Below, piece by piece: positions 1 to 64,000 of a stretch of DNA of 64,000 bases (position 1 is its first letter; each line of letters begins with the position of its first letter). Both the position numbers and the translations under genes were made by a program. The notes beneath the pieces are model-generated. The model worked only from the letters and a program-made list of their open reading frames with translations. It was not told the DNA's origin and ran no database searches. Source of the DNA: Pseudonocardia hydrocarbonoxydans (GTDB lineage Bacteria; Actinomycetota; Actinomycetes; Mycobacteriales; Pseudonocardiaceae); the NCBI RefSeq assembly GCF_006539565.1, contig NZ_BJNG01000034.1, positions 1 through 64,000 on the forward strand, in the 5' to 3' direction.

Positions 1-1130
1 GCGACGAAGTCGGGCGCCCGCCGCGCCAGGCGCGCGTCGGTGATGCTGCGGGACAGGAAGTGGTAGGCGAACTGCCAGGGCGCGAAGGCGTCGTGGTACT
101 CGCCGAAGTGCTCCCACCAGGCCAGGCTGGGCCGCGCCGAGTCCTGGATCCTCCGCACCGACGGCTGCGCGGCCGCCTCGTACGCGGCCAGCGCGGCGGG
201 CAGGTCGCCGGGGTGCGCGACCAGCGCCGCCGAGAGGGCGACCGCGTCCTCCATCGCCATCTTCGTGCCCGAGCCGACGGAGAAGTGCGCGGTGTGCACG
301 GCGTCGCCGAGCAGCGCGACGGGCCGGGGTTCGAGCGCGTGCCAGCGGCGGGTGCGGCGCGTGCGGAAGTTGCCCCAGCGCGAGTTGTTGACCAGCAGCC
401 GCTTCCCGTCGATCTGGTCGGCGAACAGCGTCTCCAGGTAGTCCCTGGTGACCAGGTCACTGTCCCCGGGCGGCCGGGTGACGTCGAACCCGTCGAGCCC
501 GGCCCGGCGCCAGGACGCCTCGTCGGTCTCGACGATGAACGTGGAGACCTCGTCCGAGATCGGGTAGCCGTGCACGGCGAAGACGCCGTCGGGGCTGCGC
601 TCGTGCACGAACGTCAGGCCGTCGAACAGGTAGTCGGTGCCGAACCAGACGAACTTCGCCGTCGCGGTCTGCACCTCGACGCCCAGATCGGCGTCGAGCT
701 GCTCGCGGATCCGGGAACCGGCCCCGTCCGCGGCCACGACGAGGTCGTAGCCGGCCAGGTCGTCGAGTGCCACCTCCGTCGAGAACCGCAGGTCCGCGCC
801 CACGTCGCGGGCCCGGGCCTGCATCAGCGCGAGCAGGGTCCTGCGCACGACCGCGGCCATGCCGTTGCCGCCGCAGCGGATCCGCTCGCCCTTGAGCCGC
901 ACCTCGATCTCGTCCCAGTGCCTGCCGTGCTCGGTGAGCGCCCGGCGCAGCACCGGGTCGGCCTCGTGGATGCCCGCGAGCGTGCGGTCGGAGAAGACCA
1001 CCCCGAAGCCGAAGGTGTCGTCGGCCCGGTTGCGCTCGAGGACGACGACCTCGGCCGACGGGTCGGCGCGTCTGATCAGGGTCGCGAAGAACAGCCCGCC
1101 CGGGCCGCCCCCCACGACGGCGATCCGCAC
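1..1130 (-). CDS. FAD-dependent monooxygenase, salicylyl-CoA 5-hydroxylase / anthraniloyl-CoA monooxygenase type (3' end outside window)
   Basis: 376 codons are visible and the frame is still open at the left edge. GTG at 1130 follows GGGGAG on the minus strand, 2 nt after the stop of the FAH gene. The Rossmann FAD motif GGGPGG is at residues 7-12, FGFGVVFSD at about 40-48, and a second FAD motif beginning GDAVHTAHFSVGSG lies near residue 275; this combination is typical of CoA-thioester aromatic hydroxylases such as SdgC rather than of free-acid 3-hydroxybenzoate 6-hydroxylases. Position in an operon with gentisate dioxygenase suggests it makes gentisyl-CoA or gentisate from salicylate-type substrate (inference). 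Whether it is a short single-domain enzyme or the long bifunctional form cannot be seen here. Confidence 0.8.
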   Translation of the reverse strand, partial: MRIAVVGGGPGGLFFATLIRRADPSAEVVVLERNRADDTFGFGVVFSDRTLAGIHEADPVLRRALTEHGRHWDEIEVRLKGERIRCGGNGMAAVVRRTLLALMQARARDVGADLRFSTEVALDDLAGYDLVVAADGAGSRIREQLDADLGVEVQTATAKFVWFGTDYLFDGLTFVHERSPDGVFAVHGYPISDEVSTFIVETDEASWRRAGLDGFDVTRPPGDSDLVTRDYLETLFADQIDGKRLLVNNSRWGNFRTRRTRRWHALEPRPVALLGDAVHTAHFSVGSGTKMAMEDAVALSAALVAHPGDLPAALAAYEAAAQPSVRRIQDSARPSLAWWEHFGEYHDAFAPWQFAYHFLSRSITDARLARRAPDFV

Positions 1131-1132
1131 GC

Positions 1133-1960
1133 TCAGCTCCCCGTCACGAGCGTGTTGCGCAGCTCCCCGACGCCCTCGACGCGGGTGACGAGCTCCGAGC
1201 CTTCCGCCAGGTAGCGCGGCGGCGTCCGCGCGTGCCCGACCCCGCCCGGCGTGCCGGTGGCGATGAGGTCGCCGGGCACCAGGGTGATGATCTGCGAGAT
1301 GTAGGCGACCAGGTCGGCCGGTGGGAACACCAGGTCGGAGGTGTCGGCCTGCTGCACCACGTCGCCGTCGACCGCGCAGGAGATCTCCCCCGGCGTCCCC
1401 TCGTCGACGACCAGCCACGGCCCCACCGGGGTGCTGCGCTCGAACGTCTTGCCCTGCAGCCACTCGACCGACCGGTACTGGAAGTCGCGCGCGGTGACGT
1501 CGTTGACGACGGTGTACCCGGCGATGGCCGCGGCCGCCTGCTCCGGGGTGGCGTGCCGGATCTCGGCACCGATCACGACGCCGAGCTCGGCCTCCCAGTC
1601 GACCTGCTCCGACCCCGCCGGCATCTCGACCGGGTCGTGCGCGCCGACCAGCGCACGGGCGAACTTGGCGAACAGCGCCGGGTACTCCGGCAGGTCGCGG
1701 CCCATCTCCAGGATGTGGGTGCGGTAGTTCAGCCCGACGCAGAACACCTTCTCCGGACGCGGGACCGGCGGGGCGTAGTCGAGCCCCGCGAGGTCGTGCC
1801 GGGGCCCGTCGGCGACCGCCGCGGCGGCCTTCCAGTCCGGGCCCGCCAAGAACTCGCCGAGGTCGACGGCACCCAGCTCGACGGCGCCCCGATCCGCTCC
1901 GTCGTCGTCGATCCGGACGGCGGCGGTCCCGGTGGCGGTGCGGACGGTCGCGAGCTTCAC
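1133..1960 (-). CDS. fumarylacetoacetate hydrolase family protein, probable fumarylpyruvate/maleylpyruvate hydrolase
   Basis: 275 aa. The FAH fold is visible: conserved WEAELGVVIG carries the metal-binding Glu residues, followed by GYTVVNDVTARDFQ and the LVPGDLIATGTPGGVG loop near the C terminus. The ATG at 1960 overlaps the gentisate dioxygenase stop by 4 nt (ATGA), so the two are translationally coupled. In the gentisate pathway an enzyme of this family cleaves fumarylpyruvate (or maleylpyruvate) to fumarate (maleate) plus pyruvate. No maleylpyruvate isomerase is present in the window, so which isomer is cleaved is open. Confidence 0.88.
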   Translation of the reverse strand: MKLATVRTATGTAAVRIDDDGADRGAVELGAVDLGEFLAGPDWKAAAAVADGPRHDLAGLDYAPPVPRPEKVFCVGLNYRTHILEMGRDLPEYPALFAKFARALVGAHDPVEMPAGSEQVDWEAELGVVIGAEIRHATPEQAAAAIAGYTVVNDVTARDFQYRSVEWLQGKTFERSTPVGPWLVVDEGTPGEISCAVDGDVVQQADTSDLVFPPADLVAYISQIITLVPGDLIATGTPGGVGHARTPPRYLAEGSELVTRVEGVGELRNTLVTGS

Positions 1961-3051
1961 GGACGGTCCTCCCGTGCGGTGCGGGCGAGACCGAGGGCCT
2001 CGAGGACCGGGGCGTCGGAGAAGACGAAGGCGTCGAGTCCGTCGGGACCGGGGTCGAGCGCGAGCCCGGCCCAGGACGGCACGCAGAACAGGTCACCCGT
2101 GCCGACCTCGTAGCGCTCGTCGCCGACGCTGACCACACCGGACCCGGAGAACACCTGCCACACCGACGATCCGGCGGTGCGGGTCAGCGCCGTCGGGGTC
2201 CCCGCGCGCAGGCGGTGCATCTCGCAGCGCATCGTCGACAGGCAGTCCCCCGCCGTGGCCGGATTCGTGAACCGGACGACGGCGTGCCCGGGCTCGACGA
2301 CGCCCGGGAACCCCTCGTCCTCCAGCTCGAGCTGCGCGGTCAGGGCGGCGTCGGTGTGCTCCCAGCGGTAGGCCATCAGCGGGGACGACCTCGGGGCCGG
2401 AGCGCCGACGGGTGTGAGCCCCGGGTGGGCCCACAGCCGCTCGTTGCGCGACACGGGCGGGGTCTCGGTCGTGGACAGCACCTCCGGGCCGAACTCGAAG
2501 AAGCCGGCGTCGATGGTGCGGACCAGCGGGATGTCGAGCCCGTCGATCCAGGCCATCGGACGGTCGGTGGTGTTGTGGTGCTCGTGGAAGTGCATGCCCG
2601 GGGTGAGCAGCAGGTCACCGCGCCGCATTGCGACCGGGTCCCCCTCCACGTTGGTCCACACGCCCTCCCCCTCGACGACGAACCGGAACGCCGTCTGGGT
2701 GTGCCGGTGGGCCGGGGCCTGCTCGCGCGGGCCGAGGTACTGGATCGCCGCCCACAGCGTCGGCGTGGCGTAGGCGGTGCCGGGCAGGCCGGGGTTGGCC
2801 AGCGCGATCGCGCGGCGCTCCCCGCCCCGGCCGACGGGGACCAGCTCGCCGGCCCTCTCGGCCAGCGGCAGCAGGGTGGACCAGCGCCACAGGAACGGCA
2901 CCGAGTCCGGCCGCGGGCTGGTGGGCATCAGCCCGCCGATCTGGGTCCACAGCGGCGTCATGTGGGCGGCGGCGAACGCGGCGTACAGCTCGTCGAGCTG
3001 CTCCTGCTCCTGCGCGGAGATCGCGTTGTCCTGGGGCACGGTCGAGGTCAT
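1957..3051 (-). CDS. gentisate 1,2-dioxygenase
   Basis: 364 aa, the usual length for the bicupin gentisate dioxygenases. Cupin 1 shows QAPAHRHTQTAFRFVVEGEG, with the Fe(II) ligand pair HxH, and HEHHN further on; a second cupin follows in the C-terminal half with VWQVFSGSG and GDLFCVPSW. It opens the gentisate ring to maleylpyruvate using O2. Start ATG 3051 is preceded by GGAGGAGGAG about 9 nt upstream, a strong ribosome binding site. The 96 nt before it contain an AT-rich stretch (about 3090-3125), unusual here, that probably holds the promoter and operator. Confidence 0.92.
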   Translation of the reverse strand: MTSTVPQDNAISAQEQEQLDELYAAFAAAHMTPLWTQIGGLMPTSPRPDSVPFLWRWSTLLPLAERAGELVPVGRGGERRAIALANPGLPGTAYATPTLWAAIQYLGPREQAPAHRHTQTAFRFVVEGEGVWTNVEGDPVAMRRGDLLLTPGMHFHEHHNTTDRPMAWIDGLDIPLVRTIDAGFFEFGPEVLSTTETPPVSRNERLWAHPGLTPVGAPAPRSSPLMAYRWEHTDAALTAQLELEDEGFPGVVEPGHAVVRFTNPATAGDCLSTMRCEMHRLRAGTPTALTRTAGSSVWQVFSGSGVVSVGDERYEVGTGDLFCVPSWAGLALDPGPDGLDAFVFSDAPVLEALGLARTAREDRP

Positions 3052-3147
3052 TCCGTCGTCTCCTCCTCCGGTCCGGCGCGCGGTGCCCGACGAAGATACA
3101 ACAGATTTTCATCGTCCGTCTGCTAGATGACACGGATCGACGGACGC

Positions 3148-3972
3148 TCAGCCCGCTTCCCGGACCGGCGGCGACACCTGCCCGAGGAGCTCGTCCACAC
3201 ACGCCTCGGCCTGCCCCCGGAGCAGGCCGTGCACCTCGACGAACAGCTGGTGGGCCTCACGACCGGGCCAGCCGACCGGGAGCAGCTCGGGAGGGAGGTC
3301 CGGGTCCCGGAACGGGAACCGGCGGTAGTCGTGGACCAGCCGCATCCGCTCGACCAGCGCGTCCGCCCCCCGCAGGTCACCGCTGCGGTAGGCGGCCAGG
3401 CGCGGGCGGTACACGGCGAGCAGCTCGGCGTAGGCGTCGTGCAGCTGGCCCAGGTCCCACGCCCGGGCGGCGATGCCCTGGTCCGCGTCGAGCCCCTCCG
3501 AACGGGAACGGAACAGGTCCAACCGCACCGAGGGCTCCCCGGCGAAGGCGTCCCGCACCTGACGGACCCGGTCGTGCGGGCTCACCCACACCGACGAGGA
3601 CAGCGGGCCGAACCCCAGCCACGCCAGCTTCTTGCGCAGCTGCTCGCGCAGCGCCCGCTCGGTCTCCGGGACGGTGTAGAGGATCATGTGCCACTGCCCG
3701 TCCCACGGGCCGGTGGCGCGCTGGAAGATCCGCTCCCGGCCCTCGTCGAGCAGCGCCCAGGCCGTGTCGGTGAGCGAGTAGATCGTCTCCCGGCCGTCGC
3801 GCCTGCTGACCAGCCAGCCCTCCTTGCGCAGGCGCGTCACCACGACCCGGACGGTCGGCTCCGGCACGTCGAAACACCCCATCAACGACACCAGCGCACG
3901 CAGCCGCACCTCACCGCCGCGGTAGCGCAGGTGGTCGCCGAAGAGGTCGAAGACGAGCGACCGGGCCTTCAT
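3148..3972 (-). CDS. PaaX-family transcriptional regulator
   Basis: 274 aa. The N terminus has the PaaX winged helix (LVFDLFGDHLRYRGG, then VRVVVTRLRKEGWL at about residues 57-70), followed by a linker with the YSLTDTAW motif and the PaaX central and C-terminal domains. Family members repress aromatic catabolism and release DNA on binding an aryl-CoA, which would fit a CoA-dependent salicylate to gentisate route. It lies directly upstream of, and in the same direction as, the gentisate operon (96-nt gap), and is divergent from the MFS/Rieske operon at 4204. Ligand and targets are inference. Confidence 0.9.
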   Translation of the reverse strand: MKARSLVFDLFGDHLRYRGGEVRLRALVSLMGCFDVPEPTVRVVVTRLRKEGWLVSRRDGRETIYSLTDTAWALLDEGRERIFQRATGPWDGQWHMILYTVPETERALREQLRKKLAWLGFGPLSSSVWVSPHDRVRQVRDAFAGEPSVRLDLFRSRSEGLDADQGIAARAWDLGQLHDAYAELLAVYRPRLAAYRSGDLRGADALVERMRLVHDYRRFPFRDPDLPPELLPVGWPGREAHQLFVEVHGLLRGQAEACVDELLGQVSPPVREAG

Positions 3973-4077
3973 CGATCTCCTCCCGCCACGGGCCGGGACC
4001 GGACCGGTGTGCCGGCACCGCGCAGTGTCTCATCCGGCGTCACCAGCACGGCCACCTCGGCGCGGGCCACGAGACGG

Positions 4078-4169
4078 GCCGCATCGCGCGCTGATGCGGC
4101 GCGGATCCGTCCCGACTCCTTTCCGGCATCCGGAAAGGCTCTTCGTGAGGGCCGCCCCGACGCCTCACG
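4078..4169. promoter_or_regulatory. three dyads in the PaaX / aromatic-importer divergent promoter region
   Basis: Within the 231-nt intergenic region: (a) 4078-4100, perfect 8-bp arms GCCGCATC and GATGCGGC with a 7-nt spacer; (b) 4118-4138, perfect 9-bp arms CCTTTCCGG and CCGGAAAGG separated by CAT; (c) 4144-4150 CGTGAGG paired with 4163-4169 CCTCACG. Site (b) reads TTCC-N7-GGAA, which resembles the ATTCC-N7-GGAAT type site known for the IclR-family gentisate regulator GenR of corynebacteria. An IclR-type gene closes the downstream operon, and PaaX is adjacent, so either could be the binder. Confidence 0.5.
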
Positions 4170-4203
4170 CTGAACCGCCTACGACGGACGACGGAGTACC
4201 GCC

Positions 4204-5529
4204 ATGGGCCTGCGCGAGACGATCGACGACGCACCGATGACCCGCTTCCAGTGGAGCGTGGTCGTGGTCTGCGTACTGCTGAACATGATCGACGGGTTCG
4301 ACGTGCTGGTGATGGCGTTCACGGCGGGCTCGGTCGGCGCGGAGTGGGGGCTGACCGGCGCCCAGACCGGGCTGCTGCTCTCGGCGGGCCTGGTCGGCCT
4401 GGCACTCGGGTCGCTGCTCGTGGCCCCGTGGGCCGACCGGATCGGCCGCCGCCCGGTCATCCTCGGCTGCCTGGTGGTGGCGGGCGTCGCGATGCTGGCG
4501 TCGTCGGTCAGCCGGGACGCCGTGCAGCTCGGGCTGCTGCGGGTGGTCACCGGCGTCGGCATCGGCGGGATCCTGGCCGGCAGCAACGTCATCGCCTCGG
4601 AGTACGCGTCGCGTCGCTGGCGCGGGTTCGCCGTCAGCCTGAACTCCACCGGCTACGCGCTGGGCGCCACGCTCGGCGGCGTCGTCGCCGCGGTGCTCAT
4701 CGGCGGCGCGGGCTGGCGCGCGGTGTTCGTGTTCGGCGGCGTCGTCACGCTGCTGGCGGTCCCGCTGGTGTTCCTGCGGCTGCCCGAGTCGCTGGACTTC
4801 CTCGTCACCCGCCGCCCCGCCGGTGCGCTGGAACGGGTCAACGCGCTCGCCGCGCGCCTGGGCCAGGCCGCACAACCGGGACTCCCCGACGTCGCCGGGG
4901 CCCCGGACGGGGTCGGCGCCGGGTTCCGCGAGCTGCTCTCGCCGCGCCTGCGCCGCACCACTCTGGTCCTGTGGGTGGCGTTCTTCGGCGTGATGGCCGG
5001 TTTCTACTTCGTCACCAGCTGGACCCCGACACTGCTGGTGGAGTCCGGGCTGACCCCGGGCCAGGGCATCGCGGGCGGCACCCTGCTCAACGTCGGCGGC
5101 ATCTTCGGCGCCGCCCTGCTCGGCCTGCTCGCCGCCCGGTTCGCGCTGCGCGACGTGCTGATCGCCTACCTGCTCGTCACCGCGGCGCTGCTGGCCGGTT
5201 TCCTCACCGCGACGTCGTCACTGGCCCTGGCCTTCGCGCTCGGCGGGGCGATCGGGCTGTTCGTCAACGGCTGCGTCGCCGGTCTCTACGCGCTCACCCC
5301 CGGCATCTACGACGCGGGCGTGCGCACCACCGGTGTCGGCACCGCACTGGGTATCGGGCGGGCCGGGGCGATCCTGGCGCCCGCGCTGGCCGGTGTCCTG
5401 CTCGACGGCGGCGCGACCCCGCAGGCCCTCTACCTCGCGGTCGGCGCGATCTTCGTGGTCGTCGCCGCCGTCCTCGTGCCGCTGCGGGCCGTCGCGCCCG
5501 TCCCCACCACCGCGAAGGAGCTCTCATGA
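4204..5529 (+). CDS. MFS aromatic acid:H+ symporter (AAHS family)
   Basis: 441 aa with about 12 hydrophobic segments. NMIDGFDVLVMAF in the first helix is the DGFD signature of aromatic acid:H+ symporters (PcaK, BenK, GenK types), and the loop 2-3 MFS motif is seen as LVAPWADRIGRRP. It would import an aromatic acid, for example gentisate, salicylate or vanillate. First gene of the plus-strand operon; its stop overlaps the Rieske oxygenase start (ATGA at 5526). The substrate cannot be told from sequence. Confidence 0.87.
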   Translation: MGLRETIDDAPMTRFQWSVVVVCVLLNMIDGFDVLVMAFTAGSVGAEWGLTGAQTGLLLSAGLVGLALGSLLVAPWADRIGRRPVILGCLVVAGVAMLASSVSRDAVQLGLLRVVTGVGIGGILAGSNVIASEYASRRWRGFAVSLNSTGYALGATLGGVVAAVLIGGAGWRAVFVFGGVVTLLAVPLVFLRLPESLDFLVTRRPAGALERVNALAARLGQAAQPGLPDVAGAPDGVGAGFRELLSPRLRRTTLVLWVAFFGVMAGFYFVTSWTPTLLVESGLTPGQGIAGGTLLNVGGIFGAALLGLLAARFALRDVLIAYLLVTAALLAGFLTATSSLALAFALGGAIGLFVNGCVAGLYALTPGIYDAGVRTTGVGTALGIGRAGAILAPALAGVLLDGGATPQALYLAVGAIFVVVAAVLVPLRAVAPVPTTAKELS

Positions 5530-6575
5530 TCCCGCAGAACCAGTGGTACGTGGCCGCCTACGGCCGCGAGATCACCACGGGCGAGCTGTTCGGCCGCACG
5601 GTCTGCGGCGAGTCGATCCTGTTCTGGCGCACCGGGGCCGGGGAGGTGACGGCGATGTCCGACCGGTGCGTGCACCGGCGCTTCCCCCTGTCCCAGGCAC
5701 CGACGCGGCTGGAGGGCGACCGGGTGATCTGCGGCTACCACGGCTTCACCTACGGCCCCGACGGCGTGTGCGTCGCCGTCCCGGGCCAGACCCGCGTGCC
5801 CCGGACCGCCCGGCTGCGTCCCTACCCCGTGGTCGAGCAGGACTCGTTCGTGTGGGTGTTCATCGGCGACCCCGGGCTCGCCGACCCCACCCGCATCCCG
5901 CGCGCGCCGTGGCTGGCCTCGCCCGACTACACGACCGTCTCCGGCATGGAGCCGCTCGCCGCGCGCTTCGAGCTGCTGGTGGACAACCTGCTCGACCTCT
6001 CCCACGAGACCTACCTGCACGGCGGCTACATCGGCACCCCGGAGGTGGCGGGCACGCCGATCACCACCCAGGTCGACGACGAGGCGGGCGTCGTCCACGT
6101 CTCCCGGCGCATGGCCGACGCCGAGTGCCCGCCGTTCTACTCCCGCTCCACCGGCCTCACCGGGCGGATCTCCCGCTGGCAGGACATCGAGTACACCCCG
6201 CCGTGCCTATACCTGCTGCACAGCCGCATCGCCCCCGTCGGGTCCGAACCGCGCCCGGACGGCACCGATCCGGACGCCTTCCACGTCGAGGTGGTCTACG
6301 CGATCACGCCGGAGACCGAGCACTCCACGCACGACTTCTGGGCGGTGGCCCGCGACTTCGCCCCCGGCGACGAGGAGGTCTCGGCGTTCCTCGCCGAGCA
6401 GAACCGCACCGTCGTGCTGCAGGACGTCGCCGCCCTCGACGTGCTGGAGCGGGTGATCGCCGCCGAGCCGGAGGGCTACCAGGAGCTGTCGATCAACATC
6501 GACACCGGTGGGCTCGCCGCGCGCCGGATGCTCGCCCGGCTGGGCGCTGCCACCCCGTCGACCGCGGCGGTCTGA
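5526..6575 (+). CDS. Rieske non-heme iron oxygenase subunit, VanA-like
   Basis: 349 aa, the usual VanA/PobA-type length. Rieske ligands are C48-x-H50 and C69-x2-H72; the mononuclear iron motif is D153 to D157 with H160 and H165 in the DLSHETYLH segment. Enzymes of this group O-demethylate or hydroxylate aromatic acids, taking electrons from a VanB-type reductase, which is encoded two genes downstream. Starts at ATG 5526 inside the importer stop. Substrate (vanillate, isovanillate, or a hydroxybenzoate) is not determined. Confidence 0.88.
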   Translation: MIPQNQWYVAAYGREITTGELFGRTVCGESILFWRTGAGEVTAMSDRCVHRRFPLSQAPTRLEGDRVICGYHGFTYGPDGVCVAVPGQTRVPRTARLRPYPVVEQDSFVWVFIGDPGLADPTRIPRAPWLASPDYTTVSGMEPLAARFELLVDNLLDLSHETYLHGGYIGTPEVAGTPITTQVDDEAGVVHVSRRMADAECPPFYSRSTGLTGRISRWQDIEYTPPCLYLLHSRIAPVGSEPRPDGTDPDAFHVEVVYAITPETEHSTHDFWAVARDFAPGDEEVSAFLAEQNRTVVLQDVAALDVLERVIAAEPEGYQELSINIDTGGLAARRMLARLGAATPSTAAV

Positions 6576-6576
6576 G

Positions 6577-6795
6577 GTGGGCACGACCCGGACGCCGACC
6601 GGCCGGAGCGTGCTGCGGGTGGTGTGGTTGCCCGGCAGCGACCTGCTGGAGGGCACCTGCCACTGCGGCGCGGTGCACGTCGCCGAGGGCCCGGTCGAGG
6701 TGTGGCAGTGGCTGCTGGCCCACCCGGTCGGCCACGGCCCGGCCGCCGCGCGGGCCGTCGCGCGGACCCCGGTGCCGGTCGGGGCGCACCCGTGA
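6577..6795 (+). CDS. 72-aa conserved-looking small protein between oxygenase and reductase
   Basis: A GTG at 6577, 1 nt after the oxygenase stop, opens a 72-codon frame that ends in a GTGA overlap with the reductase (stop 6793-6795, next GTG 6792). The middle reads LRVVWLPGSDLLEGTCHCGA with a CxC pair, followed by VEVWQWLLAHPVGH. No domain is recognised. Its exact fit between two functionally linked genes and normal codon composition argue that it is translated; it could be a metal- or redox-binding accessory of the oxygenase, but that is a guess. Confidence 0.6.
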   Translation: MGTTRTPTGRSVLRVVWLPGSDLLEGTCHCGAVHVAEGPVEVWQWLLAHPVGHGPAAARAVARTPVPVGAHP

Positions 6796-7730
6796 GCGCC
6801 GCCCCGGACGCCGGGCTGCGGCTCGTCGTCGCCCACCGGGGCGAGGCCGCCGACGGCGTGGTGGAGCTGCGGCTGCGCGACCCCTCCGGTGCGGACCTGC
6901 CCCCGTGGGAGCCGGGTGCGCACATCGACGTGCTGCTCGGCGACGACCTCGTGCGGCAGTACTCACTGTGCGGCGCCCCGGCCGACCGGTCGACGTGGCG
7001 GATCGCGGTGCTCCGCGAGCCCGGCGGGCGCGGCGGCTCGGCGTTCGTCCACGACTCGCTGCGCACCGGCGACGTCGTGCGGGTGCGCGGGCCGCGCAAC
7101 CACTTCGCGCTGGAACCGTCACCGCGGTACGTGTTCATCGCCGGCGGCATCGGCATCACCCCGATCCTGCCGATGCTCACCGCCGCCACCGCCGCCGGAG
7201 CCGGGTGGCGGCTGGTCTACGGGGGACGCACGGCCGCGTCCATGGCCTTCGTCGACGAGCTGCGGGCCGAGCACGGCGACCGCGTCCGGGTGCTGCCGCA
7301 GGACGAGCACGGCCTGCTCGACCTCGACGTGTTCGACGACGACACGCTCGTCTACTGCTGCGGCCCGCCCGCCCTGCTGGACGCGATCGAGCGGCGCGGC
7401 CGCCCCGGCTCGCTGCGCGTGGAACGCTTCGCCCCCGTGGAGCCGGCCGAGCCGGTCCGCACGGGCTGCTTCGAGGTGGAGCTGGCCCACACCGGCACGG
7501 TGCTGACGGTGCCGCCGGACCGCTCGGTGCTCGAGGTGCTGGAGGGGGCCGGGGTGCAGATCCTGTCCTCGTGTCGCGAGGGCACCTGCGGCACCTGCGA
7601 GACCGGGGTGCTGGAGGGCACGGTCGACCACCGCGACTCCCTGCTCGACGCGGCGGAGCGGGCCGCGCACGACACGATGTTCGTCTGCGTGTCCCGGGCC
7701 GGGTCCCGGCGCCTGCGGCTGGACCTGTAG
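6792..7730 (+). CDS. VanB-like oxidoreductase (FMN/NAD plus C-terminal 2Fe-2S)
   Basis: 312 aa. The order is flavin-binding barrel (RQYSLCGAP), NAD domain (AGGIGITPILPML), and a plant-type ferredoxin with CREGTCGTC at residues 261-269 and a fourth Cys in MFVCVSRAG. This is the phthalate-dioxygenase-reductase/VanB layout that passes electrons from NAD(P)H to the Rieske oxygenase encoded upstream. GTG start overlaps the small-protein stop by 4 nt; an upstream frame extension overlaps that gene and is not needed. Confidence 0.9.
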   Translation: MSAAPDAGLRLVVAHRGEAADGVVELRLRDPSGADLPPWEPGAHIDVLLGDDLVRQYSLCGAPADRSTWRIAVLREPGGRGGSAFVHDSLRTGDVVRVRGPRNHFALEPSPRYVFIAGGIGITPILPMLTAATAAGAGWRLVYGGRTAASMAFVDELRAEHGDRVRVLPQDEHGLLDLDVFDDDTLVYCCGPPALLDAIERRGRPGSLRVERFAPVEPAEPVRTGCFEVELAHTGTVLTVPPDRSVLEVLEGAGVQILSSCREGTCGTCETGVLEGTVDHRDSLLDAAERAAHDTMFVCVSRAGSRRLRLDL

Positions 7731-7766
7731 GTCTGGTCGCAGTACCCGACGAGCGGGAGGTCCCCG

Positions 7767-8577
7767 ATGGCGCAGCACGACGGTCCCGGTCCGGTGCTGG
7801 CCCGCGCCCTGCAGATCCTCGGCGCGTTCGACGCCGCCCGCCCGGCGATGACGCTCTCGACGCTGGCGCGCCACGCCGGGCTCCCGGTGTCCACCGCGCA
7901 CCGGCTGGTCGGCGAGCTGACCGCCTGGGGTGCGCTGGAGCGCGGCGAGGGACGGCTGCTACCGCATCGGACTGCGGTTGTGGGAGGTCGCGGCGCTCGC
8001 CCCCCGCGGCCTGGCGCTGCGCGAGCACGCGCTGCCGTTCCTGGAGGATCTCAGCCAGATCACCCGGGAGAACGTGCAGCTCGCGGTGCCCGAGGGGGCC
8101 GAGCTCGTGTTCGTCGAACGGATCGCCGGCACCGACGCGGTCCCGGTGCTCACCCGGGTCGGGGGCCGGTTCGCCCTCACCGCCACCGGGGTCGGGCTGG
8201 TGCTGCTCGCGCACGCCCCCGCCGAGCTGCAGGAGGAGGTGCTCGCCGGGCCGATCGAGCGCTTCACCCCCCACACCATGACCGACCCGCGGACCCTGCG
8301 GGCGGTGCTGGCCGACGTCCGGGCCACCGGCTTCGCCGTCAGCGACCGGCAGGTCACCGAGGACGCGCTGTCGGTCGCGGCACCCGTCCGGGACGGCCGC
8401 GGCACGGTCGTCGCGGCCGTGTCGCTCGTCGTGCACCACCCGGGGGCGGCACCGCACGCCCTCGCGCCGCTGGTGCGGACGAGCGCCCGGGCGATCTCCC
8501 GGGCGCTCGGCGCCACCGGCGGTGAGACCCTCAGCGGCCGGCCGCCTGTTCCCGGTTCCCCGCCACCGGCCGGATGA
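7767..8577 (+). pseudogene. IclR-family transcriptional regulator, frameshifted
   Basis: ATG 7767 opens an N-terminal winged helix of IclR type (LARALQILGAFDA, then STAHRLVGELTAWGAL). In that frame the protein becomes nonsense after GEGRL; from 7960 the frame shifted by one base resumes with YRIGLRLWEVAALAP and runs through a complete IclR effector domain (LREHALPFLEDL, VFVERIAG, TATGVGLVLLAHAP) to the stop at 8577. Removing one base near 7959 joins the halves into a normal-length regulator of about 269 aa. Either a recent mutation or a sequence error. It follows the Rieske operon by 36 nt and would be its natural regulator. Confidence 0.8.
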
Positions 8578-8602
8578 GGCCACCTGCGCGCGTCACCTCC
8601 AG

Positions 8603-8642
8603 CGGGACGGGCGCCACCGACCAGGCCTGCCCGGTCGTCCCG
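8603..8642. terminator. possible bidirectional hairpin between convergent genes
   Basis: Arms CGGGACG (8603-8609) and CGTCCCG (8636-8642) can pair, with a 26-nt GC-rich interior. It sits between the IclR stop (8577) and the convergent small membrane protein stop (8678). No T tract; weak evidence. Confidence 0.3.
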
Positions 8643-8677
8643 TTGCCCGGCCGACCCCGAGCGGTCCGCCCGCCCGG

Positions 8678-8995
8678 TCAGGCCGAGCGGGACCGTTCCA
8701 CCGCGGCCAGACCGGCCAGGACCGTCACCGCGACGCCCGGCGCCCAGCGCGGCCCCGGACGCGCGGTCGCCACGACGGCGCATCCGACCGCGACGGGCGC
8801 CAGCAGGGCGACCGGGTCGCGGCGGCGCTGCCGGACCCGGCCCACGGCCGCCGGGAGACCGGCGACCAGGTGGGTGCCGACCACCAGGGCGTCGATCGGG
8901 CCGGGCCCGGCCCGACGGCCCGCGCGGGCCCAGGCCAGCAGGGCCCAGACGGCCAGGCTGGCGTCGTGCACGACGTCCGCGCGGAACGGGCGCAC
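8678..8995 (-). CDS. small membrane protein (about 105 aa), unknown function
   Basis: GTG at 8995, 4 nt after the epimerase stop, gives 105 aa with three hydrophobic stretches (around ASLAVWALLAWA, IDALVVGTHLVAGLP and LLAPVAVGCAVVATA) and short basic loops. No known family recognised. Same strand and tight spacing make it the third gene of the dehydrogenase-epimerase operon. The start could be elsewhere, since the frame is open further upstream into the epimerase. Confidence 0.5.
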   Translation of the reverse strand: MRPFRADVVHDASLAVWALLAWARAGRRAGPGPIDALVVGTHLVAGLPAAVGRVRQRRRDPVALLAPVAVGCAVVATARPGPRWAPGVAVTVLAGLAAVERSRSA

Positions 8996-8999
8996 CGGC

Positions 9000-10012
9000 T
9001 CAGGCCCCCATCGCGGCGGTCGGGCCGACCGCGCCGCCCGCCAGGCCGTCGAGCAGCTCCAGCGCACCCCGGGTCGAGGACCACCGTGGCACCCACCCCA
9101 GCTCGTCGCGGGCCCGTGAGGTGTCCATGACCGGGGTGTTCATCGCCACGTCGTACCAGCCCGGCGAGACCGGCACCGCGTGCGCGGCGTGCAGCGCGAC
9201 GACCGCGGCCCGGACCGAGCCCGGGGGCACCGGTACCGCGCGGGCCCCCAGCAGCGCGGCCAGCTCGTCAACGTCCAGGGCGTCCGCGGCGAGGTTGAAC
9301 GAACCGACGGCGCGGCGGTCCATGATCCGCACCACCGCGTCCCCGACGTCGTCGGCGTGCACGAACTGCAGCTCCAGGCCGGCCGGCAGCGGCAGCACGG
9401 GCAGCGCACCGTTCCGGAGCAGGGCCAACGCCGGACGGGGCACCAGCGGGCCGAGGAACAGCGTGCGGATCTCGGTGGCCGCATCGCGCTGCACCACCAG
9501 CGTCGGACGGATCCGGGCCACGGCGACGCCCGGGTTCTCGTGCTCGAAGTGGTCGAGCATCCGCTCGATCACGACCTTCTGCCGGCTGTACACCGAGCTC
9601 CGCTGCCCCGAGTCCGGCCAGCTCTCGCTCACCGGCTCCGTCGCACCGGGCGCGTAGACCCCCAACGACGAGGCGTAGACGAGCTGCTCCACCCCTCCGC
9701 GGCCATCGCCCGCAACAGCGCACGGGTTCCGTCGATGTTGACGCGGTCGAGGTACGCCTCGTCGCGCACCGGCTGGATCGCCCACCCGAGGTGCACCACC
9801 ACGTCGGCGCCGCGCAGCACCGGTGCGAGATCCGCCGCCGCCGACGCGGCGCCGAGGTCGACGACCCGCCAGTCCACCCCCGGGTACGCGTCGGCTGGCG
9901 GGCGGCGGCACACGCCGATCACGTGCGCGTCCGGATGCTGCGCGGCGAGCGCCCGCAGAACCCCGGTACCCACGTTGCCCGACGCGCCGATGACGACGAC
10001 CCGTGCGGTCAC
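9000..10012 (-). pseudogene. NAD-dependent epimerase/dehydratase family protein, frameshifted in a homopolymer
   Basis: GTG at 10012 overlaps the alcohol dehydrogenase stop (GTGA). The N-terminal part VVVIGASGNVGTG is the extended-SDR NAD motif, continuing to LLRAMAAEG; then the frame is lost at the run of four C at 9692-9695 (four G on the coding strand). The minus-strand frame that ends at 9000 carries the rest: VEQLVYASSLGVYAPG, with YSRQKVVIE as the YxxxK catalytic pair, and LQFVHADDVGDAVV. One extra G would restore AAEGVEQLVYASS and a protein of about 337 aa. Homopolymer indel is a classic sequencing error, so the gene may be intact in the organism. Confidence 0.8.
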
Positions 10013-11205
10013 GCCGACGCCCCCGGCGTGAACAGGGTCTTGACCATTCCGTCCCCCTTGCGCTGGAAGGTCGCGTAGGCGTCCGGGGCCGACTCCAGGG
10101 GCATGCGGTGCGTGGCGAACCCGTCGACGCCCAGCGGGTCGTCGTCGGACAGCAGCGGCAGGATGTCGGGCACCCAGCGCAGGACGTTCGCCTGGCCCAT
10201 CCGCAGCTGGATCTGCTTGTCGAACATGGTCAGCAGCGGCATCGGGTCGGCCGCGCCCCCGTACACCCCGGAGATCGAGATCGTGCCGCCCCGCCGCACC
10301 ACGTCGATCGCGGCGTACAGGGCCCCGAGCCGGTCCAGCCCGGCGGCCTTCATCATCGGCGCGGCCACGACGTCGGGCAGCCAGCCGATCACCTCGTGCG
10401 CCGCCCGGCCCACCGGTGAGCCGTGCGCCTCCATGCCGACGGCGTCGATCACCGCGTCCGCACCGCGCCCCCCGGTCAGGCCGCGCACCACGTCGCCGAG
10501 CTCGCGGCCGTGCGCCTTCAGGTCGATCGTGGTGACGCCGCGGGCCCGCGCCCGTTCCAGGCGCTCGGGCACCAGGTCGATCCCGATCACGTCCGGTATC
10601 CCGAGGTGCCGGGCGATCCGGGTGCACATGTCCCCGACCGGTCCGAGGCCGAGCACGACCAGGCTTCCCCCGTCCGGCACGTCCGCGTACCGCACCGCCT
10701 GCCACGCCGTCGGCAGCACGTCGGACAGGTAGACGAACCGGTCGTCCGGTGGTCCGTCGGGCACCGTGATCGGCAGCGTGTTGCCGAACGGCACCCGCAG
10801 GTACTCCGCCTGTCCCCCCGGCACCTGCCCGTAGAGCTTGGTGTAGCCGAACAGCGCCGCGCCGCTGCCCTCACTGCGGACCTGGGTGGTCTCGCACTGG
10901 GACTGGAGCCCGCGCGAACACATCCAGCACGTCCCGCACGAGACGTTGAACGGCACGACGACGCGGTCGCCGGGACGCAGGGCGGTGACGCCCGGACCCA
11001 CCTCCTCGACGATGCCCATCGGCTCGTGGCCGAGGATGTCGCCCTCGTCCATCAACGGCCCGAACAGCTCGTAGAGGTGCAGGTCGGACCCGCACAGCCC
11101 GGTCGAGGTGACCCGGACGACGACGTCGGTCGGGTCCTCGATCCGGGGGTCGGGGACGGTGTCGACGCGGACGTCGCGCTTGCCGTGCCAGGTCAGTGCT
11201 CGCAT
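10009..11205 (-). CDS. zinc-dependent alcohol dehydrogenase (glutathione-independent formaldehyde dehydrogenase-like)
   Basis: 398 aa MDR protein. Catalytic zinc ligands sit in GLCGSDLH and GHEPMG; the structural zinc site is the four-Cys lobe [15 protein letters not shown]. The NAD Rossmann motif is VVLGLGPVG. Length and the long insert after [17 protein letters not shown] match the FdhA/threonine-dehydrogenase-like subgroup that in actinobacteria is annotated as glutathione-independent formaldehyde dehydrogenase. First gene of a three-gene minus-strand operon. GAGGAAC precedes ATG 11205. Confidence 0.85.
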
Positions 11206-11222
11206 GCGTTCCTCCGTTCAGG

Positions 11223-11240
11223 ACCTCCCGGCCGGGAAGT
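11223..11240. promoter_or_regulatory. palindrome upstream of the alcohol dehydrogenase
   Basis: Perfect 12-bp palindrome TCCCGGCCGGGA at 11226-11237, extended to 18 bp with one mismatch, 18 nt before the dehydrogenase start. Candidate operator; its regulator is not obvious. Confidence 0.3.
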
Positions 11241-11363
11241 CCGTCACGGACGACTACCCGCGACACGGCGGCCCACACCCGCACCGCTCCGGGCGACGCC
11301 GGCGCCCGACGTCCACGACGACCCCGGTCAGCGTCCCGAGGGCGTGACCGTCGGGTCGCCGCC

Positions 11364-11567
11364 TCAGGCCTCGACGGTGCTGCCGCAGATGCCGCAGGCC
11401 TCGAACCGGCGGCGCTTCCACCGGGCCACCGGGATGAAGAAGACGGTGAGCTGCCGGGCCTCCTGCATCCTCGACCACTGCGTCGTGTTGTGGCAGCGCG
11501 GGCAGGTGCGGGTCTCCCCCGGGCCGAGGAGCGTCTGCCTGGTGCCGAGGCCGAAGAGGAAGAACAC
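11364..11567 (-). CDS. small zinc-ribbon protein (67 aa)
   Basis: GTG at 11567 gives a 67-aa protein beginning VFFLFGLGTRQ, then CPRCHN and, 31 residues later, CGICG; the two CxxC knuckles would bind one zinc. A hydrophobic stretch TVFFIPVAR lies between them. This is the layout of the zinc-ribbon family of small actinobacterial proteins with an FxFG-type N terminus. Function unknown. It stands alone, between the dehydrogenase operon and the divergent 11808 gene. Confidence 0.72.
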   Translation of the reverse strand: MFFLFGLGTRQTLLGPGETRTCPRCHNTTQWSRMQEARQLTVFFIPVARWKRRRFEACGICGSTVEA

Positions 11568-11807
11568 CCGGCTCAGTGTAGGGATCGGGTCTCGCCGCAG
11601 GCCGGGCGAGCAGCAGGCACTGCCGTGTCGGCGACCCCGGTACGCCACCGTCGGACCCGCCTCGGTCACGCCGCCTCGCGGCGGTGCCTCGTCGCCGCCT
11701 CGTTGGCCGGTCGGGCCCGGCGTGCCGCCTCCGGGCGGCGACGCCGTGGTGGTGGTGCCTGCGAGCCTGCCGGGTTCGCCCGCCCGTGTCGCGGGTACTG
11801 CCCGGCC

Positions 11808-12026
11808 ATGCCGAACCGATCCATGTCCGACCGGCCGGGAACCCACGACGACGACACCGGGTCGGAGCCACGGGACCCGCTCCACCTCACCGAGGGCGCC
11901 GACCCGCACAGCGAGGTACCCGTCGGGCCGCAGGCCGACGTCCCGCTGTCGCCCGGTCCCTCGGACCGCTCCCCCGCCGGCACCGTCGCCGACGGGGACG
12001 ACGTCGACCGGACCGCCGCCGGGTAG
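11808..12026 (+). CDS. small acidic, disordered hypothetical protein (72 aa)
   Basis: ATG 11808 (or ATG 11823) opens a frame rich in Asp, Glu, Pro and Ser with no hydrophobic core. It ends 8 nt before the FUSC-type gene start, in the same direction, so the two may be co-transcribed. No family recognised and no clear ribosome binding site, so it may not be a real gene. Confidence 0.4.
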   Translation: MPNRSMSDRPGTHDDDTGSEPRDPLHLTEGADPHSEVPVGPQADVPLSPGPSDRSPAGTVADGDDVDRTAAG

Positions 12027-12034
12027 ACCGGACC

Positions 12035-13075
12035 GTGGGTGTCTTCGACCGGGCACGGGGCCGGATGGCGACCCGCGGTGGCCGTGACCGCGAGGCCCTG
12101 GTGCAGGCGGGCAAGGCTGCCCTCGCCGCGGTGCTGGCGCTGCTCCTGTTGCGCTGGGCCGGGCGGGAGGACAGCGATCAGGCGTTCCTCGCCCCCTTCG
12201 CCGCGGTCCTCACCGTGACCTGCACCGTACGGCGCGCGTGGTGGGGAGCAGCACGACAGGCCGCGATGGTGCCGGTCGGGGTGTTGCTCGCCTACGCGGC
12301 AGGCCGGTGGCTGCCCATCGAGGTCGGTCTGGCGGCGGTGGTCGTCGCCGGCCTGTTGGTCGGCCGCTGGCGGATGCTGGGCGACGACGGCTGGTGGATC
12401 GCGATCACCGCCCTGCTGCTCCTGCTCAACGGGGCGGCGTGGCATCCGCTGGAACTGGCCACGTGGGTGCTGTTCAGTGTCGGCGGGTCGGTGCTCGGCG
12501 CCGTCGTCAACACGGTCGTGCTGCCGCCGCTGCACCTGCAGGACGCCCGGGTGGCCGTCGACGCCCTCGCGACAGAGATCGCGGCCCGGTTCCGGGAGAC
12601 GGCCGAGGGGGTGCGCGCCGGCTGGAACGCCGAGGACGCGGCGTCGTGGGCCGCGCAGGCCCGTGGGGTGCGCGTCGCGGTGCACCGCGCGAGCGACGCG
12701 GTGTGGATGGGCCGAGAGAGCGTGCGCTGGAACCCGCGGCGCCGCCACATCGGCTCCGTGGACACGCCGCTCGCGGAGCCCACCACCGTCCAGCGGCTCG
12801 ACCGGGCGGCCGAACGGGCGGTGCACGTCACGGCCCAGCTGGGCGACCTGGCCGAGCCGGACGACCGAGCACCCGATCCGGTACTCGCCGATCAGATCGA
12901 CCGCCTCGCCGACGCCGTCGACGTGCTGCGCGAACGCAGCACCGGTGACCCGCCCGAGCCGGACACGTACCTCCAGGACGTCCGTGCCGGGCCGGCCGAC
13001 GAGCCCGCCCACGTCCGCAGCGCCTGTCTGGTCGTCATCGCCGACGCGCTCGGCGATCTCGGCCGCCCGTTGTGA
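12035..13075 (+). CDS. FUSC / aromatic acid exporter-like membrane protein
   Basis: About 346 aa. The N-terminal half has six short hydrophobic helices (for example AALAAVLALLLLRWA, VGVLLAYAAGRWLP, ITALLLLLNGAAW), and the C-terminal half is soluble and helical, the usual half-size FUSC/ArAE_1 layout. Such proteins are thought to export aromatic acids or relieve membrane stress. Start is either GTG 12035 (8 nt after a GGGTAG element) or ATG 12065; both are in frame. Convergent with the lipase-like gene at 13119. Confidence 0.72.
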   Translation: MGVFDRARGRMATRGGRDREALVQAGKAALAAVLALLLLRWAGREDSDQAFLAPFAAVLTVTCTVRRAWWGAARQAAMVPVGVLLAYAAGRWLPIEVGLAAVVVAGLLVGRWRMLGDDGWWIAITALLLLLNGAAWHPLELATWVLFSVGGSVLGAVVNTVVLPPLHLQDARVAVDALATEIAARFRETAEGVRAGWNAEDAASWAAQARGVRVAVHRASDAVWMGRESVRWNPRRRHIGSVDTPLAEPTTVQRLDRAAERAVHVTAQLGDLAEPDDRAPDPVLADQIDRLADAVDVLRERSTGDPPEPDTYLQDVRAGPADEPAHVRSACLVVIADALGDLGRPL

Positions 13076-13118
13076 GTCCTGGTCCGACGCACCAGCGCCA
13101 CCGACCCCACACGCCGCC

Positions 13119-13919
13119 CTACGATGCGCGAACGATTCCGGACACCGGGCGCCCGTGGCCCGTCAGGGCCTGTGCGTGGCGACTCAGGGCCTGCGCGACC
13201 GCCGCACGCGCGGCCCGCGACTCGACCAGGTCGAGGTGCGTCCCTCCCACCTCGATGTTGCGCGCACCGTCGTCGACCGAGGCCCGCCACGGGACGAGCC
13301 GGTCCTGCCTGCTGTAGATCGAGGTGAACGGCACCGGCAGCGGATCACGGAGGCGGCTGCGGTAGTCGGCGCAGCAGGATCCGGCCACGCAGCTCGCGGT
13401 GGCGAGGTTCGGCAGCCCGAGGGTTCCGGCCGTGAGGACGGCGAGCGCCGGGATGACCGCTGCGAGGCCGACCCGGTACGGGTCGAAAGGGGACCCCAGC
13501 GTCACCAGCGACCGGATGCCCGAGTCCGGTTCCGTCGCGAGGATGCGGGCGAACTGCCCGCCCCGGCTGTACCCGACCACGTGCACCCCGGCGCCGCTGT
13601 CGTCGTGCCGGGCGGCCTCCCGCACGGTCTCCCGCACCTCCTCGACGCTGCGCGCCCCGCAGCCCATCCCCGTGTTCGCCGTGTGCGTGGACACCTCGTA
13701 CCCGAGGTCCCCCAGCCACCGGCGCATCGGTTCGAGGACGACATCGGTCGTACAGAAGCCGCCGACCAGCACGACCGGCCCGCCGCCACCGGGGAGGACC
13801 CGCGGGCCGGGCTCGGAGCGGTCACGGCCGGCCACGGATGCCACGGCCCGCCGAGCTGTGGCGTAGCCGGCGAGCGACGCACCCGGTAGACCGGTCAGGT
13901 TCGCGACGAGGGGAAGCAC
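13119..13919 (-). CDS. alpha/beta hydrolase, lipase-like
   Basis: 266 aa from GTG 13919 (an ATG at 13976 would add 19 poorly conserved residues). The nucleophile elbow is GYSRGG, preceded by VVLVGGFCTT as oxyanion region; the acid/His are in IYSRQDRLVPW and GGTHLDLV. Four cysteines (FCTT, MGCG, ASCVAGSCC) resemble the disulfide-rich bacterial lipase/EstA-like group. The shorter start is favoured because a GGGTAT element ends exactly 9 nt before it, the spacing seen at five other genes here. Confidence 0.78.
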   Translation of the reverse strand: MLPLVANLTGLPGASLAGYATARRAVASVAGRDRSEPGPRVLPGGGGPVVLVGGFCTTDVVLEPMRRWLGDLGYEVSTHTANTGMGCGARSVEEVRETVREAARHDDSGAGVHVVGYSRGGQFARILATEPDSGIRSLVTLGSPFDPYRVGLAAVIPALAVLTAGTLGLPNLATASCVAGSCCADYRSRLRDPLPVPFTSIYSRQDRLVPWRASVDDGARNIEVGGTHLDLVESRAARAAVAQALSRHAQALTGHGRPVSGIVRAS

Positions 13920-13958
13920 GCGTGACGGATACCCCCGCTCGGCCCGTGCATGTGGTGA

Positions 13959-16259
<2,301 letters not shown>

Positions 16260-16276
16260 CAGCTCGTCCGGCGATC

Positions 16277-16322
16277 GGTCGGAGCAGCCGGCGGCCTCCG
16301 GAGGTCGCCGGCTGCTCCGACC
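16277..16322 (+). terminator. 17-bp perfect hairpin after katG
   Basis: Arms 16277-16293 and 16306-16322 are perfectly complementary over 17 bp (GGTCGGAGCAGCCGGCG and its complement) around a 12-nt loop that itself holds the palindrome CCTCCGGAGG. It begins 17 nt after the katG stop. No T tract, as usual for actinobacterial terminators. Confidence 0.8.
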
Positions 16323-16326
16323 CCGT

Positions 16327-16351
16327 GGTTCGTCGTCGCCGGTCGGGGTAC
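16327..16351 (+). promoter_or_regulatory. SigB/SigF-type promoter, GGTT-N15-GGGTAC
   Basis: GGTT at 16327-16330, 15 nt, GGGTAC at 16346-16351, then exactly 9 nt to ATG 16361. Matches the actinobacterial stress-sigma consensus GNNT-N14-16-GGGTAY. It lies just after the katG hairpin and would drive the SRPBCC/oxidoreductase operon. Confidence 0.62.
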
Positions 16352-16360
16352 GTACCGGGC

Positions 16361-16450
16361 ATGAACCTCGTCGGCAGCGTCACCGTGATCGTCGGACCGT
16401 GCGGCCGTACCGGTCGCGCCATAGCCGCCGGCCGGGTGGTCCGGTCATGA
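16361..16450 (+). CDS. 29-aa leader ORF coupled to the SRPBCC gene
   Basis: ATG 16361 opens 29 codons (starting MNLVGSVTVIVGP) whose TGA (16448-16450) overlaps the SRPBCC ATG 16447. It starts 9 nt after the GGGTAC element, so it would be at or near the 5' end of the mRNA. This suggests a leaderless leader peptide whose translation feeds the next gene by termination-reinitiation. Low complexity and no homology claim. Confidence 0.35.
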   Translation: MNLVGSVTVIVGPCGRTGRAIAAGRVVRS

Positions 16451-16884
16451 CCGAGGTCACCCGGTTCGTCGCCGCGCCACCCGCTGCGGTCTTCGCCACA
16501 CTCGCGGACGGCTGGAACTACGCGCTGTGGGTGGTCGGGGCCGCGCACATGCGCACGGTCGATCCGGACTTCCCCGCGGTCGGTAGTCGCCTGCACCACA
16601 GTGTCGGGGTCTGGCCGCTGCTCCTCGAGGACACCACGGAGGTCCTCGAGGTCGAACCGGACCGCAGGCTCGTGCTGCGTGCGCGGGGCTGGCCGACCGG
16701 CGAGGCCCGCGTCGCCATCGAACTCGTCGCGGTCGCGGGCGGGACGCGGGTACGGCTGAGCGAGGAGGCGACCTCCGGCCCCGGCGCGCTGGTGCCCGGG
16801 GTGGTGCAGTCGCTGGTGCTGGCTCCCCGCAACCGCGAGGCGCTGGCCCGGCTCGACGCCGTCGTCACCGACCGGGGGGCCTGA
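16447..16884 (+). CDS. SRPBCC family (START-like) protein
   Basis: 145 aa. It has the SRPBCC pattern: N-terminal strand TEVTRFVAAPPAAVFATLAD, central VGSRLHHSVGVWPLL and TTEVLEVEPDRRLVLRARGWP, and the long C-terminal helix VVQSLVLAPRNREALARLDAVV. These small hydrophobic-pocket proteins bind lipids or polyketide-like ligands. Two nt separate it from the oxidoreductase at 16887, a pairing often seen for the two families; together they may act on a lipid or carotenoid-like substrate (inference). Confidence 0.8.
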   Translation: MTEVTRFVAAPPAAVFATLADGWNYALWVVGAAHMRTVDPDFPAVGSRLHHSVGVWPLLLEDTTEVLEVEPDRRLVLRARGWPTGEARVAIELVAVAGGTRVRLSEEATSGPGALVPGVVQSLVLAPRNREALARLDAVVTDRGA

Positions 16885-16886
16885 AC

Positions 16887-18488
16887 GTGCCCACCCCCGT
16901 CGTCGACGCCGTCGTCATCGGCGGCGGTCACCACGGCCTCGTCGCCGCTGCCGTCCTCGCCGACGCCGGGTGGGACGTGTGCGTGCTGGAAGCCCAGGAC
17001 GAGATCGGCGGCGCGGTCCGCTCCGCCGAGATCCACCCCGGGTTCGTGTCCGACCGGTTCAGCGCGTTCTACCCGCTCGCCGCCGTCTCCCCCGCCCTGC
17101 GCTCGCTCGAGCTGGAACGGCACGGCCTGCGCTGGGCCCACGCACCGGCCGTCCTCGCGCATCCGCTGCATCCGGACGGGGACGACGCCGCGGTCCTGCA
17201 CCGCGACGCCGAACGCACCGCCACCGGTCTGGACGCCCACCACCCCGGTGACGGGGAGGCGTGGTTGCGGCTGTGCCGGCAGTGGCAGGCGATCGAGGAG
17301 CCGCTGCTGCGGACGCTGTACACCGCGTTCCCACCGGTCCGTGGGCCGGCCCGGCTGCTGCGCGGCATCGGGACCGCCGAGGCGCTGCGGCTGCTGCGGT
17401 TCGCGCTGCTGCCCGCCACCCGCATGGGCGAGGAGCTGTTCGGCGGGGAGGCGGCGCGGCTGCTACTGGCCGGCAACACCGCCCACGCCGACGCGCCCCC
17501 GGGCGCACCGGGCAGCGGCGTGTTCGGCTGGCTGCTGGCCATGCTCGGCCAGCACCATGGCTTCCCCGCTCCCGTCGGCGGCGCCGGCCGGCTCGCCGCC
17601 GCGCTGGCCGGCCGGGCACGGGCAGCGGGCGCCGAGATCCGCACGTCGACACCCGTCACGGGGATCGTCGTGCGGGGCGGACGCGCGGTCGCGGTCGAGA
17701 CCGCGGGCGGGGACCGGATCCGGGCGCGGCGGGCCGTCGTCGCCGACGTGTCCGCCCCCGCCCTCTACTCCCGGCTGCTGCCCCCCGACGCGGTACCCGC
17801 CCGCCTGCTCGCGGACCTCGACCACTTCGCCTGGGACACCCCGGTCGTCAAGATCGACTGGGCGCTCGCCGAACCCGTCCCGTGGCGGGCGCAGGCGCTG
17901 CGCGGGGCCGGCACGGTCCATCTCGGCGCCGACAGCACCGGACTGGTGCGCTGGTCGGCCGACATCGAGACCGGCACCCTCCCGCAGTCCCCGTTCCAGC
18001 TGTTCGGCCAGATGACCACGACCGACCCCACCCGCTCTCCCGCCGGCACGGAGTCCGCCTGGGCCTACACCCACCTTCCCCGCGGGGTCGACGACGACGC
18101 GGCCGACATCGTCGCCGCGCGGACCGAGGACGTGGTCGAGGCGCACGCACCGGGCTTCCGCGACCGCATTCTGCACCGCAGGGTGCAACGGCCGCGCGAC
18201 CTGCACGACGCCGACGCCAACCTCGTGCACGGAGCCGTGAACGGGGGCACCGCACAGCTGTTCCAACAGCTGATCTTCCGGCCGGTACCCGGCCTCGGCC
18301 GGCCCGAGACGCCCATCGGGAACCTCTACCTCGGCAGTGCCGCGGCGCACCCGGGGGGCGGCGTGCACGGCGTCTGCGGCTTCCTGGCCGCCCGCGCCGC
18401 CCTGGGCGAGCACGGCTGGGGCGGGGGTGTGCGCCGGCGCATCACGTCCGCGGCGCTCGACCTCGTACACGGCCGCACTCCGATGTGA
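16887..18488 (+). CDS. NAD(P)/FAD-dependent oxidoreductase, phytoene-desaturase / PYROXD2-like
   Basis: 533 aa. Dinucleotide-binding motif VVIGGGHHGLVAAAVLADAGWDVCVLEA at the N terminus is followed by EIGGAVRS, typical of the CrtI/PYROXD2 group; the C-terminal FAD motif includes NLYLGSAAAHPGGGVHGVCG. Starts at GTG 16887. Family members desaturate, isomerise or oxidise carotenoids and other polyenes, but no carotenoid genes lie nearby, so the substrate is unknown. Confidence 0.82.
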   Translation: MPTPVVDAVVIGGGHHGLVAAAVLADAGWDVCVLEAQDEIGGAVRSAEIHPGFVSDRFSAFYPLAAVSPALRSLELERHGLRWAHAPAVLAHPLHPDGDDAAVLHRDAERTATGLDAHHPGDGEAWLRLCRQWQAIEEPLLRTLYTAFPPVRGPARLLRGIGTAEALRLLRFALLPATRMGEELFGGEAARLLLAGNTAHADAPPGAPGSGVFGWLLAMLGQHHGFPAPVGGAGRLAAALAGRARAAGAEIRTSTPVTGIVVRGGRAVAVETAGGDRIRARRAVVADVSAPALYSRLLPPDAVPARLLADLDHFAWDTPVVKIDWALAEPVPWRAQALRGAGTVHLGADSTGLVRWSADIETGTLPQSPFQLFGQMTTTDPTRSPAGTESAWAYTHLPRGVDDDAADIVAARTEDVVEAHAPGFRDRILHRRVQRPRDLHDADANLVHGAVNGGTAQLFQQLIFRPVPGLGRPETPIGNLYLGSAAAHPGGGVHGVCGFLAARAALGEHGWGGGVRRRITSAALDLVHGRTPM

Positions 18489-18672
18489 CGCCCTACGCCG
18501 CCGCCGTCCGGATCGCGGCCGCGACGCCCGGTCCCGCCTGAGGGTCGGCGTGGTTCGCGGTGCGCCGACAGGCGCCGGGCCGGCGAGGTCCGACCGCTCG
18601 GCCGACGTGCGCCGGGCGCGACTCAGACGTGTCGCCCCAGATTCGACGATGCGGCGACCCTGGCCGGTTCGG

Positions 18673-18825
18673 TCAGGTCGCGGGCGGCCGGCCGGTGACG
18701 GGTTCACCGCGGTCGAGCGCGGTGACGATCTGCGCGGCCTGGTCCGCGGTGAGCGTCTCCCCGAACGGCGCCTCCAGCGTATCCACGACGATCTCCACCC
18801 ACGCGGGGCCCCGCTCCGGCGTCAC
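18673..18825 (-). CDS. 50-aa small protein, unknown
   Basis: GTG at 18825 overlaps the stop of the preceding membrane protein (GTGA). The 50 residues include WVEIVVDTLEAPFGETLTAD and AAQIVTALDRGEPV, a compact acidic helical peptide. No family recognised; coupling to the upstream gene supports translation. Confidence 0.5.
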   Translation of the reverse strand: MTPERGPAWVEIVVDTLEAPFGETLTADQAAQIVTALDRGEPVTGRPPAT

Positions 18826-19100
18826 CCCGGCTCGCCCCGATGTTTGCGGTACAGGATCCAGACCAGGTCGACCAGCGCGACAGCCCCGACGACCCCCAGG
18901 GCCACCGCGAACCAGCCGAGCCCGGCGCGCACGGCGAGCACCGCACCGACCGCGCATACCACCAGCCCGAACACGGCGAGCACGGCTCGCAGCGTCAGCG
19001 CGCTGAGCCCGGGGGTGGATCCACCGATGCCCGCGGTGGGATCGTGGTAACCGGGCAGTCCGCGCTCGTACTCGGCGCGGGTGCGGCGGCGGGCGGACAT
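18822..19100 (-). CDS. small two-helix membrane protein (92 aa)
   Basis: ATG 19100 has GGAGGAGG 6 nt upstream. A polar 30-residue N terminus is followed by two transmembrane helices (LRAVLAVFGLVVCAVGAVLA and WFAVALGVVGAVALVDLVW) and a basic tail. Resembles the DUF6343 type of small actinobacterial membrane proteins, not certain. A SigB-type promoter is at 19139-19163. Confidence 0.68.
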   Translation of the reverse strand: MSARRRTRAEYERGLPGYHDPTAGIGGSTPGLSALTLRAVLAVFGLVVCAVGAVLAVRAGLGWFAVALGVVGAVALVDLVWILYRKHRGEPG

Positions 19101-19138
19101 GACGGACCTCCTCCGGCTACGGGCTCGACCTGTGTGGT

Positions 19139-19163
19139 CTACCCGTCCACCTCTGTCGAAAAC
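19139..19163 (-). promoter_or_regulatory. SigB/SigF-type promoter, GTTT-N15-GGGTAG
   Basis: On the minus strand GTTT (19163-19160), 15 nt, GGGTAG (19144-19139). It lies 38 nt before ATG 19100, so unlike the others here it would leave a short leader with a Shine-Dalgarno. Confidence 0.58.
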
Positions 19164-19343
19164 GTCGAGTGGATCGGGATCGGCGCTGACCGGAACCGGC
19201 GATCCGCGACCGCCGCCGGGGCGCCCGAGCACCGCGGCGTCGGCGGCGCCGGAGAACACCCGCGCCGCGCCGGCGACCCGCAGCGCCCGAGGTCCGGCCA
19301 CCCGCCGCGCGCGGCGCCGACCCACGGACGAGCCGACACCTGG

Positions 19344-20474
19344 TCAGCCCGTGCCGACGAACGGGTAGCGCAACAGCGCCGCCACCCCGTCGGAGACCTC
19401 GTGCCCCACGAGCCCGGTCCGGCCGCCGCCGAGGGGGTGGAAGGCGGCGTCGCCGCCGACCGCCGCGCGCACCAGCACCGCGTCGGCCGGGGCGGACCCG
19501 ACCGGCTCGCTGCCGAGCATGCGAAGCTCGTCGACGGTCAGCGCCACGGCAGTGGCCGGGCCGCCGAACCAGACCTCCGTGTCCCGGGCCACGGAGCCGT
19601 CGACCAGCAGGGTGTCGACCTGCTCGGCGCGCAGCGCGGCCAGCACCGGCGCCAAACCCGCCACCGCGAAGCCCTCGCCTCGGCCCGCAGCCTCGGCGTA
19701 CCGGTCGATCACGGCGTGCCGCCGGGCGTCGACGGCGTCGAGTGCCGCCTCCCGCACAGCCGCCGCCAGCGTGTCGACGTCGGTGGGCCCACCGCTGTGC
19801 TCGAGGTCGACGGCGATCGCCGCGGCGCGTGCGGAGAGCGCGTCGCGCAGCCGCGAGCGGGACCGCGCATCCCCGGCCAGCACCAACACGGCCGCCCCGG
19901 AGGCCGACACGTGGGCGTCGACCCGGGCCGCGACCTCCGCCGTGTTGCGGCGCCAGGTCTCCTCCACCCGTTCCTGCATGTTCAGGTGCGCGGGGCCCCC
20001 GGCGGGCACCTTGTGCACCGGATGACCCCGCCCGGGCACCTGCTCGACCGCGGCGGGCGTCTCCTCCGGTCCGGCCAGCAGGATCTCGCCGCCGGTCTCG
20101 TCGACCCGGACGACGACCGCACGGGTGGGCTCGGGCAGGGCCAGCAGCAGCGGGAGCAGGTCGGGCAGCGGGCTCCACTGCGCCGACGGCCGCTCCGGCG
20201 GGGCACCGGTGACCCGGTCGAGCAGCACCTCGCCGCCCGCCGCAACCAGTACCCGGCCCGCACGGCCCGCCGGCGGCGGGGCGTCCTCGACGGCCCGGTC
20301 GAGCGCGGCCAGGGTGGCGACGTCGGCGCCGCGGCCGGCGAGCTCCTCGCGAGCACCCGCCCAGCGCAACGTGTCCTGCCGGGCGGCGTCGGCGGTGTCG
20401 CGCGAGGCATCCAGGTAGACCGTGGCGAACGGGCCGGGGTGGTCGGTCAGGTCGGTGAGGAAACGCAGGTCCAT
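19344..20474 (-). CDS. baeRF family 2 protein (Rv2629-like, eRF1/Vms1-type fold)
   Basis: 376 aa starting MDLRFLTDLTDHPGPFATVYLDASRDT, the hallmark N terminus of bacterial archaeo-eukaryotic release-factor-like family 2. Further on AAVLVLAGDARSRSRLRDAL and the C-terminal RAEQVDTLLVDGS give the eRF1 domain-2/3-like and L7Ae-like parts. The M. tuberculosis homologue Rv2629 belongs to the dormancy (DosR) regulon. Likely role is on stalled ribosomes or hibernation (inference). Upstream, GCGT-N16-GGGTAG-N10-ATG is a weaker SigB-like match. Confidence 0.82.
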   Translation of the reverse strand: MDLRFLTDLTDHPGPFATVYLDASRDTADAARQDTLRWAGAREELAGRGADVATLAALDRAVEDAPPPAGRAGRVLVAAGGEVLLDRVTGAPPERPSAQWSPLPDLLPLLLALPEPTRAVVVRVDETGGEILLAGPEETPAAVEQVPGRGHPVHKVPAGGPAHLNMQERVEETWRRNTAEVAARVDAHVSASGAAVLVLAGDARSRSRLRDALSARAAAIAVDLEHSGGPTDVDTLAAAVREAALDAVDARRHAVIDRYAEAAGRGEGFAVAGLAPVLAALRAEQVDTLLVDGSVARDTEVWFGGPATAVALTVDELRMLGSEPVGSAPADAVLVRAAVGGDAAFHPLGGGRTGLVGHEVSDGVAALLRYPFVGTG

Positions 20475-20555
20475 ACCCTTGGGCCTACCCGCGCCCCCGG
20501 GCGGCTACGCACGGACCGCAGCAGCCGGACGGCGACGGAAGGATCCGTGCCCGAT

Positions 20556-20580
20556 GGATACCTGCGGACACGCCGGGTAT
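20556..20580 (+). promoter_or_regulatory. SigB/SigF-type promoter, GGAT-N15-GGGTAT
   Basis: GGAT at 20556-20559, 15 nt, GGGTAT at 20575-20580, then 9 nt to the SDR ATG 20590. Fits GNNT-N15-GGGTAY; no Shine-Dalgarno is needed if the transcript is leaderless. Confidence 0.58.
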
Positions 20581-20589
20581 CCGCGCGAC

Positions 20590-21393
20590 ATGACCTCCAC
20601 CCGGACCCGTCCTCTCGCCCTCGTCACCGGCGCGTCCAGCGGCATCGGCCTGGAGCTGGCCGAGCAGCTGGTCGCCCACGGCTACGACCTCCTGGTCAAC
20701 GCCGAGGACAACCGGCTGCACCGGGCCGCCGCCGCGCTCGACGCGGGCAGCGACGCCCGGATCACGCCGGTGCGGGCCGACCTGCGCTCCGCCACCGGGG
20801 TCAGCGACCTCTACGACGCCGTCCGCGCCGACGGCCGCCCGCTGCAGGCCGCCGCGTTGAACGCCGGCGTCGGCCGGGGCGGGGCGTTCCTGGACATCGA
20901 CATCGACCACGAGATCGAGATCATCGAGGTGAACATCAGCTCGACCGTCCGCCTGGCCAAGCTCGTGCTCACCGACATGGTGGCGCGCGACGAGGGACGC
21001 CTGCTCGTCACCTCCTCGATCGCCTCGACCATGCCGGGCACCTACCAGGCGGTCTACAACGCTTCCAAGTCGTTCCTGCAGTCCTTCACCGAGGCCGTCG
21101 CCGAGGAACTCCGTGACTCGGCCGTCACCGTCACCTCGCTGATGCCCGGACCGACCGAGACCGACTTCTTCCACCGCGCCGACATGGACGACACCGCCGT
21201 CGGCGCCTCGGACAAGGACGACCCGGCCCAGGTGGCCGCGCAGGGCGTGCGGGCCATGGAGTCCGGGGACGGCAAGGTGGTCGCGGGCTCGGTGTCGACG
21301 AAGGCGACGGGAGCCGCGAACGCGGTGCTGCCCGACACGGTGAAGGCGGTGATCCACAAGTTCATGGCCCGGCCCGGCTCGGCGAAGAGCTGA
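20590..21393 (+). CDS. short-chain dehydrogenase/reductase (SDR)
   Basis: 267 aa classical SDR: cofactor motif VTGASSGIG, NAG replaced as ALNAGVG, catalytic Ser in VTSSIAS and YNASK for the Tyr-Lys pair, then LMPGPTETDFF. The C-terminal extension (about 40 residues after KDDPAQVAAQGVRAM) is typical of oxidoreductases of the YqjQ/DltE-like group. Divergent from the baeRF2 gene at 20474; each has its own SigB-like element. Substrate unknown. Confidence 0.87.
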   Translation: MTSTRTRPLALVTGASSGIGLELAEQLVAHGYDLLVNAEDNRLHRAAAALDAGSDARITPVRADLRSATGVSDLYDAVRADGRPLQAAALNAGVGRGGAFLDIDIDHEIEIIEVNISSTVRLAKLVLTDMVARDEGRLLVTSSIASTMPGTYQAVYNASKSFLQSFTEAVAEELRDSAVTVTSLMPGPTETDFFHRADMDDTAVGASDKDDPAQVAAQGVRAMESGDGKVVAGSVSTKATGAANAVLPDTVKAVIHKFMARPGSAKS

Positions 21394-21607
21394 GTATCCG
21401 GCGGAGCGGAGGTCATGAGCGAGCTCACGACCCTCGTCGCCGGGATCTCCCGCCGGCGGCGGTGGCCGAATCGGTGACGGGCAGGAGCATCTGCGTGGCC
21501 CTGCGCCTACTCGAGCGAGATGACCCGCGCCGTGCCGCACGCCCGGAGGGCCCGGTGGGCACCGGCGTCCGCGTCGTGCTCGACGGCGTCCGGCTGCTGC
21601 CGCACCA

Positions 21608-22957
21608 TCAGCGGATCTGGGTCGGCCACCGCCCGGGGACCTCGGGCGAGCTGCTCTCCAGCGGCACGGCGTGGTGCGGGACGAGGCCGAGTTGCACGGT
21701 CTGCCGCTGCTGGACGGCGTCGATCGCCCAGTCGGCGGCCGTGCGGACGCGGTTGCCCGGCATCGACAGCAGGTGGTAGCCGCGGGTCACCGCCTTCGCG
21801 GGCAGGCCCGACAGCGGCACGCGCAGCGGGTTCGCCGCCGCCTCGCGCCCGCCGAGTTCGACGACGAACCCCAGGTCGTGATGGCGGTAGCGGCGCGACG
21901 GGCCACGCCCGAGCGACGCGGACACGTTGCGCCCGGCGAGGCGGCCCTGCCGCACCGCGTGCTGGGCGGTCATCGCCGTCAGCTCGCCCGGCCGGGTGGA
22001 GTCGGGCACCGCGGCGGCGTCACCGCAGGCGAACACGTCCGGGTGACCGGGCACCCTCAGATACTCGTCGACGACCAGCCGGCCCTGCCGGGTGGCCAGG
22101 CCGAGCCCCTCCACCAGCGGGTCGGGCCGCACGCCGACGCACCACACGATCGTGCGTGTGGGTACCTCCTCCCCGGTGCTCAGGCGCACCCCGTCGGCGT
22201 GCGCCTCCTGCACCGACTCCCCGGTGCGCACCTCGACGCCGCGCTCCCGCAGGACCCGGTCGGCGGTGCGCGCGAGGCGCTCGTCGAGGCCGGGCAGCAC
22301 CCGGTCGGCGACGTCGAGCAGCAGCCAGCGCACGCGCTGCCCCCGCAGCCCCGGCAGCCGGCGGGCGAGCGAGTCGGTGAGCAGCGGACCCAGCGCGGCG
22401 ACCTCGGTACCGGTGTAGCCGGCGCCGACCACCACGATCGTGCAGCGGGCCGTGCGCTCGTCCGGGTCGTCGCTCGTGGCGGCCATCTCCAGCTGACGGA
22501 TCACCTGGTCGCGCAGGTGCAGGGCCTCGGGAATGCCACGGAAGCCGTGGGCGTGCTCGGTGACGCCCGGGATCGGCAGCAGCTTGTTCACACTTCCGGC
22601 GGCGAGCACGAGCCGGTCGTACCCGATCCCGCCCCGCCCGCCTTCCGGGTCGGCCCACTCGACGCGGCGCCGCTCGAGGTCGACGCCGTCGACCTCGCCG
22701 AGCGCCAGTCGCACGCCCGGCAGCGCCGCCGGCAACGACACGGTGATCCTGCGGGGCTCCAGCACCCCCGTCGCCACCTCCGGCAGCAGCGGCAGGTAGA
22801 GGAAGTAGTCGGTCGGGTTGACCAGCACCACCTCCGCCGCGTCACCCCACCGCCGCCGCACCGATCCGGCCGCCTGGAACCCCGCGAAGCCCCCGCCGAC
22901 GACCACTACCCGCGGACGTCGGTTCCCGCTGTCAGATCCGTACTGGGAGAGCGCCAT
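21608..22957 (-). CDS. type II NADH dehydrogenase (NDH-2) / NAD(P)-FAD oxidoreductase
   Basis: 449 aa. Two Rossmann motifs: FAD, VVVVGGGFAGFQAAGSVRR, and NAD, IVVVGAGYTGTEVAAL; FACGDAAAVPD near the C terminus closes the FAD site. This is the single-subunit, non-pumping NADH:quinone oxidoreductase fold. It begins at ATG 22957, 9 nt after a GGGTAC element. Possibly an NADH-oxidising partner to the Nuo-like operon at 27-39 kb, sharing its promoter type. Some members are not quinone reductases, so activity is inferred. Confidence 0.85.
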   Translation of the reverse strand: MALSQYGSDSGNRRPRVVVVGGGFAGFQAAGSVRRRWGDAAEVVLVNPTDYFLYLPLLPEVATGVLEPRRITVSLPAALPGVRLALGEVDGVDLERRRVEWADPEGGRGGIGYDRLVLAAGSVNKLLPIPGVTEHAHGFRGIPEALHLRDQVIRQLEMAATSDDPDERTARCTIVVVGAGYTGTEVAALGPLLTDSLARRLPGLRGQRVRWLLLDVADRVLPGLDERLARTADRVLRERGVEVRTGESVQEAHADGVRLSTGEEVPTRTIVWCVGVRPDPLVEGLGLATRQGRLVVDEYLRVPGHPDVFACGDAAAVPDSTRPGELTAMTAQHAVRQGRLAGRNVSASLGRGPSRRYRHHDLGFVVELGGREAAANPLRVPLSGLPAKAVTRGYHLLSMPGNRVRTAADWAIDAVQQRQTVQLGLVPHHAVPLESSSPEVPGRWPTQIR

Positions 22958-22966
22958 ATCGGCCGG

Positions 22967-22991
22967 GTACCCGACTCCCGCAGCGCTATCC
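22967..22991 (-). promoter_or_regulatory. SigB/SigF-type promoter, GGAT-N15-GGGTAC
   Basis: On the minus strand GGAT (22991-22988), 15 nt, GGGTAC (22972-22967), 9 nt, ATG 22957 of NDH-2. Same geometry as the promoter of the molybdopterin/Nuo operon. Confidence 0.6.
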
Positions 22992-23077
22992 GCCACCGGC
23001 GCGACCAGGCCGCGCGAGATGCCCCGGCGTCCGGGCACGCTCCCCTGGTGGTCGGCTCCGCGCGTCCGACTCGACAG

Positions 23078-23179
23078 TCACCGCTGCGCCCAGGCACGGA
23101 GCTGGACGGCGACCAGCACGCCGTAGCCGAGGACACCGAGCATCGTCAGGAGCGCGGCACGGCGCACGGCGCGGCTCAC
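23078..23179 (-). CDS. 33-aa single-helix membrane peptide
   Basis: GTG 23179 overlaps the FAD monooxygenase stop (GTGA). The peptide has a basic N terminus (VSRAVRRAA), one hydrophobic helix (LLTMLGVLGYGVLVAVQL) and a basic end. Positional coupling is the main evidence that it is made. Confidence 0.42.
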   Translation of the reverse strand: MSRAVRRAALLTMLGVLGYGVLVAVQLRAWAQR

Positions 23180-24567
23180 GACGACCCCGCCCGGGTGCCG
23201 CCGACCGCGACGGGCCCGGTCCGGACCGCCGACGTACCCCGGCGCCACCCGGCGGCCAGGCGCACGACCACCCCCGGCCGCAGCAACGCGGTCGGCGGTT
23301 CGACGAGCCCGGTGACGCGGACGAAGGCCGCAGCGACCGCCGGGTCCCCCGCCGCTCCGGCCTGCACGCGCGCGACGAAGCGCCCGGCCACCCGCATCGC
23401 GGCGGTGCGCCGCCCGCCGACCTCGGGGAACGCGAGGTCGGCGCCGGTGGCGAGGTTCCACGCGGGGTGCGCTGCGGCCGAGATCCCTCGCTGCAGGCGA
23501 CGGGTTCGTCCGGACCACCCGGAGCACACGGCGCGCCGGACCACGAGTGCCTGCAGGGCGGCGACCGTGATGCCCTGACCGTAGACCGGGTTGAACGAGC
23601 ACGACGCGTCACCGACGACGACCAGCCCGTCGGGCAGCCCGGCGCGCTCGTAGCGGCGGCGGACCGCATACGGGAAGTGGTGGGCGACGGGGTCGGAGAG
23701 CGGCTCGGCATCCCGGACCGCCCTCGCGATCTCCGGGGAGCCGAGCGTCCCGGCGAAGGCGATGAACCCGTCCGGGTCGAGGGGCGGGGCGTCGTCGAGC
23801 ATCCCGAACAGGGTCAACACGTGCCGGTCCCCCTCGACGGCCGCCAGCGCTCCGCCCCGCGGCCGGGCAGGCGTCGGCCCGTGCAGGACCGCCAGATCTC
23901 CCTCCAGCCGGCCGCGGGCGAGCCGGAAGGACCGCGTCGCGTAGCGGACGCCGATCCGCACCTGCTCGGCCTCGGGCGGTTCGACCCCGAGATCCGCCAA
24001 CCAGCGCGGCATCCGGGAGCCGCGTCCCGTCGCATCGACGACCAGGTCGGCGTCGAGCACCTGCCCGGCGCTGCCGTCCGTCGCGCGCAGGATCCTGGCC
24101 CCGCACACGCGGCGGCCATCGGGGGTGACGGCGAGCCCGAGTGCGTCGCACCGGGCGACGAGTCGCACACCGGGCCGCTCCCGCACGCGCTTCCTGATCT
24201 CCGCCTCCAGCAGGGGCCGGCTCGCCGACACGGCGGTGAGACCCGAGGTGCGCCGGGCGAACAGATGCCCGCCGATGCAGGTGCGGACGTCGGCGAGCAG
24301 GTCACCGGTCGGCGCCCCGGCGGCGACGAGTCCGGCGGTGAACCCGGGGAACAGCTCCTCGAGAACCTGCTGACCCCGGGCGAGCAGGGCGTGGATGTGG
24401 CGGTCCTGGGGCACTCCGCGGCGCGGGACGGCCGCGTCCGGGAGCTCGTCGCGGTCGACGACCACGACCTCGTCGAAGGCGTCGGCGAGCACGTGCGCGA
24501 CGAGAAGCCCGGCGATGCTGCCGCCGAGGACGACGGCGCGTCCTCCGGCATGTGCTGTGGTGTTCAT
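23176..24567 (-). CDS. FAD-dependent monooxygenase / oxidoreductase (PHBH-like fold)
   Basis: 463 aa. FAD motif VVLGGSIAGLLVAHVLAD, then DRDELPD and RRGVPQDRHIHALLARGQQVLEELFPG, and the second FAD motif VVGDASCSFNPVYGQGITVA. This pattern marks the actinobacterial epoxidase/halogenase-like FAD oxidoreductase group. It follows the AAA-ATPase regulator gene by 60 nt on the same strand, so the regulator probably controls it. Substrate unknown. Confidence 0.8.
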   Translation of the reverse strand: MNTTAHAGGRAVVLGGSIAGLLVAHVLADAFDEVVVVDRDELPDAAVPRRGVPQDRHIHALLARGQQVLEELFPGFTAGLVAAGAPTGDLLADVRTCIGGHLFARRTSGLTAVSASRPLLEAEIRKRVRERPGVRLVARCDALGLAVTPDGRRVCGARILRATDGSAGQVLDADLVVDATGRGSRMPRWLADLGVEPPEAEQVRIGVRYATRSFRLARGRLEGDLAVLHGPTPARPRGGALAAVEGDRHVLTLFGMLDDAPPLDPDGFIAFAGTLGSPEIARAVRDAEPLSDPVAHHFPYAVRRRYERAGLPDGLVVVGDASCSFNPVYGQGITVAALQALVVRRAVCSGWSGRTRRLQRGISAAAHPAWNLATGADLAFPEVGGRRTAAMRVAGRFVARVQAGAAGDPAVAAAFVRVTGLVEPPTALLRPGVVVRLAAGWRRGTSAVRTGPVAVGGTRAGSS

Positions 24568-24627
24568 GGTCGCGACGGTGCACCGGCCCGGTGTTCGGTT
24601 CCCAGACCGTCGGCTGCTCGATCCTGC

Positions 24628-26697
24628 TCACCCGATTCCGGCAGGCCCCCCGTGGATCTCCCGGTCCCACAGGCGGTCCACCACCCTCCGGGTGCCGCTG
24701 ACCAGGTGACGCCGGTAGGTGCTGAAGGGCAGACCGAGCATCCTGGCGGCCGCCTCCTGGGTGCTGCAGCGACGCAGGAAGGTCCGGTCGAGCGCCCGGA
24801 ACAGCTTGTCGTCACCGGCATCGGTCGACAGGGACGCGACCGCTTCGCGCAGCAGCGTGGCCAGCGCCGCGGCGTCCGGCCCCGTCTCGTCCGACGACTC
24901 CGCGAGCAGGCGGGTACGCAGCAGCGGGTTGCGGGCCAGCAGATCCGGACGATCGAGGTCGCGCAGGCCTTGCCGGACCGCCGCGGCGAACTCGTCCTCG
25001 GCCAGCGGGAGCAGCAGCGGCTCGGCCGGCGGCGGGAACGCGAAGTCCCGCGCCAGCGCCCGTTCGGTGACCAGCTCCAGCCAGGAGTCGACGGGCACCC
25101 GGCGGAAGTCGTGGGCGAACAGTCCGAAGCGGAGCCCCTCCAGGGTGAAGTCCGCCCCGACGGCGCGCGGGAGGTCGGCGATGGCGAAGTACTCGTCCCA
25201 GCGATCGGGTTCGGCGAGGGTCAGGTAGTCCCACGCCAGTCGCGGTGTCGCGAGGTAGTGCGCGATGGTCAGGACGGGCGCGGCGTTCATCGTCGGTGAC
25301 GGGCCCTGGTGGACCTCGGCGTCGACCACGAACCTGGTCTGGGTCACCGACTCCCCCGCGCGGACAGGTGCGTGCGCCCGGCAGTGCCGCCATGCGGCGC
25401 TCGCGCCGGGATCGGCCGCGAGGTCATCCGGTGACGCCCGCGTGAGGTCGATCCGCACGAGGACCCCCCGCACGGTCGCGTCGGCGCGGCGCACGACGTG
25501 GAAGCCGTCCGGCTGTGCCGCCAACCAGCGCCGCGCGACCGCGGCGGCCTCGACACCCTCCGCTGCGCCGATCAACCCGATGGCGCGGGAGTGCTCCTCC
25601 GGTCGGATCGGCTGCGGATGGTGCCTGCCCCAGTCCGGCCAGTCGACCGGGGACAGGATTCCGGGCAGGTTGCGGAACAGGAACTTCTCGTCGAACAGCG
25701 CGTCCTGCTGCACCCGTCCGCGTTCGGCCCTGGCCTGCGCGTGGACGTGTGCACGGGTGGCCCGGAACGTGCGGCGGTAGCCCTCGCCGTCGCGCCGGCG
25801 CAGCTCGACGTCGAGCACCTCGCGGGCGAGCTCGTGGGGTATCAGGCCGTCGGGGTGTCCGTCGACGACGGCCAGGCCGGCCAGCCACCCGAACGCCCGG
25901 GCGCCGTCCGACGCACCCAGCACTGCCTGCAGCAGGGGTTCGGTCGTCACGCGTGCCAGGGCACACACCGCGAGGGCGGCACGCTGGGTGGCGTCGGGGA
26001 CCGTGTCGACCATGCGCCGGACGAGCTCGGCGATCAGGTCAGGGGCGAGCGCCTCCAGCCGGGGCTCGCCACCGCGGGCCACCACGTCGGCCAGCAGTGC
26101 CAGCGTGAGGGGGTGGCCGTGAGCGGTGTCCGCGAGCCGTTCGGCCACCGCCCCGCCGATCCCCCGGCCACGCAGGAAGGACCGGCTCTCCTCGCCGGCC
26201 CACCCGCGCAGCGACACCACTCGGAGCAGGTCGGTCCAGGCCAGATCGGACCGCCACTCCGGCGCGGGTGCGGCCCGGCCCGCGAGGACGGTGACCGTGT
26301 CGCCCGGCAGCCTGGGCAGCAGAGCGTCGCGGAACCACCGGTCCAGCGTCGCGAACCCCTCGTAGGAGTCGACCAGCAGCGTGAACCGGCCCGGACCGGC
26401 GATCGGCCCGCCGCGCCGCGGGACGTCGAGATAGGCCGACAACACCTCCAGGACGGCACCGGGCGAGGGGTGCACCTGCCGCGCGTCGATACGGACCGGA
26501 TGCACACCCGCTGCCCGGGCGAGATCCGCGAACGCGTCCAGCAGCGTGGTCTTGCCGACGCCGCCCGGGCCGTGCACGAACAACGCCGCGAACGGCGGCT
26601 CCGCCGCGTCGAGCGCGGACCCGAACAGCTCCCGCTCCGCGGTCCGGCCGACGAACCGGGCCCGGCGCCGCGCGGCCAGCGCATCGTCGATCGTCAC
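24628..26697 (-). CDS. AAA/STAND-type ATPase regulator with C-terminal helix-turn-helix
   Basis: 689 aa. FVGRTAERELF (15-25) precedes the Walker A motif GPGGVGKT (43-50); Walker B is seen as FTLLVDSYEGF near residue 107, and a STAND-like region with HGHPLTLALLADVV follows. The middle (about 370-560) looks like a GNAT-type fold without an obvious acetyl-CoA loop. The C-terminal 60 residues hold STQEAAARMLGLPFSTYRRHL, a sigma-region-4/ECF-like helix-turn-helix. A signal-sensing transcription activator is likely. Overlaps the upstream small gene by 4 nt. Confidence 0.75.
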   Translation of the reverse strand: MTIDDALAARRRARFVGRTAERELFGSALDAAEPPFAALFVHGPGGVGKTTLLDAFADLARAAGVHPVRIDARQVHPSPGAVLEVLSAYLDVPRRGGPIAGPGRFTLLVDSYEGFATLDRWFRDALLPRLPGDTVTVLAGRAAPAPEWRSDLAWTDLLRVVSLRGWAGEESRSFLRGRGIGGAVAERLADTAHGHPLTLALLADVVARGGEPRLEALAPDLIAELVRRMVDTVPDATQRAALAVCALARVTTEPLLQAVLGASDGARAFGWLAGLAVVDGHPDGLIPHELAREVLDVELRRRDGEGYRRTFRATRAHVHAQARAERGRVQQDALFDEKFLFRNLPGILSPVDWPDWGRHHPQPIRPEEHSRAIGLIGAAEGVEAAAVARRWLAAQPDGFHVVRRADATVRGVLVRIDLTRASPDDLAADPGASAAWRHCRAHAPVRAGESVTQTRFVVDAEVHQGPSPTMNAAPVLTIAHYLATPRLAWDYLTLAEPDRWDEYFAIADLPRAVGADFTLEGLRFGLFAHDFRRVPVDSWLELVTERALARDFAFPPPAEPLLLPLAEDEFAAAVRQGLRDLDRPDLLARNPLLRTRLLAESSDETGPDAAALATLLREAVASLSTDAGDDKLFRALDRTFLRRCSTQEAAARMLGLPFSTYRRHLVSGTRRVVDRLWDREIHGGPAGIG

Positions 26698-26948
26698 GAC
26701 CGGCCGCCCGGCCGTGGCGGGTCACCGTCCGCAACCCGCGCGCCACCCGGTCGATCGCCGTCGGTGCCCTGGCGCGCACCGGTGAAGACCCGCCGGCCCG
26801 ACGCCGTCGGCGAGGGACGGGACCGGGTGCGGTCGCCTCCGGTCACCATGTGACCCACCGCCAAGACCAGCACGACCGCGCCGAGGCGCAGGATCCGGCC
26901 CGCCCGTTCGCTCGGGCTCTGGGCGAGCAGGCGACGCTCACGTCTCAC
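26694..26948 (-). CDS. small protein with one transmembrane helix, low confidence
   Basis: The frame ends in an ATGA-type overlap with the ATPase regulator. From GTG 26948 it is 84 aa with one hydrophobic helix (ILRLGAVVLVLAVGHMV) and a long polar tail; the frame is open further upstream to 27131. No ribosome binding site is clear. Could be a membrane partner of the regulator or a chance frame. Confidence 0.35.
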   Translation of the reverse strand: MRRERRLLAQSPSERAGRILRLGAVVLVLAVGHMVTGGDRTRSRPSPTASGRRVFTGARQGTDGDRPGGARVADGDPPRPGGRS

Positions 26949-27037
26949 GGGCTCGGTGCCTTTCGGACAGGTCGGTTCGTCGCGTCGATCGTGGGCCTCC
27001 CGGACACCGTCGCACCTGCCGAGTTCCTTGCGCTTCG

Positions 27038-27363
27038 GTGGTGCCCCCCGCAGCGTGGCCCGCTGGTGCCGAGGCACGGGCAGCTGACGATCTCCCGACG
27101 ACCGGTACCCGTCCGGTGGCGGCGCGGTCACGACTCCGCGACGTCCTCGACGTCGCGGCGCACCGGCGTTCCGGGACGGTGGTCGTCGACCTCACCGCCG
27201 CGGGCTTCGTCGGCTGCCGCGCCGCGGCCCTGATGGTCGAGGCGGGCTCGGCCCTCGGTGATCAGGACCGCGGGCTGGAGCACACGTGGCGCGTATCCGG
27301 GGATGCACCGCCTCGTGCGGATCTGCGGACCGGACCTCATCTCCCTCCGGTCCGCGTCTGAGC
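27038..27363 (+). pseudogene. degenerate STAS-domain (anti-sigma antagonist-like) remnant
   Basis: In one frame SRLRDVLDVAAHRRSGTVVVDLTAAGFVGCRAAALMVEAG (27122-27245, described as two parts: LRDVLDVA and VVVDLTAAGFVGCRAAALMV) has the strand-helix pattern of a STAS domain. The expected final strand and helix, GMHRLVRICG, is in another frame, reached by losing one G from the GGGG run at about 27298-27301. The N-terminal strands also look split over frames. Likely a decayed gene, or a gene with a sequencing indel. Confidence 0.35.
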
Positions 27364-27394
27364 GGCGCCTGACCGATGTCGGTCCGTGCACCCA

Positions 27395-28825
27395 CTACGG
27401 CAGGGCGACCAGCGCGAGCACCGGCCCCGAGGTGATTCCCAGCAGCACGGACGCGACGGCCGCCACATGAGCGCTCACCGTGCTCCAGGTTCCGGCGCCT
27501 GCCACAACGGTCCCGCTGTCGCCGGCCTCCCCGCCGGCCGGCCGTCGGCGGAACACCGGCGCGATCCAGCGCAGGTAGTAGAAGACACTCGCCACGGTGT
27601 TGACCACGGCGAGCACCGCGAGCCAGGCCAGGCCGGCGTCGACCGCGGCGCCGAACACGACGAGCTTGCCGAAGAACACCGCGGTGGGCGGGGTCCCGAC
27701 CAGGCCGAACAGGCACACCGCGAGGCTGAGCGCGAGCCACGGGTGCCGGGTGGCGGCGCCGCGGTAGTCGGCCGGGGTGCGCGCATGTGGCAGGGCCGCG
27801 GCGACGGCGAACGCACCCAGGTTGGTCACCGCGTAGGCGGCGAGGTAGAGACCCAGCGCCGGCAGCGCGAGCGCCGACCGGCCCGCCGCGGCCACCGCCA
27901 TCAGCAGGTACCCGACCTGGCTGATCGTGGAGTAGCCGAGCAGCCTGCGGACGTCGTCCTGGAAGAAGGCGCCGAGGTTGCCCAGCGTCATCGTCACGGC
28001 CGCGACGACGGCGACGAGCGCCGACCAGTCGACGTCGGAGCCCGGCAGTGCGGTGGTCAGCAGCCGGTGCAGCGCCAGCAGCCCGCCGATCTTGGGGACG
28101 GTGGAGACGAACGCCGCGACCGCGGTGGTGGCGCCCTGCACGACGTCGGGCACCCAGAAGTGCAGCGGTACCGCGCCGATCTTGAACAGCAGCCCGGCCA
28201 GCAGCGCGACCAGTCCTACGGCGACGGCCGCGCGGGGGGCGCCGGGCAGCGCCGGGGCGAGGTCGGCGTACTGCGTCGAGCCGCCGACGCCGAACAGCAC
28301 CGTCGCCCCCACCAGCATGGTCACCCCGGACAGCGCGCCCATCAGGTAGTACTTCATCGCCGCCTCGGTGCCGGACCCGGTGCGGGCGATGCCGGTCAGC
28401 GCGTAGAGCGGGATGCTGGCCAGCAGGTAGGCGGCGACGAGCAACAGCAGGTCGTTCGCCCCGGCCATGGTGATCGCGCCGAGCCCGCCGAGCAACAGCA
28501 GCACGTACAGCTCGGTCTCGCGGGGGCTCCCGGCGAACCCGTCGACCGACAGCCCGATGACGAGCAGGACCGACGCCAGCACCACGATCCGCACGGCACC
28601 GAGCCCCGCGTCGACGACGTAGGTGCCGTCGAACACCTCCTGCGCGGGCCGGGTGAGATCGACGGCCGCGGCCACCAGACCGGCGAGACAGGCGGCCACG
28701 GCGACCAGCCGCACCACCCACTGCCGGGTGCGGGGCAGCCACGACCCGGCGAGCAGCCCGATGACGGCGCCGAGGACGAGCAGCAGCTCGGGCAGCATCG
28801 CCGCCGGGTTCTCGTTCATCTCCAC
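27395..28825 (-). CDS. nuoN: NADH-quinone oxidoreductase subunit N-like (antiporter-type)
   Basis: 476 aa, about 14 hydrophobic helices. The proton-path lysines are in GLLFKIGAVPLHFWVPDVVQG and the region VSTVPKIGGLLAL; the broken-helix region reads LGNLGAFFQDDVRRLLGYSTISQVGY. GTG 28825 overlaps the NuoM stop by one base (TAGTG); an in-frame ATG at 28819 is an alternative start. Last gene of the operon. In complex I this subunit is one of three antiporter-like proton pumps. Confidence 0.9.
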   Translation of the reverse strand: MEMNENPAAMLPELLLVLGAVIGLLAGSWLPRTRQWVVRLVAVAACLAGLVAAAVDLTRPAQEVFDGTYVVDAGLGAVRIVVLASVLLVIGLSVDGFAGSPRETELYVLLLLGGLGAITMAGANDLLLLVAAYLLASIPLYALTGIARTGSGTEAAMKYYLMGALSGVTMLVGATVLFGVGGSTQYADLAPALPGAPRAAVAVGLVALLAGLLFKIGAVPLHFWVPDVVQGATTAVAAFVSTVPKIGGLLALHRLLTTALPGSDVDWSALVAVVAAVTMTLGNLGAFFQDDVRRLLGYSTISQVGYLLMAVAAAGRSALALPALGLYLAAYAVTNLGAFAVAAALPHARTPADYRGAATRHPWLALSLAVCLFGLVGTPPTAVFFGKLVVFGAAVDAGLAWLAVLAVVNTVASVFYYLRWIAPVFRRRPAGGEAGDSGTVVAGAGTWSTVSAHVAAVASVLLGITSGPVLALVALP

Positions 28826-30312
28826 TACCGCGCCACCAGCTCCACCACGGCCCGGGCGGCGGGCTCGACCACCTCGAGCAGGAAGGCCGGGAACACGCCG
28901 ACGACCAGCGCGAGGAGCAGCAGCGGCACGATCGCCGTCGCCTCCACCGCCGTCACGTCACCGATGTGGCGCCCGGCGGGGACTTCCGTCGCACCGAGGA
29001 ACACGCGCTGCAGCGCGAGCAGGAACAGCGCCGCGGTGAGCAGGATGCCCAGCAGCGCGATCGCGGTGGCCACCGGCGCCTGGCCGAGCGAGCCGGTGAA
29101 GATCTGGAACTCGGCGATGAACCCGGAGAATCCCGGCAGCCCGAGCGAGGCGAACGCGGCCACCGCGAACAGCAGCGCGAACCGCGGGGCGGGGCGGGCC
29201 AGCCCGGAGTAGGCGGCCATGTCGTAGGTGCCGCCGCGGGCGTGCAGCACACCGGTGAGCAGGAACAGCGCGCCGGTGATCAGCCCGTGGCTGACCATCT
29301 GCGTCACCGCGCCCGTGACGGCGAGCGTCCGCGCCTGCTCCGCTCCACCCGCGACGAGCCCGGCCGCGCCGACCCCGAGGATCACGTAGCCCATGTGGTT
29401 CACCGAGGTGTAGGCGATCATCCGCTTGAGGTCGGTCTGCGCCAGCGCGACCAGCGCGCCGTAGACCACCGACACCACCCCGACGATCACGATCACCGAC
29501 GCGTACTGGCGCCAGCTCTCCGGCAGGATCGGCATGACGATGCGGACGAAACCGTAGGTGCCCATCTTCAGCAGCACCGCGGCCAGCACCGCCGATCCCG
29601 CGGCCGGGGCGTCGCCGTGCGCGGGCGGGAGCCAGGTGTGGAACGGCACCGTCGGGGTCTTGATCGCCAGCCCGACGACCAGCGCGAGCAGCACGAGCCC
29701 GCCGAGCACACCCTGCCCGGCCAGCGGGTTCGATGCCGCGAGCTCGACGATGTCGAAGGTGCCGCCGGCGAGGTAGAGCCCGATGAAGCCCAGCAGCATC
29801 ACCAGCGAGCCGAGGAAGGTGTAGAGGAAGAACTGCAGCGCCGAGGCCCGCGCCCGCTCCCCGTGGCCCCACCCGGCGATGACGAAGTACATCGCCACGA
29901 TCGACACGTCGAAGAAGACGAAGAACAGGATCAGGTCCAGCGCGACGAACAGGCCCAGCGACGCGGTCTGCAGCAGCAGGAACAGCACCACGTAGGGGCG
30001 CACCGCCCGGCGCTCGCGCAGCGAGTACACCGCACAGGCGGCGAAGACGACCGCGGTCATCGCCACCAACGGCAGCGACAGCCCGTCGACGCCCACGTGG
30101 TACCCCGCCGACACGGTGGGGATCCAGCGCAGGTTCGTCTCGTGGCCGATGCCCGAGACGGGGTCGTAGCCGATCCACAGCGCCACGACCAGGGCGAGGT
30201 CGGCGACGCTGACCGCCACCCAGCTCCACAGGACCACCCGGTCGGGCACCCGCGGGACGGCCAGCAGCACCAGCCCCAGTGCCAGCGGCGCGAACACGAC
30301 GACGGAGAGCAA
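28825..30312 (-). CDS. nuoM: NADH-quinone oxidoreductase subunit M-like (antiporter-type)
   Basis: 495 aa. Conserved LAIKTPTVPFHTWLPPAHGDAPAAGSAVLAAVLLKMGTYG (in parts: KTPTVPFHTWLPPAH, LLKMGTYGF) carries the key Lys/His residues, and AQTDLKRMIAYTSVNHMG the second half-channel Lys. The start appears to be TTG 30312, with GAGGTGAGAG close upstream and 3 nt after the NuoL stop; no ATG or GTG fits the conserved N terminus LSVVVFAPLALGL as well. Confidence 0.92.
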   Translation of the reverse strand: MLSVVVFAPLALGLVLLAVPRVPDRVVLWSWVAVSVADLALVVALWIGYDPVSGIGHETNLRWIPTVSAGYHVGVDGLSLPLVAMTAVVFAACAVYSLRERRAVRPYVVLFLLLQTASLGLFVALDLILFFVFFDVSIVAMYFVIAGWGHGERARASALQFFLYTFLGSLVMLLGFIGLYLAGGTFDIVELAASNPLAGQGVLGGLVLLALVVGLAIKTPTVPFHTWLPPAHGDAPAAGSAVLAAVLLKMGTYGFVRIVMPILPESWRQYASVIVIVGVVSVVYGALVALAQTDLKRMIAYTSVNHMGYVILGVGAAGLVAGGAEQARTLAVTGAVTQMVSHGLITGALFLLTGVLHARGGTYDMAAYSGLARPAPRFALLFAVAAFASLGLPGFSGFIAEFQIFTGSLGQAPVATAIALLGILLTAALFLLALQRVFLGATEVPAGRHIGDVTAVEATAIVPLLLLALVVGVFPAFLLEVVEPAARAVVELVAR

Positions 30313-30315
30313 CTC

Positions 30316-32313
30316 TCACCTCACCAGCAGCAGGAACAGGGCCAGCACGGCCAGGGCGCCCACGGCCTGGGCGTAGTAGTGGTGCAGCTGCCCGGTCTGC
30401 GGGCGCCGCGCGAGGCGGCCGAGGGCGCGCGCCGCGGCGCCGACCCACCGGACGCCGCCGACGATCACGGTCTCGACGCGGAACCCGGCGACCCCTGTCG
30501 CCAGCCGCCCGGTGGTGGTCGAGATCCGCACCGCACCGGACACGACGCGGTCGTCCACGACGGCGGCCCCCCTCGCCGAGGCCCGGACCCCCGCGCCCAG
30601 CCGGGCGACCCCCGCGGCGGCCCGGTCGTCGGCCGTCGCGAGCAGCTGCGCCAGCGCCATGGTCGGCGCCGCGACACCGCGCCGGGCGAGCCGTTCGAGC
30701 CCGAGCCGGTTGCGCAGCGGCGCGACCCGGACGCCGCTACGCAGGAGCGCGGGCAGCTCGGGGAGCACCGCGTCGCCCCGCAACCCGGCGCGGGCCGGCA
30801 CCAGCACGGCCAGCACCACGGCGACCGACAGCGCCCCGGACAGCAGCGCCTCGGCGAGCGACGGCGACGGCTCGCCGGACGCGCCCAGCGCGGCCCGTAC
30901 GGGCTCGGCGGCGGCGCCGAGGGCCGCGGACGCGACGGCGAGCGGCACCAGCGGGAGCCGGGCCGCCCACGGCACCTCGCCCGTGCCCGGCCGCTCGACG
31001 GCCCGGGCCGCGTCGTCGGGGGCTGGGTCGTCGGGGGCTGGGTCGTCGGGGGCTGGGTCGTCGGGGGCCCGGCCGAGCACCGCCGCCAGCGCGGCCGCGG
31101 CGTAGGCCGCGCTGACGAGCACCCCGGCGAGCCCGGCGGCGTACAGCGCGGACGACGCCTCCGCGGCGGCGGCGAGCACGGCGTCCTTGCCGAAGAAGAC
31201 CGACAGCGGCGGCACCCCGGCCAGGCTCAGCGTGCCCACCGCGAAGAGGACCCCGACCAGCGGCCACCGCCAGGCCGCACCCCGCAGCGCGGGGAGCTGC
31301 CGGGTGCCCAGGGCCGTCAGCCACGCGCCCGCGACGAGGAACAGCAGCGCCTTGGTCGCCGCGTGCGCCAGCAGTTGCAGCGTGCCGCCCGCGGTGCCGC
31401 CGACCCCGGCGGCGAGCACGACGAACCCGATCTGCGAGCAGGTCGACGCCGCGAGGAGCTGCTTGAGGTCGGTCTGGGCGAGTGCGACCAGCCCCAGCAG
31501 CACCACCGTCGCCGCCCCCGTCCAGGCCACCACCGGCCCGGCCCACGACGAGGCGGCCAGCAGCGGCTGGACCCGCAGCAGCAGGTATCCGCCCGCGGCG
31601 ACCATCGTGGCGGAGTGCAGCAGCGCCGAGACCGCGCTCGGGCCGTCCATCGCCCGGGCGAGCCAGAAGCTGAACGGGAGCTGGGCGGACTTGCCCAGCG
31701 CGGCCACCACGAGCCCGGCGGTGAGCAGGTCGCGCCAGCCGGCGGCCGCCCCCGGCAGGTCGGCCAGGGCGAGCGTGCCCGCACCACCTGCCAGCGCCGC
31801 TCCGGCGGCGAGGTAGAGGCCGACGTCCGCGGTGCGGGTGACCAGGAACGCCGTCGTGCCCGACACGGGGGGCCGCGGAGCCGTCCAGTGGTGCGCGATG
31901 AGCGCGAACGACGTCGCACCCATGACCTCCCACGCCGCGAGCAGCGTGACCAGGTTCGTCGCGGTGACGGTCGCCAGCATCGCCCCGACGAACACCAGCA
32001 GCAGTCCGAAGAACCGGTGCCGCGCGTCCACCTCCGCGGCGGCGAACACCCCGACCGCCGGCGCCACCGCGGCTACCAGCAGCACCAACACCGCCGAGAG
32101 CCCGTCGACGGCCAGCCCTGCGTCGATTCCCGCCGGCAACGGCAGCTCCACCGCCGGTCGCGCCACCGCCACGAGCACCGCGAGACCCAGCACGACGGCG
32201 AGCACCGCGATCGCCACCGCCGCGGCGACCCGGGCGACCGGGCGCCCGGCGACCAGCAGCGCGAGGCCGGCCGCCACCGGCAGCCCCACCAGCGCGACGA
32301 GCGCGAGATCCAC
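30316..32313 (-). CDS. nuoL: NADH-quinone oxidoreductase subunit L-like (antiporter-type)
   Basis: 665 aa from GTG 32313. The helix-5 Glu is in LLAAWEVMGATSFALI and the channel Lys in ALGKSAQLPFSFWLARAMDGP; AQTDLKQLLAASTCSQIG is the second half-channel. After an inserted Pro-Asp-rich repeat (coded at 31012-31068) the C-terminal part has a long amphipathic helix and the final membrane anchor RRPQTGQLHHYYAQAVG, as in true NuoL. All residues needed for pumping seem present. Confidence 0.92.
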   Translation of the reverse strand: MDLALVALVGLPVAAGLALLVAGRPVARVAAAVAIAVLAVVLGLAVLVAVARPAVELPLPAGIDAGLAVDGLSAVLVLLVAAVAPAVGVFAAAEVDARHRFFGLLLVFVGAMLATVTATNLVTLLAAWEVMGATSFALIAHHWTAPRPPVSGTTAFLVTRTADVGLYLAAGAALAGGAGTLALADLPGAAAGWRDLLTAGLVVAALGKSAQLPFSFWLARAMDGPSAVSALLHSATMVAAGGYLLLRVQPLLAASSWAGPVVAWTGAATVVLLGLVALAQTDLKQLLAASTCSQIGFVVLAAGVGGTAGGTLQLLAHAATKALLFLVAGAWLTALGTRQLPALRGAAWRWPLVGVLFAVGTLSLAGVPPLSVFFGKDAVLAAAAEASSALYAAGLAGVLVSAAYAAAALAAVLGRAPDDPAPDDPAPDDPAPDDAARAVERPGTGEVPWAARLPLVPLAVASAALGAAAEPVRAALGASGEPSPSLAEALLSGALSVAVVLAVLVPARAGLRGDAVLPELPALLRSGVRVAPLRNRLGLERLARRGVAAPTMALAQLLATADDRAAAGVARLGAGVRASARGAAVVDDRVVSGAVRISTTTGRLATGVAGFRVETVIVGGVRWVGAAARALGRLARRPQTGQLHHYYAQAVGALAVLALFLLLVR
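31012..31068. repeat. 15-bp tandem repeat inside nuoL (3.8 copies)
   Basis: Unit GTCGTCGGGGGCTGG occurs three times at 31012-31056 and a further 12 bp at 31057-31068, all identical. In the protein it encodes repeated PAPDD units in a loop after the conserved antiporter core. Identity of copies suggests recent slippage; length is likely to vary between strains. Confidence 0.95.
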
Positions 32314-32317
32314 CGGC

Positions 32318-32623
32318 TCAGTCCCTCAGCTCGGCGGCCATGTCGGTCATGTCGATCTCGCCGGACCGGAAGATCGCGATGGCGACCGCGAACCCCATCG
32401 CCATCTCCACCGCCATCAGCGTGACCGCGACCAGCACGACCACCTGGCCGTCGGGCTGCGCCGGGGACACGAAGAACCAGAACGCCGCACCCGCGACGAT
32501 GACGGCGTTCACCATCAGCTCCAGCCCCATCATGATCATCACGATGGACTGCTGGGACAGCGCGCCGTAGAGGCCCACGGCCAGCAGCGCGACCGCGAGC
32601 AGGAGGAAGGCCTGCAACGTCAT
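32318..32623 (-). CDS. nuoK: NADH-quinone oxidoreductase subunit K-like
   Basis: 101 aa, three transmembrane helices. Both conserved membrane glutamates are kept: IVMIMMGLELMVNAV and TLMAVEMAMGFAVAIAIFR. ATG 32623 overlaps the NuoJ stop by 4 nt and the stop lies 4 nt before NuoL, so the order J-K-L is tightly coupled as in ordinary complex I operons. Confidence 0.93.
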   Translation of the reverse strand: MTLQAFLLLAVALLAVGLYGALSQQSIVMIMMGLELMVNAVIVAGAAFWFFVSPAQPDGQVVVLVAVTLMAVEMAMGFAVAIAIFRSGEIDMTDMAAELRD

Positions 32624-33183
32624 CGGCCCACACCGCCCCGGATCGGGTCGTCGGCCGGGCGGCCGCGCAGGTCGTCGCCGAAGCGGTCGTAGCGCCCGCG
32701 CGGGTGCGCGAGCACCACCGCGGAGACGATCGTGGCGAACAGGCCCAGCCCGATCACCAGCATCACCAGCATGTGCGAGCCCATCAACGCCTCGCCGAGC
32801 GCGAACGTCACGTCCTCGGGTGGCGTGCCCGCCCGCTGCGGCCAGTCGACGAGCAGCACCCCCGCGCCGAGCACGACGAACGTGCCGACCGCGATCGCCA
32901 GCGAGCCGCGCCGGTTGTGCACCATCGACATCGGCATCAACCCGGCCGGATTCATCATCAGCATGATCATGAAGATCGCCATGACGACCATCTCCATGAT
33001 CATCATGAGGATGACCAGGACCCCGAGGTAGGACAGGCCGAGCAGCAGCAGCGGCGTGGCGGCGAACACGAAGGACGCGAGCAGGGCGAACGTCGCCCGC
33101 GCCATCGAGTCCACGCGGAACACCGCGACGCCGGTGGCCACGGCACCGGCGGCGCACACCCAGAAGATCACGGCCTCGGCCAT
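32620..33183 (-). CDS. nuoJ: NADH-quinone oxidoreductase subunit J-like
   Basis: 187 aa from ATG 33183, which has GGAGG 9 nt upstream; a GTG at 33192 would add three residues. Five hydrophobic helices, with the conserved LLLLGLSYLGVLVILMMIMEMVVMAIFM region (the pi-bulge helix; key part VLVILMMIMEMVVMAIF). The second half has the NuoJ-type loop and final helix LVMLVIGLGLFATIVSAVVL. Confidence 0.9.
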   Translation of the reverse strand: MAEAVIFWVCAAGAVATGVAVFRVDSMARATFALLASFVFAATPLLLLGLSYLGVLVILMMIMEMVVMAIFMIMLMMNPAGLMPMSMVHNRRGSLAIAVGTFVVLGAGVLLVDWPQRAGTPPEDVTFALGEALMGSHMLVMLVIGLGLFATIVSAVVLAHPRGRYDRFGDDLRGRPADDPIRGGVGR

Positions 33184-33196
33184 ACCCCACACCTCC

Positions 33197-34129
33197 TCAC
33201 CGGAGCACCACGACGGCGACGACCAGGGCCTGCAGGAGCGTCAGCGGGATGAGCACCATCCAGCCCACTTCGACGAAGCGGTCCATCCGCAGCGTCGCGG
33301 TGCGACTGCGTAGCCACACCAGCAGCCCCAGTACCGCGGCGCTCTTGAGCACCGTCCACAGCCATGTCGGCAGAAGCGGCCCGGAACCGCCGCCGAGGAA
33401 CAGCGCCACCGCCATCGCCGCGGCGGCGGCCAGCAGCAGCCAGCGCCCGGCCAGCAGCAGCAACCGGTCCACCCCGGAGTGCTCGGCGAGCACACCCCCG
33501 GCGACGTCGCGCCCGGTCGCGGTGTCGAACGGGCCGGCGAACGACAGCGCGAGCGCCGAGATCAGGAACGCCGCGAACGCCACCGGCATCCACACCACGA
33601 ACCACAACCCGTCCTGCGCCGCCACCACATCGGACACCCGCAGCGACCCTGCCCCGGTCGCCACCGTGATCAGCGCGAACATGTGCGGCAGCTCGTAGGA
33701 CAGGCCCTGCACGACGAACCGGTACCCGCCGACCAGCCCCCATACGGAGTTGGTGCCCCAGCCGGCCATCCACAGCGCGGCCCACGTCACGACCTCCATC
33801 GCGTTGAACCACACGATGCCCACCGACAGATCGCTCGCGGCCACGTTCCCCCACGGCACCACCAGCGCCGCGAGCACCGCCGCCACCGGCACCAGCACGA
33901 CGCCGGTACGCGCCAGGAGCCGGTCCGAGGCGACCACCGCCCGCCGCTGCTGCACCAGCAGCCGGCCGGTCGCGGACAGCGGCGCCGCCAGCACCGCCCC
34001 GGTCACGCGCCGCCCGTCGGCCCGGGCGTCGAGCACCCGCGCGAACGACGCCCCGCCCAGCGCGAGCCCGCCGAGCAGGATCGGCACCAGCAGCACCGTC
34101 CACACCGCCCCCTGCCCGACGGGGGTCAC
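33197..34129 (-). CDS. nuoH: NuoH-like membrane subunit lacking the quinone-site signature
   Basis: 310 aa with about eight hydrophobic helices. The central region WMAGWGTNSVWGLVGGYR and VQGLSYELPHMFALI matches NuoH helices 4-5, including the conserved Glu. But the usual cytosolic motifs of NuoH, QxRxGPN and ADxxKLxxKE, are not seen where expected (the matching stretch reads APLSATGRLLVQQRR). The quinone chamber must therefore differ. GTG 34129 overlaps the preceding stop. Confidence 0.78.
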   Translation of the reverse strand: MTPVGQGAVWTVLLVPILLGGLALGGASFARVLDARADGRRVTGAVLAAPLSATGRLLVQQRRAVVASDRLLARTGVVLVPVAAVLAALVVPWGNVAASDLSVGIVWFNAMEVVTWAALWMAGWGTNSVWGLVGGYRFVVQGLSYELPHMFALITVATGAGSLRVSDVVAAQDGLWFVVWMPVAFAAFLISALALSFAGPFDTATGRDVAGGVLAEHSGVDRLLLLAGRWLLLAAAAAMAVALFLGGGSGPLLPTWLWTVLKSAAVLGLLVWLRSRTATLRMDRFVEVGWMVLIPLTLLQALVVAVVVLR

Positions 34130-35130
34130 GACGTCGCCCCCGTCCCGCTCGACTCCAGGTCCGGATCGAGCGAGGCCACCACGACCCGCACGGTCGCTAG
34201 CTCCTGCCCCTCCAGCAGCCCCGGCAACGCGGTGAGGACCGCCGCGGTCCGGTCCTCACCCGGGACCGGCGGCGAGCCCGCGACGACGTCCAGCCAGCGC
34301 CGACAGCGCTGGGTGGCGTCGCCGGTGAGGTCGCCGTGGCGCCCGTCGAGCCGGCCGACGCCGTCGGTCGCCCAGCGCAGCGTCCACGACCGACGCAGCC
34401 GCCGGGCGAATCGGTTCAGCGCGGCCGGGTCGGCCGACCCGGCGAGCACCTCGTCGCGCAGCCGTCGCGCCCGGCGTGTCGCCGTCGCGGCCCCGCACAC
34501 CGAGAGCAGGCGCGCCAGGCTGTCCAGCGCGGCGGCCGCGGGCGGGCCGTCCCAGCGACCGCCCGGCTCTCCCCACACCTCGACCGCGGCGGTCTGCACG
34601 ACGTCGCCCTGCACCGCGAGCCGCACGACCAGGCCCGCCGGCCAGTCCGGCAGGACCGGACCGAGGGTGAGGTGCAGCCGGTCGAGGGTGAGGCCGTCCC
34701 GGTCGGGCGCCCGCTCGGCCATCGGCAACCCGGCCACATCGCCGTCGTGGTCCGTACGCGTGTCGTCGTCGCTGTCGTCGGGGCGGTCACCGGGTGCGGG
34801 CCGTCGTCGCCCGGAAGTTCGGCCCGACGGACGGCCGGGTCGGTCGCCGAGTTCGGCACGCGCACGGTCGAGCCGCTCGGCGACCCCGTGCCGCACCGGT
34901 ATGTCGGCCCGCGCCCGGGGCGACCCGAGGAGGTTCCAGACCCGGTCGACGGCTGCGCCGGTGTCCGCGTCCGGTGTGCCGCACACGACCAGCAGGTCCG
35001 CGTCCGCCGGGGACGCCGCCGACTCCCAGCCCCGCTCCCTCATCAGCCGCTCGACGTCGAGGCGAACGGCCCGCCCGGCCCGCACCGGCACGACCAGCAC
35101 CCGGGGCGTGGACCACCGCATCAGGTCCAT
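34126..35130 (-). CDS. cysteine-poor NuoB-like subunit of the nuo-type operon, otherwise unknown
   Basis: 334 aa at the position where nuoB would stand. Residues 10-80 (PRVLVVPVRAG, ADADLLVVCGTPDADTG, VDRVWNLLGSPRARADIPV) loosely follow the NuoB/hydrogenase-small-subunit fold, where the family has ADVLIVAGTP. The four cluster-N2 cysteines including the CC pair are absent; only three scattered Cys occur. A charged linker (about 95-135) leads to a second, alpha-rich domain of unknown kind. ATG 35130 overlaps nuoA by 10 nt and has GAGGG 9 nt upstream. Probably a structural subunit capping NuoA/H (inference). Confidence 0.6.
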   Translation of the reverse strand: MDLMRWSTPRVLVVPVRAGRAVRLDVERLMRERGWESAASPADADLLVVCGTPDADTGAAVDRVWNLLGSPRARADIPVRHGVAERLDRARAELGDRPGRPSGRTSGRRRPAPGDRPDDSDDDTRTDHDGDVAGLPMAERAPDRDGLTLDRLHLTLGPVLPDWPAGLVVRLAVQGDVVQTAAVEVWGEPGGRWDGPPAAAALDSLARLLSVCGAATATRRARRLRDEVLAGSADPAALNRFARRLRRSWTLRWATDGVGRLDGRHGDLTGDATQRCRRWLDVVAGSPPVPGEDRTAAVLTALPGLLEGQELATVRVVVASLDPDLESSGTGATS

Positions 35131-35474
35131 CGGAACGTGCCCTCACGCCAGGCGTAGACCACGCCCACCATCAGGACGGCGAGGAACCCGAACATCTCGA
35201 CGACGGCCTTCGGCCCGACCTGCGCCACGACGACGGCCCACGGGTACATGAAGACCATCTCCATGTCGAATGCCAGGAAGACCATCGTGACCGTGTACCA
35301 CCGCACGTGGTGCCGCGACACGGCGTGCTCCTCCGGCGCCATACCGGAGGAGAACGGATCGACGACCAGCACGCCCGGCGCCCACCGCACGAGCGCCGCC
35401 ACGCCGTATGTCGCCGCCACTGCGGCGACGGTGGCCACCAGGAGCAGCAGAACCGGCGCGAACTCGGATTGCAT
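35121..35474 (-). CDS. nuoA: NADH-quinone oxidoreductase subunit A-like
   Basis: 117 aa with three transmembrane helices. Conserved loop PFSSGMAPEEHAVSRHHVRWY (in parts: PFSSGMAPEEHA and RWYTVTMVFLAFDMEMVFMYPWAVV) matches the family pattern GxxP and FDxExxFLYPWA. ATG 35474 shares its A with the TGA of the 32-aa microprotein before it. Confidence 0.9.
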   Translation of the reverse strand: MQSEFAPVLLLLVATVAAVAATYGVAALVRWAPGVLVVDPFSSGMAPEEHAVSRHHVRWYTVTMVFLAFDMEMVFMYPWAVVVAQVGPKAVVEMFGFLAVLMVGVVYAWREGTFRWT

Positions 35475-35572
35475 CAGGTCCCGTCCTCCACGGCGGCGGA
35501 CAGGCCCACGGCGTCGGCCGACCGCTCACGTGGGCCGGCGGGCGGGTCGTCGATCGTGACCACCGCCGTCAT
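35474..35572 (-). CDS. 32-aa microprotein bridging HPP and nuoA genes
   Basis: ATG 35572 overlaps the HPP stop (ATGA) and its TGA overlaps the nuoA ATG (TGATG), so it fills the only apparent gap in the operon exactly. The peptide begins MTAVVTIDDPPAGPRERSAD and is acidic and without a membrane helix. It may be a tiny subunit or only a translational bridge. Confidence 0.5.
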   Translation of the reverse strand: MTAVVTIDDPPAGPRERSADAVGLSAAVEDGT

Positions 35573-36117
35573 CTCCACCACGGATGACGCAGGCCGAGCA
35601 CCCGGTTGAGTGCGACCGAGACGACGGTGAGCAGGAGGACCCCGCTCGCGATCGCGAGAAGCTCGGGCCATGAGGTCAGCAGCCCCAGCGACACGATCAG
35701 CGTCGTCGCCCCGGCGGGTGGATGCGGCGCGTCGAGGAGCTTCAGGACCAGCGCGGTCAGCGCGACGGAGACCGAGGCCGCGCCGATCCGGGCCAGGGTG
35801 ATGCCCTGCTGCAGGACCGGTGGCGCGGCGAGGAGCCCGAACAGCAGCAGGCTCAGCCAGCCGGCTCCGATCGCGACGGCGTGGCCGGACAGCGTGTTGC
35901 GCGGGGCGGCCGCGGCCTGCAGCGGCCGCTCGAAGAACAGCATCGCGGTCGGACCGAGACTGGGGAACAGCAGCGGCTGGCGGACCAGCAGACCCACCAG
36001 CCCGATGAGGGCCAGTGACAGCAGGCACAGGAGGAAGGCGTAAGCCCCGCCGCCCGCCCGTCCCGCACGTTCCTCCGCCGCGGCGAGCACGCCCCGATCA
36101 CCGTCGCGCGCGCTCAT
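35569..36117 (-). CDS. HPP family integral membrane protein
   Basis: 182 aa. LFPSLGPTAMLFFERPLQ, then GHAVAIGAGW and the name-giving motif DAPHPPAGATTLIVSLG, with four to five helices. HPP proteins are found in nitrogen-assimilation contexts (chloroplast nitrite uptake is known for a plant member), which may fit the NapA-like enzyme in this operon. ATG 36117 overlaps the preceding stop by 4 nt. Confidence 0.88.
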   Translation of the reverse strand: MSARDGDRGVLAAAEERAGRAGGGAYAFLLCLLSLALIGLVGLLVRQPLLFPSLGPTAMLFFERPLQAAAAPRNTLSGHAVAIGAGWLSLLLFGLLAAPPVLQQGITLARIGAASVSVALTALVLKLLDAPHPPAGATTLIVSLGLLTSWPELLAIASGVLLLTVVSVALNRVLGLRHPWWR

Positions 36118-36572
36118 CGGGCCGCGATCAGCGCCTGCGGCGCCGCCTGCTTGATCCGCGTGCGCAGCCAGCGCAGCTGGACCGCCGTCTCCCGCTCACA
36201 GGTACCGACGACGTCGAGGAGCTCGCGGTCGGCCAGTCCCTGCCCGGCCTGCCCCACGACGGTCCAGGTGATGTCGACGAACGAGGCGAGGGTGTAGAGG
36301 TCCTGCAGATCACGGAGCAGGCCCACCCCGCCACTGCGGGTCTCGCCGAGCCCGGCCGTGAGCAGCCGCTCGGGCTCGGTCTCGCGCCGCTCGTCGTGGC
36401 GCTCGACGACCGGGACGAGCGCGTCGGTGTGCCGGTCGCACTGCCGAGCGAGGACTTCGCAGAGGTGGAACACGTCGGGCTCGGCCGCGTGCCCGTCCCC
36501 GACCCGGCGGAACGCCTCGGCGAGTGTGTGCTCGGCGTGGTGCAGCAGGCCGAGGTAGGTGGCGAGATGCAT
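36114..36572 (-). CDS. predicted four-helix-bundle (ferritin/hemerythrin-like) protein
   Basis: 152 aa, all alpha. Helices carry paired His/Glu: LGLLHHAEHTLAEAF, FHLCEVLARQCDRHTDAL and VERHDERRETEPERLL, then LRDLQDLYTLASFVDITWTVV and RETAVQLRWLRTRIKQAA. The pattern suggests a metal-binding or structural bundle, but canonical ferritin ExxH motifs are not clear. Its ATG lies 1 nt after the molybdopterin enzyme stop, pointing to a partner role. Confidence 0.55.
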   Translation of the reverse strand: MHLATYLGLLHHAEHTLAEAFRRVGDGHAAEPDVFHLCEVLARQCDRHTDALVPVVERHDERRETEPERLLTAGLGETRSGGVGLLRDLQDLYTLASFVDITWTVVGQAGQGLADRELLDVVGTCERETAVQLRWLRTRIKQAAPQALIAAR

Positions 36573-36573
36573 G

Positions 36574-39108
36574 TCAGCTCCGGTCCGTGGCCTCGTGGCG
36601 GGGGACGCCCGGGGTGTGCTCCGGGGTGGGCGGTGCGGGCGGCGGCGCGGACTCGCCGACCCGCTCCTGCGTGGCCGCCCCCGGGCCACCGACGGTGCCG
36701 GCGACGGCGCCGGGCCGCGCGGGTGCGGACGCGGTCGTCGTCGGCGCGGCCGCGGGCCCCGTCCCGTCCGCGACCCGCACGACCCGGGCCGCGGCGACCT
36801 TGAACAGGGGCTGCTTGGACACCGGGTCCCATTCGGTCAGCGTCAGCTCGTTGGCCGCGTGCGGGTCGTCACCGGGGGCCCGCCCGGCCGGAGTGTCCCA
36901 GTAGCCGTAATGGAACGGCACGAACACCACCCCGTCGCGTCCGCGGCCGATCCGGGCCGGGGCCTGGACCGACCCGCGCGGGGACTCCACGCACAGCACG
37001 TCGCCCTCGGCGACCCCGAGTCGGGCCGCGTCGGCGACCGACAGCTCGACCCAGGGTTCCGGCGCCGCCCGCCGCAACTGCCGGGACCGCCCGGTCTTGG
37101 TGCGGGTGTGGAACTGGTAGGCGGTGCGCCCACTGATCACCGCGAAGGGGTACTCGTCGTCGGGCGCCTCGGGCGCGGCGGTGTACGGCGACCCCTTCAG
37201 CAGTGCCCGGCCCCGCACGTCCAGGGCCCGGTAGGTCCGCTCGTCGAGCGAACCGCCGGTGAGCAGGTCGTGGCCGTAGCTCTCGCACACCCCGGGGTCG
37301 GTGGGGAACACCCCGTCGGCGTAGAGCCGGTCGGTGCCCTCGGGGTGCTCGTCGTTGCACGGCCACGGGATGCCGCTGCCGCCGCGCAGCTTCTCGTAGG
37401 ACAGCCCGGTGTAGTCGCACAGCCGCCCCCGCGTGCACTCCCGCCACGCCGCGAACGCACCCTCCGGGTCGGTCCAGGCGATCAGGGGTGCGCCGTCCCG
37501 GTCGCGCAGGTCCATCCGCCGGGCGTAGTCCAGGAAGATGTCGAGATCGCTGCGCGCCTCGCCGGGCGGGTCGACGGCCCGGTCCGACAAGTGCACCGTG
37601 CGGTTGACGTTGGTGAAGGTGCCCTGCTTCTCCCCCCACATCGCCGCGGGCAGCACCACGTCGGCGTACTGGGCGGTCTCGGTGAGGAACCCGTCCTGGA
37701 CGACGACGAACAGGTCCTCGCGGGCGAGGATCGCCCGGATCCGGGCCAGCTCGGGCATCGACACGGCCGGGTTGGTCGCCGAGATCCACAGCAGCCGGAT
37801 CGAGCCCTGCTCGGCGTAGCGCCACAGCTGCATCGCGTGCGTCGGCGGGGCCCAGTGCGGGATGGTCAAGGGGTCGACGTTCCACAGCCGCGCGAGCTGG
37901 TCGATGTGCTCGGCGTCGTCCCAGTTGCGGAACCCGGGCAGGTCGCCGTCGGCGCCGCACTCGCGGGTGTTCTGCGCGGTGGGCTGGCCGTTCATCTGCA
38001 GGATCCCGCAGCCGGGCCGGCCGATCATGCCGCGCAGCAGGTGCAGGTTGTTCACCTGACAGGCGGCCGCAGTGGCCTGGTGGGACTGGTAGAACCCCTG
38101 CAGCACCGTCGACAGCACCCGGGGCGAGGTCCCGAAGATCTCCGCGGCGCGGCGCACGTCGGAGGCCGGCACCCGGCAGATCTTCGCCGCCACCTCCGGG
38201 GTGTAGGGCTCCACCGTCGCGGCCAGCTCGTCGAACCCGAGGGTATGGGCGTACACGTAGTCCCGGTCGGCCCAGCCCCGGTGGATCACCTCGCGCACCA
38301 GCGCGTTCATCAGCGCCATGTTCGTGCCCGGCATCGGCGCGAGGTGCACCCCGCCGGTCGCGACCGCCGCCTCCGCGACCGGGGTCGTCCGCGGGTCCAC
38401 CGCGACCACCCGCGGCGGATCGGCACCGTGCACCCGGTCCAGCACCCGGGCCCACAGCACGGTCTGGGTCTCGGCCATGTTGTGGCCGAACAGGAAGATC
38501 GCGTCGCAGGACTCGATGTCGGTGTAGCTGCCCGGCTGGCCGTCGGAGCCGAAGCTCTCCTTCATCGCCGCGGCCGCGGTCGCGGTGCACAGCCGGGTGT
38601 TGCCGTCCATGTGCGGGGTGCCGATACCGGCCTTCCCGATCACCGCCAGGGTGTAGTACTCCTCGAGGAACAGCTGCCCGCTCGTGTAGAAGCCGTGCGA
38701 GAGCGGGCCCACATCGTCCAGCAGCGCGCGGGAACGCTCCACGATCCGCCCCATCGCGGTGTCCCAGTCGGACTTCACCAGCTCGCCGTTCTCGCGCACG
38801 AGCGGACGGGTCAACCGGTCGCTGCGGCTCCACTGCCACGACCCGTACAGGCCCTTCGGACCCAGCCGACCGTGGTTGACCGTGTCCTGCGCCCGCCCGC
38901 GCACGCCGACCATGCGGCCGTCCTTGACCGCGATGTCGCACGCGCAGCCGTTGCTGCACAGCACGCACGCCGACTGCACCCAGCGGTCCACGTCGGCCTC
39001 GCCCACATCGCCGTCCAGATGCATGTCCACCCGCACCGGCCACGACTCGTCCCTGGCGTGCGGGGTTCGAGCGCCCCAGATGTCGCTGATGCGGTCTGCC
39101 TCGTCCAT
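36574..39108 (-). CDS. molybdopterin oxidoreductase, NapA/formate-dehydrogenase-like catalytic subunit
   Basis: 844 aa, no Tat signal, so cytoplasmic. Cys48, Cys51 and Cys55 form the start of the 4Fe-4S motif, but the usual fourth Cys is replaced by Gly in NHGRLGPKG (family: LxCxKG). The segment NTRLCTATAAAAMKESFGS with DIESCDAIFLFGHNMAETQ closely parallels NapA, making the Cys in RLC the likely Mo ligand. C-terminal molybdopterin-binding domain is seen from VELSVADAARLGVAEGD to FVPFHYGYWD, followed by a disordered Pro/Ala tail of about 65 residues. First gene of the 12-gene operon; substrate (nitrate, formate or other) is not decided. Confidence 0.85.
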   Translation of the reverse strand: MDEADRISDIWGARTPHARDESWPVRVDMHLDGDVGEADVDRWVQSACVLCSNGCACDIAVKDGRMVGVRGRAQDTVNHGRLGPKGLYGSWQWSRSDRLTRPLVRENGELVKSDWDTAMGRIVERSRALLDDVGPLSHGFYTSGQLFLEEYYTLAVIGKAGIGTPHMDGNTRLCTATAAAAMKESFGSDGQPGSYTDIESCDAIFLFGHNMAETQTVLWARVLDRVHGADPPRVVAVDPRTTPVAEAAVATGGVHLAPMPGTNMALMNALVREVIHRGWADRDYVYAHTLGFDELAATVEPYTPEVAAKICRVPASDVRRAAEIFGTSPRVLSTVLQGFYQSHQATAAACQVNNLHLLRGMIGRPGCGILQMNGQPTAQNTRECGADGDLPGFRNWDDAEHIDQLARLWNVDPLTIPHWAPPTHAMQLWRYAEQGSIRLLWISATNPAVSMPELARIRAILAREDLFVVVQDGFLTETAQYADVVLPAAMWGEKQGTFTNVNRTVHLSDRAVDPPGEARSDLDIFLDYARRMDLRDRDGAPLIAWTDPEGAFAAWRECTRGRLCDYTGLSYEKLRGGSGIPWPCNDEHPEGTDRLYADGVFPTDPGVCESYGHDLLTGGSLDERTYRALDVRGRALLKGSPYTAAPEAPDDEYPFAVISGRTAYQFHTRTKTGRSRQLRRAAPEPWVELSVADAARLGVAEGDVLCVESPRGSVQAPARIGRGRDGVVFVPFHYGYWDTPAGRAPGDDPHAANELTLTEWDPVSKQPLFKVAAARVVRVADGTGPAAAPTTTASAPARPGAVAGTVGGPGAATQERVGESAPPPAPPTPEHTPGVPRHEATDRS

Positions 39109-39117
39109 ACCGCTCGC

Positions 39118-39142
39118 GTACCCCGGCCACCGGCGCCCAACC
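39118..39142 (-). promoter_or_regulatory. SigB/SigF-type promoter of the molybdopterin/Nuo operon, GGTT-N15-GGGTAC
   Basis: Minus strand: GGTT (39142-39139), 15 nt, GGGTAC (39123-39118), 9 nt, ATG 39108. No Shine-Dalgarno precedes the ATG, which fits a leaderless message. Predicted to drive about 11.7 kb of coupled genes. Confidence 0.65.
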
Positions 39143-39551
39143 ACGCACGTCCCACAGACGTGGACCACGATTCCCGTCGCAGCCAGCCCAGCGCTCCGTG
39201 CTGCCCCTCGTCGCAGGCCGACGGGCCCGCACCGGCCGTCGCGGTGCTCATACCGATCGTCGTCGTGCACAGGTCCCACCCGCTCGCCACGGCACCCCGG
39301 TGGGGCCGAGCCGACCGTCTTGCCGGACGGCCGCCACCGACGGATGATCGACGCCTTCGGGCCGGCCGGCGGCGAACAGCCGGCCCGCTGTCGCCATACA
39401 CGTCGGGATCGGCTCCGGGGACGAGGCGGTCGCCGCCCCGGACCGCATCCGGCCGCGGAGCCGCGTACTGGCCGCAGGACAGCAAGAGGCCGGAACTCGT
39501 CATGCTCCCCGCCCACCCGCCTCGCCGCCGAACCAGTCACCGCAGACACCG
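39143..39551. other. intergenic region without recognised gene
   Basis: About 410 nt between two divergent SigB-type promoters. Short open frames exist on both strands but none has family similarity, a ribosome binding site or codon pattern I would trust. No strong hairpin noticed. Confidence 0.6.
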
Positions 39552-39576
39552 GTTTCGCGGGCCACCCGCCGGGTAG
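39552..39576 (+). promoter_or_regulatory. SigB/SigF-type promoter, GTTT-N15-GGGTAG
   Basis: GTTT at 39552-39555, 15 nt, GGGTAG at 39571-39576, 9 nt, ATG 39586. Best -35 match of the set and the same spacing to the start codon. Confidence 0.62.
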
Positions 39577-39585
39577 GCCGCCGGT

Positions 39586-39981
39586 ATGGAGGACAACCAC
39601 ATCACCGACGAGCGGGCCCGTTCGTTCGTGGCCCCGCTGCGCCGGTTCGAGCAGGACGCCGACCCCGCGCCGCTCGCCGCCCTGTCCGCGGACCGGGCGT
39701 CCCTGTCCCGGCTCGACGCGCGGGGCGAGCGCACCGACGCCGCGGCGTTCTGGCCCGGGTACCGCGACCAGTTCCACCGGCTGACCACCGGGTTCGTGAA
39801 CACGGTGGACGGCGGCGGCCTGGTGGCCCCGGAACGGACCACCGCGACACTCACCGACGACCGCCCCCTGCCCCACCGCGGAGTCCTAGACCTCGGCGAC
39901 GACGCCGTCGTGGCCCTGCACACCTCCGACGACTCGGCTGCGTCCACCCCGATCCCGGCCCGGGTGGTGTGGGCACGGTGA
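39586..39981 (+). CDS. SnoaL-like / NTF2-fold small protein
   Basis: 131 aa. The order of a long N-terminal helix (RSFVAPLRRFEQDADPAPLAAL), an aromatic-rich middle (AAFWPGYRDQFHRL) and short final strands resembles NTF2/SnoaL-like proteins, but conservation is modest. Preceded by a SigB-type promoter; overlaps the next small gene by 4 nt. Confidence 0.6.
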   Translation: MEDNHITDERARSFVAPLRRFEQDADPAPLAALSADRASLSRLDARGERTDAAAFWPGYRDQFHRLTTGFVNTVDGGGLVAPERTTATLTDDRPLPHRGVLDLGDDAVVALHTSDDSAASTPIPARVVWAR

Positions 39982-40154
39982 CGACGCGCGGTCCCGACCC
40001 GGCACATCCCGACCCGCCGTGGAGCGAGCACGACATCGACGAGACGATCCGGCGCCAACGCGAACTGGACGTCGCCAACGACTGCCCGCCTGGGCCCCGG
40101 GCCGAGCCGCCCGGCGAACCCGCGCGGGCGGCGGACGACCCCGACGGCCCGTAG
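39978..40154 (+). CDS. 58-aa hydrophilic small protein
   Basis: GTG 39978 overlaps the SnoaL-like stop (GTGA). Residues SEHDIDETIRRQRELDVAND form one charged helix within Pro-rich flanks. Unknown function; tight coupling and operon position support it. Confidence 0.48.
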   Translation: MTTRGPDPAHPDPPWSEHDIDETIRRQRELDVANDCPPGPRAEPPGEPARAADDPDGP

Positions 40155-40169
40155 CCGTCCCGTCGACGG

Positions 40170-40191
40170 CCCGGCGCCGTGCGGTGCCGGG
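40170..40191. terminator. hairpin between convergent genes
   Basis: CCCGGCGCC (40170-40178) pairs with GGTGCCGGG (40183-40191) at 8 of 9 positions with a 4-nt loop. It lies between the 58-aa gene and the convergent P450 gene and may serve both. Confidence 0.6.
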
Positions 40192-40221
40192 TCCAGGACG
40201 GGGACCGCGGCCCGGAACCGG

Positions 40222-41616
40222 TCAGACCGGTGAGCTCGGTGAGACCGCCAGGCTCAGCGTGAACGGGTCCAGCCCGCGCGGCAGCGGCCGGGACCCGTGC
40301 AGCACCGACGGATCCACGCGGTGCGCGCGGCCATCCAGCACCGCAGCCAGGAACGTGCTGGTGGTGAACAGCACGAGCTCGCGGGCGGGGCAGGTCCCCG
40401 GGCCACCGCTGAACGGCATGGACGACCAGTCCTCGACAGCCCGGTCCTCCCGACCCCCGGCGTCGAGCCACTGGTCCGGGGCGAACCGGTCGGCGTCGGG
40501 CCGCGAGCGGTCGTCGCGATGGAAGTACCAGGTGGGGATGAGTAGAGCGCTGCCCGCCGGCAGCGGGGCGCCGGCCCACCGGGTCTCGACGGTGGAGTCG
40601 CGCAGCAGCAGCGGGGTGGTGGGCCACAGCCGCAGCGCCTCCAGCACCGCGGCCCGCAGCCGCGGCAGCTCGCGGGGGCCCGACGGGTCGCCGGCGCCGG
40701 ACTCGGCCCGTACCCGGCCCGCCTCCTCCGGATGCGCGGCCAGCAGGGCGAGTGCGCGCATGTTCGCCGCGCCGGCCGCGTCGTAGGCGAACAGCCAGTG
40801 CGGGACCTGACCGGCGGGGTCGGTGACCGCCGAGCCGGGGGCGGCCGCGAACATGGCCGCCAGGCTGCCCGGCTCCGCCCGGTCCACGTGGGCGCGCAGG
40901 CGGGTGTCGAACCGCTCACGCAGAGCCCGGGTCCCGCCGTGCGGGCGCAGGTAGGCCCAGTTGCCCGCGGACCGCAGCGTCTCCAGCATGTCGGTCAGTT
41001 CCGCGTCATCGCGGGCGCCGTCGCCCAGCACGGTCCGGCGCACCACCCGCCACCACCCGACGAACAGCGTGTCCCAGTCGAGCCGGCCGGACCCGTCGGC
41101 CGCTGCCCGCACCAATGCCGCCTCCTCCCGGGCCGCCCGCACCATCGCCGTGGCCTGGCTGTGCACCGGGGTGCCGCTGTCGAGCACCGACTCGTTGAAC
41201 CGACGCCGGTCGGCGCGCGCCTCCCCGCTGGAGATCAGCACGGCGTGCGGCTGGAAGTGGCCCAGCGCGCCCCGCTTCTCCCGGTTGGCAGGGGCGAAGG
41301 GCTCCGGCGTCTCCGACAGCACCCGCGCCACGTCCGGGCGGTCGAGGACGACCGCCATCGACCGGCCGGGGACGCGCAGCCGCAGCGGGCCGGGCCCGTA
41401 GCGCTCGCGCATCCGCTGCAGGATGCGCACCCCGCGGTCGTCGGTCCGCAGCCGCCCCGCGAGGGCGACCACCCGGCGCCGGCGCAGGATCGCGCCCTGG
41501 GCCACGATCGGCAGCACCGCCCCGGCCAGCACCCGCCCGGTGTCGGCCCAACTCGCCACGGGCAGCGGGCCGGCCGCGGGGTCGGGAGGCCGGTGGGCGG
41601 GCACGGTCTGCGACAT
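40222..41616 (-). CDS. cytochrome P450
   Basis: 464 aa. Heme-ligand segment is FSGGPGTCPARELV, with Cys as thiolate; the ExxR motif is in LEALRLWP, and the I helix is WLFAYDAAGAANMRALALLAA, where the usual acid-Thr pair is missing (Ala-Ala-Asn). ATG 41616 is the probable start; no clear Shine-Dalgarno. Upstream, GTTT-N15-GGTTAC on the minus strand is one base off the SigB-type element. Substrate unknown; no redox partner nearby. Confidence 0.85.
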   Translation of the reverse strand: MSQTVPAHRPPDPAAGPLPVASWADTGRVLAGAVLPIVAQGAILRRRRVVALAGRLRTDDRGVRILQRMRERYGPGPLRLRVPGRSMAVVLDRPDVARVLSETPEPFAPANREKRGALGHFQPHAVLISSGEARADRRRFNESVLDSGTPVHSQATAMVRAAREEAALVRAAADGSGRLDWDTLFVGWWRVVRRTVLGDGARDDAELTDMLETLRSAGNWAYLRPHGGTRALRERFDTRLRAHVDRAEPGSLAAMFAAAPGSAVTDPAGQVPHWLFAYDAAGAANMRALALLAAHPEEAGRVRAESGAGDPSGPRELPRLRAAVLEALRLWPTTPLLLRDSTVETRWAGAPLPAGSALLIPTWYFHRDDRSRPDADRFAPDQWLDAGGREDRAVEDWSSMPFSGGPGTCPARELVLFTTSTFLAAVLDGRAHRVDPSVLHGSRPLPRGLDPFTLSLAVSPSSPV

Positions 41617-41788
41617 CAGGAGGACACGTCCTTGTGGTTCGGGTGCGGTGACGTCGACGGAGTAACCGGCCCGGACCGCGGCAAACCCGGCGGCCGGGCG
41701 CCGAGCAGCGCCCGGACCTGTCCGGCGACGACCAACGGGCGGCCTCACCGTGACCGGGGCCCGACCCCGGCGTCCGATCCCACCCGGG

Positions 41789-42475
41789 TCAGCCGCGGGG
41801 CAGGATCGCGGAGACGGCGAGCGAGTTGCTCACCACCGCGGCCATGGTGCGCGCGACCGCCGACGCGGCGGCCGAGGCGCCCCAGTCGCCCTTCTCGAGG
41901 GCCGTCGCGCGGGCGATGACGGGGCCGTTCCACGGGATCTCCCGGTGCAGCGTCACCAGCCATCCGCTCGCCGACAGCAGCGCCGCGAGTGCCGCCGTGC
42001 GCGGGTCGGGCTCCACGCCGTCCACCAGCACGGCCCGCACCCGCCCGACGAGCTCCGCCCGGCGGCCCGTGGCCCCTTCGCGCAGCGTCGTCGAGGTGAA
42101 CAGGCCCAGCACCTTCCTGGACGACCGCAACAGGTCCCCGCGCCCGACGAGCCGGTCGAGCACCGGCCCGCGCAGGGGTGGCCCGACGGCCGCCAGCACG
42201 GTCTGCACGTTCCGCGGCTTCCCGGCGACGTAGTCCCAGGCGGACCGCAGCAGCACGTCCCCGGGAGGGGCGTCCCCGGCGGCGTGGACGACGGTCCCGC
42301 GCAGCCCGGCGTCCTCGACCCCGGCCAGCCCGAGCTGGGCGAGCTCGGCGAGCAACGCACCGCCCAGCAGGTAGTACAGCGTGCCCTCACCCGCGATCGT
42401 CCCCGACGACGGGTCGAACAGCAGCAGCATGAGGTCCTCGGCCAGCAGCGGCCCGGCGGCCTTTTCAGGAGTCAC
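41789..42475 (-). CDS. GPP34 family protein (GOLPH3/Vps74-like)
   Basis: 228 aa: LLAEDLMLLLFDPSSG at the N terminus, LLGGALLAELAQLGL, and a C-terminal VARTMAAVVSNSLAVSA are the pattern of bacterial GPP34 phosphoinositide-binding-like proteins, common in actinomycetes. GTG 42475 overlaps the peptidase stop by 4 nt. Role in bacteria is not established; perhaps membrane-surface binding. Confidence 0.85.
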   Translation of the reverse strand: MTPEKAAGPLLAEDLMLLLFDPSSGTIAGEGTLYYLLGGALLAELAQLGLAGVEDAGLRGTVVHAAGDAPPGDVLLRSAWDYVAGKPRNVQTVLAAVGPPLRGPVLDRLVGRGDLLRSSRKVLGLFTSTTLREGATGRRAELVGRVRAVLVDGVEPDPRTAALAALLSASGWLVTLHREIPWNGPVIARATALEKGDWGASAAASAVARTMAAVVSNSLAVSAILPRG

Positions 42476-44427
42476 GATGCCCCCGCCCGTCCGCCGAGGT
42501 GGGCGGCGAGGTGCCGCTCGATCGCGCGGAAGAGCATGACCTGGTTCTCCGGGTTCTCGAAGCCGTGGCCCTCGTCGTCGGCGACGAGGTACTCGACGGG
42601 CACGCCGCGCTCGCGCAGCGGGGCGACGATGTTGTCGGACTCGGCCTGCACCACGCGCACGTCGTTGGCGCCCTGGGCGACCAGCAGCGGGGTGCGGATC
42701 CTCTCGACCATGGTGATCGGCGAGCGGCGGCGCATGTCGGCCAGTGCCGCGGGATCGTCGGGGTCACCGACGTAGGCGATCCAGTTGTTGGTCATGTTCG
42801 CCCGCACGAACGGCGGCAGCGTGGCCAGGAAGTTGGCCAGATCGGAGATGCCGACGTAGTCGACGGCGGCGGCGAACTTCTCCGGTGTCACGGTGACCCC
42901 GACGAGCGCGGCGTAGCCGCCGTAGGACCCGCCGACGATGCCCAGGCGCTGCGGGTCGGCGTAGCCCTGCGCGACCGCCCAGTCGACGGCGTCGATCAGG
43001 TCGTCGTGCATCGCTCCCGCGAACTCGCCGATCGCCGCGGTCAGGTGCCGGCGCCCGTAGCCGGTCGACCCCCGGAAGTTGACCCGCAGCACGGCATAGC
43101 CGCGGTTGGCCAGGAACTGCACGGCCGCGCCGTACCCCCACGTGTCGTGCATCCACGGTCCGCCGTGCACCAGCAGCACCAGCGGCAGGTCCCGCGGCTG
43201 CACCCCGACGGGCAGCGTGAGGAACCCGTGCAGCGGCAGACCGTCGCGGGCCGGGAACCGGACCGCGGTCGTCGGCGCGAGGTCCGCGGGGTCCACGCGC
43301 CCGTCGCGGAACAGCAGGCGCGCCTCGCCGGTGGAGTGGTCGTAGAACCACGTCGTCGGGGGCTCGCGGTCGTGCAGGAACGTGGCGACCCAGCGCTGCT
43401 CGGCCACATCCGAGCTCACCCAGCCCAGCACGCCGTCGGTGAGCCCCCCCAGCGCGGCCTGGACCTCCGCGAAGTGCGGGTCGATCGCCACGACCTGCGG
43501 CCGGTCGCCGGTGAAGCGGGCGGCGATCACCTCCCCGGTGCGCCTGCTCGCGAACACCGTCGGCGGCAGCGTGTCGGAGGCGGCGCTGAGGGTGTCGAGG
43601 CTGTGCCCGTCCACGGCGGCGACGACGGTCCGCTCGCCGGTGTCGCGGTCCAGGCGGAGCAGGCGCAGGTCGTCGGAGTCGTGGTGGTCGCCGAGCAGGG
43701 CGCCGCTGCCGTCGGGCAGCGGGAGCACGAACACCCCCATCGGGTGCGCAGGCCCGTCGAGGCGGTGCAGCAGGCGCCGCTCCCCGGTCCCGCGGTCGAC
43801 CGCGTGGATCTCGTGGGTGCCGTCGCCGTCCTTCGAGACGAACCAGGCCGGGCGGCCGTCGCGGTCGAGGAGGAAGAACTCGGTCGGGTCGTCGCGCTCG
43901 ACGACCGGGGTGGTCGCACCGGTGGCGACGTCGAGGCGGTACACGTCGACGTAGAGCGGCCGGGGGTTCATCCAGACCAGGGCGGCGCCGGGCACCGTGG
44001 TCTCGGCGTCGACGGCGAACACCCGCGACCCCGGGTCCATCGGCGTCAGGTCGACCGCCGGCCCGTCCGGGGCGTCCAGATCCACCCGGAACAGGTGCCA
44101 GTCCTCGTTCCCGTCGGTGTCCTGCAGGTACAGCAGGAAGCGCGGGTCGTCGGTCCAGTGGTAGGTGGAGATGCCGCGCCGGGAGTCGTGGGTGACCGCG
44201 ACGGCGTCGTCGTGGGACTCCTCGACGCCGCGCACCCAGACGTTGCGCCGTCCGCGGTGCGGGGCCAGATAGGCGATCCGGGTGCCGTCGGGGGAGATCG
44301 ACGGGCTCGAGAACCGCGGGTCGGCGAACAGGGTCTCCACGTCGATCAGCGCGGGCCGCCGATCGGTCGGACGCCCGCTCGTGGTCGTCTCGCTGCGTCG
44401 TTCGGGATTCACGGCGTCATCGCACAC
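42472..44427 (-). CDS. S9 family prolyl oligopeptidase-like peptidase
   Basis: 651 aa: an N-terminal beta-propeller (repeats such as RIAYLAPHRGRRNVWV, HWTDDPRFLLYLQDTDG) and a C-terminal alpha/beta hydrolase. Catalytic Ser in GGSYGGY, Asp in AQGANDVRV, His in DDEGHGFENPEN. No signal peptide, so cytoplasmic. Starts at GTG 44427 or GTG 44412. Acyl-aminoacyl-peptidase/dipeptidyl-peptidase type activity is expected. Confidence 0.9.
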   Translation of the reverse strand: MCDDAVNPERRSETTTSGRPTDRRPALIDVETLFADPRFSSPSISPDGTRIAYLAPHRGRRNVWVRGVEESHDDAVAVTHDSRRGISTYHWTDDPRFLLYLQDTDGNEDWHLFRVDLDAPDGPAVDLTPMDPGSRVFAVDAETTVPGAALVWMNPRPLYVDVYRLDVATGATTPVVERDDPTEFFLLDRDGRPAWFVSKDGDGTHEIHAVDRGTGERRLLHRLDGPAHPMGVFVLPLPDGSGALLGDHHDSDDLRLLRLDRDTGERTVVAAVDGHSLDTLSAASDTLPPTVFASRRTGEVIAARFTGDRPQVVAIDPHFAEVQAALGGLTDGVLGWVSSDVAEQRWVATFLHDREPPTTWFYDHSTGEARLLFRDGRVDPADLAPTTAVRFPARDGLPLHGFLTLPVGVQPRDLPLVLLVHGGPWMHDTWGYGAAVQFLANRGYAVLRVNFRGSTGYGRRHLTAAIGEFAGAMHDDLIDAVDWAVAQGYADPQRLGIVGGSYGGYAALVGVTVTPEKFAAAVDYVGISDLANFLATLPPFVRANMTNNWIAYVGDPDDPAALADMRRRSPITMVERIRTPLLVAQGANDVRVVQAESDNIVAPLRERGVPVEYLVADDEGHGFENPENQVMLFRAIERHLAAHLGGRAGAS

Positions 44428-44473
44428 CGTGCCGTTCCGGCACAGTCAAGCCCGGTCCGCCGATCGTGGCTCC

Positions 44474-46390
44474 TCAGGTCTTCCTGCCGCGCCTGCCGCG
44501 CGCCCGGTCGGCCCCCGACGTCGATGCTCGTGCGGTGCCCGGCAGCGGCCCGCCGTCGGGGGCGGGTGCGGACGAGCCCCAGGCGGATCCCGTCACGTCC
44601 TCCGCCATGAACGCCGCCGTGAACTGCAACAGGGCCTCCGGGTCGGATAGCCGCACACCGATCAGTTCCTCGATGCGCCGCAGGCGCAACCCGACGGTGT
44701 TCGGGTGCAGGTACAACGCCGCCGCGGTGCGGCTGGTGCTCGTGCCCTGCTCCAGGTAGGTGCGCAGGGTGGCGACCAGTGCCATGTCCCGGTGGTCGTC
44801 GTGGCGGCGCAGGGGCGCGAGCACCCCGTCGGCGAAGCGGACGAGCTCGTGCGGGTCCTCCAGCTGCAGCAGCAGCCCGTACACACCGAGGTCGGGCACC
44901 GTGAACGTCCGGTCGAGTCCACCGCGCAGCTGCGCGAGCTCGAGCGCGCCCCGGGCGATCCGGAACGCGGAGGCGTAGTCGGACAGCGCGGTGCAGCGTC
45001 GGCCCACGACGGCGGACGCGGTGGCGCCGCCGAACGCGCGCTGGGCGGCCTGCCGGATGGCCTCGGCCGCGTCCACGGGGTCGGCCCGCGGCCCGGGTCT
45101 GCCCTCCGGCCACAGCACGACCACGTGGTCGCCCCAGCTCGTGACGAGCGGCCGGGGTCCCGGACCGTCCGCGGTGACCTGGGCGACGCCCAGCAGGCGC
45201 CGGACACCGCCCGGCCCGCCCATCCGGTGCATCGGCCCGTCGGGGCGGTCGGCCTTCACCACCACTACCGAGTGCGGGCGGGTGAGGTCGTGCCCGAGCG
45301 ACTCGGCCCGCGCGGCGAGCGCCGCCGAGGCGCCGCCGGCCAGCAGGTCGCTCAGCACGTCGCCGCGCAGCCTCCACTCCACCTCCAGCGCGGTGCGCTT
45401 GCGCAGCAGCTCCAGCGCGCAGACGACGGCGGCGTGCTCCACCGCGCGCCGGTCGAGCGGGCCCAGGTCCGCCACCGGGCCGGACAGCCAGAGCCGGGCG
45501 ACGAGCTCGTCCCCGAGCACGACCGGCGCCGTCATCAGGTCCCCGGTGGGCGAGTCCAGCAGCGTCGCGGCCGCGTCGCCCGCCGCCACCGCGATCGGCG
45601 CCGGGTCGAGCAGCACGCCACGGTGCTGGGCGTTGGCCAGCGGCTGACCGGCGGGGTCGGCGACGAGGACGGGTCGGGCGAGCAGCCGGGCCAGTGCGTC
45701 GGCGACGGCCTGCACGCCGCCGGCCCGCAGCGCGACGGCGGTGAGCTCGTGGTGGATCTGCTCGGCCTGCTCCAGGAGCCCGTGCTGCGCGGTCAGCGAC
45801 CGGTTGAGCAGTTCGAGATCGTCGATCGTGCGGCGTTCGTGGTCGCGCAGCCGGGCCGTCTCCAGGGCGATGCCGGCCTGGTTGGCGAGGGTCTTGAGCA
45901 GGTCGATCTCGTCGGTGCCGAAGGGGTGCACGCCGGTGCGATAGCAGTTCAGCGTGCCCGCGGGCCTGCCGCCGACCAGCAGCGGCACGGCGACGATCGC
46001 GCGGTAGCCGTACTCGAGGGCGGCCGCCACCCACGGGGCGAACGACGGGTCCTCGGACAGGTCGGAGATCGCGACCGGCTCGGCCGTGCGGAACGCCCGG
46101 CTCGAGGGCCCCGCGCTCAGCGGCCCGGAGCCGAGCTTGATGGTGTGCTCGGCGTTGACCCGCGCGACGTACTCGGCCGAGAGCCCGTGCGCACCGGAGA
46201 TGTAGAGCGCGTGCTCGCCGTCGTCGGCCAGGAGCACGCCGCCGGCCTCGTACCCGGTGAGCTCGCACGCGGTGGCCGCGATCAGGTCCAGCAGCGCGGG
46301 CAGCTCCACCGGGGCGTTCACCGCCGCGGCGATGGTGCCGACCCCGGCCAGCCAGCGGCGGACCTCGTCGTGGCGGGTCTCCGTCGTCAT
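44474..46390 (-). CDS. GAF-domain PucR/CdaR-type transcriptional regulator
   Basis: 638 aa. A GAF domain (about 25-170) with VAISDLSEDPSFAPWVAAAL and YRAIVAVPLLVGGRPAG precedes a central degenerate-GGDEF region, and the PucR C-terminal helix-turn-helix TLRTYLEQGTSTSRTAAALYLHPNTVGLRLRRIEEL. Divergent from the FAD monooxygenase/molybdenum hydroxylase genes, it is the probable activator of that cluster in response to an aromatic or purine-like ligand (inference). ATG 46390; ATG 46402 is also possible. Confidence 0.88.
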   Translation of the reverse strand: MTTETRHDEVRRWLAGVGTIAAAVNAPVELPALLDLIAATACELTGYEAGGVLLADDGEHALYISGAHGLSAEYVARVNAEHTIKLGSGPLSAGPSSRAFRTAEPVAISDLSEDPSFAPWVAAALEYGYRAIVAVPLLVGGRPAGTLNCYRTGVHPFGTDEIDLLKTLANQAGIALETARLRDHERRTIDDLELLNRSLTAQHGLLEQAEQIHHELTAVALRAGGVQAVADALARLLARPVLVADPAGQPLANAQHRGVLLDPAPIAVAAGDAAATLLDSPTGDLMTAPVVLGDELVARLWLSGPVADLGPLDRRAVEHAAVVCALELLRKRTALEVEWRLRGDVLSDLLAGGASAALAARAESLGHDLTRPHSVVVVKADRPDGPMHRMGGPGGVRRLLGVAQVTADGPGPRPLVTSWGDHVVVLWPEGRPGPRADPVDAAEAIRQAAQRAFGGATASAVVGRRCTALSDYASAFRIARGALELAQLRGGLDRTFTVPDLGVYGLLLQLEDPHELVRFADGVLAPLRRHDDHRDMALVATLRTYLEQGTSTSRTAAALYLHPNTVGLRLRRIEELIGVRLSDPEALLQFTAAFMAEDVTGSAWGSSAPAPDGGPLPGTARASTSGADRARGRRGRKT

Positions 46391-46404
46391 GCCGGGCAGC
46401 ATGC

Positions 46405-46455
46405 CACTGTGTCGAGCCACAGCAGAGTTCGCATCGGCTGGCCGTTGACACAGTG
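46405..46455. promoter_or_regulatory. inverted-repeat pair and TTGACA in the PucR / monooxygenase divergent region
   Basis: CACTGTGT (46405-46412) and ACACAGTG (46448-46455) are perfect inverted 8-mers; a further CTGTG/CACAG dyad lies at 46407-46422. TTGACA at 46445-46450 is a perfect -35 toward the monooxygenase, though no good -10 follows at 17 nt. Candidate PucR-family operator. Confidence 0.4.
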
Positions 46456-46510
46456 CTCCGGACCCTCGACGTGGGGAACGCTCGCCAGAACAGGACCGAG
46501 AGGACGTGCC

Positions 46511-47704
46511 ATGACCGACGACCAGCCACGGGTGATCGTGGTCGGCGGCTCGATGGGCGGGCTCACCGCCGCGCTCGTGCTGCGCGAGCTCGGTATGCGG
46601 GTGGACGTGTTCGAGCGGTCCCCCGAGCTGCTCGACGGCCGCGGCGCGGGGATCGTGCTGCAACCCGACACCGTGCGCTGGTTCCGCGAGCACGGCGGCA
46701 CCGGCGCCGTCGACAAGGTGAGCACCGGGTCGTCGCACCTGCGCTACATCGGCGCCGGGGACGAGATCGTCTTCGACGAGCCGAGCACCTGGCGGTTCAC
46801 GTCGTGGACGACGACCTACAAGGCGCTGCTGGCCGACTTCGGCACCGACCACTACCACCTCGGCGAGCACTGCGCGGGCCTGGACCAGGACGCGGACGGG
46901 GTGGACCTGCGGTTCGTCAGCGGCCGCGAGGAGCGCGCCGACCTGGTGGTCTTCGCCGACGGGATCTCCTCCACGGGCCGGCGCCGGCTGCTGCCCGAGG
47001 TGGTGCCGCAGTACTCCGGCTACGTGGGCTGGCGCGGCACGGTGCCCGAGAACGAGGTGAGCGCGGCCACGCACGCGCTGCTCAGCGACTCGCTGGCCTA
47101 CGCGATCGCCCCGAACACGCACATCTGCATGTACCCGATCCCGGGCAAGGGCGGCGCGCTGGCCGTCGGGGAGCGCGAGCTCAACTACGTCTGGTACCGC
47201 AACGTGCCCGAGGGCCCCCGGCTCGACGAACTGCTCACCGACAAACGCGGCTTCCCCTCGCCCGTGTCGGTGCACCCGGGCCAGGTCCAGGACCGCTACG
47301 TCACCGAGCTGCGCGCCGCCGCGCAGGAGCAGCTGCCCCCGGCCGCGGCCGAGCTCGTGACGCGGACCGCCGAGCCGTTCATCCAGCCGGTGCTCGACGT
47401 CGAGGTGCCGCGGATGGCCTTCGGCCGGGTCGCGATCATGGGCGACGCCGCGTTCGCCGCACGGCCGCACGCCGCGGCCGGCACGGCGAAGGCGGCGGCC
47501 GACGCGTGGGCCCTGGCCGATGCGCTGCGCTCCGCCGACGGCGACGTCACGACGGCGCTGGCGAAGTGGGAGCCCGGCCGCCTGGAGCTGGGGCGCAGCC
47601 TGCTGGAGCGGGTGCGTGAGATGGGCCGCAAGTACCAGGTGGACAGCACGGCGGACCCCGCGGACCGCTCGCTGCGGTTCGGCCTCTACGGGCCGGACCA
47701 GTGA
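46511..47704 (+). CDS. FAD-dependent aromatic hydroxylase, 2,6-dihydroxypyridine 3-monooxygenase-like
   Basis: 397 aa. FAD motif VVGGSMGGLTAALVLRELG; NAD(P)/FAD motif in VAIMGDAAFAARPHAAAGTAKAAADAWALADAL, where RPHAAAGTAKAAADA is characteristic of the 2,6-dihydroxypyridine hydroxylase/6-hydroxynicotinate monooxygenase group. GAGAGGAC precedes ATG 46511. Together with the downstream molybdenum hydroxylase it suggests degradation of an N-heteroaromatic compound, as in nicotine catabolism where both enzyme types act in sequence (inference). Confidence 0.8.
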   Translation: MTDDQPRVIVVGGSMGGLTAALVLRELGMRVDVFERSPELLDGRGAGIVLQPDTVRWFREHGGTGAVDKVSTGSSHLRYIGAGDEIVFDEPSTWRFTSWTTTYKALLADFGTDHYHLGEHCAGLDQDADGVDLRFVSGREERADLVVFADGISSTGRRRLLPEVVPQYSGYVGWRGTVPENEVSAATHALLSDSLAYAIAPNTHICMYPIPGKGGALAVGERELNYVWYRNVPEGPRLDELLTDKRGFPSPVSVHPGQVQDRYVTELRAAAQEQLPPAAAELVTRTAEPFIQPVLDVEVPRMAFGRVAIMGDAAFAARPHAAAGTAKAAADAWALADALRSADGDVTTALAKWEPGRLELGRSLLERVREMGRKYQVDSTADPADRSLRFGLYGPDQ

Positions 47705-47867
47705 CCGCAACTCGATGGGTGGATCCACACCCGGATGTACGGCAACTGTTTCTCCACACAGCAGTAGGGCCGGTACGCCGGCGTAGGGTCGGCCTCGATC
47801 TGCGGCCGCCGGCTCCCGCGACCGGCAGGAACACCAGGATCTCCCCCACGGACAGGCAGGACGGGCG
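47705..47867 (+). promoter_or_regulatory. intergenic region before the molybdenum hydroxylase genes
   Basis: 163 nt with a perfect palindrome GTGGATCCAC at 47719-47728, a CTGT/ACAG dyad at 47746-47761 and a TAGGGT -10 candidate at 47784-47789. CACAGCAG here recurs in the PucR region at 46418. Suggests an internal promoter, possibly under the same regulator. Confidence 0.35.
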
Positions 47868-48751
47868 ATGAAGCCTCCGAAGTTCATGTATTGCGACCCC
47901 GACTCGGTCGAGGAGGCGGTGGCGCTCAAGAGCCGCTACGGCCACGACTCGCTGGTCCTGGCCGGTGGGCAGAGCCTGATGCCGATGCTCAACATGCGGC
48001 TGGCCAACCCCGAGGTCCTCATCGACATCAACCGGGTCACCGATCTGCAGCAGATCACCCGGGACGGCGACGTCCTCGAGATCGGCGCCGGCGTCCGGCA
48101 GTCGGTGCTGGAGACCGACCCGGCCGTGGCCGCGGCCGTCCCCCTGCTCGGCCTGGTCGTGCCCTACATCGGCCACATCGAGAACCGCCACCGCGGCACG
48201 GTCGGCGGCAGCCTCGCGCACGCCGACGCGGCCGCCGAGCTGCCGTGCGCGGCGGTCACCCTCGACGCCACCATCGTCGTGCAGGGCACCGAAGGTCGTC
48301 GCGAGGTCCCCGCCCGCGAGTTCTTCGAGGGCTTCATGACCAACTGCTGCGCGCCCGACGAGCTCGTCGTCGCGGTGCGCTTCCCGGTCACACCCGCCGC
48401 GGCCGGTTCCGCGTTCGTGGAGCACGCGCGCCGGCAGGGCGACTTCGCCCTCGCCGCCGCCGCAGCCGTCGTCACGCTCGACGCGCAGGGGCACATCGCC
48501 TCGGCCGCCGTCGGCGTCGCCGGCATCTCCGGCACCCCGGTCCGCGCCACCGCCGTGCAGGACGCGCTGGTCGGCGGGCCGACCACCACCGAGGCGATCG
48601 CGGCGGCCGCAGCGGCCGTCGGCGACTCCGTCAACGCCGCCGACGACATGCACGCCACCGGCACCTACCGCAGGCACCTGGCCGTCACCGTGGTGAAGCG
48701 GGCCATCACCGCCGCGGTCGGCAACGCCGCCGCCGTCGAGAGGAACGGGTC

Positions 48752-48755
<4 letters not shown>
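47868..48755 (+). CDS. molybdenum hydroxylase FAD-binding subunit (CoxM/KdhM-like)
   Basis: 295 aa. FAD-phosphate motif LAGGQSLMPMLNMRLANP and the second motif HRGTVGGSLAHADAAAE identify the xanthine-dehydrogenase-family medium subunit. Gene order M-S-L is the usual one for CO-dehydrogenase-type and ketone/nicotine-dehydrogenase-type enzymes. Stop overlaps the next GTG by 4 nt. Confidence 0.92.
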
Positions 48756-49291
<536 letters not shown>

Positions 49292-49293
49292 CC

Positions 49294-51726
49294 ATGACCG
49301 CTGTCGCGGACGGCGAGGCGAACGAGAAGCCCGCCTACACGTACATCGGCTCGGACCGCAAGCGGGTCGAGGACCCGCGCCTGCTGGTCGGGCGCGGCGG
49401 CTACATCGCCGACCTGAAGATGCAGGGGCTGACGCACGCCGCGATCCTGCGCAGCCCGGTGCCGCACGGGAGGATCGTCTCGATCGACGCGACCGAGGCG
49501 CTGAAGATCCCCGGCGTGATCGCCGTCCTCACCGGTGAGGACGTCAAGAAGCACATGAACCCGTGCATGAACTTCGGGCCGCCGACGATCCCGCAGTTCC
49601 CGATCGCGGTCGACAAGGTGCGCTACGTCGGCGAGGCCGTCGCGGCCGTCGTCGCGGAGGACCGCTACATCGCCGAGGACGGCGTCGAGGCGCTCGTCGT
49701 CGAGTTCGAGGACCTGCCCGCGGTCACCGACCCGATGAAGGCGCTGGAGCCGGGGTCGGCCGTGCTGCACGACGAGCACGGCACCAACCTGGGCTACGAG
49801 CGGACCTTCGAGTTCGGCGACATCTCCGAGGCGCTGGGTCGCGCGGACCTGGTCGTCGAGGACACCCTGCACTGGGGCCGCTCGGCCGGCATGCCGATGG
49901 AGACCAGCGGCGCGGTCGCGCGGATCGGTCTCAACGGCGTCCTGGAGATCCACTGCAACTCGCTGAACTTCAGCTACCTGCAGTTCCTCGTGGCCACCGC
50001 GCTGAAGATCCCGTCGAACAAGCTGACCATGCGGCCCGTCCCCGCCGGCGGCAGCTTCGGCAGCAAGTTCACCGCGCACAAGGTGCCCACGCTCGCGGGC
50101 TTCCTGGCGCTGCGCACCGGCCGCCCGGTGTCCTACGTCGAGGACCGCCTCGACCACCTGATGAACTCCGACCACCACGCGTCGGACCGCTACTACGACG
50201 CGAAGATGGGCTTCACGTCCGAGGGCATCATCACCGGCCTCGACATCGACGTGGTCGACGACTACGGCGCCTACCTGCAGTTCGGTGTCGGCACGCACGG
50301 CAACGCCTTCTCCCAGGCCGTGGGCCCGTACACGTTCCGGGACCTGAAGTACCGGCTGCGCGCGGCGCTGACCAACAAGTGCCAGCAGGGCGCCTACCGC
50401 GGGTTCGGCTCCGAGGTGCACAACTGGGTGCTGGAGCGGCTGATCGACAAGGCGGCGCAGGAGCTGGGGCTGCTCCCGGAGGAGATCCGGCGGCGCAACT
50501 TCATCCAGCCCGACCAGTTCCCGTACAAGATCCCCGGCGGGAACCTGTACGACAGCGGCGACTACCCGAAGGTGCTGGACACGGCCCTCGGGATGATCGA
50601 CCTCGCGTACTGGCGCAAGGAGAAGGCGCGCCTGCGCGAGGAGGAGGGGCGCTACATCGGGATCGGTCTGGCCACCACCCAGGAGCGCTCGGTCTTCTCC
50701 TCCACCGAGTTCTGGTTCTGGTTCGACGAGCCGGCCTTCCCGATCACGTCGAGCCCCGAGAGCGCGACGATCACGATCGACCCCACGGGTGCGTTCCAGC
50801 TGCTGCTGCACTGCCAGGCCATGTGGGGCAACAGCCCCGAGACGGTCAGCACGACGATCGTGGCCGAGGAGTTCGGCATCGAGCCGAACACGGTCAACGT
50901 CAGCTACGCCGACACCGCCCGCGCCCTGCCGGGCACCGGCCCCGGCGGCAGCCGCTACACCGTGATGGTCGCGGGCGCGGTCCGCGGTGCGGCGCGCAAG
51001 CTCAAGAAGAAGCTCATCGACATCGCCGCGCACACGCTCGAGGTGTCGGCGGAGGACCTGGAGCTCGTCGACGCGCGGGTGCAGGTCGTGGGAGCGCCGG
51101 AGCGGTCGCTCGGCCTGCCGGAACTGGCCGCGTCGGCCTACTTCTTCGCGCTCAGCCTGCCTCCGGGCATGCAGAGCGGGCTCGAGGAGGCCTACACCTA
51201 CGACCACCCGTACACGACGCTGCCCTCGGCGGACCGCACGGACCTCGGCGTCTTCTACCCGATCATGGGCCACGCGTGCCACATCGCGGTCATGGAGGTC
51301 GACCCGGACACCGGGCAGACCTCGTTCCTCGACTACGTCGCGGTACACGACGCCGGCACCGTGGTGAACCCGAAGAGCCTGGGCGGGCACGTCACGGGCG
51401 GTGCGGCGCAGGGGCTGGGCTCCACGCTGTACGAGGAGCTGGCCTACGACGAGGAGGGGCAGTTCAAGTCCTCCACGTTCCTGGACTACCTCGTCCCGAC
51501 CGCCAACGAGGTCCCGCCGTTCCGGATCGGGCACGTCGAGACCCCGTCGCCGTTCACCGAGTACGGCATCAAGGGCGGCGGCGAGGGCGGCCGCATGGTC
51601 ACCCCGTCGGTGGTGTCCGCGGCCATCGACGACGCCCTGCGGGAGTACGGCATGCGCGTCCGCGAGCTCCCGGTGAAGCCGTCGGAGATCGTGGCCACCG
51701 TGCAGGACTCCCTCGCGCGCGGCTGA
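49294..51726 (+). CDS. molybdenum hydroxylase catalytic subunit (xanthine dehydrogenase family, not CO dehydrogenase)
   Basis: 810 aa with AGGAGG 8 nt before ATG 49294. Contains GRGGYIADLKMQGLTHAAILRSP (start RVEDPRLLVGRGGYIADL), PAGGSFGSKF, and the catalytic loop YGIKGGGEGGRM with the Glu. Active-site loop reads GAYRGFGSEVHN, so the CODH form I signature AYxCSFR is absent. The substrate is a hydroxylatable aromatic heterocycle or aldehyde; the 2,6-dihydroxypyridine-hydroxylase-like gene favours a pyridine-type compound. Confidence 0.9.
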   Translation: MTAVADGEANEKPAYTYIGSDRKRVEDPRLLVGRGGYIADLKMQGLTHAAILRSPVPHGRIVSIDATEALKIPGVIAVLTGEDVKKHMNPCMNFGPPTIPQFPIAVDKVRYVGEAVAAVVAEDRYIAEDGVEALVVEFEDLPAVTDPMKALEPGSAVLHDEHGTNLGYERTFEFGDISEALGRADLVVEDTLHWGRSAGMPMETSGAVARIGLNGVLEIHCNSLNFSYLQFLVATALKIPSNKLTMRPVPAGGSFGSKFTAHKVPTLAGFLALRTGRPVSYVEDRLDHLMNSDHHASDRYYDAKMGFTSEGIITGLDIDVVDDYGAYLQFGVGTHGNAFSQAVGPYTFRDLKYRLRAALTNKCQQGAYRGFGSEVHNWVLERLIDKAAQELGLLPEEIRRRNFIQPDQFPYKIPGGNLYDSGDYPKVLDTALGMIDLAYWRKEKARLREEEGRYIGIGLATTQERSVFSSTEFWFWFDEPAFPITSSPESATITIDPTGAFQLLLHCQAMWGNSPETVSTTIVAEEFGIEPNTVNVSYADTARALPGTGPGGSRYTVMVAGAVRGAARKLKKKLIDIAAHTLEVSAEDLELVDARVQVVGAPERSLGLPELAASAYFFALSLPPGMQSGLEEAYTYDHPYTTLPSADRTDLGVFYPIMGHACHIAVMEVDPDTGQTSFLDYVAVHDAGTVVNPKSLGGHVTGGAAQGLGSTLYEELAYDEEGQFKSSTFLDYLVPTANEVPPFRIGHVETPSPFTEYGIKGGGEGGRMVTPSVVSAAIDDALREYGMRVRELPVKPSEIVATVQDSLARG

Positions 51727-51752
51727 GAAGCGCCCCCGGGCGCACCGATCGC

Positions 51753-51794
51753 GACCCGGCCCCGGACGGACCCCTTCCCGTCCGGGGCCGGGTC
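51753..51794 (+). terminator. 17-bp perfect hairpin between the Mo subunit and MoxR genes
   Basis: 51753-51769 and 51778-51794 are complementary over 17 bp (GACCCGGCCCCGGACGG and its complement), loop ACCCCTTC. It lies 26 nt after the catalytic-subunit stop and 20 nt before the MoxR start. Partial terminator or 3'-stabiliser that would lower MoxR/VWA expression relative to the enzyme. Confidence 0.75.
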
Positions 51795-51814
51795 GGACCA
51801 AGTGAGGACCATTC

Positions 51815-52678
51815 ATGGCGCACCCGTTCACCTCGCCCGCCGAGCTCCGCACGCGGCTCGGTGAGGTCGGCTACCTCGCCGACGACGCCCTGGCGATGGC
51901 GACCCACCTCGCGCTGGGGCTGAACCGCCCGCTGCTGCTCGAGGGCGAGAACGGCGTCGGCAAGACCGAGATCGCGAAGGCGCTGGCCGAGCTGCTGGGC
52001 CGCGACCTGATCCGGCTGCAGTGCTACGAGGGCATCGACACCAGTCAGGCGCTCTACGACTGGCACTACGGCCGTCAGCTGCTCGCCGTCCGCGGGTCGG
52101 AGGACGCCAGGGCCGCCGACGTCTTCACCCGCGACTACCTGCTCTCCCGGCCACTGCTCGAGGCGCTCGAGGCGGGCGACCGGGCCGTGCTGCTCATCGA
52201 CGAGCTCGACCGCGCCGACGACGAGTTCGAGGCGTTCCTGCTCGAGCTGCTCTCGGACTTCGCCGTGACCATCCCCGAGGTCGGGCGCATCGTGGCACCG
52301 TCGCCGCCGCTGGTGGTGCTCACGTCCAACCGCACCCGCGACCTGCACAACGCGTTGCGCCGCCGCTGCCTCTACCACTGGGTGTCGCACCCCGACGCCG
52401 AGCGCGAGTTCGAGATCCTGCGGGTGCGCGCGCCGGAGGTCCCCGAGGCGCTGGCCCGGCAGGTGGCCGGGGCCGTGCACCGGATCCGCGGCCTGGGGCT
52501 GGGCAACTCCCCCGGTGTCGGGGAGTCGATCGACTGGGCCGGCGCGCTGCACATGGTCGGGGTCGCCACGCTGTCCCGGGAGATCGCCGCCGCCACCCTC
52601 AGCGCGTTGATCAAGGACGTCGACGACCAGCAGCTGGTGACCGAGAAGATCGATCTCGTGGTCCCGTCGTCCTCGTGA
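51815..52678 (+). CDS. MoxR-type AAA+ ATPase (CoxD-like)
   Basis: 287 aa. Walker A GENGVGKTE, Walker B AVLLIDELDRADDEFEAFLLELL, and sensor NRTRDLHNALRRRCLYHW. In CO dehydrogenase operons CoxD, a MoxR-class ATPase, helps build the sulfido-Mo active site together with CoxE; the same job is likely here. Coupled by GTGA to the VWA gene. Confidence 0.9.
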   Translation: MAHPFTSPAELRTRLGEVGYLADDALAMATHLALGLNRPLLLEGENGVGKTEIAKALAELLGRDLIRLQCYEGIDTSQALYDWHYGRQLLAVRGSEDARAADVFTRDYLLSRPLLEALEAGDRAVLLIDELDRADDEFEAFLLELLSDFAVTIPEVGRIVAPSPPLVVLTSNRTRDLHNALRRRCLYHWVSHPDAEREFEILRVRAPEVPEALARQVAGAVHRIRGLGLGNSPGVGESIDWAGALHMVGVATLSREIAAATLSALIKDVDDQQLVTEKIDLVVPSSS

Positions 52679-53820
52679 GCGCCGAGCCCATCGAGGTCAC
52701 CGGGCGGACCTGCGTGGAGTTCGCCGCGCTGCTGCGCCGCCGCGGCCTGGCGATCGGCCCCGAGCAGACGACCGCGTTCTACGCGGCGCTGCACCTGCTC
52801 GGGCAGGTCGGCCTGCGCGAGCTGTACTGGGCCGGTCGCGTGGTGCTGGCCAACCAGCGCGAGCAGTACCCGGTCTACACGGCGGCGTTCGCCGAGTTCT
52901 TCGGCCCGCCGGCCGAGGACGACCACGGCCTGCCGGCACCGCCGCGCGACCGGCCGCTGGTCGCGGTGGACCGGGAGGCCGGAGCCCCCGGCACCCCGAC
53001 CGCGCGGCCCGGCGAGCCGGAGGAGGAGGCCGACGAGGCCAGGGTGGTGCCGAGCGACGTCCGGCTGCTCAAGGTGAAGTCCTTCGCGCTCATGGACGCC
53101 GACGAGCGCCGCCGCGCCGCCGCACTGATCCGTGACCTGCGACCCGAGCTCCCGCGCCGCCGCGGCCGGCGCCGCCGCCCGGCCCCGAGCGGGCCGCACC
53201 TGCACGTCCGGGGGCTGCTGCGCGCGTCGCTGCGCACCGACGGCGAGCCGATGCAGCTGCCGCGGCGCCGGGTGCCCTTCCGCGAGCGCCCGCTCACGCT
53301 GGTGATCGACGTGTCCGGCTCGATGGGTCCCTACGCGCTGGCGTTGCTGCGCTTCGGCCACGCGATGCTGCACACCGGGCACCGCGTCGAGGTGTTCACC
53401 GTCGGTGTCCACCTCACCCGGATCACCGAGTCGCTGCGGCGCACCTCGGTCGACGCCGCGCTCCGCCGCATCGGCCGGGAGGTCGACGACTGGGACGGCG
53501 GCACGCTGCTCGGCACCGCGGTGCGCGACCTCGTCGACCGCTTCGGCGGGCACTCCGCGGTCCGCGGCGCGGTGGTCGTCATGTGCTCCGACGGGCTCGA
53601 CCGCGACGACCCCGAGACGCTCGGCTCGGCGATGCGGGACCTCGCCCGCCGCGCGCACCGGGTGGTCTGGCTCAACCCGCTCAAGGGCGATCCGCGCTAC
53701 CGCCCGCTGCAGCGGGGGATGGCGGCCGCGCTGCCGCACGTCGACGTCTTCCTCGCCGGGCACAACCTCGTGAGCTTCGAGGCGATGTGCACGGCCCTGA
53801 CCCGTCGCAGGGTGGCCTAG
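52675..53820 (+). CDS. VWA-domain protein (CoxE-like)
   Basis: 381 aa. A variable N-terminal half with an Arg-rich stretch (about residue 160) is followed by a von Willebrand A domain with MIDAS DVSGSMG, and DDWDGGTLLGTA plus VVVMCSDGLDRDDP for the other metal residues. Partner of the MoxR ATPase in cofactor maturation. Stop shares a base with the MFS start (TAGTG). Confidence 0.9.
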   Translation: MSAEPIEVTGRTCVEFAALLRRRGLAIGPEQTTAFYAALHLLGQVGLRELYWAGRVVLANQREQYPVYTAAFAEFFGPPAEDDHGLPAPPRDRPLVAVDREAGAPGTPTARPGEPEEEADEARVVPSDVRLLKVKSFALMDADERRRAAALIRDLRPELPRRRGRRRRPAPSGPHLHVRGLLRASLRTDGEPMQLPRRRVPFRERPLTLVIDVSGSMGPYALALLRFGHAMLHTGHRVEVFTVGVHLTRITESLRRTSVDAALRRIGREVDDWDGGTLLGTAVRDLVDRFGGHSAVRGAVVVMCSDGLDRDDPETLGSAMRDLARRAHRVVWLNPLKGDPRYRPLQRGMAAALPHVDVFLAGHNLVSFEAMCTALTRRRVA

Positions 53821-55025
53821 TGCTCGAACGTCCGGCGCGCACCCTGCCACGCAGCGCCGCGGGCTTCTGGATCGTCGCCGCCGCCTTCACGGCGGTGATG
53901 TCACTGGGCACCGCGCCGTCCCCGCTCTACCCGCTCTACCAGCAGGCCTACGGGTTCTCCTCCGTCACCGTCACGATCGTGTTCGCCGCCTACGCGGTGG
54001 GTGTGCTCGGCAGCCTGTTCCTGGTCGGGCACCTGTCCGACCAGCTGGGCCGGCGCCGGATGCTGCTCGCCGCGCTGGTCACCGCGGCGGCGTCGGCGGT
54101 GGTGTTCATCGTCTCGCCGGAGCTGCCGGGGCTGATCCTGGCGCGGCTGCTCTCCGGCGTCGCGGTCGGGATGGTCACCTCCACCGGTGTGGCCGCCCTC
54201 GCCGAGCTCGACGCCGTCGCCCGGCCGGGCCGCGGTGGGCGGCGGGCGGCGGTGGTCGGCACCGCCGCCAACCTGGGCGGGCTCGGCCTCGGGCCGCTCG
54301 TCGCGGGGGTGCTGGCCGACCTCGCGCCGTGGCCGCTGCACCTGCCCTACCTCGTGCACCTGGTGGCGCTGCTGGTCGCGGCGGCCCTGCTGGCGCTGGT
54401 GCCCGAGACGGTCCGACGACCCGACCCGCGGCCCCCGTACCGGCCCCAGCGTGCCGCTGTACCCCCCGGGCTGCGGCGGCAGTTCGCCGCGGCCGCGGTG
54501 GCGGCGTTCGTGGCCTTCGCCCTCTTCGGGCTGTTCGCCGCCCTCGGTTCCGCGTTCGTCGGGGCGACGCTCGGCTCCCCGTCGCACACCCTCGGCGGTC
54601 TCTCGACGACGGCCACGTTCGGCACCGCCGCGCTCGTCCAGGCGCTGGTGCGGGACCCGTCGGGACGGTGGGCGGGCCCGCTCGGTGCCGCGGCCGTCCC
54701 CGTCGGGCTGGCGGTCGTGGTGGCCGCCGCGTGGTGGCCGTCGCTGCCGCTGTTCCTGGCCGGTGAGGTCGCCGTCGGGGCCGGGGTCGGGCTGATGTTC
54801 TCCGGCGCGGTGCGCGTCGTCGCCTCCGGCGCCGCGCCGGAGAACCGGGCCGAGGCCGTGGCCGGGCTGTTCCTGACCGCCTACCTCGGGCTCACCCTGC
54901 CGGTGCTGGGGCTGGGCGTGGCCACTCAGTACGCGTCACCGCCGGTGGTCCTCACGGTCTACGCGGGGCTGGCCGCGCTGCTGGCCGTGGCGGCCGGGCG
55001 CTCGGTGCGGCACGCCCGGCCCTGA
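53820..55025 (+). CDS. MFS transporter
   Basis: 401 aa, about 12 helices; loop 2-3 motif GHLSDQLGRRRML. GTG 53820 overlaps the VWA stop by one base, making this the last gene of the molybdenum hydroxylase operon. It likely moves the substrate or product; direction unknown. Confidence 0.85.
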   Translation: MLERPARTLPRSAAGFWIVAAAFTAVMSLGTAPSPLYPLYQQAYGFSSVTVTIVFAAYAVGVLGSLFLVGHLSDQLGRRRMLLAALVTAAASAVVFIVSPELPGLILARLLSGVAVGMVTSTGVAALAELDAVARPGRGGRRAAVVGTAANLGGLGLGPLVAGVLADLAPWPLHLPYLVHLVALLVAAALLALVPETVRRPDPRPPYRPQRAAVPPGLRRQFAAAAVAAFVAFALFGLFAALGSAFVGATLGSPSHTLGGLSTTATFGTAALVQALVRDPSGRWAGPLGAAAVPVGLAVVVAAAWWPSLPLFLAGEVAVGAGVGLMFSGAVRVVASGAAPENRAEAVAGLFLTAYLGLTLPVLGLGVATQYASPPVVLTVYAGLAALLAVAAGRSVRHARP

Positions 55026-55235
55026 TCACCCAGCTGTGGTGCTGCGGCCGCCCGCGTCCGGTGGGCTCGTAGGGATCCACGGTCGCGTAGGTGCCCCGGG
55101 GACGGGCCGGTGGCGCTCGTCCACGACCACATGGCAGACGACACCTCCGGCGCGCCGACCCGAGCACTGTGACCGCGCAACGTCCCCGCCCGGGCGACTG
55201 GCCCGCGACCCATCGACGGCCCGGTGTTCTCTCCG

Positions 55236-55241
55236 TAGGGT
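55236..55241 (+). promoter_or_regulatory. TAGGGT -10 element, leaderless start of the DUF3500 gene
   Basis: TAGGGT at 55236-55241 ends 7 nt before ATG 55249, the typical distance for a leaderless actinobacterial transcript. No Shine-Dalgarno precedes the ATG. Confidence 0.5.
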
Positions 55242-55248
55242 CGTGCGA

Positions 55249-56418
55249 ATGGCCCAGGCAGTCACCGATGACACCGCGCGGGACGCCGCGGATCGCATGG
55301 CCGCGGCGGCGAATGCCTGGCTGGAGACCCTGTCGCCCGAACAGCGCGGGATCGCGGCCGGTGTCGCCCCCTCGCCCGAGTCGGACGCGGACGCGGAGCG
55401 ACGGCGGTGGTTCTACACCCCGACCGACCACGGCGGGCTGACGTTGCACGAGCAACGTCCCGCGCAACAGCGGCGAGCGATGCAGCTCGTCGCGTCGGGT
55501 CTGTCACCGGCCGGGTACGTCAGCGTCGCCACGGTCATGGGCCTGGAGAACGTGCTCGACCACACCGAGGGCTTCACGGTGTCGTTCGGCCGCGAGCGCG
55601 GCCGTGACCCCGGGATGTACTTCCTGCGCGTGTTCGGCGAGCCCGGTGGAGCGGCGCCGTGGGGGTGGCGCTTCGGCGGGCACCACGTCTCGCTCAACAA
55701 CCTCGTGGTCGACGGCACCGTGGTCGCCACGACGCCGTGTTTCCTCGGAGCCGACCCCGCGGTGTCCCCGCTGCTCGGCTCGGTGCTGCGCCCGCTCGCC
55801 GGTCCCGAGGACCTGGCCCGCGAGCTCGTCCGCTCGCTCGACCCGGAGCTCGCGGCGCAGGCGGTGCTGCTGCCCCGTGCGCCCTCCGACATCGTCGGCG
55901 GCAACCGCACCCGCGTCGGTGAGGGAGACGAGGTCATCCCGCTCTCGGGTATCTGGCGCGGACGGTTCGCCGATCCCGGCGAGCAGCAGCGGCTGCAGTC
56001 GATGAGCGACAGGATCGATGCCACCACCGGTCTGGACGCGGACGACCACCGGCGGATCGCCCTGACCGCCGCGCCCAAGGGCGTGCCCGGTGCTGCGTTC
56101 GACGCCGCGCAACGCGAGCTGCTTCACCAGTTGCTGGCCACCTACCTCGGCCGTGTCCCCGGTGCACTGAGCCCGATGGGAACCTACGACCGGAGCACCC
56201 CTGCCGGCCGCGCCGCACTCGACGGCGTGCACTTGGCCTGGGCCGGCTCGACGGCCCCCGGGGAACCGCACTACTACCGGCTGCAGGGACCACGCCTGCT
56301 CGTCGAGTACGACAACACCCAGCGGCAGGCCAACCACGCCCACGCGGCGTGGCGCGACCCGGAGTCCGACTTCGGGCTCGACGCACTTGCCGTGCACCAC
56401 GGGACGTACCACCGCTGA
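55249..56418 (+). CDS. DUF3500 domain-containing protein
   Basis: 389 aa. Conserved segments of the family: ERRRWFYTPTDHGGLTL, SAGYVSVATVMGLENVL-like SPAGYVSVATVMGLENVL, FGGHHVSLNNLVVDGTVV, and LAWAGSTAPGEPHYYRLQGPRLLVEYDN near the C terminus. The domain is of unknown function; members are widespread, some secreted, but no signal peptide is seen here. Confidence 0.87.
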   Translation: MAQAVTDDTARDAADRMAAAANAWLETLSPEQRGIAAGVAPSPESDADAERRRWFYTPTDHGGLTLHEQRPAQQRRAMQLVASGLSPAGYVSVATVMGLENVLDHTEGFTVSFGRERGRDPGMYFLRVFGEPGGAAPWGWRFGGHHVSLNNLVVDGTVVATTPCFLGADPAVSPLLGSVLRPLAGPEDLARELVRSLDPELAAQAVLLPRAPSDIVGGNRTRVGEGDEVIPLSGIWRGRFADPGEQQRLQSMSDRIDATTGLDADDHRRIALTAAPKGVPGAAFDAAQRELLHQLLATYLGRVPGALSPMGTYDRSTPAGRAALDGVHLAWAGSTAPGEPHYYRLQGPRLLVEYDNTQRQANHAHAAWRDPESDFGLDALAVHHGTYHR

Positions 56419-56476
56419 AGCCGGGACAGCTCGTGGGGGAGGCGAGGACGCCGGCTGCGCGCCACGACGGCGCCAC

Positions 56477-56482
56477 TACCCT
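56477..56482 (+). promoter_or_regulatory. TACCCT -10 element, leaderless start of the GntR gene
   Basis: TACCCT at 56477-56482, then 6 nt, then GTG 56489; no ribosome binding site. Consistent with leaderless transcription. Confidence 0.4.
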
Positions 56483-56488
56483 TCACCC

Positions 56489-57214
56489 GTGAGCAACCCG
56501 CATCCGGGCACCACCTCAGCCGCGCTGCTGTCGCAGCGCGGGTCGGCGCGGCTCAGCTCCGTCGTCTACGACCAGATCAAGGAACGGCTGCTCGAAGGCC
56601 GGTACGCCGCCAACGAGCGACTGTCCGTCGAGGCGCTACGCAACGAGTGGGGCGTCAGCAAGCAACCGGTCATGGAGGCGCTACGACGCCTCTCGGGCGA
56701 CGGTCTCGTGGAGATCATCCCGCAGGTCGGCTGCCAGGTGTCGGCCTACACCCCGCGCGAGGTCGAGGACTTCTTCCTCATGTTCGGCGGGTTCGAGGGC
56801 ACCATCGCCGGCATCGCGGCGCTGCGCCGCACCGACGTCCAGCTCGCCGAGCTGGACCGGCTCTCCGCCGAGATCGGGCGGTTGCGCGACGGAACCGATC
56901 CCGGCGCCCGCTCGCACGGTTATCGGGTGCTGAACCGCCGCTTCCACGCCACGATCCACGCCATGGCGCACTCGCGGGTGATGGCCGAGACCAGCGCGCG
57001 GATGTGGGACCTCAGCGACTTCCTGATCAACACCACGGGAGGGCCGCAGCCGCTGAGCGGTGCGCTCGACGGGCGGCACGACGACCACGAGCGCATCCGG
57101 GCCGCGCTGCAGACCGGTGACCGGCTTGCTGCACGCCAGGAGATGGAGCTGCACATCGTCGGCATCGTCGGCAGCGTGATCCAGCCCGACCGGCAGCCTG
57201 CCCACGGCACCTGA
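56489..57214 (+). CDS. GntR-family regulator (FadR/FCD subgroup)
   Basis: 241 aa. Winged helix VVYDQIKERLLEGRYAANERLS and VSKQPVMEALRRLSGDGLVEI, followed by an all-helical FCD domain with metal-binding-type residues (RVLNRRFHATIHAMAH, and DDHERIRAALQTGD). GTG start agrees with the leaderless -10 element. Convergent with the YciI/hydrolase genes, which it may control. Confidence 0.88.
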   Translation: MSNPHPGTTSAALLSQRGSARLSSVVYDQIKERLLEGRYAANERLSVEALRNEWGVSKQPVMEALRRLSGDGLVEIIPQVGCQVSAYTPREVEDFFLMFGGFEGTIAGIAALRRTDVQLAELDRLSAEIGRLRDGTDPGARSHGYRVLNRRFHATIHAMAHSRVMAETSARMWDLSDFLINTTGGPQPLSGALDGRHDDHERIRAALQTGDRLAARQEMELHIVGIVGSVIQPDRQPAHGT

Positions 57215-57224
57215 CGGCGGCCCT

Positions 57225-57476
57225 TCACTCGCGGATCTGCCGGTCGACCACGACGCCCGCCTTCCTGTACGGGTCGGCCTCCGGCAGCGCCGTGAGCTCG
57301 GCATCGTCCGCGACCTCGAACACCAGCGGCCCGCCGGCGCCGTCGGCCCACGGGCCCGCCTGCCGGACCTGGCCGCGCTCGACCATCCCCCTCAGGTGCT
57401 CGCGGTGCAGCGGCCGGGTCTCGTCCACGAGGGCGCTGTCGTCGGTGTCGCGCCACACGACCGCGTAGAACGCCAT
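57225..57476 (-). CDS. YciI-like protein
   Basis: 83 aa. MAFYAVVWRDTD, HREHLRGMVERGQVRQAGPW and the ending DPYRKAGVVVDRQI match the small YciI ferredoxin-like family, with the conserved His and the DPY motif. Often encoded next to aromatic ring-cleavage or hydrolase genes, as here: ATG 57476 overlaps the hydrolase stop. Confidence 0.85.
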   Translation of the reverse strand: MAFYAVVWRDTDDSALVDETRPLHREHLRGMVERGQVRQAGPWADGAGGPLVFEVADDAELTALPEADPYRKAGVVVDRQIRE

Positions 57477-58213
57477 CAGCGGGCCTCGGTGAGGAACTCG
57501 AGCACCATGGCGTTGAACGTCTCGGCCTGCTCCCACTGCGGCCAGTGCCCAGCGTCCTTGATCACCTCGAACCGGGCGTCGGGCATCCTCTCGGCCATCG
57601 CCAGCCCGGCCGCGGCCGGCCCGGACGGATCGTCACTGGTCCAGATGACCAGCGCAGGCCCGGTGACCGCCGCGAGCTCCGCGTCGGTGAGCAGGTTGCG
57701 CCTGCGGATCTCCGCGTCCTGCAGGCACAGCAGGGCCCGCATGGACGCCGCGAACCCTGGCCGGGCGTAGATCGTGCGCCGGATGTCGACGAGCTCGTCG
57801 GTGACCGAGGCGGGGTCGGCCATCAGCCACTCCAGCCGGGTCCGGATCCGCTCCGGGCTCGGGTCGTCGGCCGCGGCCTGGCTCAGGGTGCGGATCCGCT
57901 CCATCACCTCGGGGGTGGCCATCGTGCCGCCGGGCGTGTTCAGCACGAGCCGGCCGGTCCGCTCGGGGTACTCCGCGGCGAACTTCACCGCGACCCAGCC
58001 GCCGAGGGACTCCCCCGACAGGTGCGCCCGGTCGACGCCCAGGGCGTCGAGCAGCCCGCGCAGGTGCGCCACGTAGTCGGGCAGCTCGAGGTCGGCCTCG
58101 GCCAGTGTGGTGTAGCCGTGGCCCGGGTAGTCGTAGGCGATCACGCGGAAGTGTCCGGCCAGCGCCGCGATGTTGCGGGCGTAGGCCTCCAGGTGCCCGA
58201 TGGTACCCGCCAT
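57476..58213 (-). CDS. alpha/beta hydrolase, N-terminally truncated at a rearrangement junction
   Basis: 245 aa from ATG 58213. Catalytic residues are present: Ser in LSGESLGGWVAV, Asp in WTSDDPSGP, His in AGHWPQWEQ, as in meta-cleavage-product hydrolases. But the first 35-40 residues (strand 1-3 and the HG oxyanion turn) are missing; where a family member has LHGTGGHLEAYARN this begins MAGTIGHLEAYARN. Upstream of about 58215 the strand is antisense to a phnC fragment. Probably inactive unless the junction is an assembly error. Confidence 0.75.
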   Translation of the reverse strand: MAGTIGHLEAYARNIAALAGHFRVIAYDYPGHGYTTLAEADLELPDYVAHLRGLLDALGVDRAHLSGESLGGWVAVKFAAEYPERTGRLVLNTPGGTMATPEVMERIRTLSQAAADDPSPERIRTRLEWLMADPASVTDELVDIRRTIYARPGFAASMRALLCLQDAEIRRRNLLTDAELAAVTGPALVIWTSDDPSGPAAAGLAMAERMPDARFEVIKDAGHWPQWEQAETFNAMVLEFLTEAR

Positions 58214-58247
58214 CAGAACCCCCCAGCCGGCGCGACAGGTACCCGGG

Positions 58248-58511
58248 CCGGCGCGCGGAGCGGAGATCGTGGCGCTGCTGCACGAGGTGACGCGCGAGTC
58301 CGGCGCCACCCTGCTGGCGAGCCTGCACGACGTGGCGCTGGCCCGGCGCGGCTTCGACCGCATCCTCGGCGTCCGCGCGGGGCGGCTGCGGTTCGACACG
58401 ACACCCGAGCGGCTGACCTCGACGATGACCGACGCGCTCTACGAGCTGGACCCGCACCCCGAACGGCCGATCCCGCCGCCCCCGCAGCAGCCGACCGGTC
58501 ACCGGTGCTGA
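58248..58511 (+). pseudogene. phnC: phosphonate ABC transporter ATP-binding protein, C-terminal fragment
   Basis: From 58248 the frame reads PARGAEIVALLHEVTRESG then LLASLHDVALARRGFDRILG and ends PTGHRC before TGA 58511. This is the end of a PhnC ATPase, from just after Walker B to the C terminus (H-loop His in SLHD). Walker A, signature motif and Walker B are gone. It abuts the truncated hydrolase, and its stop overlaps the phnE GTG, so the junction cut through an original phnC-phnE operon. Confidence 0.8.
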
Positions 58512-60175
58512 TCGAACCCGTCCTGCGCGAGGCGGGCCCCCGACCCGGCGGGGGCTCCCGCACCCGGCGGTGGTGGACGTTCGTCGCCGCGCTGGTCGTG
58601 CTCGGTTCCGTCGGCGCCGCCGTCGTGGGCACCCTCGCCCGCGGGGAACCCCTGGCCCGGGCGTCCGGGCTGCGGCAGGTCGGCGAGTTCTTCGCCGCCG
58701 CCGCGCGCCCCGAGCTGGGCCTCGACTTCCTCGACCTCACCGCGCGGGCCGCGGCCACGACCCTGTGCTTCGCCGGGCTCGGTACGGCCCTGAGCCTGGT
58801 GCTGGGTGTCGGTGGCGGGGTGCTGGCGTCGCAGACCTGGTGGCGGTTGGGCGCGCGCCGCGGCGGCCTGACCCGTCGCGGCCGGTGGTCCTGGGTCGGC
58901 GCCCGCGGCGCGCTGGTGCTGCCCCGGGGGATCCACGAGGTGGTCTGGGGGTTGTTCCTGCTCAGCGTGCTGGGCATCGAACCCGTGGTGGCGGTGCTCG
59001 CCATCGCGATCCCGTTCGGCGCGATCACCGCCAAGGTCTTCTCCGAGATCCTCGACGACGTCGACCGCCGTCCCGCCGACGCCCTGATCGCCGCCGGTGC
59101 GGGCCGGACCGCCGCGTTCGCCTACGGCGTGCTGCCCGCCGCGACCGGCGAGCTGACGTCCTACGCGTTCTACCGGCTGGACTGCGCGATCCGCAGCGCC
59201 ACCGTCCTCGGCCTGATCGGCGCGGGTGGGCTGGGGTTCCAGCTGCAGCTCAGCTTCAGCGCCCTGCGCTACTCCGAGATCTGGACCCTGATCTACGCGC
59301 TGATCCTGCTCAGCCTGCTCGCCGACACCTGGGGCGCGGCCGTGCGGGACCGGATGGCGACCAGGGCGGGCCGGGACCGGTTCGTCGTCGGGTCGGTGGT
59401 CCTCGCCCTCGCGGCGCTGCCGGCGGCCGCCTGGTGGGTCGAGCTGGACCTCGCCCCCCTCGTCGACGCCCGGTCCTGGGCGCTGGCCGGGGAGCTGCTG
59501 GCGGCCTCCCTGCCGCCGACGCTCGGTTCCGGGACGGCGGGCGCGGGCGGGTCCGGCGCGGGCGGGGTGCTCGGCCTGGTCGGGCTGTCGCTGGAGACGC
59601 TGGCGATGTCGGTGCTCGCGATCGTGCTCGCGTTCCTCGGCGGGCTGCTGCTGGCCGGGCCCGCCGCGCGGCCGCCGGGCCGGGCCCCGGCCCGCTCGGT
59701 CGTCGCCGCGGTGGTGCGGCTGGCGCTCGTGGTGCTCCGGGCGATCCCGCCGCCGGTGTGGGCGCTGGTGGCGCTGTTCGTGTTCGTGCCCGGCATCCTC
59801 CCCGGCGCCGTCGCGCTCGGGATCTACACGGCGGGCGTGCTGGGCCGGCTGATGGCCGAGACGATCGAGAACCTCGACCGGCGCCCGGCCGGCGCGCTGC
59901 GGGCGCTGGGCGCGTCCGGCCCGCAGGTGTTCGCCTACGCCGTGCTCCCGGCCGCCGCCCCGCGGTTCGCCGGCTACGGGATCTACCGCTGGGAGGTCAC
60001 CATCCGCGAGACGGTGATCGTCGGCGTGGTCGGCGGCGGTGGGCTGGGCATGCTGCTGCAGACCCAGCTCGCGCTGTTCGACTACGGCGGCGCGGTCACC
60101 ACGATCGCGTCGCTGCTGGCGCTGACGGTGCTCGTCGACGTCACCGGGGCCGGGCTGCGCCGCGCCGTGCGCTGA
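58505..60175 (+). CDS. phnE: fused PhnE-PhnE phosphonate ABC transporter permease
   Basis: 556 aa, two binding-protein-dependent permease domains in one chain. Domain 1 has the EAA-like loop DDVDRRPADALIAAGAGRTAAFAYGVLP, domain 2 has ENLDRRPAGALRALGASGPQVFAYAVLP, with matching TVLGLIGAGGLGFQLQ and TVIVGVVGGGGLGMLLQ ends. A Gly/Ser/Ala linker joins them (about 335-355). GTG 58505 overlaps phnC. With PhnC cut and no PhnD in view, the transporter is probably not functional at this locus. Confidence 0.88.
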   Translation: MLIEPVLREAGPRPGGGSRTRRWWTFVAALVVLGSVGAAVVGTLARGEPLARASGLRQVGEFFAAAARPELGLDFLDLTARAAATTLCFAGLGTALSLVLGVGGGVLASQTWWRLGARRGGLTRRGRWSWVGARGALVLPRGIHEVVWGLFLLSVLGIEPVVAVLAIAIPFGAITAKVFSEILDDVDRRPADALIAAGAGRTAAFAYGVLPAATGELTSYAFYRLDCAIRSATVLGLIGAGGLGFQLQLSFSALRYSEIWTLIYALILLSLLADTWGAAVRDRMATRAGRDRFVVGSVVLALAALPAAAWWVELDLAPLVDARSWALAGELLAASLPPTLGSGTAGAGGSGAGGVLGLVGLSLETLAMSVLAIVLAFLGGLLLAGPAARPPGRAPARSVVAAVVRLALVVLRAIPPPVWALVALFVFVPGILPGAVALGIYTAGVLGRLMAETIENLDRRPAGALRALGASGPQVFAYAVLPAAAPRFAGYGIYRWEVTIRETVIVGVVGGGGLGMLLQTQLALFDYGGAVTTIASLLALTVLVDVTGAGLRRAVR

Positions 60176-60205
60176 TCACCGGGGCGCTGAGTCTGCGGGC
60201 TCTGG

Positions 60206-60835
60206 TCACCGGGCCCGCAGGGCCAGCCAGGTGAACGGCTGCACCGCGTCCCACGGCGTGCGGTGCTCCTCCCGGCGCTGCGCGACGACCTCGAACCCGG
60301 CCCCGAACTCGGCGGCCAGGGCCGCGGCCGAGTAGCGGGCCGTCGGCAGCCCCGAGCACGACTCCGGGCCGTCGGCGGCGAACGTCCCGACCACCACCAC
60401 CGCGCCCGGGTCGAGTGCGGCGGCGAGCAGGTCGCGGTAGCGCCGACGGTCGGCCGGCTCGGTGAGGAAGTGGAAGACCGCCCGGTCGTGCCACAGGCCG
60501 AAGCGGCGGTCCGGGGCCCAGTCCAGGACGTCGGAGACGACGCAGCGCAGCCGGGCCGCGTCGGCCCCGAGCCGGGCCCGGGTGTGGGCGAGTCCGTCGT
60601 CGGCGACGTCGAGCACCGTGACGTCGACGAAGCCGCGCGCCAGCAGGGCGTCGGCCAGCCGGGAGGCGCCCGCGCCGACGTCGACGGCCGGGAGCGCCGG
60701 GTCCGCGCCGCCGGCGTCGATCATCTCCAGCGAGTACGCCGGGTCGGCGGAGAACCAGCTGACCCGGGTGTCGCCGCCCCGGCTGTAGGTGTCGTGCCAG
60801 TGCGCCGCCCGCCCGGTGCCCGCCGTGTTCTGCAC
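60206..60835 (-). CDS. class I SAM-dependent methyltransferase
   Basis: 209 aa from GTG 60835 (TTG 60859 would add 8). SAM motif I PAVDVGAGASRLADALL, then VTVLDVADDGL and the acidic VVSDVLDWAP, with FGLWHDRAVFHFL. The N terminus HWHDTYSRGGDTRVSWF matches a common small methyltransferase group often annotated as type 11/12. Convergent with phnE. Confidence 0.8.
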   Translation of the reverse strand: MQNTAGTGRAAHWHDTYSRGGDTRVSWFSADPAYSLEMIDAGGADPALPAVDVGAGASRLADALLARGFVDVTVLDVADDGLAHTRARLGADAARLRCVVSDVLDWAPDRRFGLWHDRAVFHFLTEPADRRRYRDLLAAALDPGAVVVVGTFAADGPESCSGLPTARYSAAALAAEFGAGFEVVAQRREEHRTPWDAVQPFTWLALRAR

Positions 60836-60907
60836 AGAGGTGATCCTACGATGCTCCAACGATCACTGGAGGACGCGGCGCGGGCGGTGTAATCCCGGTC
60901 GCGGGCC

Positions 60908-60939
60908 TTGACCTTCGAGTCGGGTACCGGGTCTAGCGT
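60908..60939 (+). promoter_or_regulatory. promoter with 20-nt spacer before the ACR3/bile-acid-type transporter
   Basis: TTGACC (60908-60913), 20-nt spacer containing the palindrome CGGGTACCGG minus its ends (60921-60930), TAGCGT (60934-60939), then 7 nt to ATG 60947. A lengthened spacer with a dyad recalls MerR- or ArsR-controlled promoters; the message would be leaderless. Confidence 0.5.
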
Positions 60940-60946
60940 CCGGGGC

Positions 60947-61981
60947 ATGGACGATTCGAGCGGCGCGGGGCTGGTGGCGTGGTGGGAGCGCCACCAGATA
61001 GCGGTCTACCTGGGCGGGCTGGCCACGGGTGCGGTCGTCGGGGTGCTGCTGCCCGCGCCCGCGGCGTCCTCGGTCGAGGTCGCGATCTACCCGGTGCTCG
61101 GGCTGCTGCTCTACGCCACGTTCCTGCAGGTGCCCTTCGCCGCCATCGGCCGGTCGCTGCGCGACGTGCGGTTCGTCACCGCCGCGCTGGTGCTCAGCTT
61201 CGTCGTCGTCCCGGCGCTGGTGGCCGCGGTGGTCCTGCCGCTGGGCCTGGAGCAGGCGGCGTTGCTGGGGGTGCTGCTGGTCCTGCTCACCCCGTGCATC
61301 GACTACGTCATCGTGTTCTGCGGCCTGGCCGGCGGCGACGCCCGCCGGCTGCTGGCGATCTCCCCGCTGCTGATGGTCGCCCAGATCATCGCGCTGCCCC
61401 TGTTCGTGCTCGTCGCGGTGGGCCCGCAGCTCGTCGGCGTGATCGAGCCCGGCCCGTTCCTCGAGGCGTTCGGGCTGCTCATCGTCGCGCCGCTGGCCCT
61501 GGCGTGGGCGACCGGGCGGCTCCGTGAGCGTTCCCGCGTCGCCGCCGCGTTCGAGCGCGTCGCCGCAGCGGCGATGGTGCCGCTGATGACCCTGACCCTC
61601 GCCGTCGTGGTCATCAGCCAGGTACCCACCCTGTCCGGGCAGCTCGGCGCGGTCCTGCCGGTGCTGCCGATCTACGCGGGGTTCCTGGTGGTCATGGTCC
61701 CGGCCGGGATCGCGGTCGCCCGGGTGTTCCGCCTCGACGTCCCGGCCACCCGCGCGCTGGTGTTCAGCGGCGCCACCCGCAACTCGCTGGTCGTGCTCCC
61801 CCTCGCGCTGGCCCTGCCGCCGATGTTCGCGGTCACCCCCGCGGTCGTGATCGCCCAGACCCTCGTCGAGCTCGTCGGCATGGTCGTCTACGTCCGGTTC
61901 CTGCCCCTCCTGACGCCCCGACGCGACCCGGTCGCCGCCCCCGATCCGGGCCCGGCGGGCGGCGGCGAGGAGTCCCCGTGA
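60947..61981 (+). CDS. bile acid:sodium symporter / ACR3-type transporter (arsenic resistance-like)
   Basis: 344 aa, about 10 helices. VLLVLLTPCIDYVIVFCGLAGGDA matches the conserved membrane Cys region of ACR3-like carriers, and RVFRLDVPATRALVFSGATRNSLVVLPLAL is the second hallmark. Often annotated as arsenic resistance protein in actinomycetes; arsenite as substrate is unproven since no arsC or arsR is adjacent. Confidence 0.82.
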   Translation: MDDSSGAGLVAWWERHQIAVYLGGLATGAVVGVLLPAPAASSVEVAIYPVLGLLLYATFLQVPFAAIGRSLRDVRFVTAALVLSFVVVPALVAAVVLPLGLEQAALLGVLLVLLTPCIDYVIVFCGLAGGDARRLLAISPLLMVAQIIALPLFVLVAVGPQLVGVIEPGPFLEAFGLLIVAPLALAWATGRLRERSRVAAAFERVAAAAMVPLMTLTLAVVVISQVPTLSGQLGAVLPVLPIYAGFLVVMVPAGIAVARVFRLDVPATRALVFSGATRNSLVVLPLALALPPMFAVTPAVVIAQTLVELVGMVVYVRFLPLLTPRRDPVAAPDPGPAGGGEESP

Positions 61982-62000
61982 CCTACGTGATCGCCGAACC

Positions 62001-62031
62001 CCGGTGGCGGGGCCCGCCTCGGCGCCACCGG
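62001..62031. terminator. hairpin between convergent transporter and TetR genes
   Basis: CCGGTGGCG (62001-62009) pairs perfectly with CGCCACCGG (62023-62031), 13-nt loop. Located between stops at 61981 and 62089, so it can end both transcripts. Confidence 0.65.
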
Positions 62032-62088
62032 CACCGACCATCCCGCCGTCGCCGCCCTCCCCCCGGCCCGCCCCGGTTGCGCCGGGCG

Positions 62089-62649
62089 TCAGCCGGGTTG
62101 CGCGGCCCGGACGATCCCGGCGAGGGCCCGGCGGATGCGCTCGCCCGCGGTGTCGGGGTCGGGCCGGCCCGCGTCGAGCCAGGCGGTGATCGCCGCGACG
62201 GTGGTGGCCGGGGCGAGGTGCGCGGCCCAGCCGAGCCAGCCGGGGTCGTCGATCATCGGGGCGAGCTGCTCACGGGCGGTGGCGACCATCTCCGCCCGGA
62301 ACCGGTCGGCCTCGGCCCGGAACTCCGGCTCGCGGGCGGCGTGGGAGAACAGCAGCCGGAACCCGGCCGGGTCGCGGGCGGCCCCGGCCAGCAGCGCGTC
62401 GATGATCTGCTCGGTGTAGTCGGGCGGGCCGACGGCGGCGCCGAGGTTGGCCCGGGCCCGGGCGAGCACCGCGCGGTAGAGGTCGGCCTTGGAGTCGAAG
62501 TGCCGGTACAGGATCACGCGGGTCACCCCGGCCTCGACGGCGACGTCCTCCAGGCCGGTCCCGGCGAACCCGCCGCGGGCGAACGCCTCGGTCGCCGCGG
62601 CCAGGATCTGCTCGCGGCGCTCCTCCCGTGGCATCCGTGTCCCGTTCAC
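62089..62649 (-). CDS. TetR-family transcriptional regulator
   Basis: 186 aa from GTG 62649. Helix-turn-helix: REQILAAATEAFARGGFAG and DVAVEAGVTRVILYRHFDSKADLY; the ligand domain is helical with ATTVAAITAWLDAGRPDPDT. A TACAGT -10 ends 7 nt before this GTG, so a leaderless start is preferred over GTG 62658 or ATG 62634. Divergent from the methyltransferase/FMO genes it probably represses. Confidence 0.87.
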   Translation of the reverse strand: MNGTRMPREERREQILAAATEAFARGGFAGTGLEDVAVEAGVTRVILYRHFDSKADLYRAVLARARANLGAAVGPPDYTEQIIDALLAGAARDPAGFRLLFSHAAREPEFRAEADRFRAEMVATAREQLAPMIDDPGWLGWAAHLAPATTVAAITAWLDAGRPDPDTAGERIRRALAGIVRAAQPG

Positions 62650-62656
62650 GTTGCGC

Positions 62657-62692
62657 ACTGTAGCCGCGAGCGTGTATACGATAAAGTAAACA
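62657..62692. promoter_or_regulatory. TetR divergent promoter with 20-bp operator-like dyad
   Basis: 62673-62692 is TGTATAC-N6-GTAAACA, a 7-bp inverted repeat with one mismatch and AT-rich against the GC background. It overlaps a TAAAGT -10 candidate for the methyltransferase (62682-62687) and lies beside the TACAGT -10 of the TetR gene (62662-62657). Likely auto-operator. Confidence 0.6.
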
Positions 62693-62705
62693 AGGGAGGT
62701 GGGCC

Positions 62706-63332
62706 ATGCCGACCGAGGTGCAGCGTCAACGGTGGGCGCGGTACTGGGAGCGGGCCGCTCCCCGGACCGACGCGTCGATGCGGTTCATGGACCGGGTGCT
62801 GTTCCGCGACAGCCGGGCCTGGGTCTGCGGCCGCGCGGTCGGCGAGGTGCTGGAGATCGCCGTCGGCACCGGGCTGAACCTGCCCCACTACCCGGCCGGC
62901 GTCACGGTGCGGGGCATCGACCTCAGCCCGGCGATGGTCGAGCTCACCCGCGCGCGGGCCGCGGAGCTCGGGTGCGACGTCGACCTGCGCGTCGGGGACG
63001 CCGAGCACCTCGACCTGCCCGACGGCGCGGTCGACACGGTGGTCTGCACGTTCTCGCTGTGCGGGATCCCCGACCACCGCCGCGCGGTCGGCGAGATGGT
63101 CCGGGTGCTGCGCCCGGGCGGGCTCCTGCTGCTGGCCGACCACGTCGCGGCCACCGCCGCGCCGCTGCGGGCCGTGCAGCGCCTCGCCGAGCTGGGCTCG
63201 GTGCCGCTGGTGGGCGAGCACTTCCGGCGCCGTCCCGCCGACGAGGTCCGCGCCCGGGGCCTGGAGGTGCTGGAGAGCGAGCGGTTCGCGGGCGGGGTCG
63301 TGGAGCGGCTGGTCGCGCGGCGGCCGTCGTGA
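62706..63332 (+). CDS. class I SAM-dependent methyltransferase (UbiE-like)
   Basis: 208 aa. SAM motif EIAVGTGLNLPHYP, then VRGIDLSPAMVELTRARA, VGDAEHLDLPDGAVDTVV and the post-motif MVRVLRPGGLLLLADHV. AAGGGAGGTGGG precedes ATG 62706. Its stop overlaps the FMO start (GTGA), forming a small TetR-controlled operon. Confidence 0.88.
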   Translation: MPTEVQRQRWARYWERAAPRTDASMRFMDRVLFRDSRAWVCGRAVGEVLEIAVGTGLNLPHYPAGVTVRGIDLSPAMVELTRARAAELGCDVDLRVGDAEHLDLPDGAVDTVVCTFSLCGIPDHRRAVGEMVRVLRPGGLLLLADHVAATAAPLRAVQRLAELGSVPLVGEHFRRRPADEVRARGLEVLESERFAGGVVERLVARRPS

Positions 63333-64000
63333 CGGTCACCGTGGACGCGGTCGTCGTCGGCGGCGGCCAGGCCGGGCTCGCGGTCGGCCGCGAGCTCCAG
63401 CGGCGCGGCCGGTCGTTCGTCGTCCTGGACCGGGAGACCGAGGTCGGGGCGGTGTGGCGGCGGCGCTGGGACTCGCTGCGGCTGTTCACCCCGGCCGGGT
63501 TCACCCACCTGCCGGGCCTGGAGCTGGACGCCCCGCCGGACTCCTCCCCCACCAAGGACGAGATGGCCGATCACCTCGTCGCCTATGTCCGGCGGTTCGC
63601 CCTGCCCGTCGAGTCGGCCACGACCGTCGCCGCCGTCGACCGGGACGGCGAGCGGCTCCGGGTCACCGCCGTCGACGGCCGCGGGTGGCGGGCCCGCGAC
63701 GTCGTGCTCGCGACCGGCTCCCACGGCCGCCCGGACGTGCCCGGGTTCGCCGCCGACCTCGACCCCGCGATCGCCCGGCTGCACTCGCGCGACTACCGCC
63801 GCCCCGCGCAGCTGCCCGACGGCGCGGTGCTGGTGGTGGGCGCGGGCAACTCCGGCGCCGAGATCGCCGTCGACCTGGCCCGCGCCGGGCGGGAGGTGTG
63901 GCTGTCCGGGCGCGACGTCGGGCACATGCCCCGGCTGGGCAGCCGGACCTACCCGATCCTGCGGGCGCTCGGGCGGCCCGGCGCGGTGCTGGCCCGGCGC
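63329..64000 (+). CDS. flavin-containing monooxygenase / CzcO-like NAD(P)-FAD oxidoreductase (3' end outside window)
   Basis: 224 codons visible from GTG 63329, still open at the right edge. FAD motif VVVGGGQAGLAVGRELQRRG, then WRRRWDSLRLFTPAGFTHLPG, VVLATGSHGRPDVPGF and the NADPH motif VLVVGAGNSGAEIAVDLARAG; the family spacing is that of bacterial FMO/CzcO-type enzymes. Probably oxidises a substrate exported or modified with the neighbouring methyltransferase; speculative. Confidence 0.85.
   Translation, partial: MTVTVDAVVVGGGQAGLAVGRELQRRGRSFVVLDRETEVGAVWRRRWDSLRLFTPAGFTHLPGLELDAPPDSSPTKDEMADHLVAYVRRFALPVESATTVAAVDRDGERLRVTAVDGRGWRARDVVLATGSHGRPDVPGFAADLDPAIARLHSRDYRRPAQLPDGAVLVVGAGNSGAEIAVDLARAGREVWLSGRDVGHMPRLGSRTYPILRALGRPGAVLARR

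Follow-up and report, generated by a model that had tools for sequence, protein, structure and literature searches.

The locus described here raises the question of what the membrane arm of complex I, encoded without most of its peripheral arm, is doing in one operon with a molybdopterin enzyme. In the window, by which we mean the entire stretch of 64,000 nt that was analysed, twelve genes from mopB to nuoN lie on the minus strand, each touching or overlapping the next, and all twelve reading frames are intact. The run begins with mopB (36574–39108), encoding a NapA/NasA/FdhF-like molybdopterin enzyme of 844 aa (Pfam PF00384, PF01568 and PF04879), and continues after 1 nt with h4 (36114–36572), the gene for a small four-helix protein. 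This overlaps by 4 nt the gene for an HPP-family membrane protein (TM_HPP, 35569–36117; PF04982, E-value 1.7e-20), the stop of which is overlapped, also by 4 nt, by a micro-ORF of 32 aa identified in the sequence (35474–35572) that shares 1 nt with the start of nuoA (35121–35474; PF00507, E-value 5.1e-25). Between nuoA and nuoH (33197–34129; PF00146, E-value 6.2e-48) lies a further gene, here termed X (34126–35130), that overlaps them by 10 and 4 nt, respectively. The nuoJ gene (32620–33192; PF00499, E-value 6.2e-12) starts at GTG 33192 or ATG 33183, 4 or 13 nt after nuoH, and overlaps nuoK (32318–32623; PF00420, E-value 4.5e-14) by 4 nt; gaps of 4 and 3 nt then separate nuoK from nuoL (30316–32313) and nuoL from nuoM (28825–30312), and nuoM either overlaps nuoN (27395–28825) by 1 nt (GTG 28825) or ends 5 nt before it (ATG 28819). 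Pfam recognized MopB, TM_HPP and NuoA, H, J, K and N (the last as PF00361), whilst in NCBIfam NuoM (TIGR01972) and NuoN (TIGR01770) scored above the cut-offs and NuoL was below those of its best matches, NF005141 and TIGR01974. These data bear out the strand, gene order and close packing (gaps of ≤ 13 nt), the seven Nuo subunits and the exact-fit micro-ORF noted in an earlier, sequence-only reading of this DNA; its mopB boundary at 39142 is out of frame with the mopB stop and gave way to ATG 39108, which agrees with the homologues.

Comparison with other genomes resolved the run into two units that are found apart elsewhere, namely mopB-h4-HPP and nuoA-X-nuoHJKLMN (hereafter the core). The order nuoA-X-nuoH-J-K-L-M-N was kept in all 80 named loci as far as the contigs reach, 73 of them being complete. 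The gene content and order of this core are the same as those of partial NDH-1 operons already published, which contain seven nuo genes (PMC3314556; PMC6002675), run nuoA, a hypothetical protein and nuoH, J, K, L, M and N (PMC6676996), and are described as partial NDH-1 operon 2 of Salinispora and as nuoAHJKLMN 'marine adaptation genes' of Streptomyces SM17/SM18 and Kocuria flava S43 (PMC3314556, PMC6676996, PMC6002675). The earlier statement that incomplete nuo clusters occur in other actinomycetes is thus borne out by the available parts of these papers. In those same parts the hypothetical protein is unexplained, no mopB-h4-HPP precedes the operon and no copper regulation is proposed; among the literature titles and abstract openings listed, none connects a partial nuo operon with copper regulation or with a mopB operon. 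The core forms a distinct offshoot of complex I in actinobacteria, in which nothing of the peripheral arm is left beyond X.

In X, NuoB and NuoD seem to have been fused into a single cap, with a NuoB-like domain (residues about 9–100), a linker and a NuoD-like predicted fold (about 150–330). Single-sequence searches with X (Pfam, NCBIfam, PHROGs and PDB chains) returned nothing useful, and when 35 X proteins were scanned singly two touched the NuoB family (best E-value 0.022); its identity was obtained only from a profile, which supports the proposed NuoB origin of the N-terminal part, and from a structure model. The NuoD identity rests on the predicted structure, for which the top match of the C-terminus was chain E of E. 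coli formate hydrogenlyase; Foldseek on X gave a best E-value of 0.0012, with none below 0.001, and hhalign against NuoD was weak (E-value 0.013–0.024, probability 2–3 %), with five column-shuffled decoys scoring lower. In a weak but in-register alignment the NuoD motif GPxHPxxHG falls over GPVLPDWPAG in X, such that the quinone histidines are missing. The observation that the subunit in the NuoB place has no N2 cysteines held up: the three cysteines of X include no CC pair and the N2 motif is therefore absent, and across 114 X sequences no such pair occurred within the 80 residues preceding the linker. That the run encodes no NuoC, E, F, G or I was likewise correct for the genes from mopB to nuoN, but the same statement about NuoD needs revision, as X carries a putative NuoD-like domain. 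The linker is of very variable length, with a median of 9 His (114 X sequences, duplicates included); 31 of 112 copies are His-poor (< 5 His), and the window copy has 2.

The charged residues of the membrane arm are retained in NuoK (both membrane Glu), NuoL (E129, K208, K321 and K376), NuoM (K218, K249 and E401) and NuoN (K215, K245 and K387). The earlier claim that the pumping residues of K, L, M and N are all kept stands for K, L and N and not for NuoM, in which Asp135 (Asp in 96 % of the family) takes the place of the canonical Glu144. In NuoH, alignment to the E. coli and Thermus proteins and conservation across the family revealed that the quinone-loop acids are lost, with canonical E231 and E243 kept in 0.00 of 78. 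Relative to respiratory complex I, the core shares subunits A, H, J, K, L, M and N with their charged axis (Glu to Asp in NuoM), but not C, E, F, G, I, the N2 cysteines or separate B and D subunits, counterparts of which appear to be fused in X; the quinone site formed by the NuoD His pair and the NuoH loop acids is missing. A form of complex I with 11 subunits and no NuoEFG exists, and the genome of the window also carries a complete nuoA–N set on contig C42, away from this locus. The L/M/N-type subunits of Mrp antiporters and of formate hydrogenlyase and membrane-bound hydrogenases are related to those of the core, the genes of which nevertheless include no small Mrp subunit and no hydrogenase or Fe-S subunit. 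As there is no Fe-S chain, N2 cluster or set of quinone-site residues, we infer that the complex does not reduce quinone.

We therefore favour, with moderate confidence, the explanation that the core is a discrete, electron-free ion translocator derived from complex I and often controlled by copper, which in the window has been captured behind a nitrate-reductase-like mopB operon. Such a complex would move ions, most likely H+ or by H+/cation exchange, with X holding and gating the membrane arm. In many hosts the X linker may bind metal and the complex would be produced under copper stress, whilst in the window species the core would be expressed together with the Mo-enzyme and remain mechanistically separate from it. 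It would provide a natural example of the complex I membrane arm working apart from quinone chemistry, with relevance to how this arm moves ions.

The suggestion of copper control comes from the surroundings of the core in other genomes. At least one of four main copper families within about 10 kb (Cu-ATPase, CsoR, DUF305 and multicopper oxidase, picked after inspection of core loci) was present at 37 of 80 named loci and at 25 of 33 mostly same-genus loci (the sets overlap), compared with 3 of 40 random chromosome stretches from eight same-genus genomes, unmatched for islands or plasmids; none was present at the other 43 named loci. For CsoR genes, the corresponding values were 17/80 and 21/33 (again overlapping sets) versus 0/40, and with X clustered at 60 % identity 15 of 32 clusters had a copper family and nine had CsoR. 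Pfam assigned 10 of the 12 larger neighbour clusters to a family (Cu-type ATPase, DUF305, CsoR type, multicopper oxidase, histidine kinase, ArsR type, NlpC/P60, BNR, HMA and DUF326), leaving two without one, and no conserved redox partner of the core emerged among them. Upstream of nuoA, a CsoR-type palindrome, the pattern of which was written after a few upstream regions had been inspected and later matched a published consensus, was found in 26 of 95 regions versus two of 547 control genes, being absent in 69. In 25 of the 95 the spacer is 5 nt, equal to the TAC-X9-GTA of the published CsoR operator, and spacers of 2–7 nt gave 27 versus about 2.6 in shuffles. Without the CsoR-type pattern the signal is not visible: a k-mer search showed nothing above shuffles for k = 7–9 and a marginal result for k = 10. 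A second palindrome signal was observed at spacers of 11–12.

Copper genes also accompany the His-rich linker, as one or more of six copper families occurred at 59 of 81 loci with a His-rich linker versus nine of 31 with a His-poor one (duplicates included), a link that fades at the strictest clustering (12/22 versus 3/10, P = 0.27). Copper neighbours, CsoR-type operators and the His-rich X linker are new for the nuoA-X-nuoHJKLMN unit. The window core displays none of the three: 11 copper-island queries had no match in the 64 kb, no CsoR-type operator was found near the operon, and its linker is among the His-poor ones. Two of its nearest relatives, L127 (on the same contig as L032) and L036, possess perfect CsoR-type sites, and the neighbours of the closest relatives L032–L036 were DUF305 (two loci), a BNR protein (one) or nothing (two). 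A more specific proposal, which we put forward only tentatively, is that the core represents an actinobacterial copper-stress complex, controlled by CsoR and built on a complex I membrane arm that has abandoned electron transfer, in which the linker of a NuoB–NuoD fusion binds copper and the fusion gates or drives the movement of H+ (or Cu+/H+), and that in the window species the complex lost its tie to copper and became wired to a Mo-enzyme operon instead. If true, parts of complex I would have switched drivers in the window species.

In the available parts of the literature, the partial nuo operon of Salinispora, Kocuria and Streptomyces is interpreted as serving marine or osmotic adaptation by pumping protons or sodium, whilst its middle gene goes unexplained (PMC3314556, PMC6676996, PMC6002675). 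This is compatible with an electron-free antiporter and with the conserved membrane residues, but we consider it rather unlikely, given that the loci span many genera, with Mycobacterium, Cryobacterium and Modestobacter among them (genus names from record titles), that CsoR-type operators lie upstream of nuoA, and that the neighbour clusters annotated, the 12 larger ones, are largely of copper type. An X protein that appears to fuse NuoB and NuoD without redox ligands, together with the copper neighbours and operators, instead points to a function that can be tested.

The sequence-only reading had proposed that MopB, the four-helix protein and X form a new input module, so that pumping is coupled, in either direction, to a Mo-enzyme reaction such as formate oxidation or nitrate-type reduction. 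The closest solved chain to MopB is NapA (2jim, E-value 2.1e-111), to which it aligns over its full length with the Mo-ligand Cys at the same position, but the fourth Fe4S4 Cys is replaced by Gly (GRLGPKG); it was below the cut-offs of all NCBIfam families among the matches listed (25 of 27), including those for nitrate reductases (NAPA, 328.7 of 930.55 bits; NasC, 368.6 of 1100 bits). The h4 product, usually encoded beside mopB (21 of 24 h4 loci), matched no Pfam or NCBIfam family; its AlphaFold model (pLDDT 87.6) showed weak similarity in Foldseek to ferritins, bacterioferritins and YciE (best E-value 0.0099, none < 0.001; TM about 0.6–0.76), suggesting a plain four-helix, possibly ferritin-like, protein. 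HPP is also the third gene after mopB-h4 in Curtobacterium, Gloeothece and genome G126, and in the stretches examined of a Curtobacterium and a Gloeothece plasmid the unit occurs without nuo genes; the genes that follow HPP in Curtobacterium (NTP transferase, DUF6457 and MoeA) had no match in the window. In many genomes mopB-h4 is found away from the core.

By the criterion that the sequence-only reading itself set, the full gene order from MopB to NuoN is not conserved, as none of the 80 core loci has a co-directional mopB, h4 or HPP, and among 55 further genomes with both units (many of them drafts) none has them in one operon; the joining of the two units is found only in the window among the loci and genomes compared. 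In three of the 55 (G059, G126 and G585) h4 lies within 10 kb of the core, always divergent and with mopB present where the locus was read, and in seven more it is 24–69 kb away. Three of 55 exceeds the approximately 0.25 given by a rough chance estimate, leaving room for a functional link, and the window, L063 and G126 copies all combine a His-poor X linker (2, 0 and 2 His) with the lack of any match to the four main copper families, as though a core had either a copper or a Mo context. The touching genes of the window agree with such a link, and coupling of Mo-enzyme and core may be specific to this species. As the units are apart elsewhere, however, an input module is not conserved; with no N2 cysteine pair in X, the quinone-site residues of X and NuoH gone, Gly in place of the fourth Fe-S Cys of MopB and no Fe-S subunit encoded between MopB and the membrane genes, we regard the module as improbable.

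That the captured core is a non-functional or decaying fusion, drifting since its capture, might fit its His-poor linker and lack of copper neighbours, but is very unlikely in view of its intact frames, tight junctions, conserved membrane charges, and NuoH and NuoK that are 83–97 % identical to those of L032–L036. About as unlikely is a redox role for X in which copper in the linker takes the place of N2 and pumping is powered by quinone oxidizing Cu(I), as the retained NuoB- and NuoD-like folds and the correlation of His-rich linkers with copper genes are set against the variable linker, which is His-poor in some copies, and the lost quinone site, and it cannot hold for the window copy. The micro-ORF, for which no counterpart was visible by eye upstream of nuoA in nine relatives, probably serves translational coupling only.

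The operon at 27395–39142 has the twelve-gene layout described in the sequence-only reading, consisting of minus-strand genes and a 32-aa micro-ORF joined by tight junctions; the mopB start, previously placed at 39142, is out of frame, and 39108 agrees with homologues. Family searches upheld the assignments of MopB, TM_HPP and NuoA, H, J, K, L, M and N, with NuoL falling under NCBIfam cut-offs. A separate nuoA–N is present in the same host genome (contig C42), where B, C, D, E, F, G and I were assigned by Pfam, A, H, K and L by tblastn, and J, M and N by reading. Within the core of the operon (nuoA-X-nuoHJKLMN), the protein X appears to be a fusion, with an N-terminal NuoB-like part recognized by sequence and a C-terminal NuoD-like part recognized by predicted fold. 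At a position where canonical NuoM has a conserved Glu, 96 % of 76 family members carry Asp (D135 in the window), and at the sequence level this Glu-to-Asp substitution is a fixed, family-wide change in the predicted pumping channel.

Within the complex I superfamily, the core with X constitutes a new variant; its gene set has already been described. In the passages that concern it, the core is read as a marine or osmotic pump by Penn and Jensen 2012 (PMC3314556), the 2018 Kocuria flava S43 paper (PMC6002675) and the 2019 Streptomyces SM17/SM18 paper, which lists nuoA, a hypothetical gene and nuoHJKLMN (PMC6676996). The same passages mention strain SM254, whose source was copper-rich fluids (PMC6676996), K. 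marina from a copper mineral, and copD, listed as a separate gene (PMC6002675). No report of the identity of X or of a CsoR link was found in titles and abstract openings. Beyond the directly observed composition, residue losses, linkage and operator pattern of the core, its complex would carry out no quinone chemistry, and ions would cross by the L/M/N/K path, held by X.

With the window's own genome included, 36 of 100 relatives have X (one match, G060, is weak), as do 78 of 397 genomes of the order. Of 394 class genomes, 27 gave clear matches; the other 24 of the 51 positives aligned over only ∼40 positions of the NuoB-like part, the match expected of canonical NuoB. The order A-X-H-J-K-L-M-N was kept, as far as contigs extend, in 33 loci around X (30 from the same genus and three from the same order), and was intact in all 80 named loci scanned, the best 80 of 131 relatives; 73 of these extend to nuoN and seven are cut by contig ends. 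One locus (L147) has an additional NuoM-like segment, and plasmids typed as mobilizable carry the core in Pseudonocardia autotrophica, Mycobacterium avium and Rhodococcus pyridinivorans.

Clustering the neighbours of the 80 loci yielded a Cu-type P-ATPase, CsoR, DUF305, multicopper oxidase, an HMA chaperone and a DUF326 Cys-rich protein. With these families, found around the 80 loci themselves, as queries, at least one of the first four was present in 37/80 named loci and 25/33 X loci vs 3/40 random 20-kb regions taken from eight genomes of the same genus. At least two were present in 20/80 and 20/33 vs 0/40, and CsoR in 17/80 and 21/33 vs 0/40. After clustering X at 60 % identity, at least one of the four remained in 15 of 32 and CsoR in nine. 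ATPase, CsoR and cl18, a conserved His-containing protein without a Pfam family, occurred together in 16/33 loci. In the annotation of the P. autotrophica and M. avium plasmids, genes for a heavy-metal ATPase and heavy-metal-associated domains adjoin the core; the R. pyridinivorans plasmid has no annotated heavy-metal genes beside it within the stretch shown.

Upstream of nuoA, the palindrome TACCC-N4..6-GGGTA (≤ 1 mismatch) was present in 26 of 95 non-redundant loci, eight of them perfect, vs 2/547 control genes, none perfect. The 5-nt spacer is specific, accounting for 25/95, with spacers of 0–4 and 6–10 giving 0–2. The geometry is identical to that of the Streptomyces lividans CsoR operator, ATATACCCCTNAGGGGTATAT (TAC-X9-GTA), as set out in the relevant part of PMC3902906, and the core would be under copper control in many hosts. 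TACCC/GGGTA pairs peak again at spacers 11 and 12 (six and 10 of 95 loci, with four perfect at 12).

The linker of X has a median of nine His and four Met (114 sequences, duplicates included). At least one of six copper families was found at 59/81 loci with a His-rich X (≥ 5 His) vs 9/31 with a His-poor one; for four families the comparison gave P = 0.001 after removal of near-identical copies, 0.02 at an 80 % cut and 0.27 at a 60 % cut. The window has no copper neighbours, CsoR-type operator or His-rich linker. Where X lies near mopB-h4 (the window, locus L063 of Pseudonocardia oceani, and genome G126), linkers hold 0–2 His and the four main copper families are all absent from the neighbourhood; judging by these copies, the core looks as though it sits in either a copper or a Mo context. 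Of the three core copies in P. oceani (G059), one adjoins mopB-h4 and the other two have copper genes.

The proposal that MopB, the four-helix protein h4 and X form a conserved Mo-enzyme input module was not borne out. Besides the window, 55 genomes hold both X and h4 (16 relatives, eight more from the class, and 31 of 74 further X-positive genomes tested), and by coordinates none of the 55, many of them drafts, has both in one operon. Three have them within 10 kb, all divergent (G059, 5.6 kb; G126, 8.5 kb; G585, 9.7 kb), and seven more on one contig, 24–69 kb apart; a few neighbours could be missed because many assemblies are drafts, with some pairs on short separate contigs (e.g. G023). As chance would place ∼0.25 of 55 within 10 kb by a rough estimate, the modules may be loosely associated. 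Co-directional mopB, h4 or HPP was found at 0/80 named core loci, and opposite-strand Mo genes at L190 (the P. oceani locus L063), with MopB segments (23–40 %) in L128 and L158. In the 33 X loci, mopB and h4 were near L063 only and HPP near none. The window operon is one more rearrangement, and no second case turned up among the loci examined; in it the core and the Mo module would be expressed together and would share no path for electrons.

The four-helix gene h4 was found in 24/100 relatives and 69/394 class genomes, and 21 of 24 short h4 loci also hold mopB. The order mopB-h4-HPP recurs on one plasmid each of Curtobacterium and Gloeothece (in the latter, h4 is in two pieces; tblastn), with no nuo genes among the stretches displayed. 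In G126 (L284:2019–9798), mopB-h4-HPP is followed by genes resembling, by eye, cydA and cydB (cytochrome bd oxidase) and a CydD-like gene; a divergent core lies 5–6 kb from this stretch.

HPP proteins have been described as nitrite carriers. A nitrate or nitrite role of the Mo module is a guess, as this carrier role is general background, MopB falls under every NCBIfam cut-off among the families listed, and h4, a predicted four-helix bundle, has weak ferritin-like matches. MopB (36574–39108) aligned end to end with NapA 2jim (E-value 2.1 × 10−111), retaining the Mo-ligand Cys and having Gly in place of the fourth Fe4S4 Cys. The same Gly is found in three MopB homologues (L090, L091 and L093), and in that of Rhodococcus koreensis (L091) further cluster cysteines are missing.
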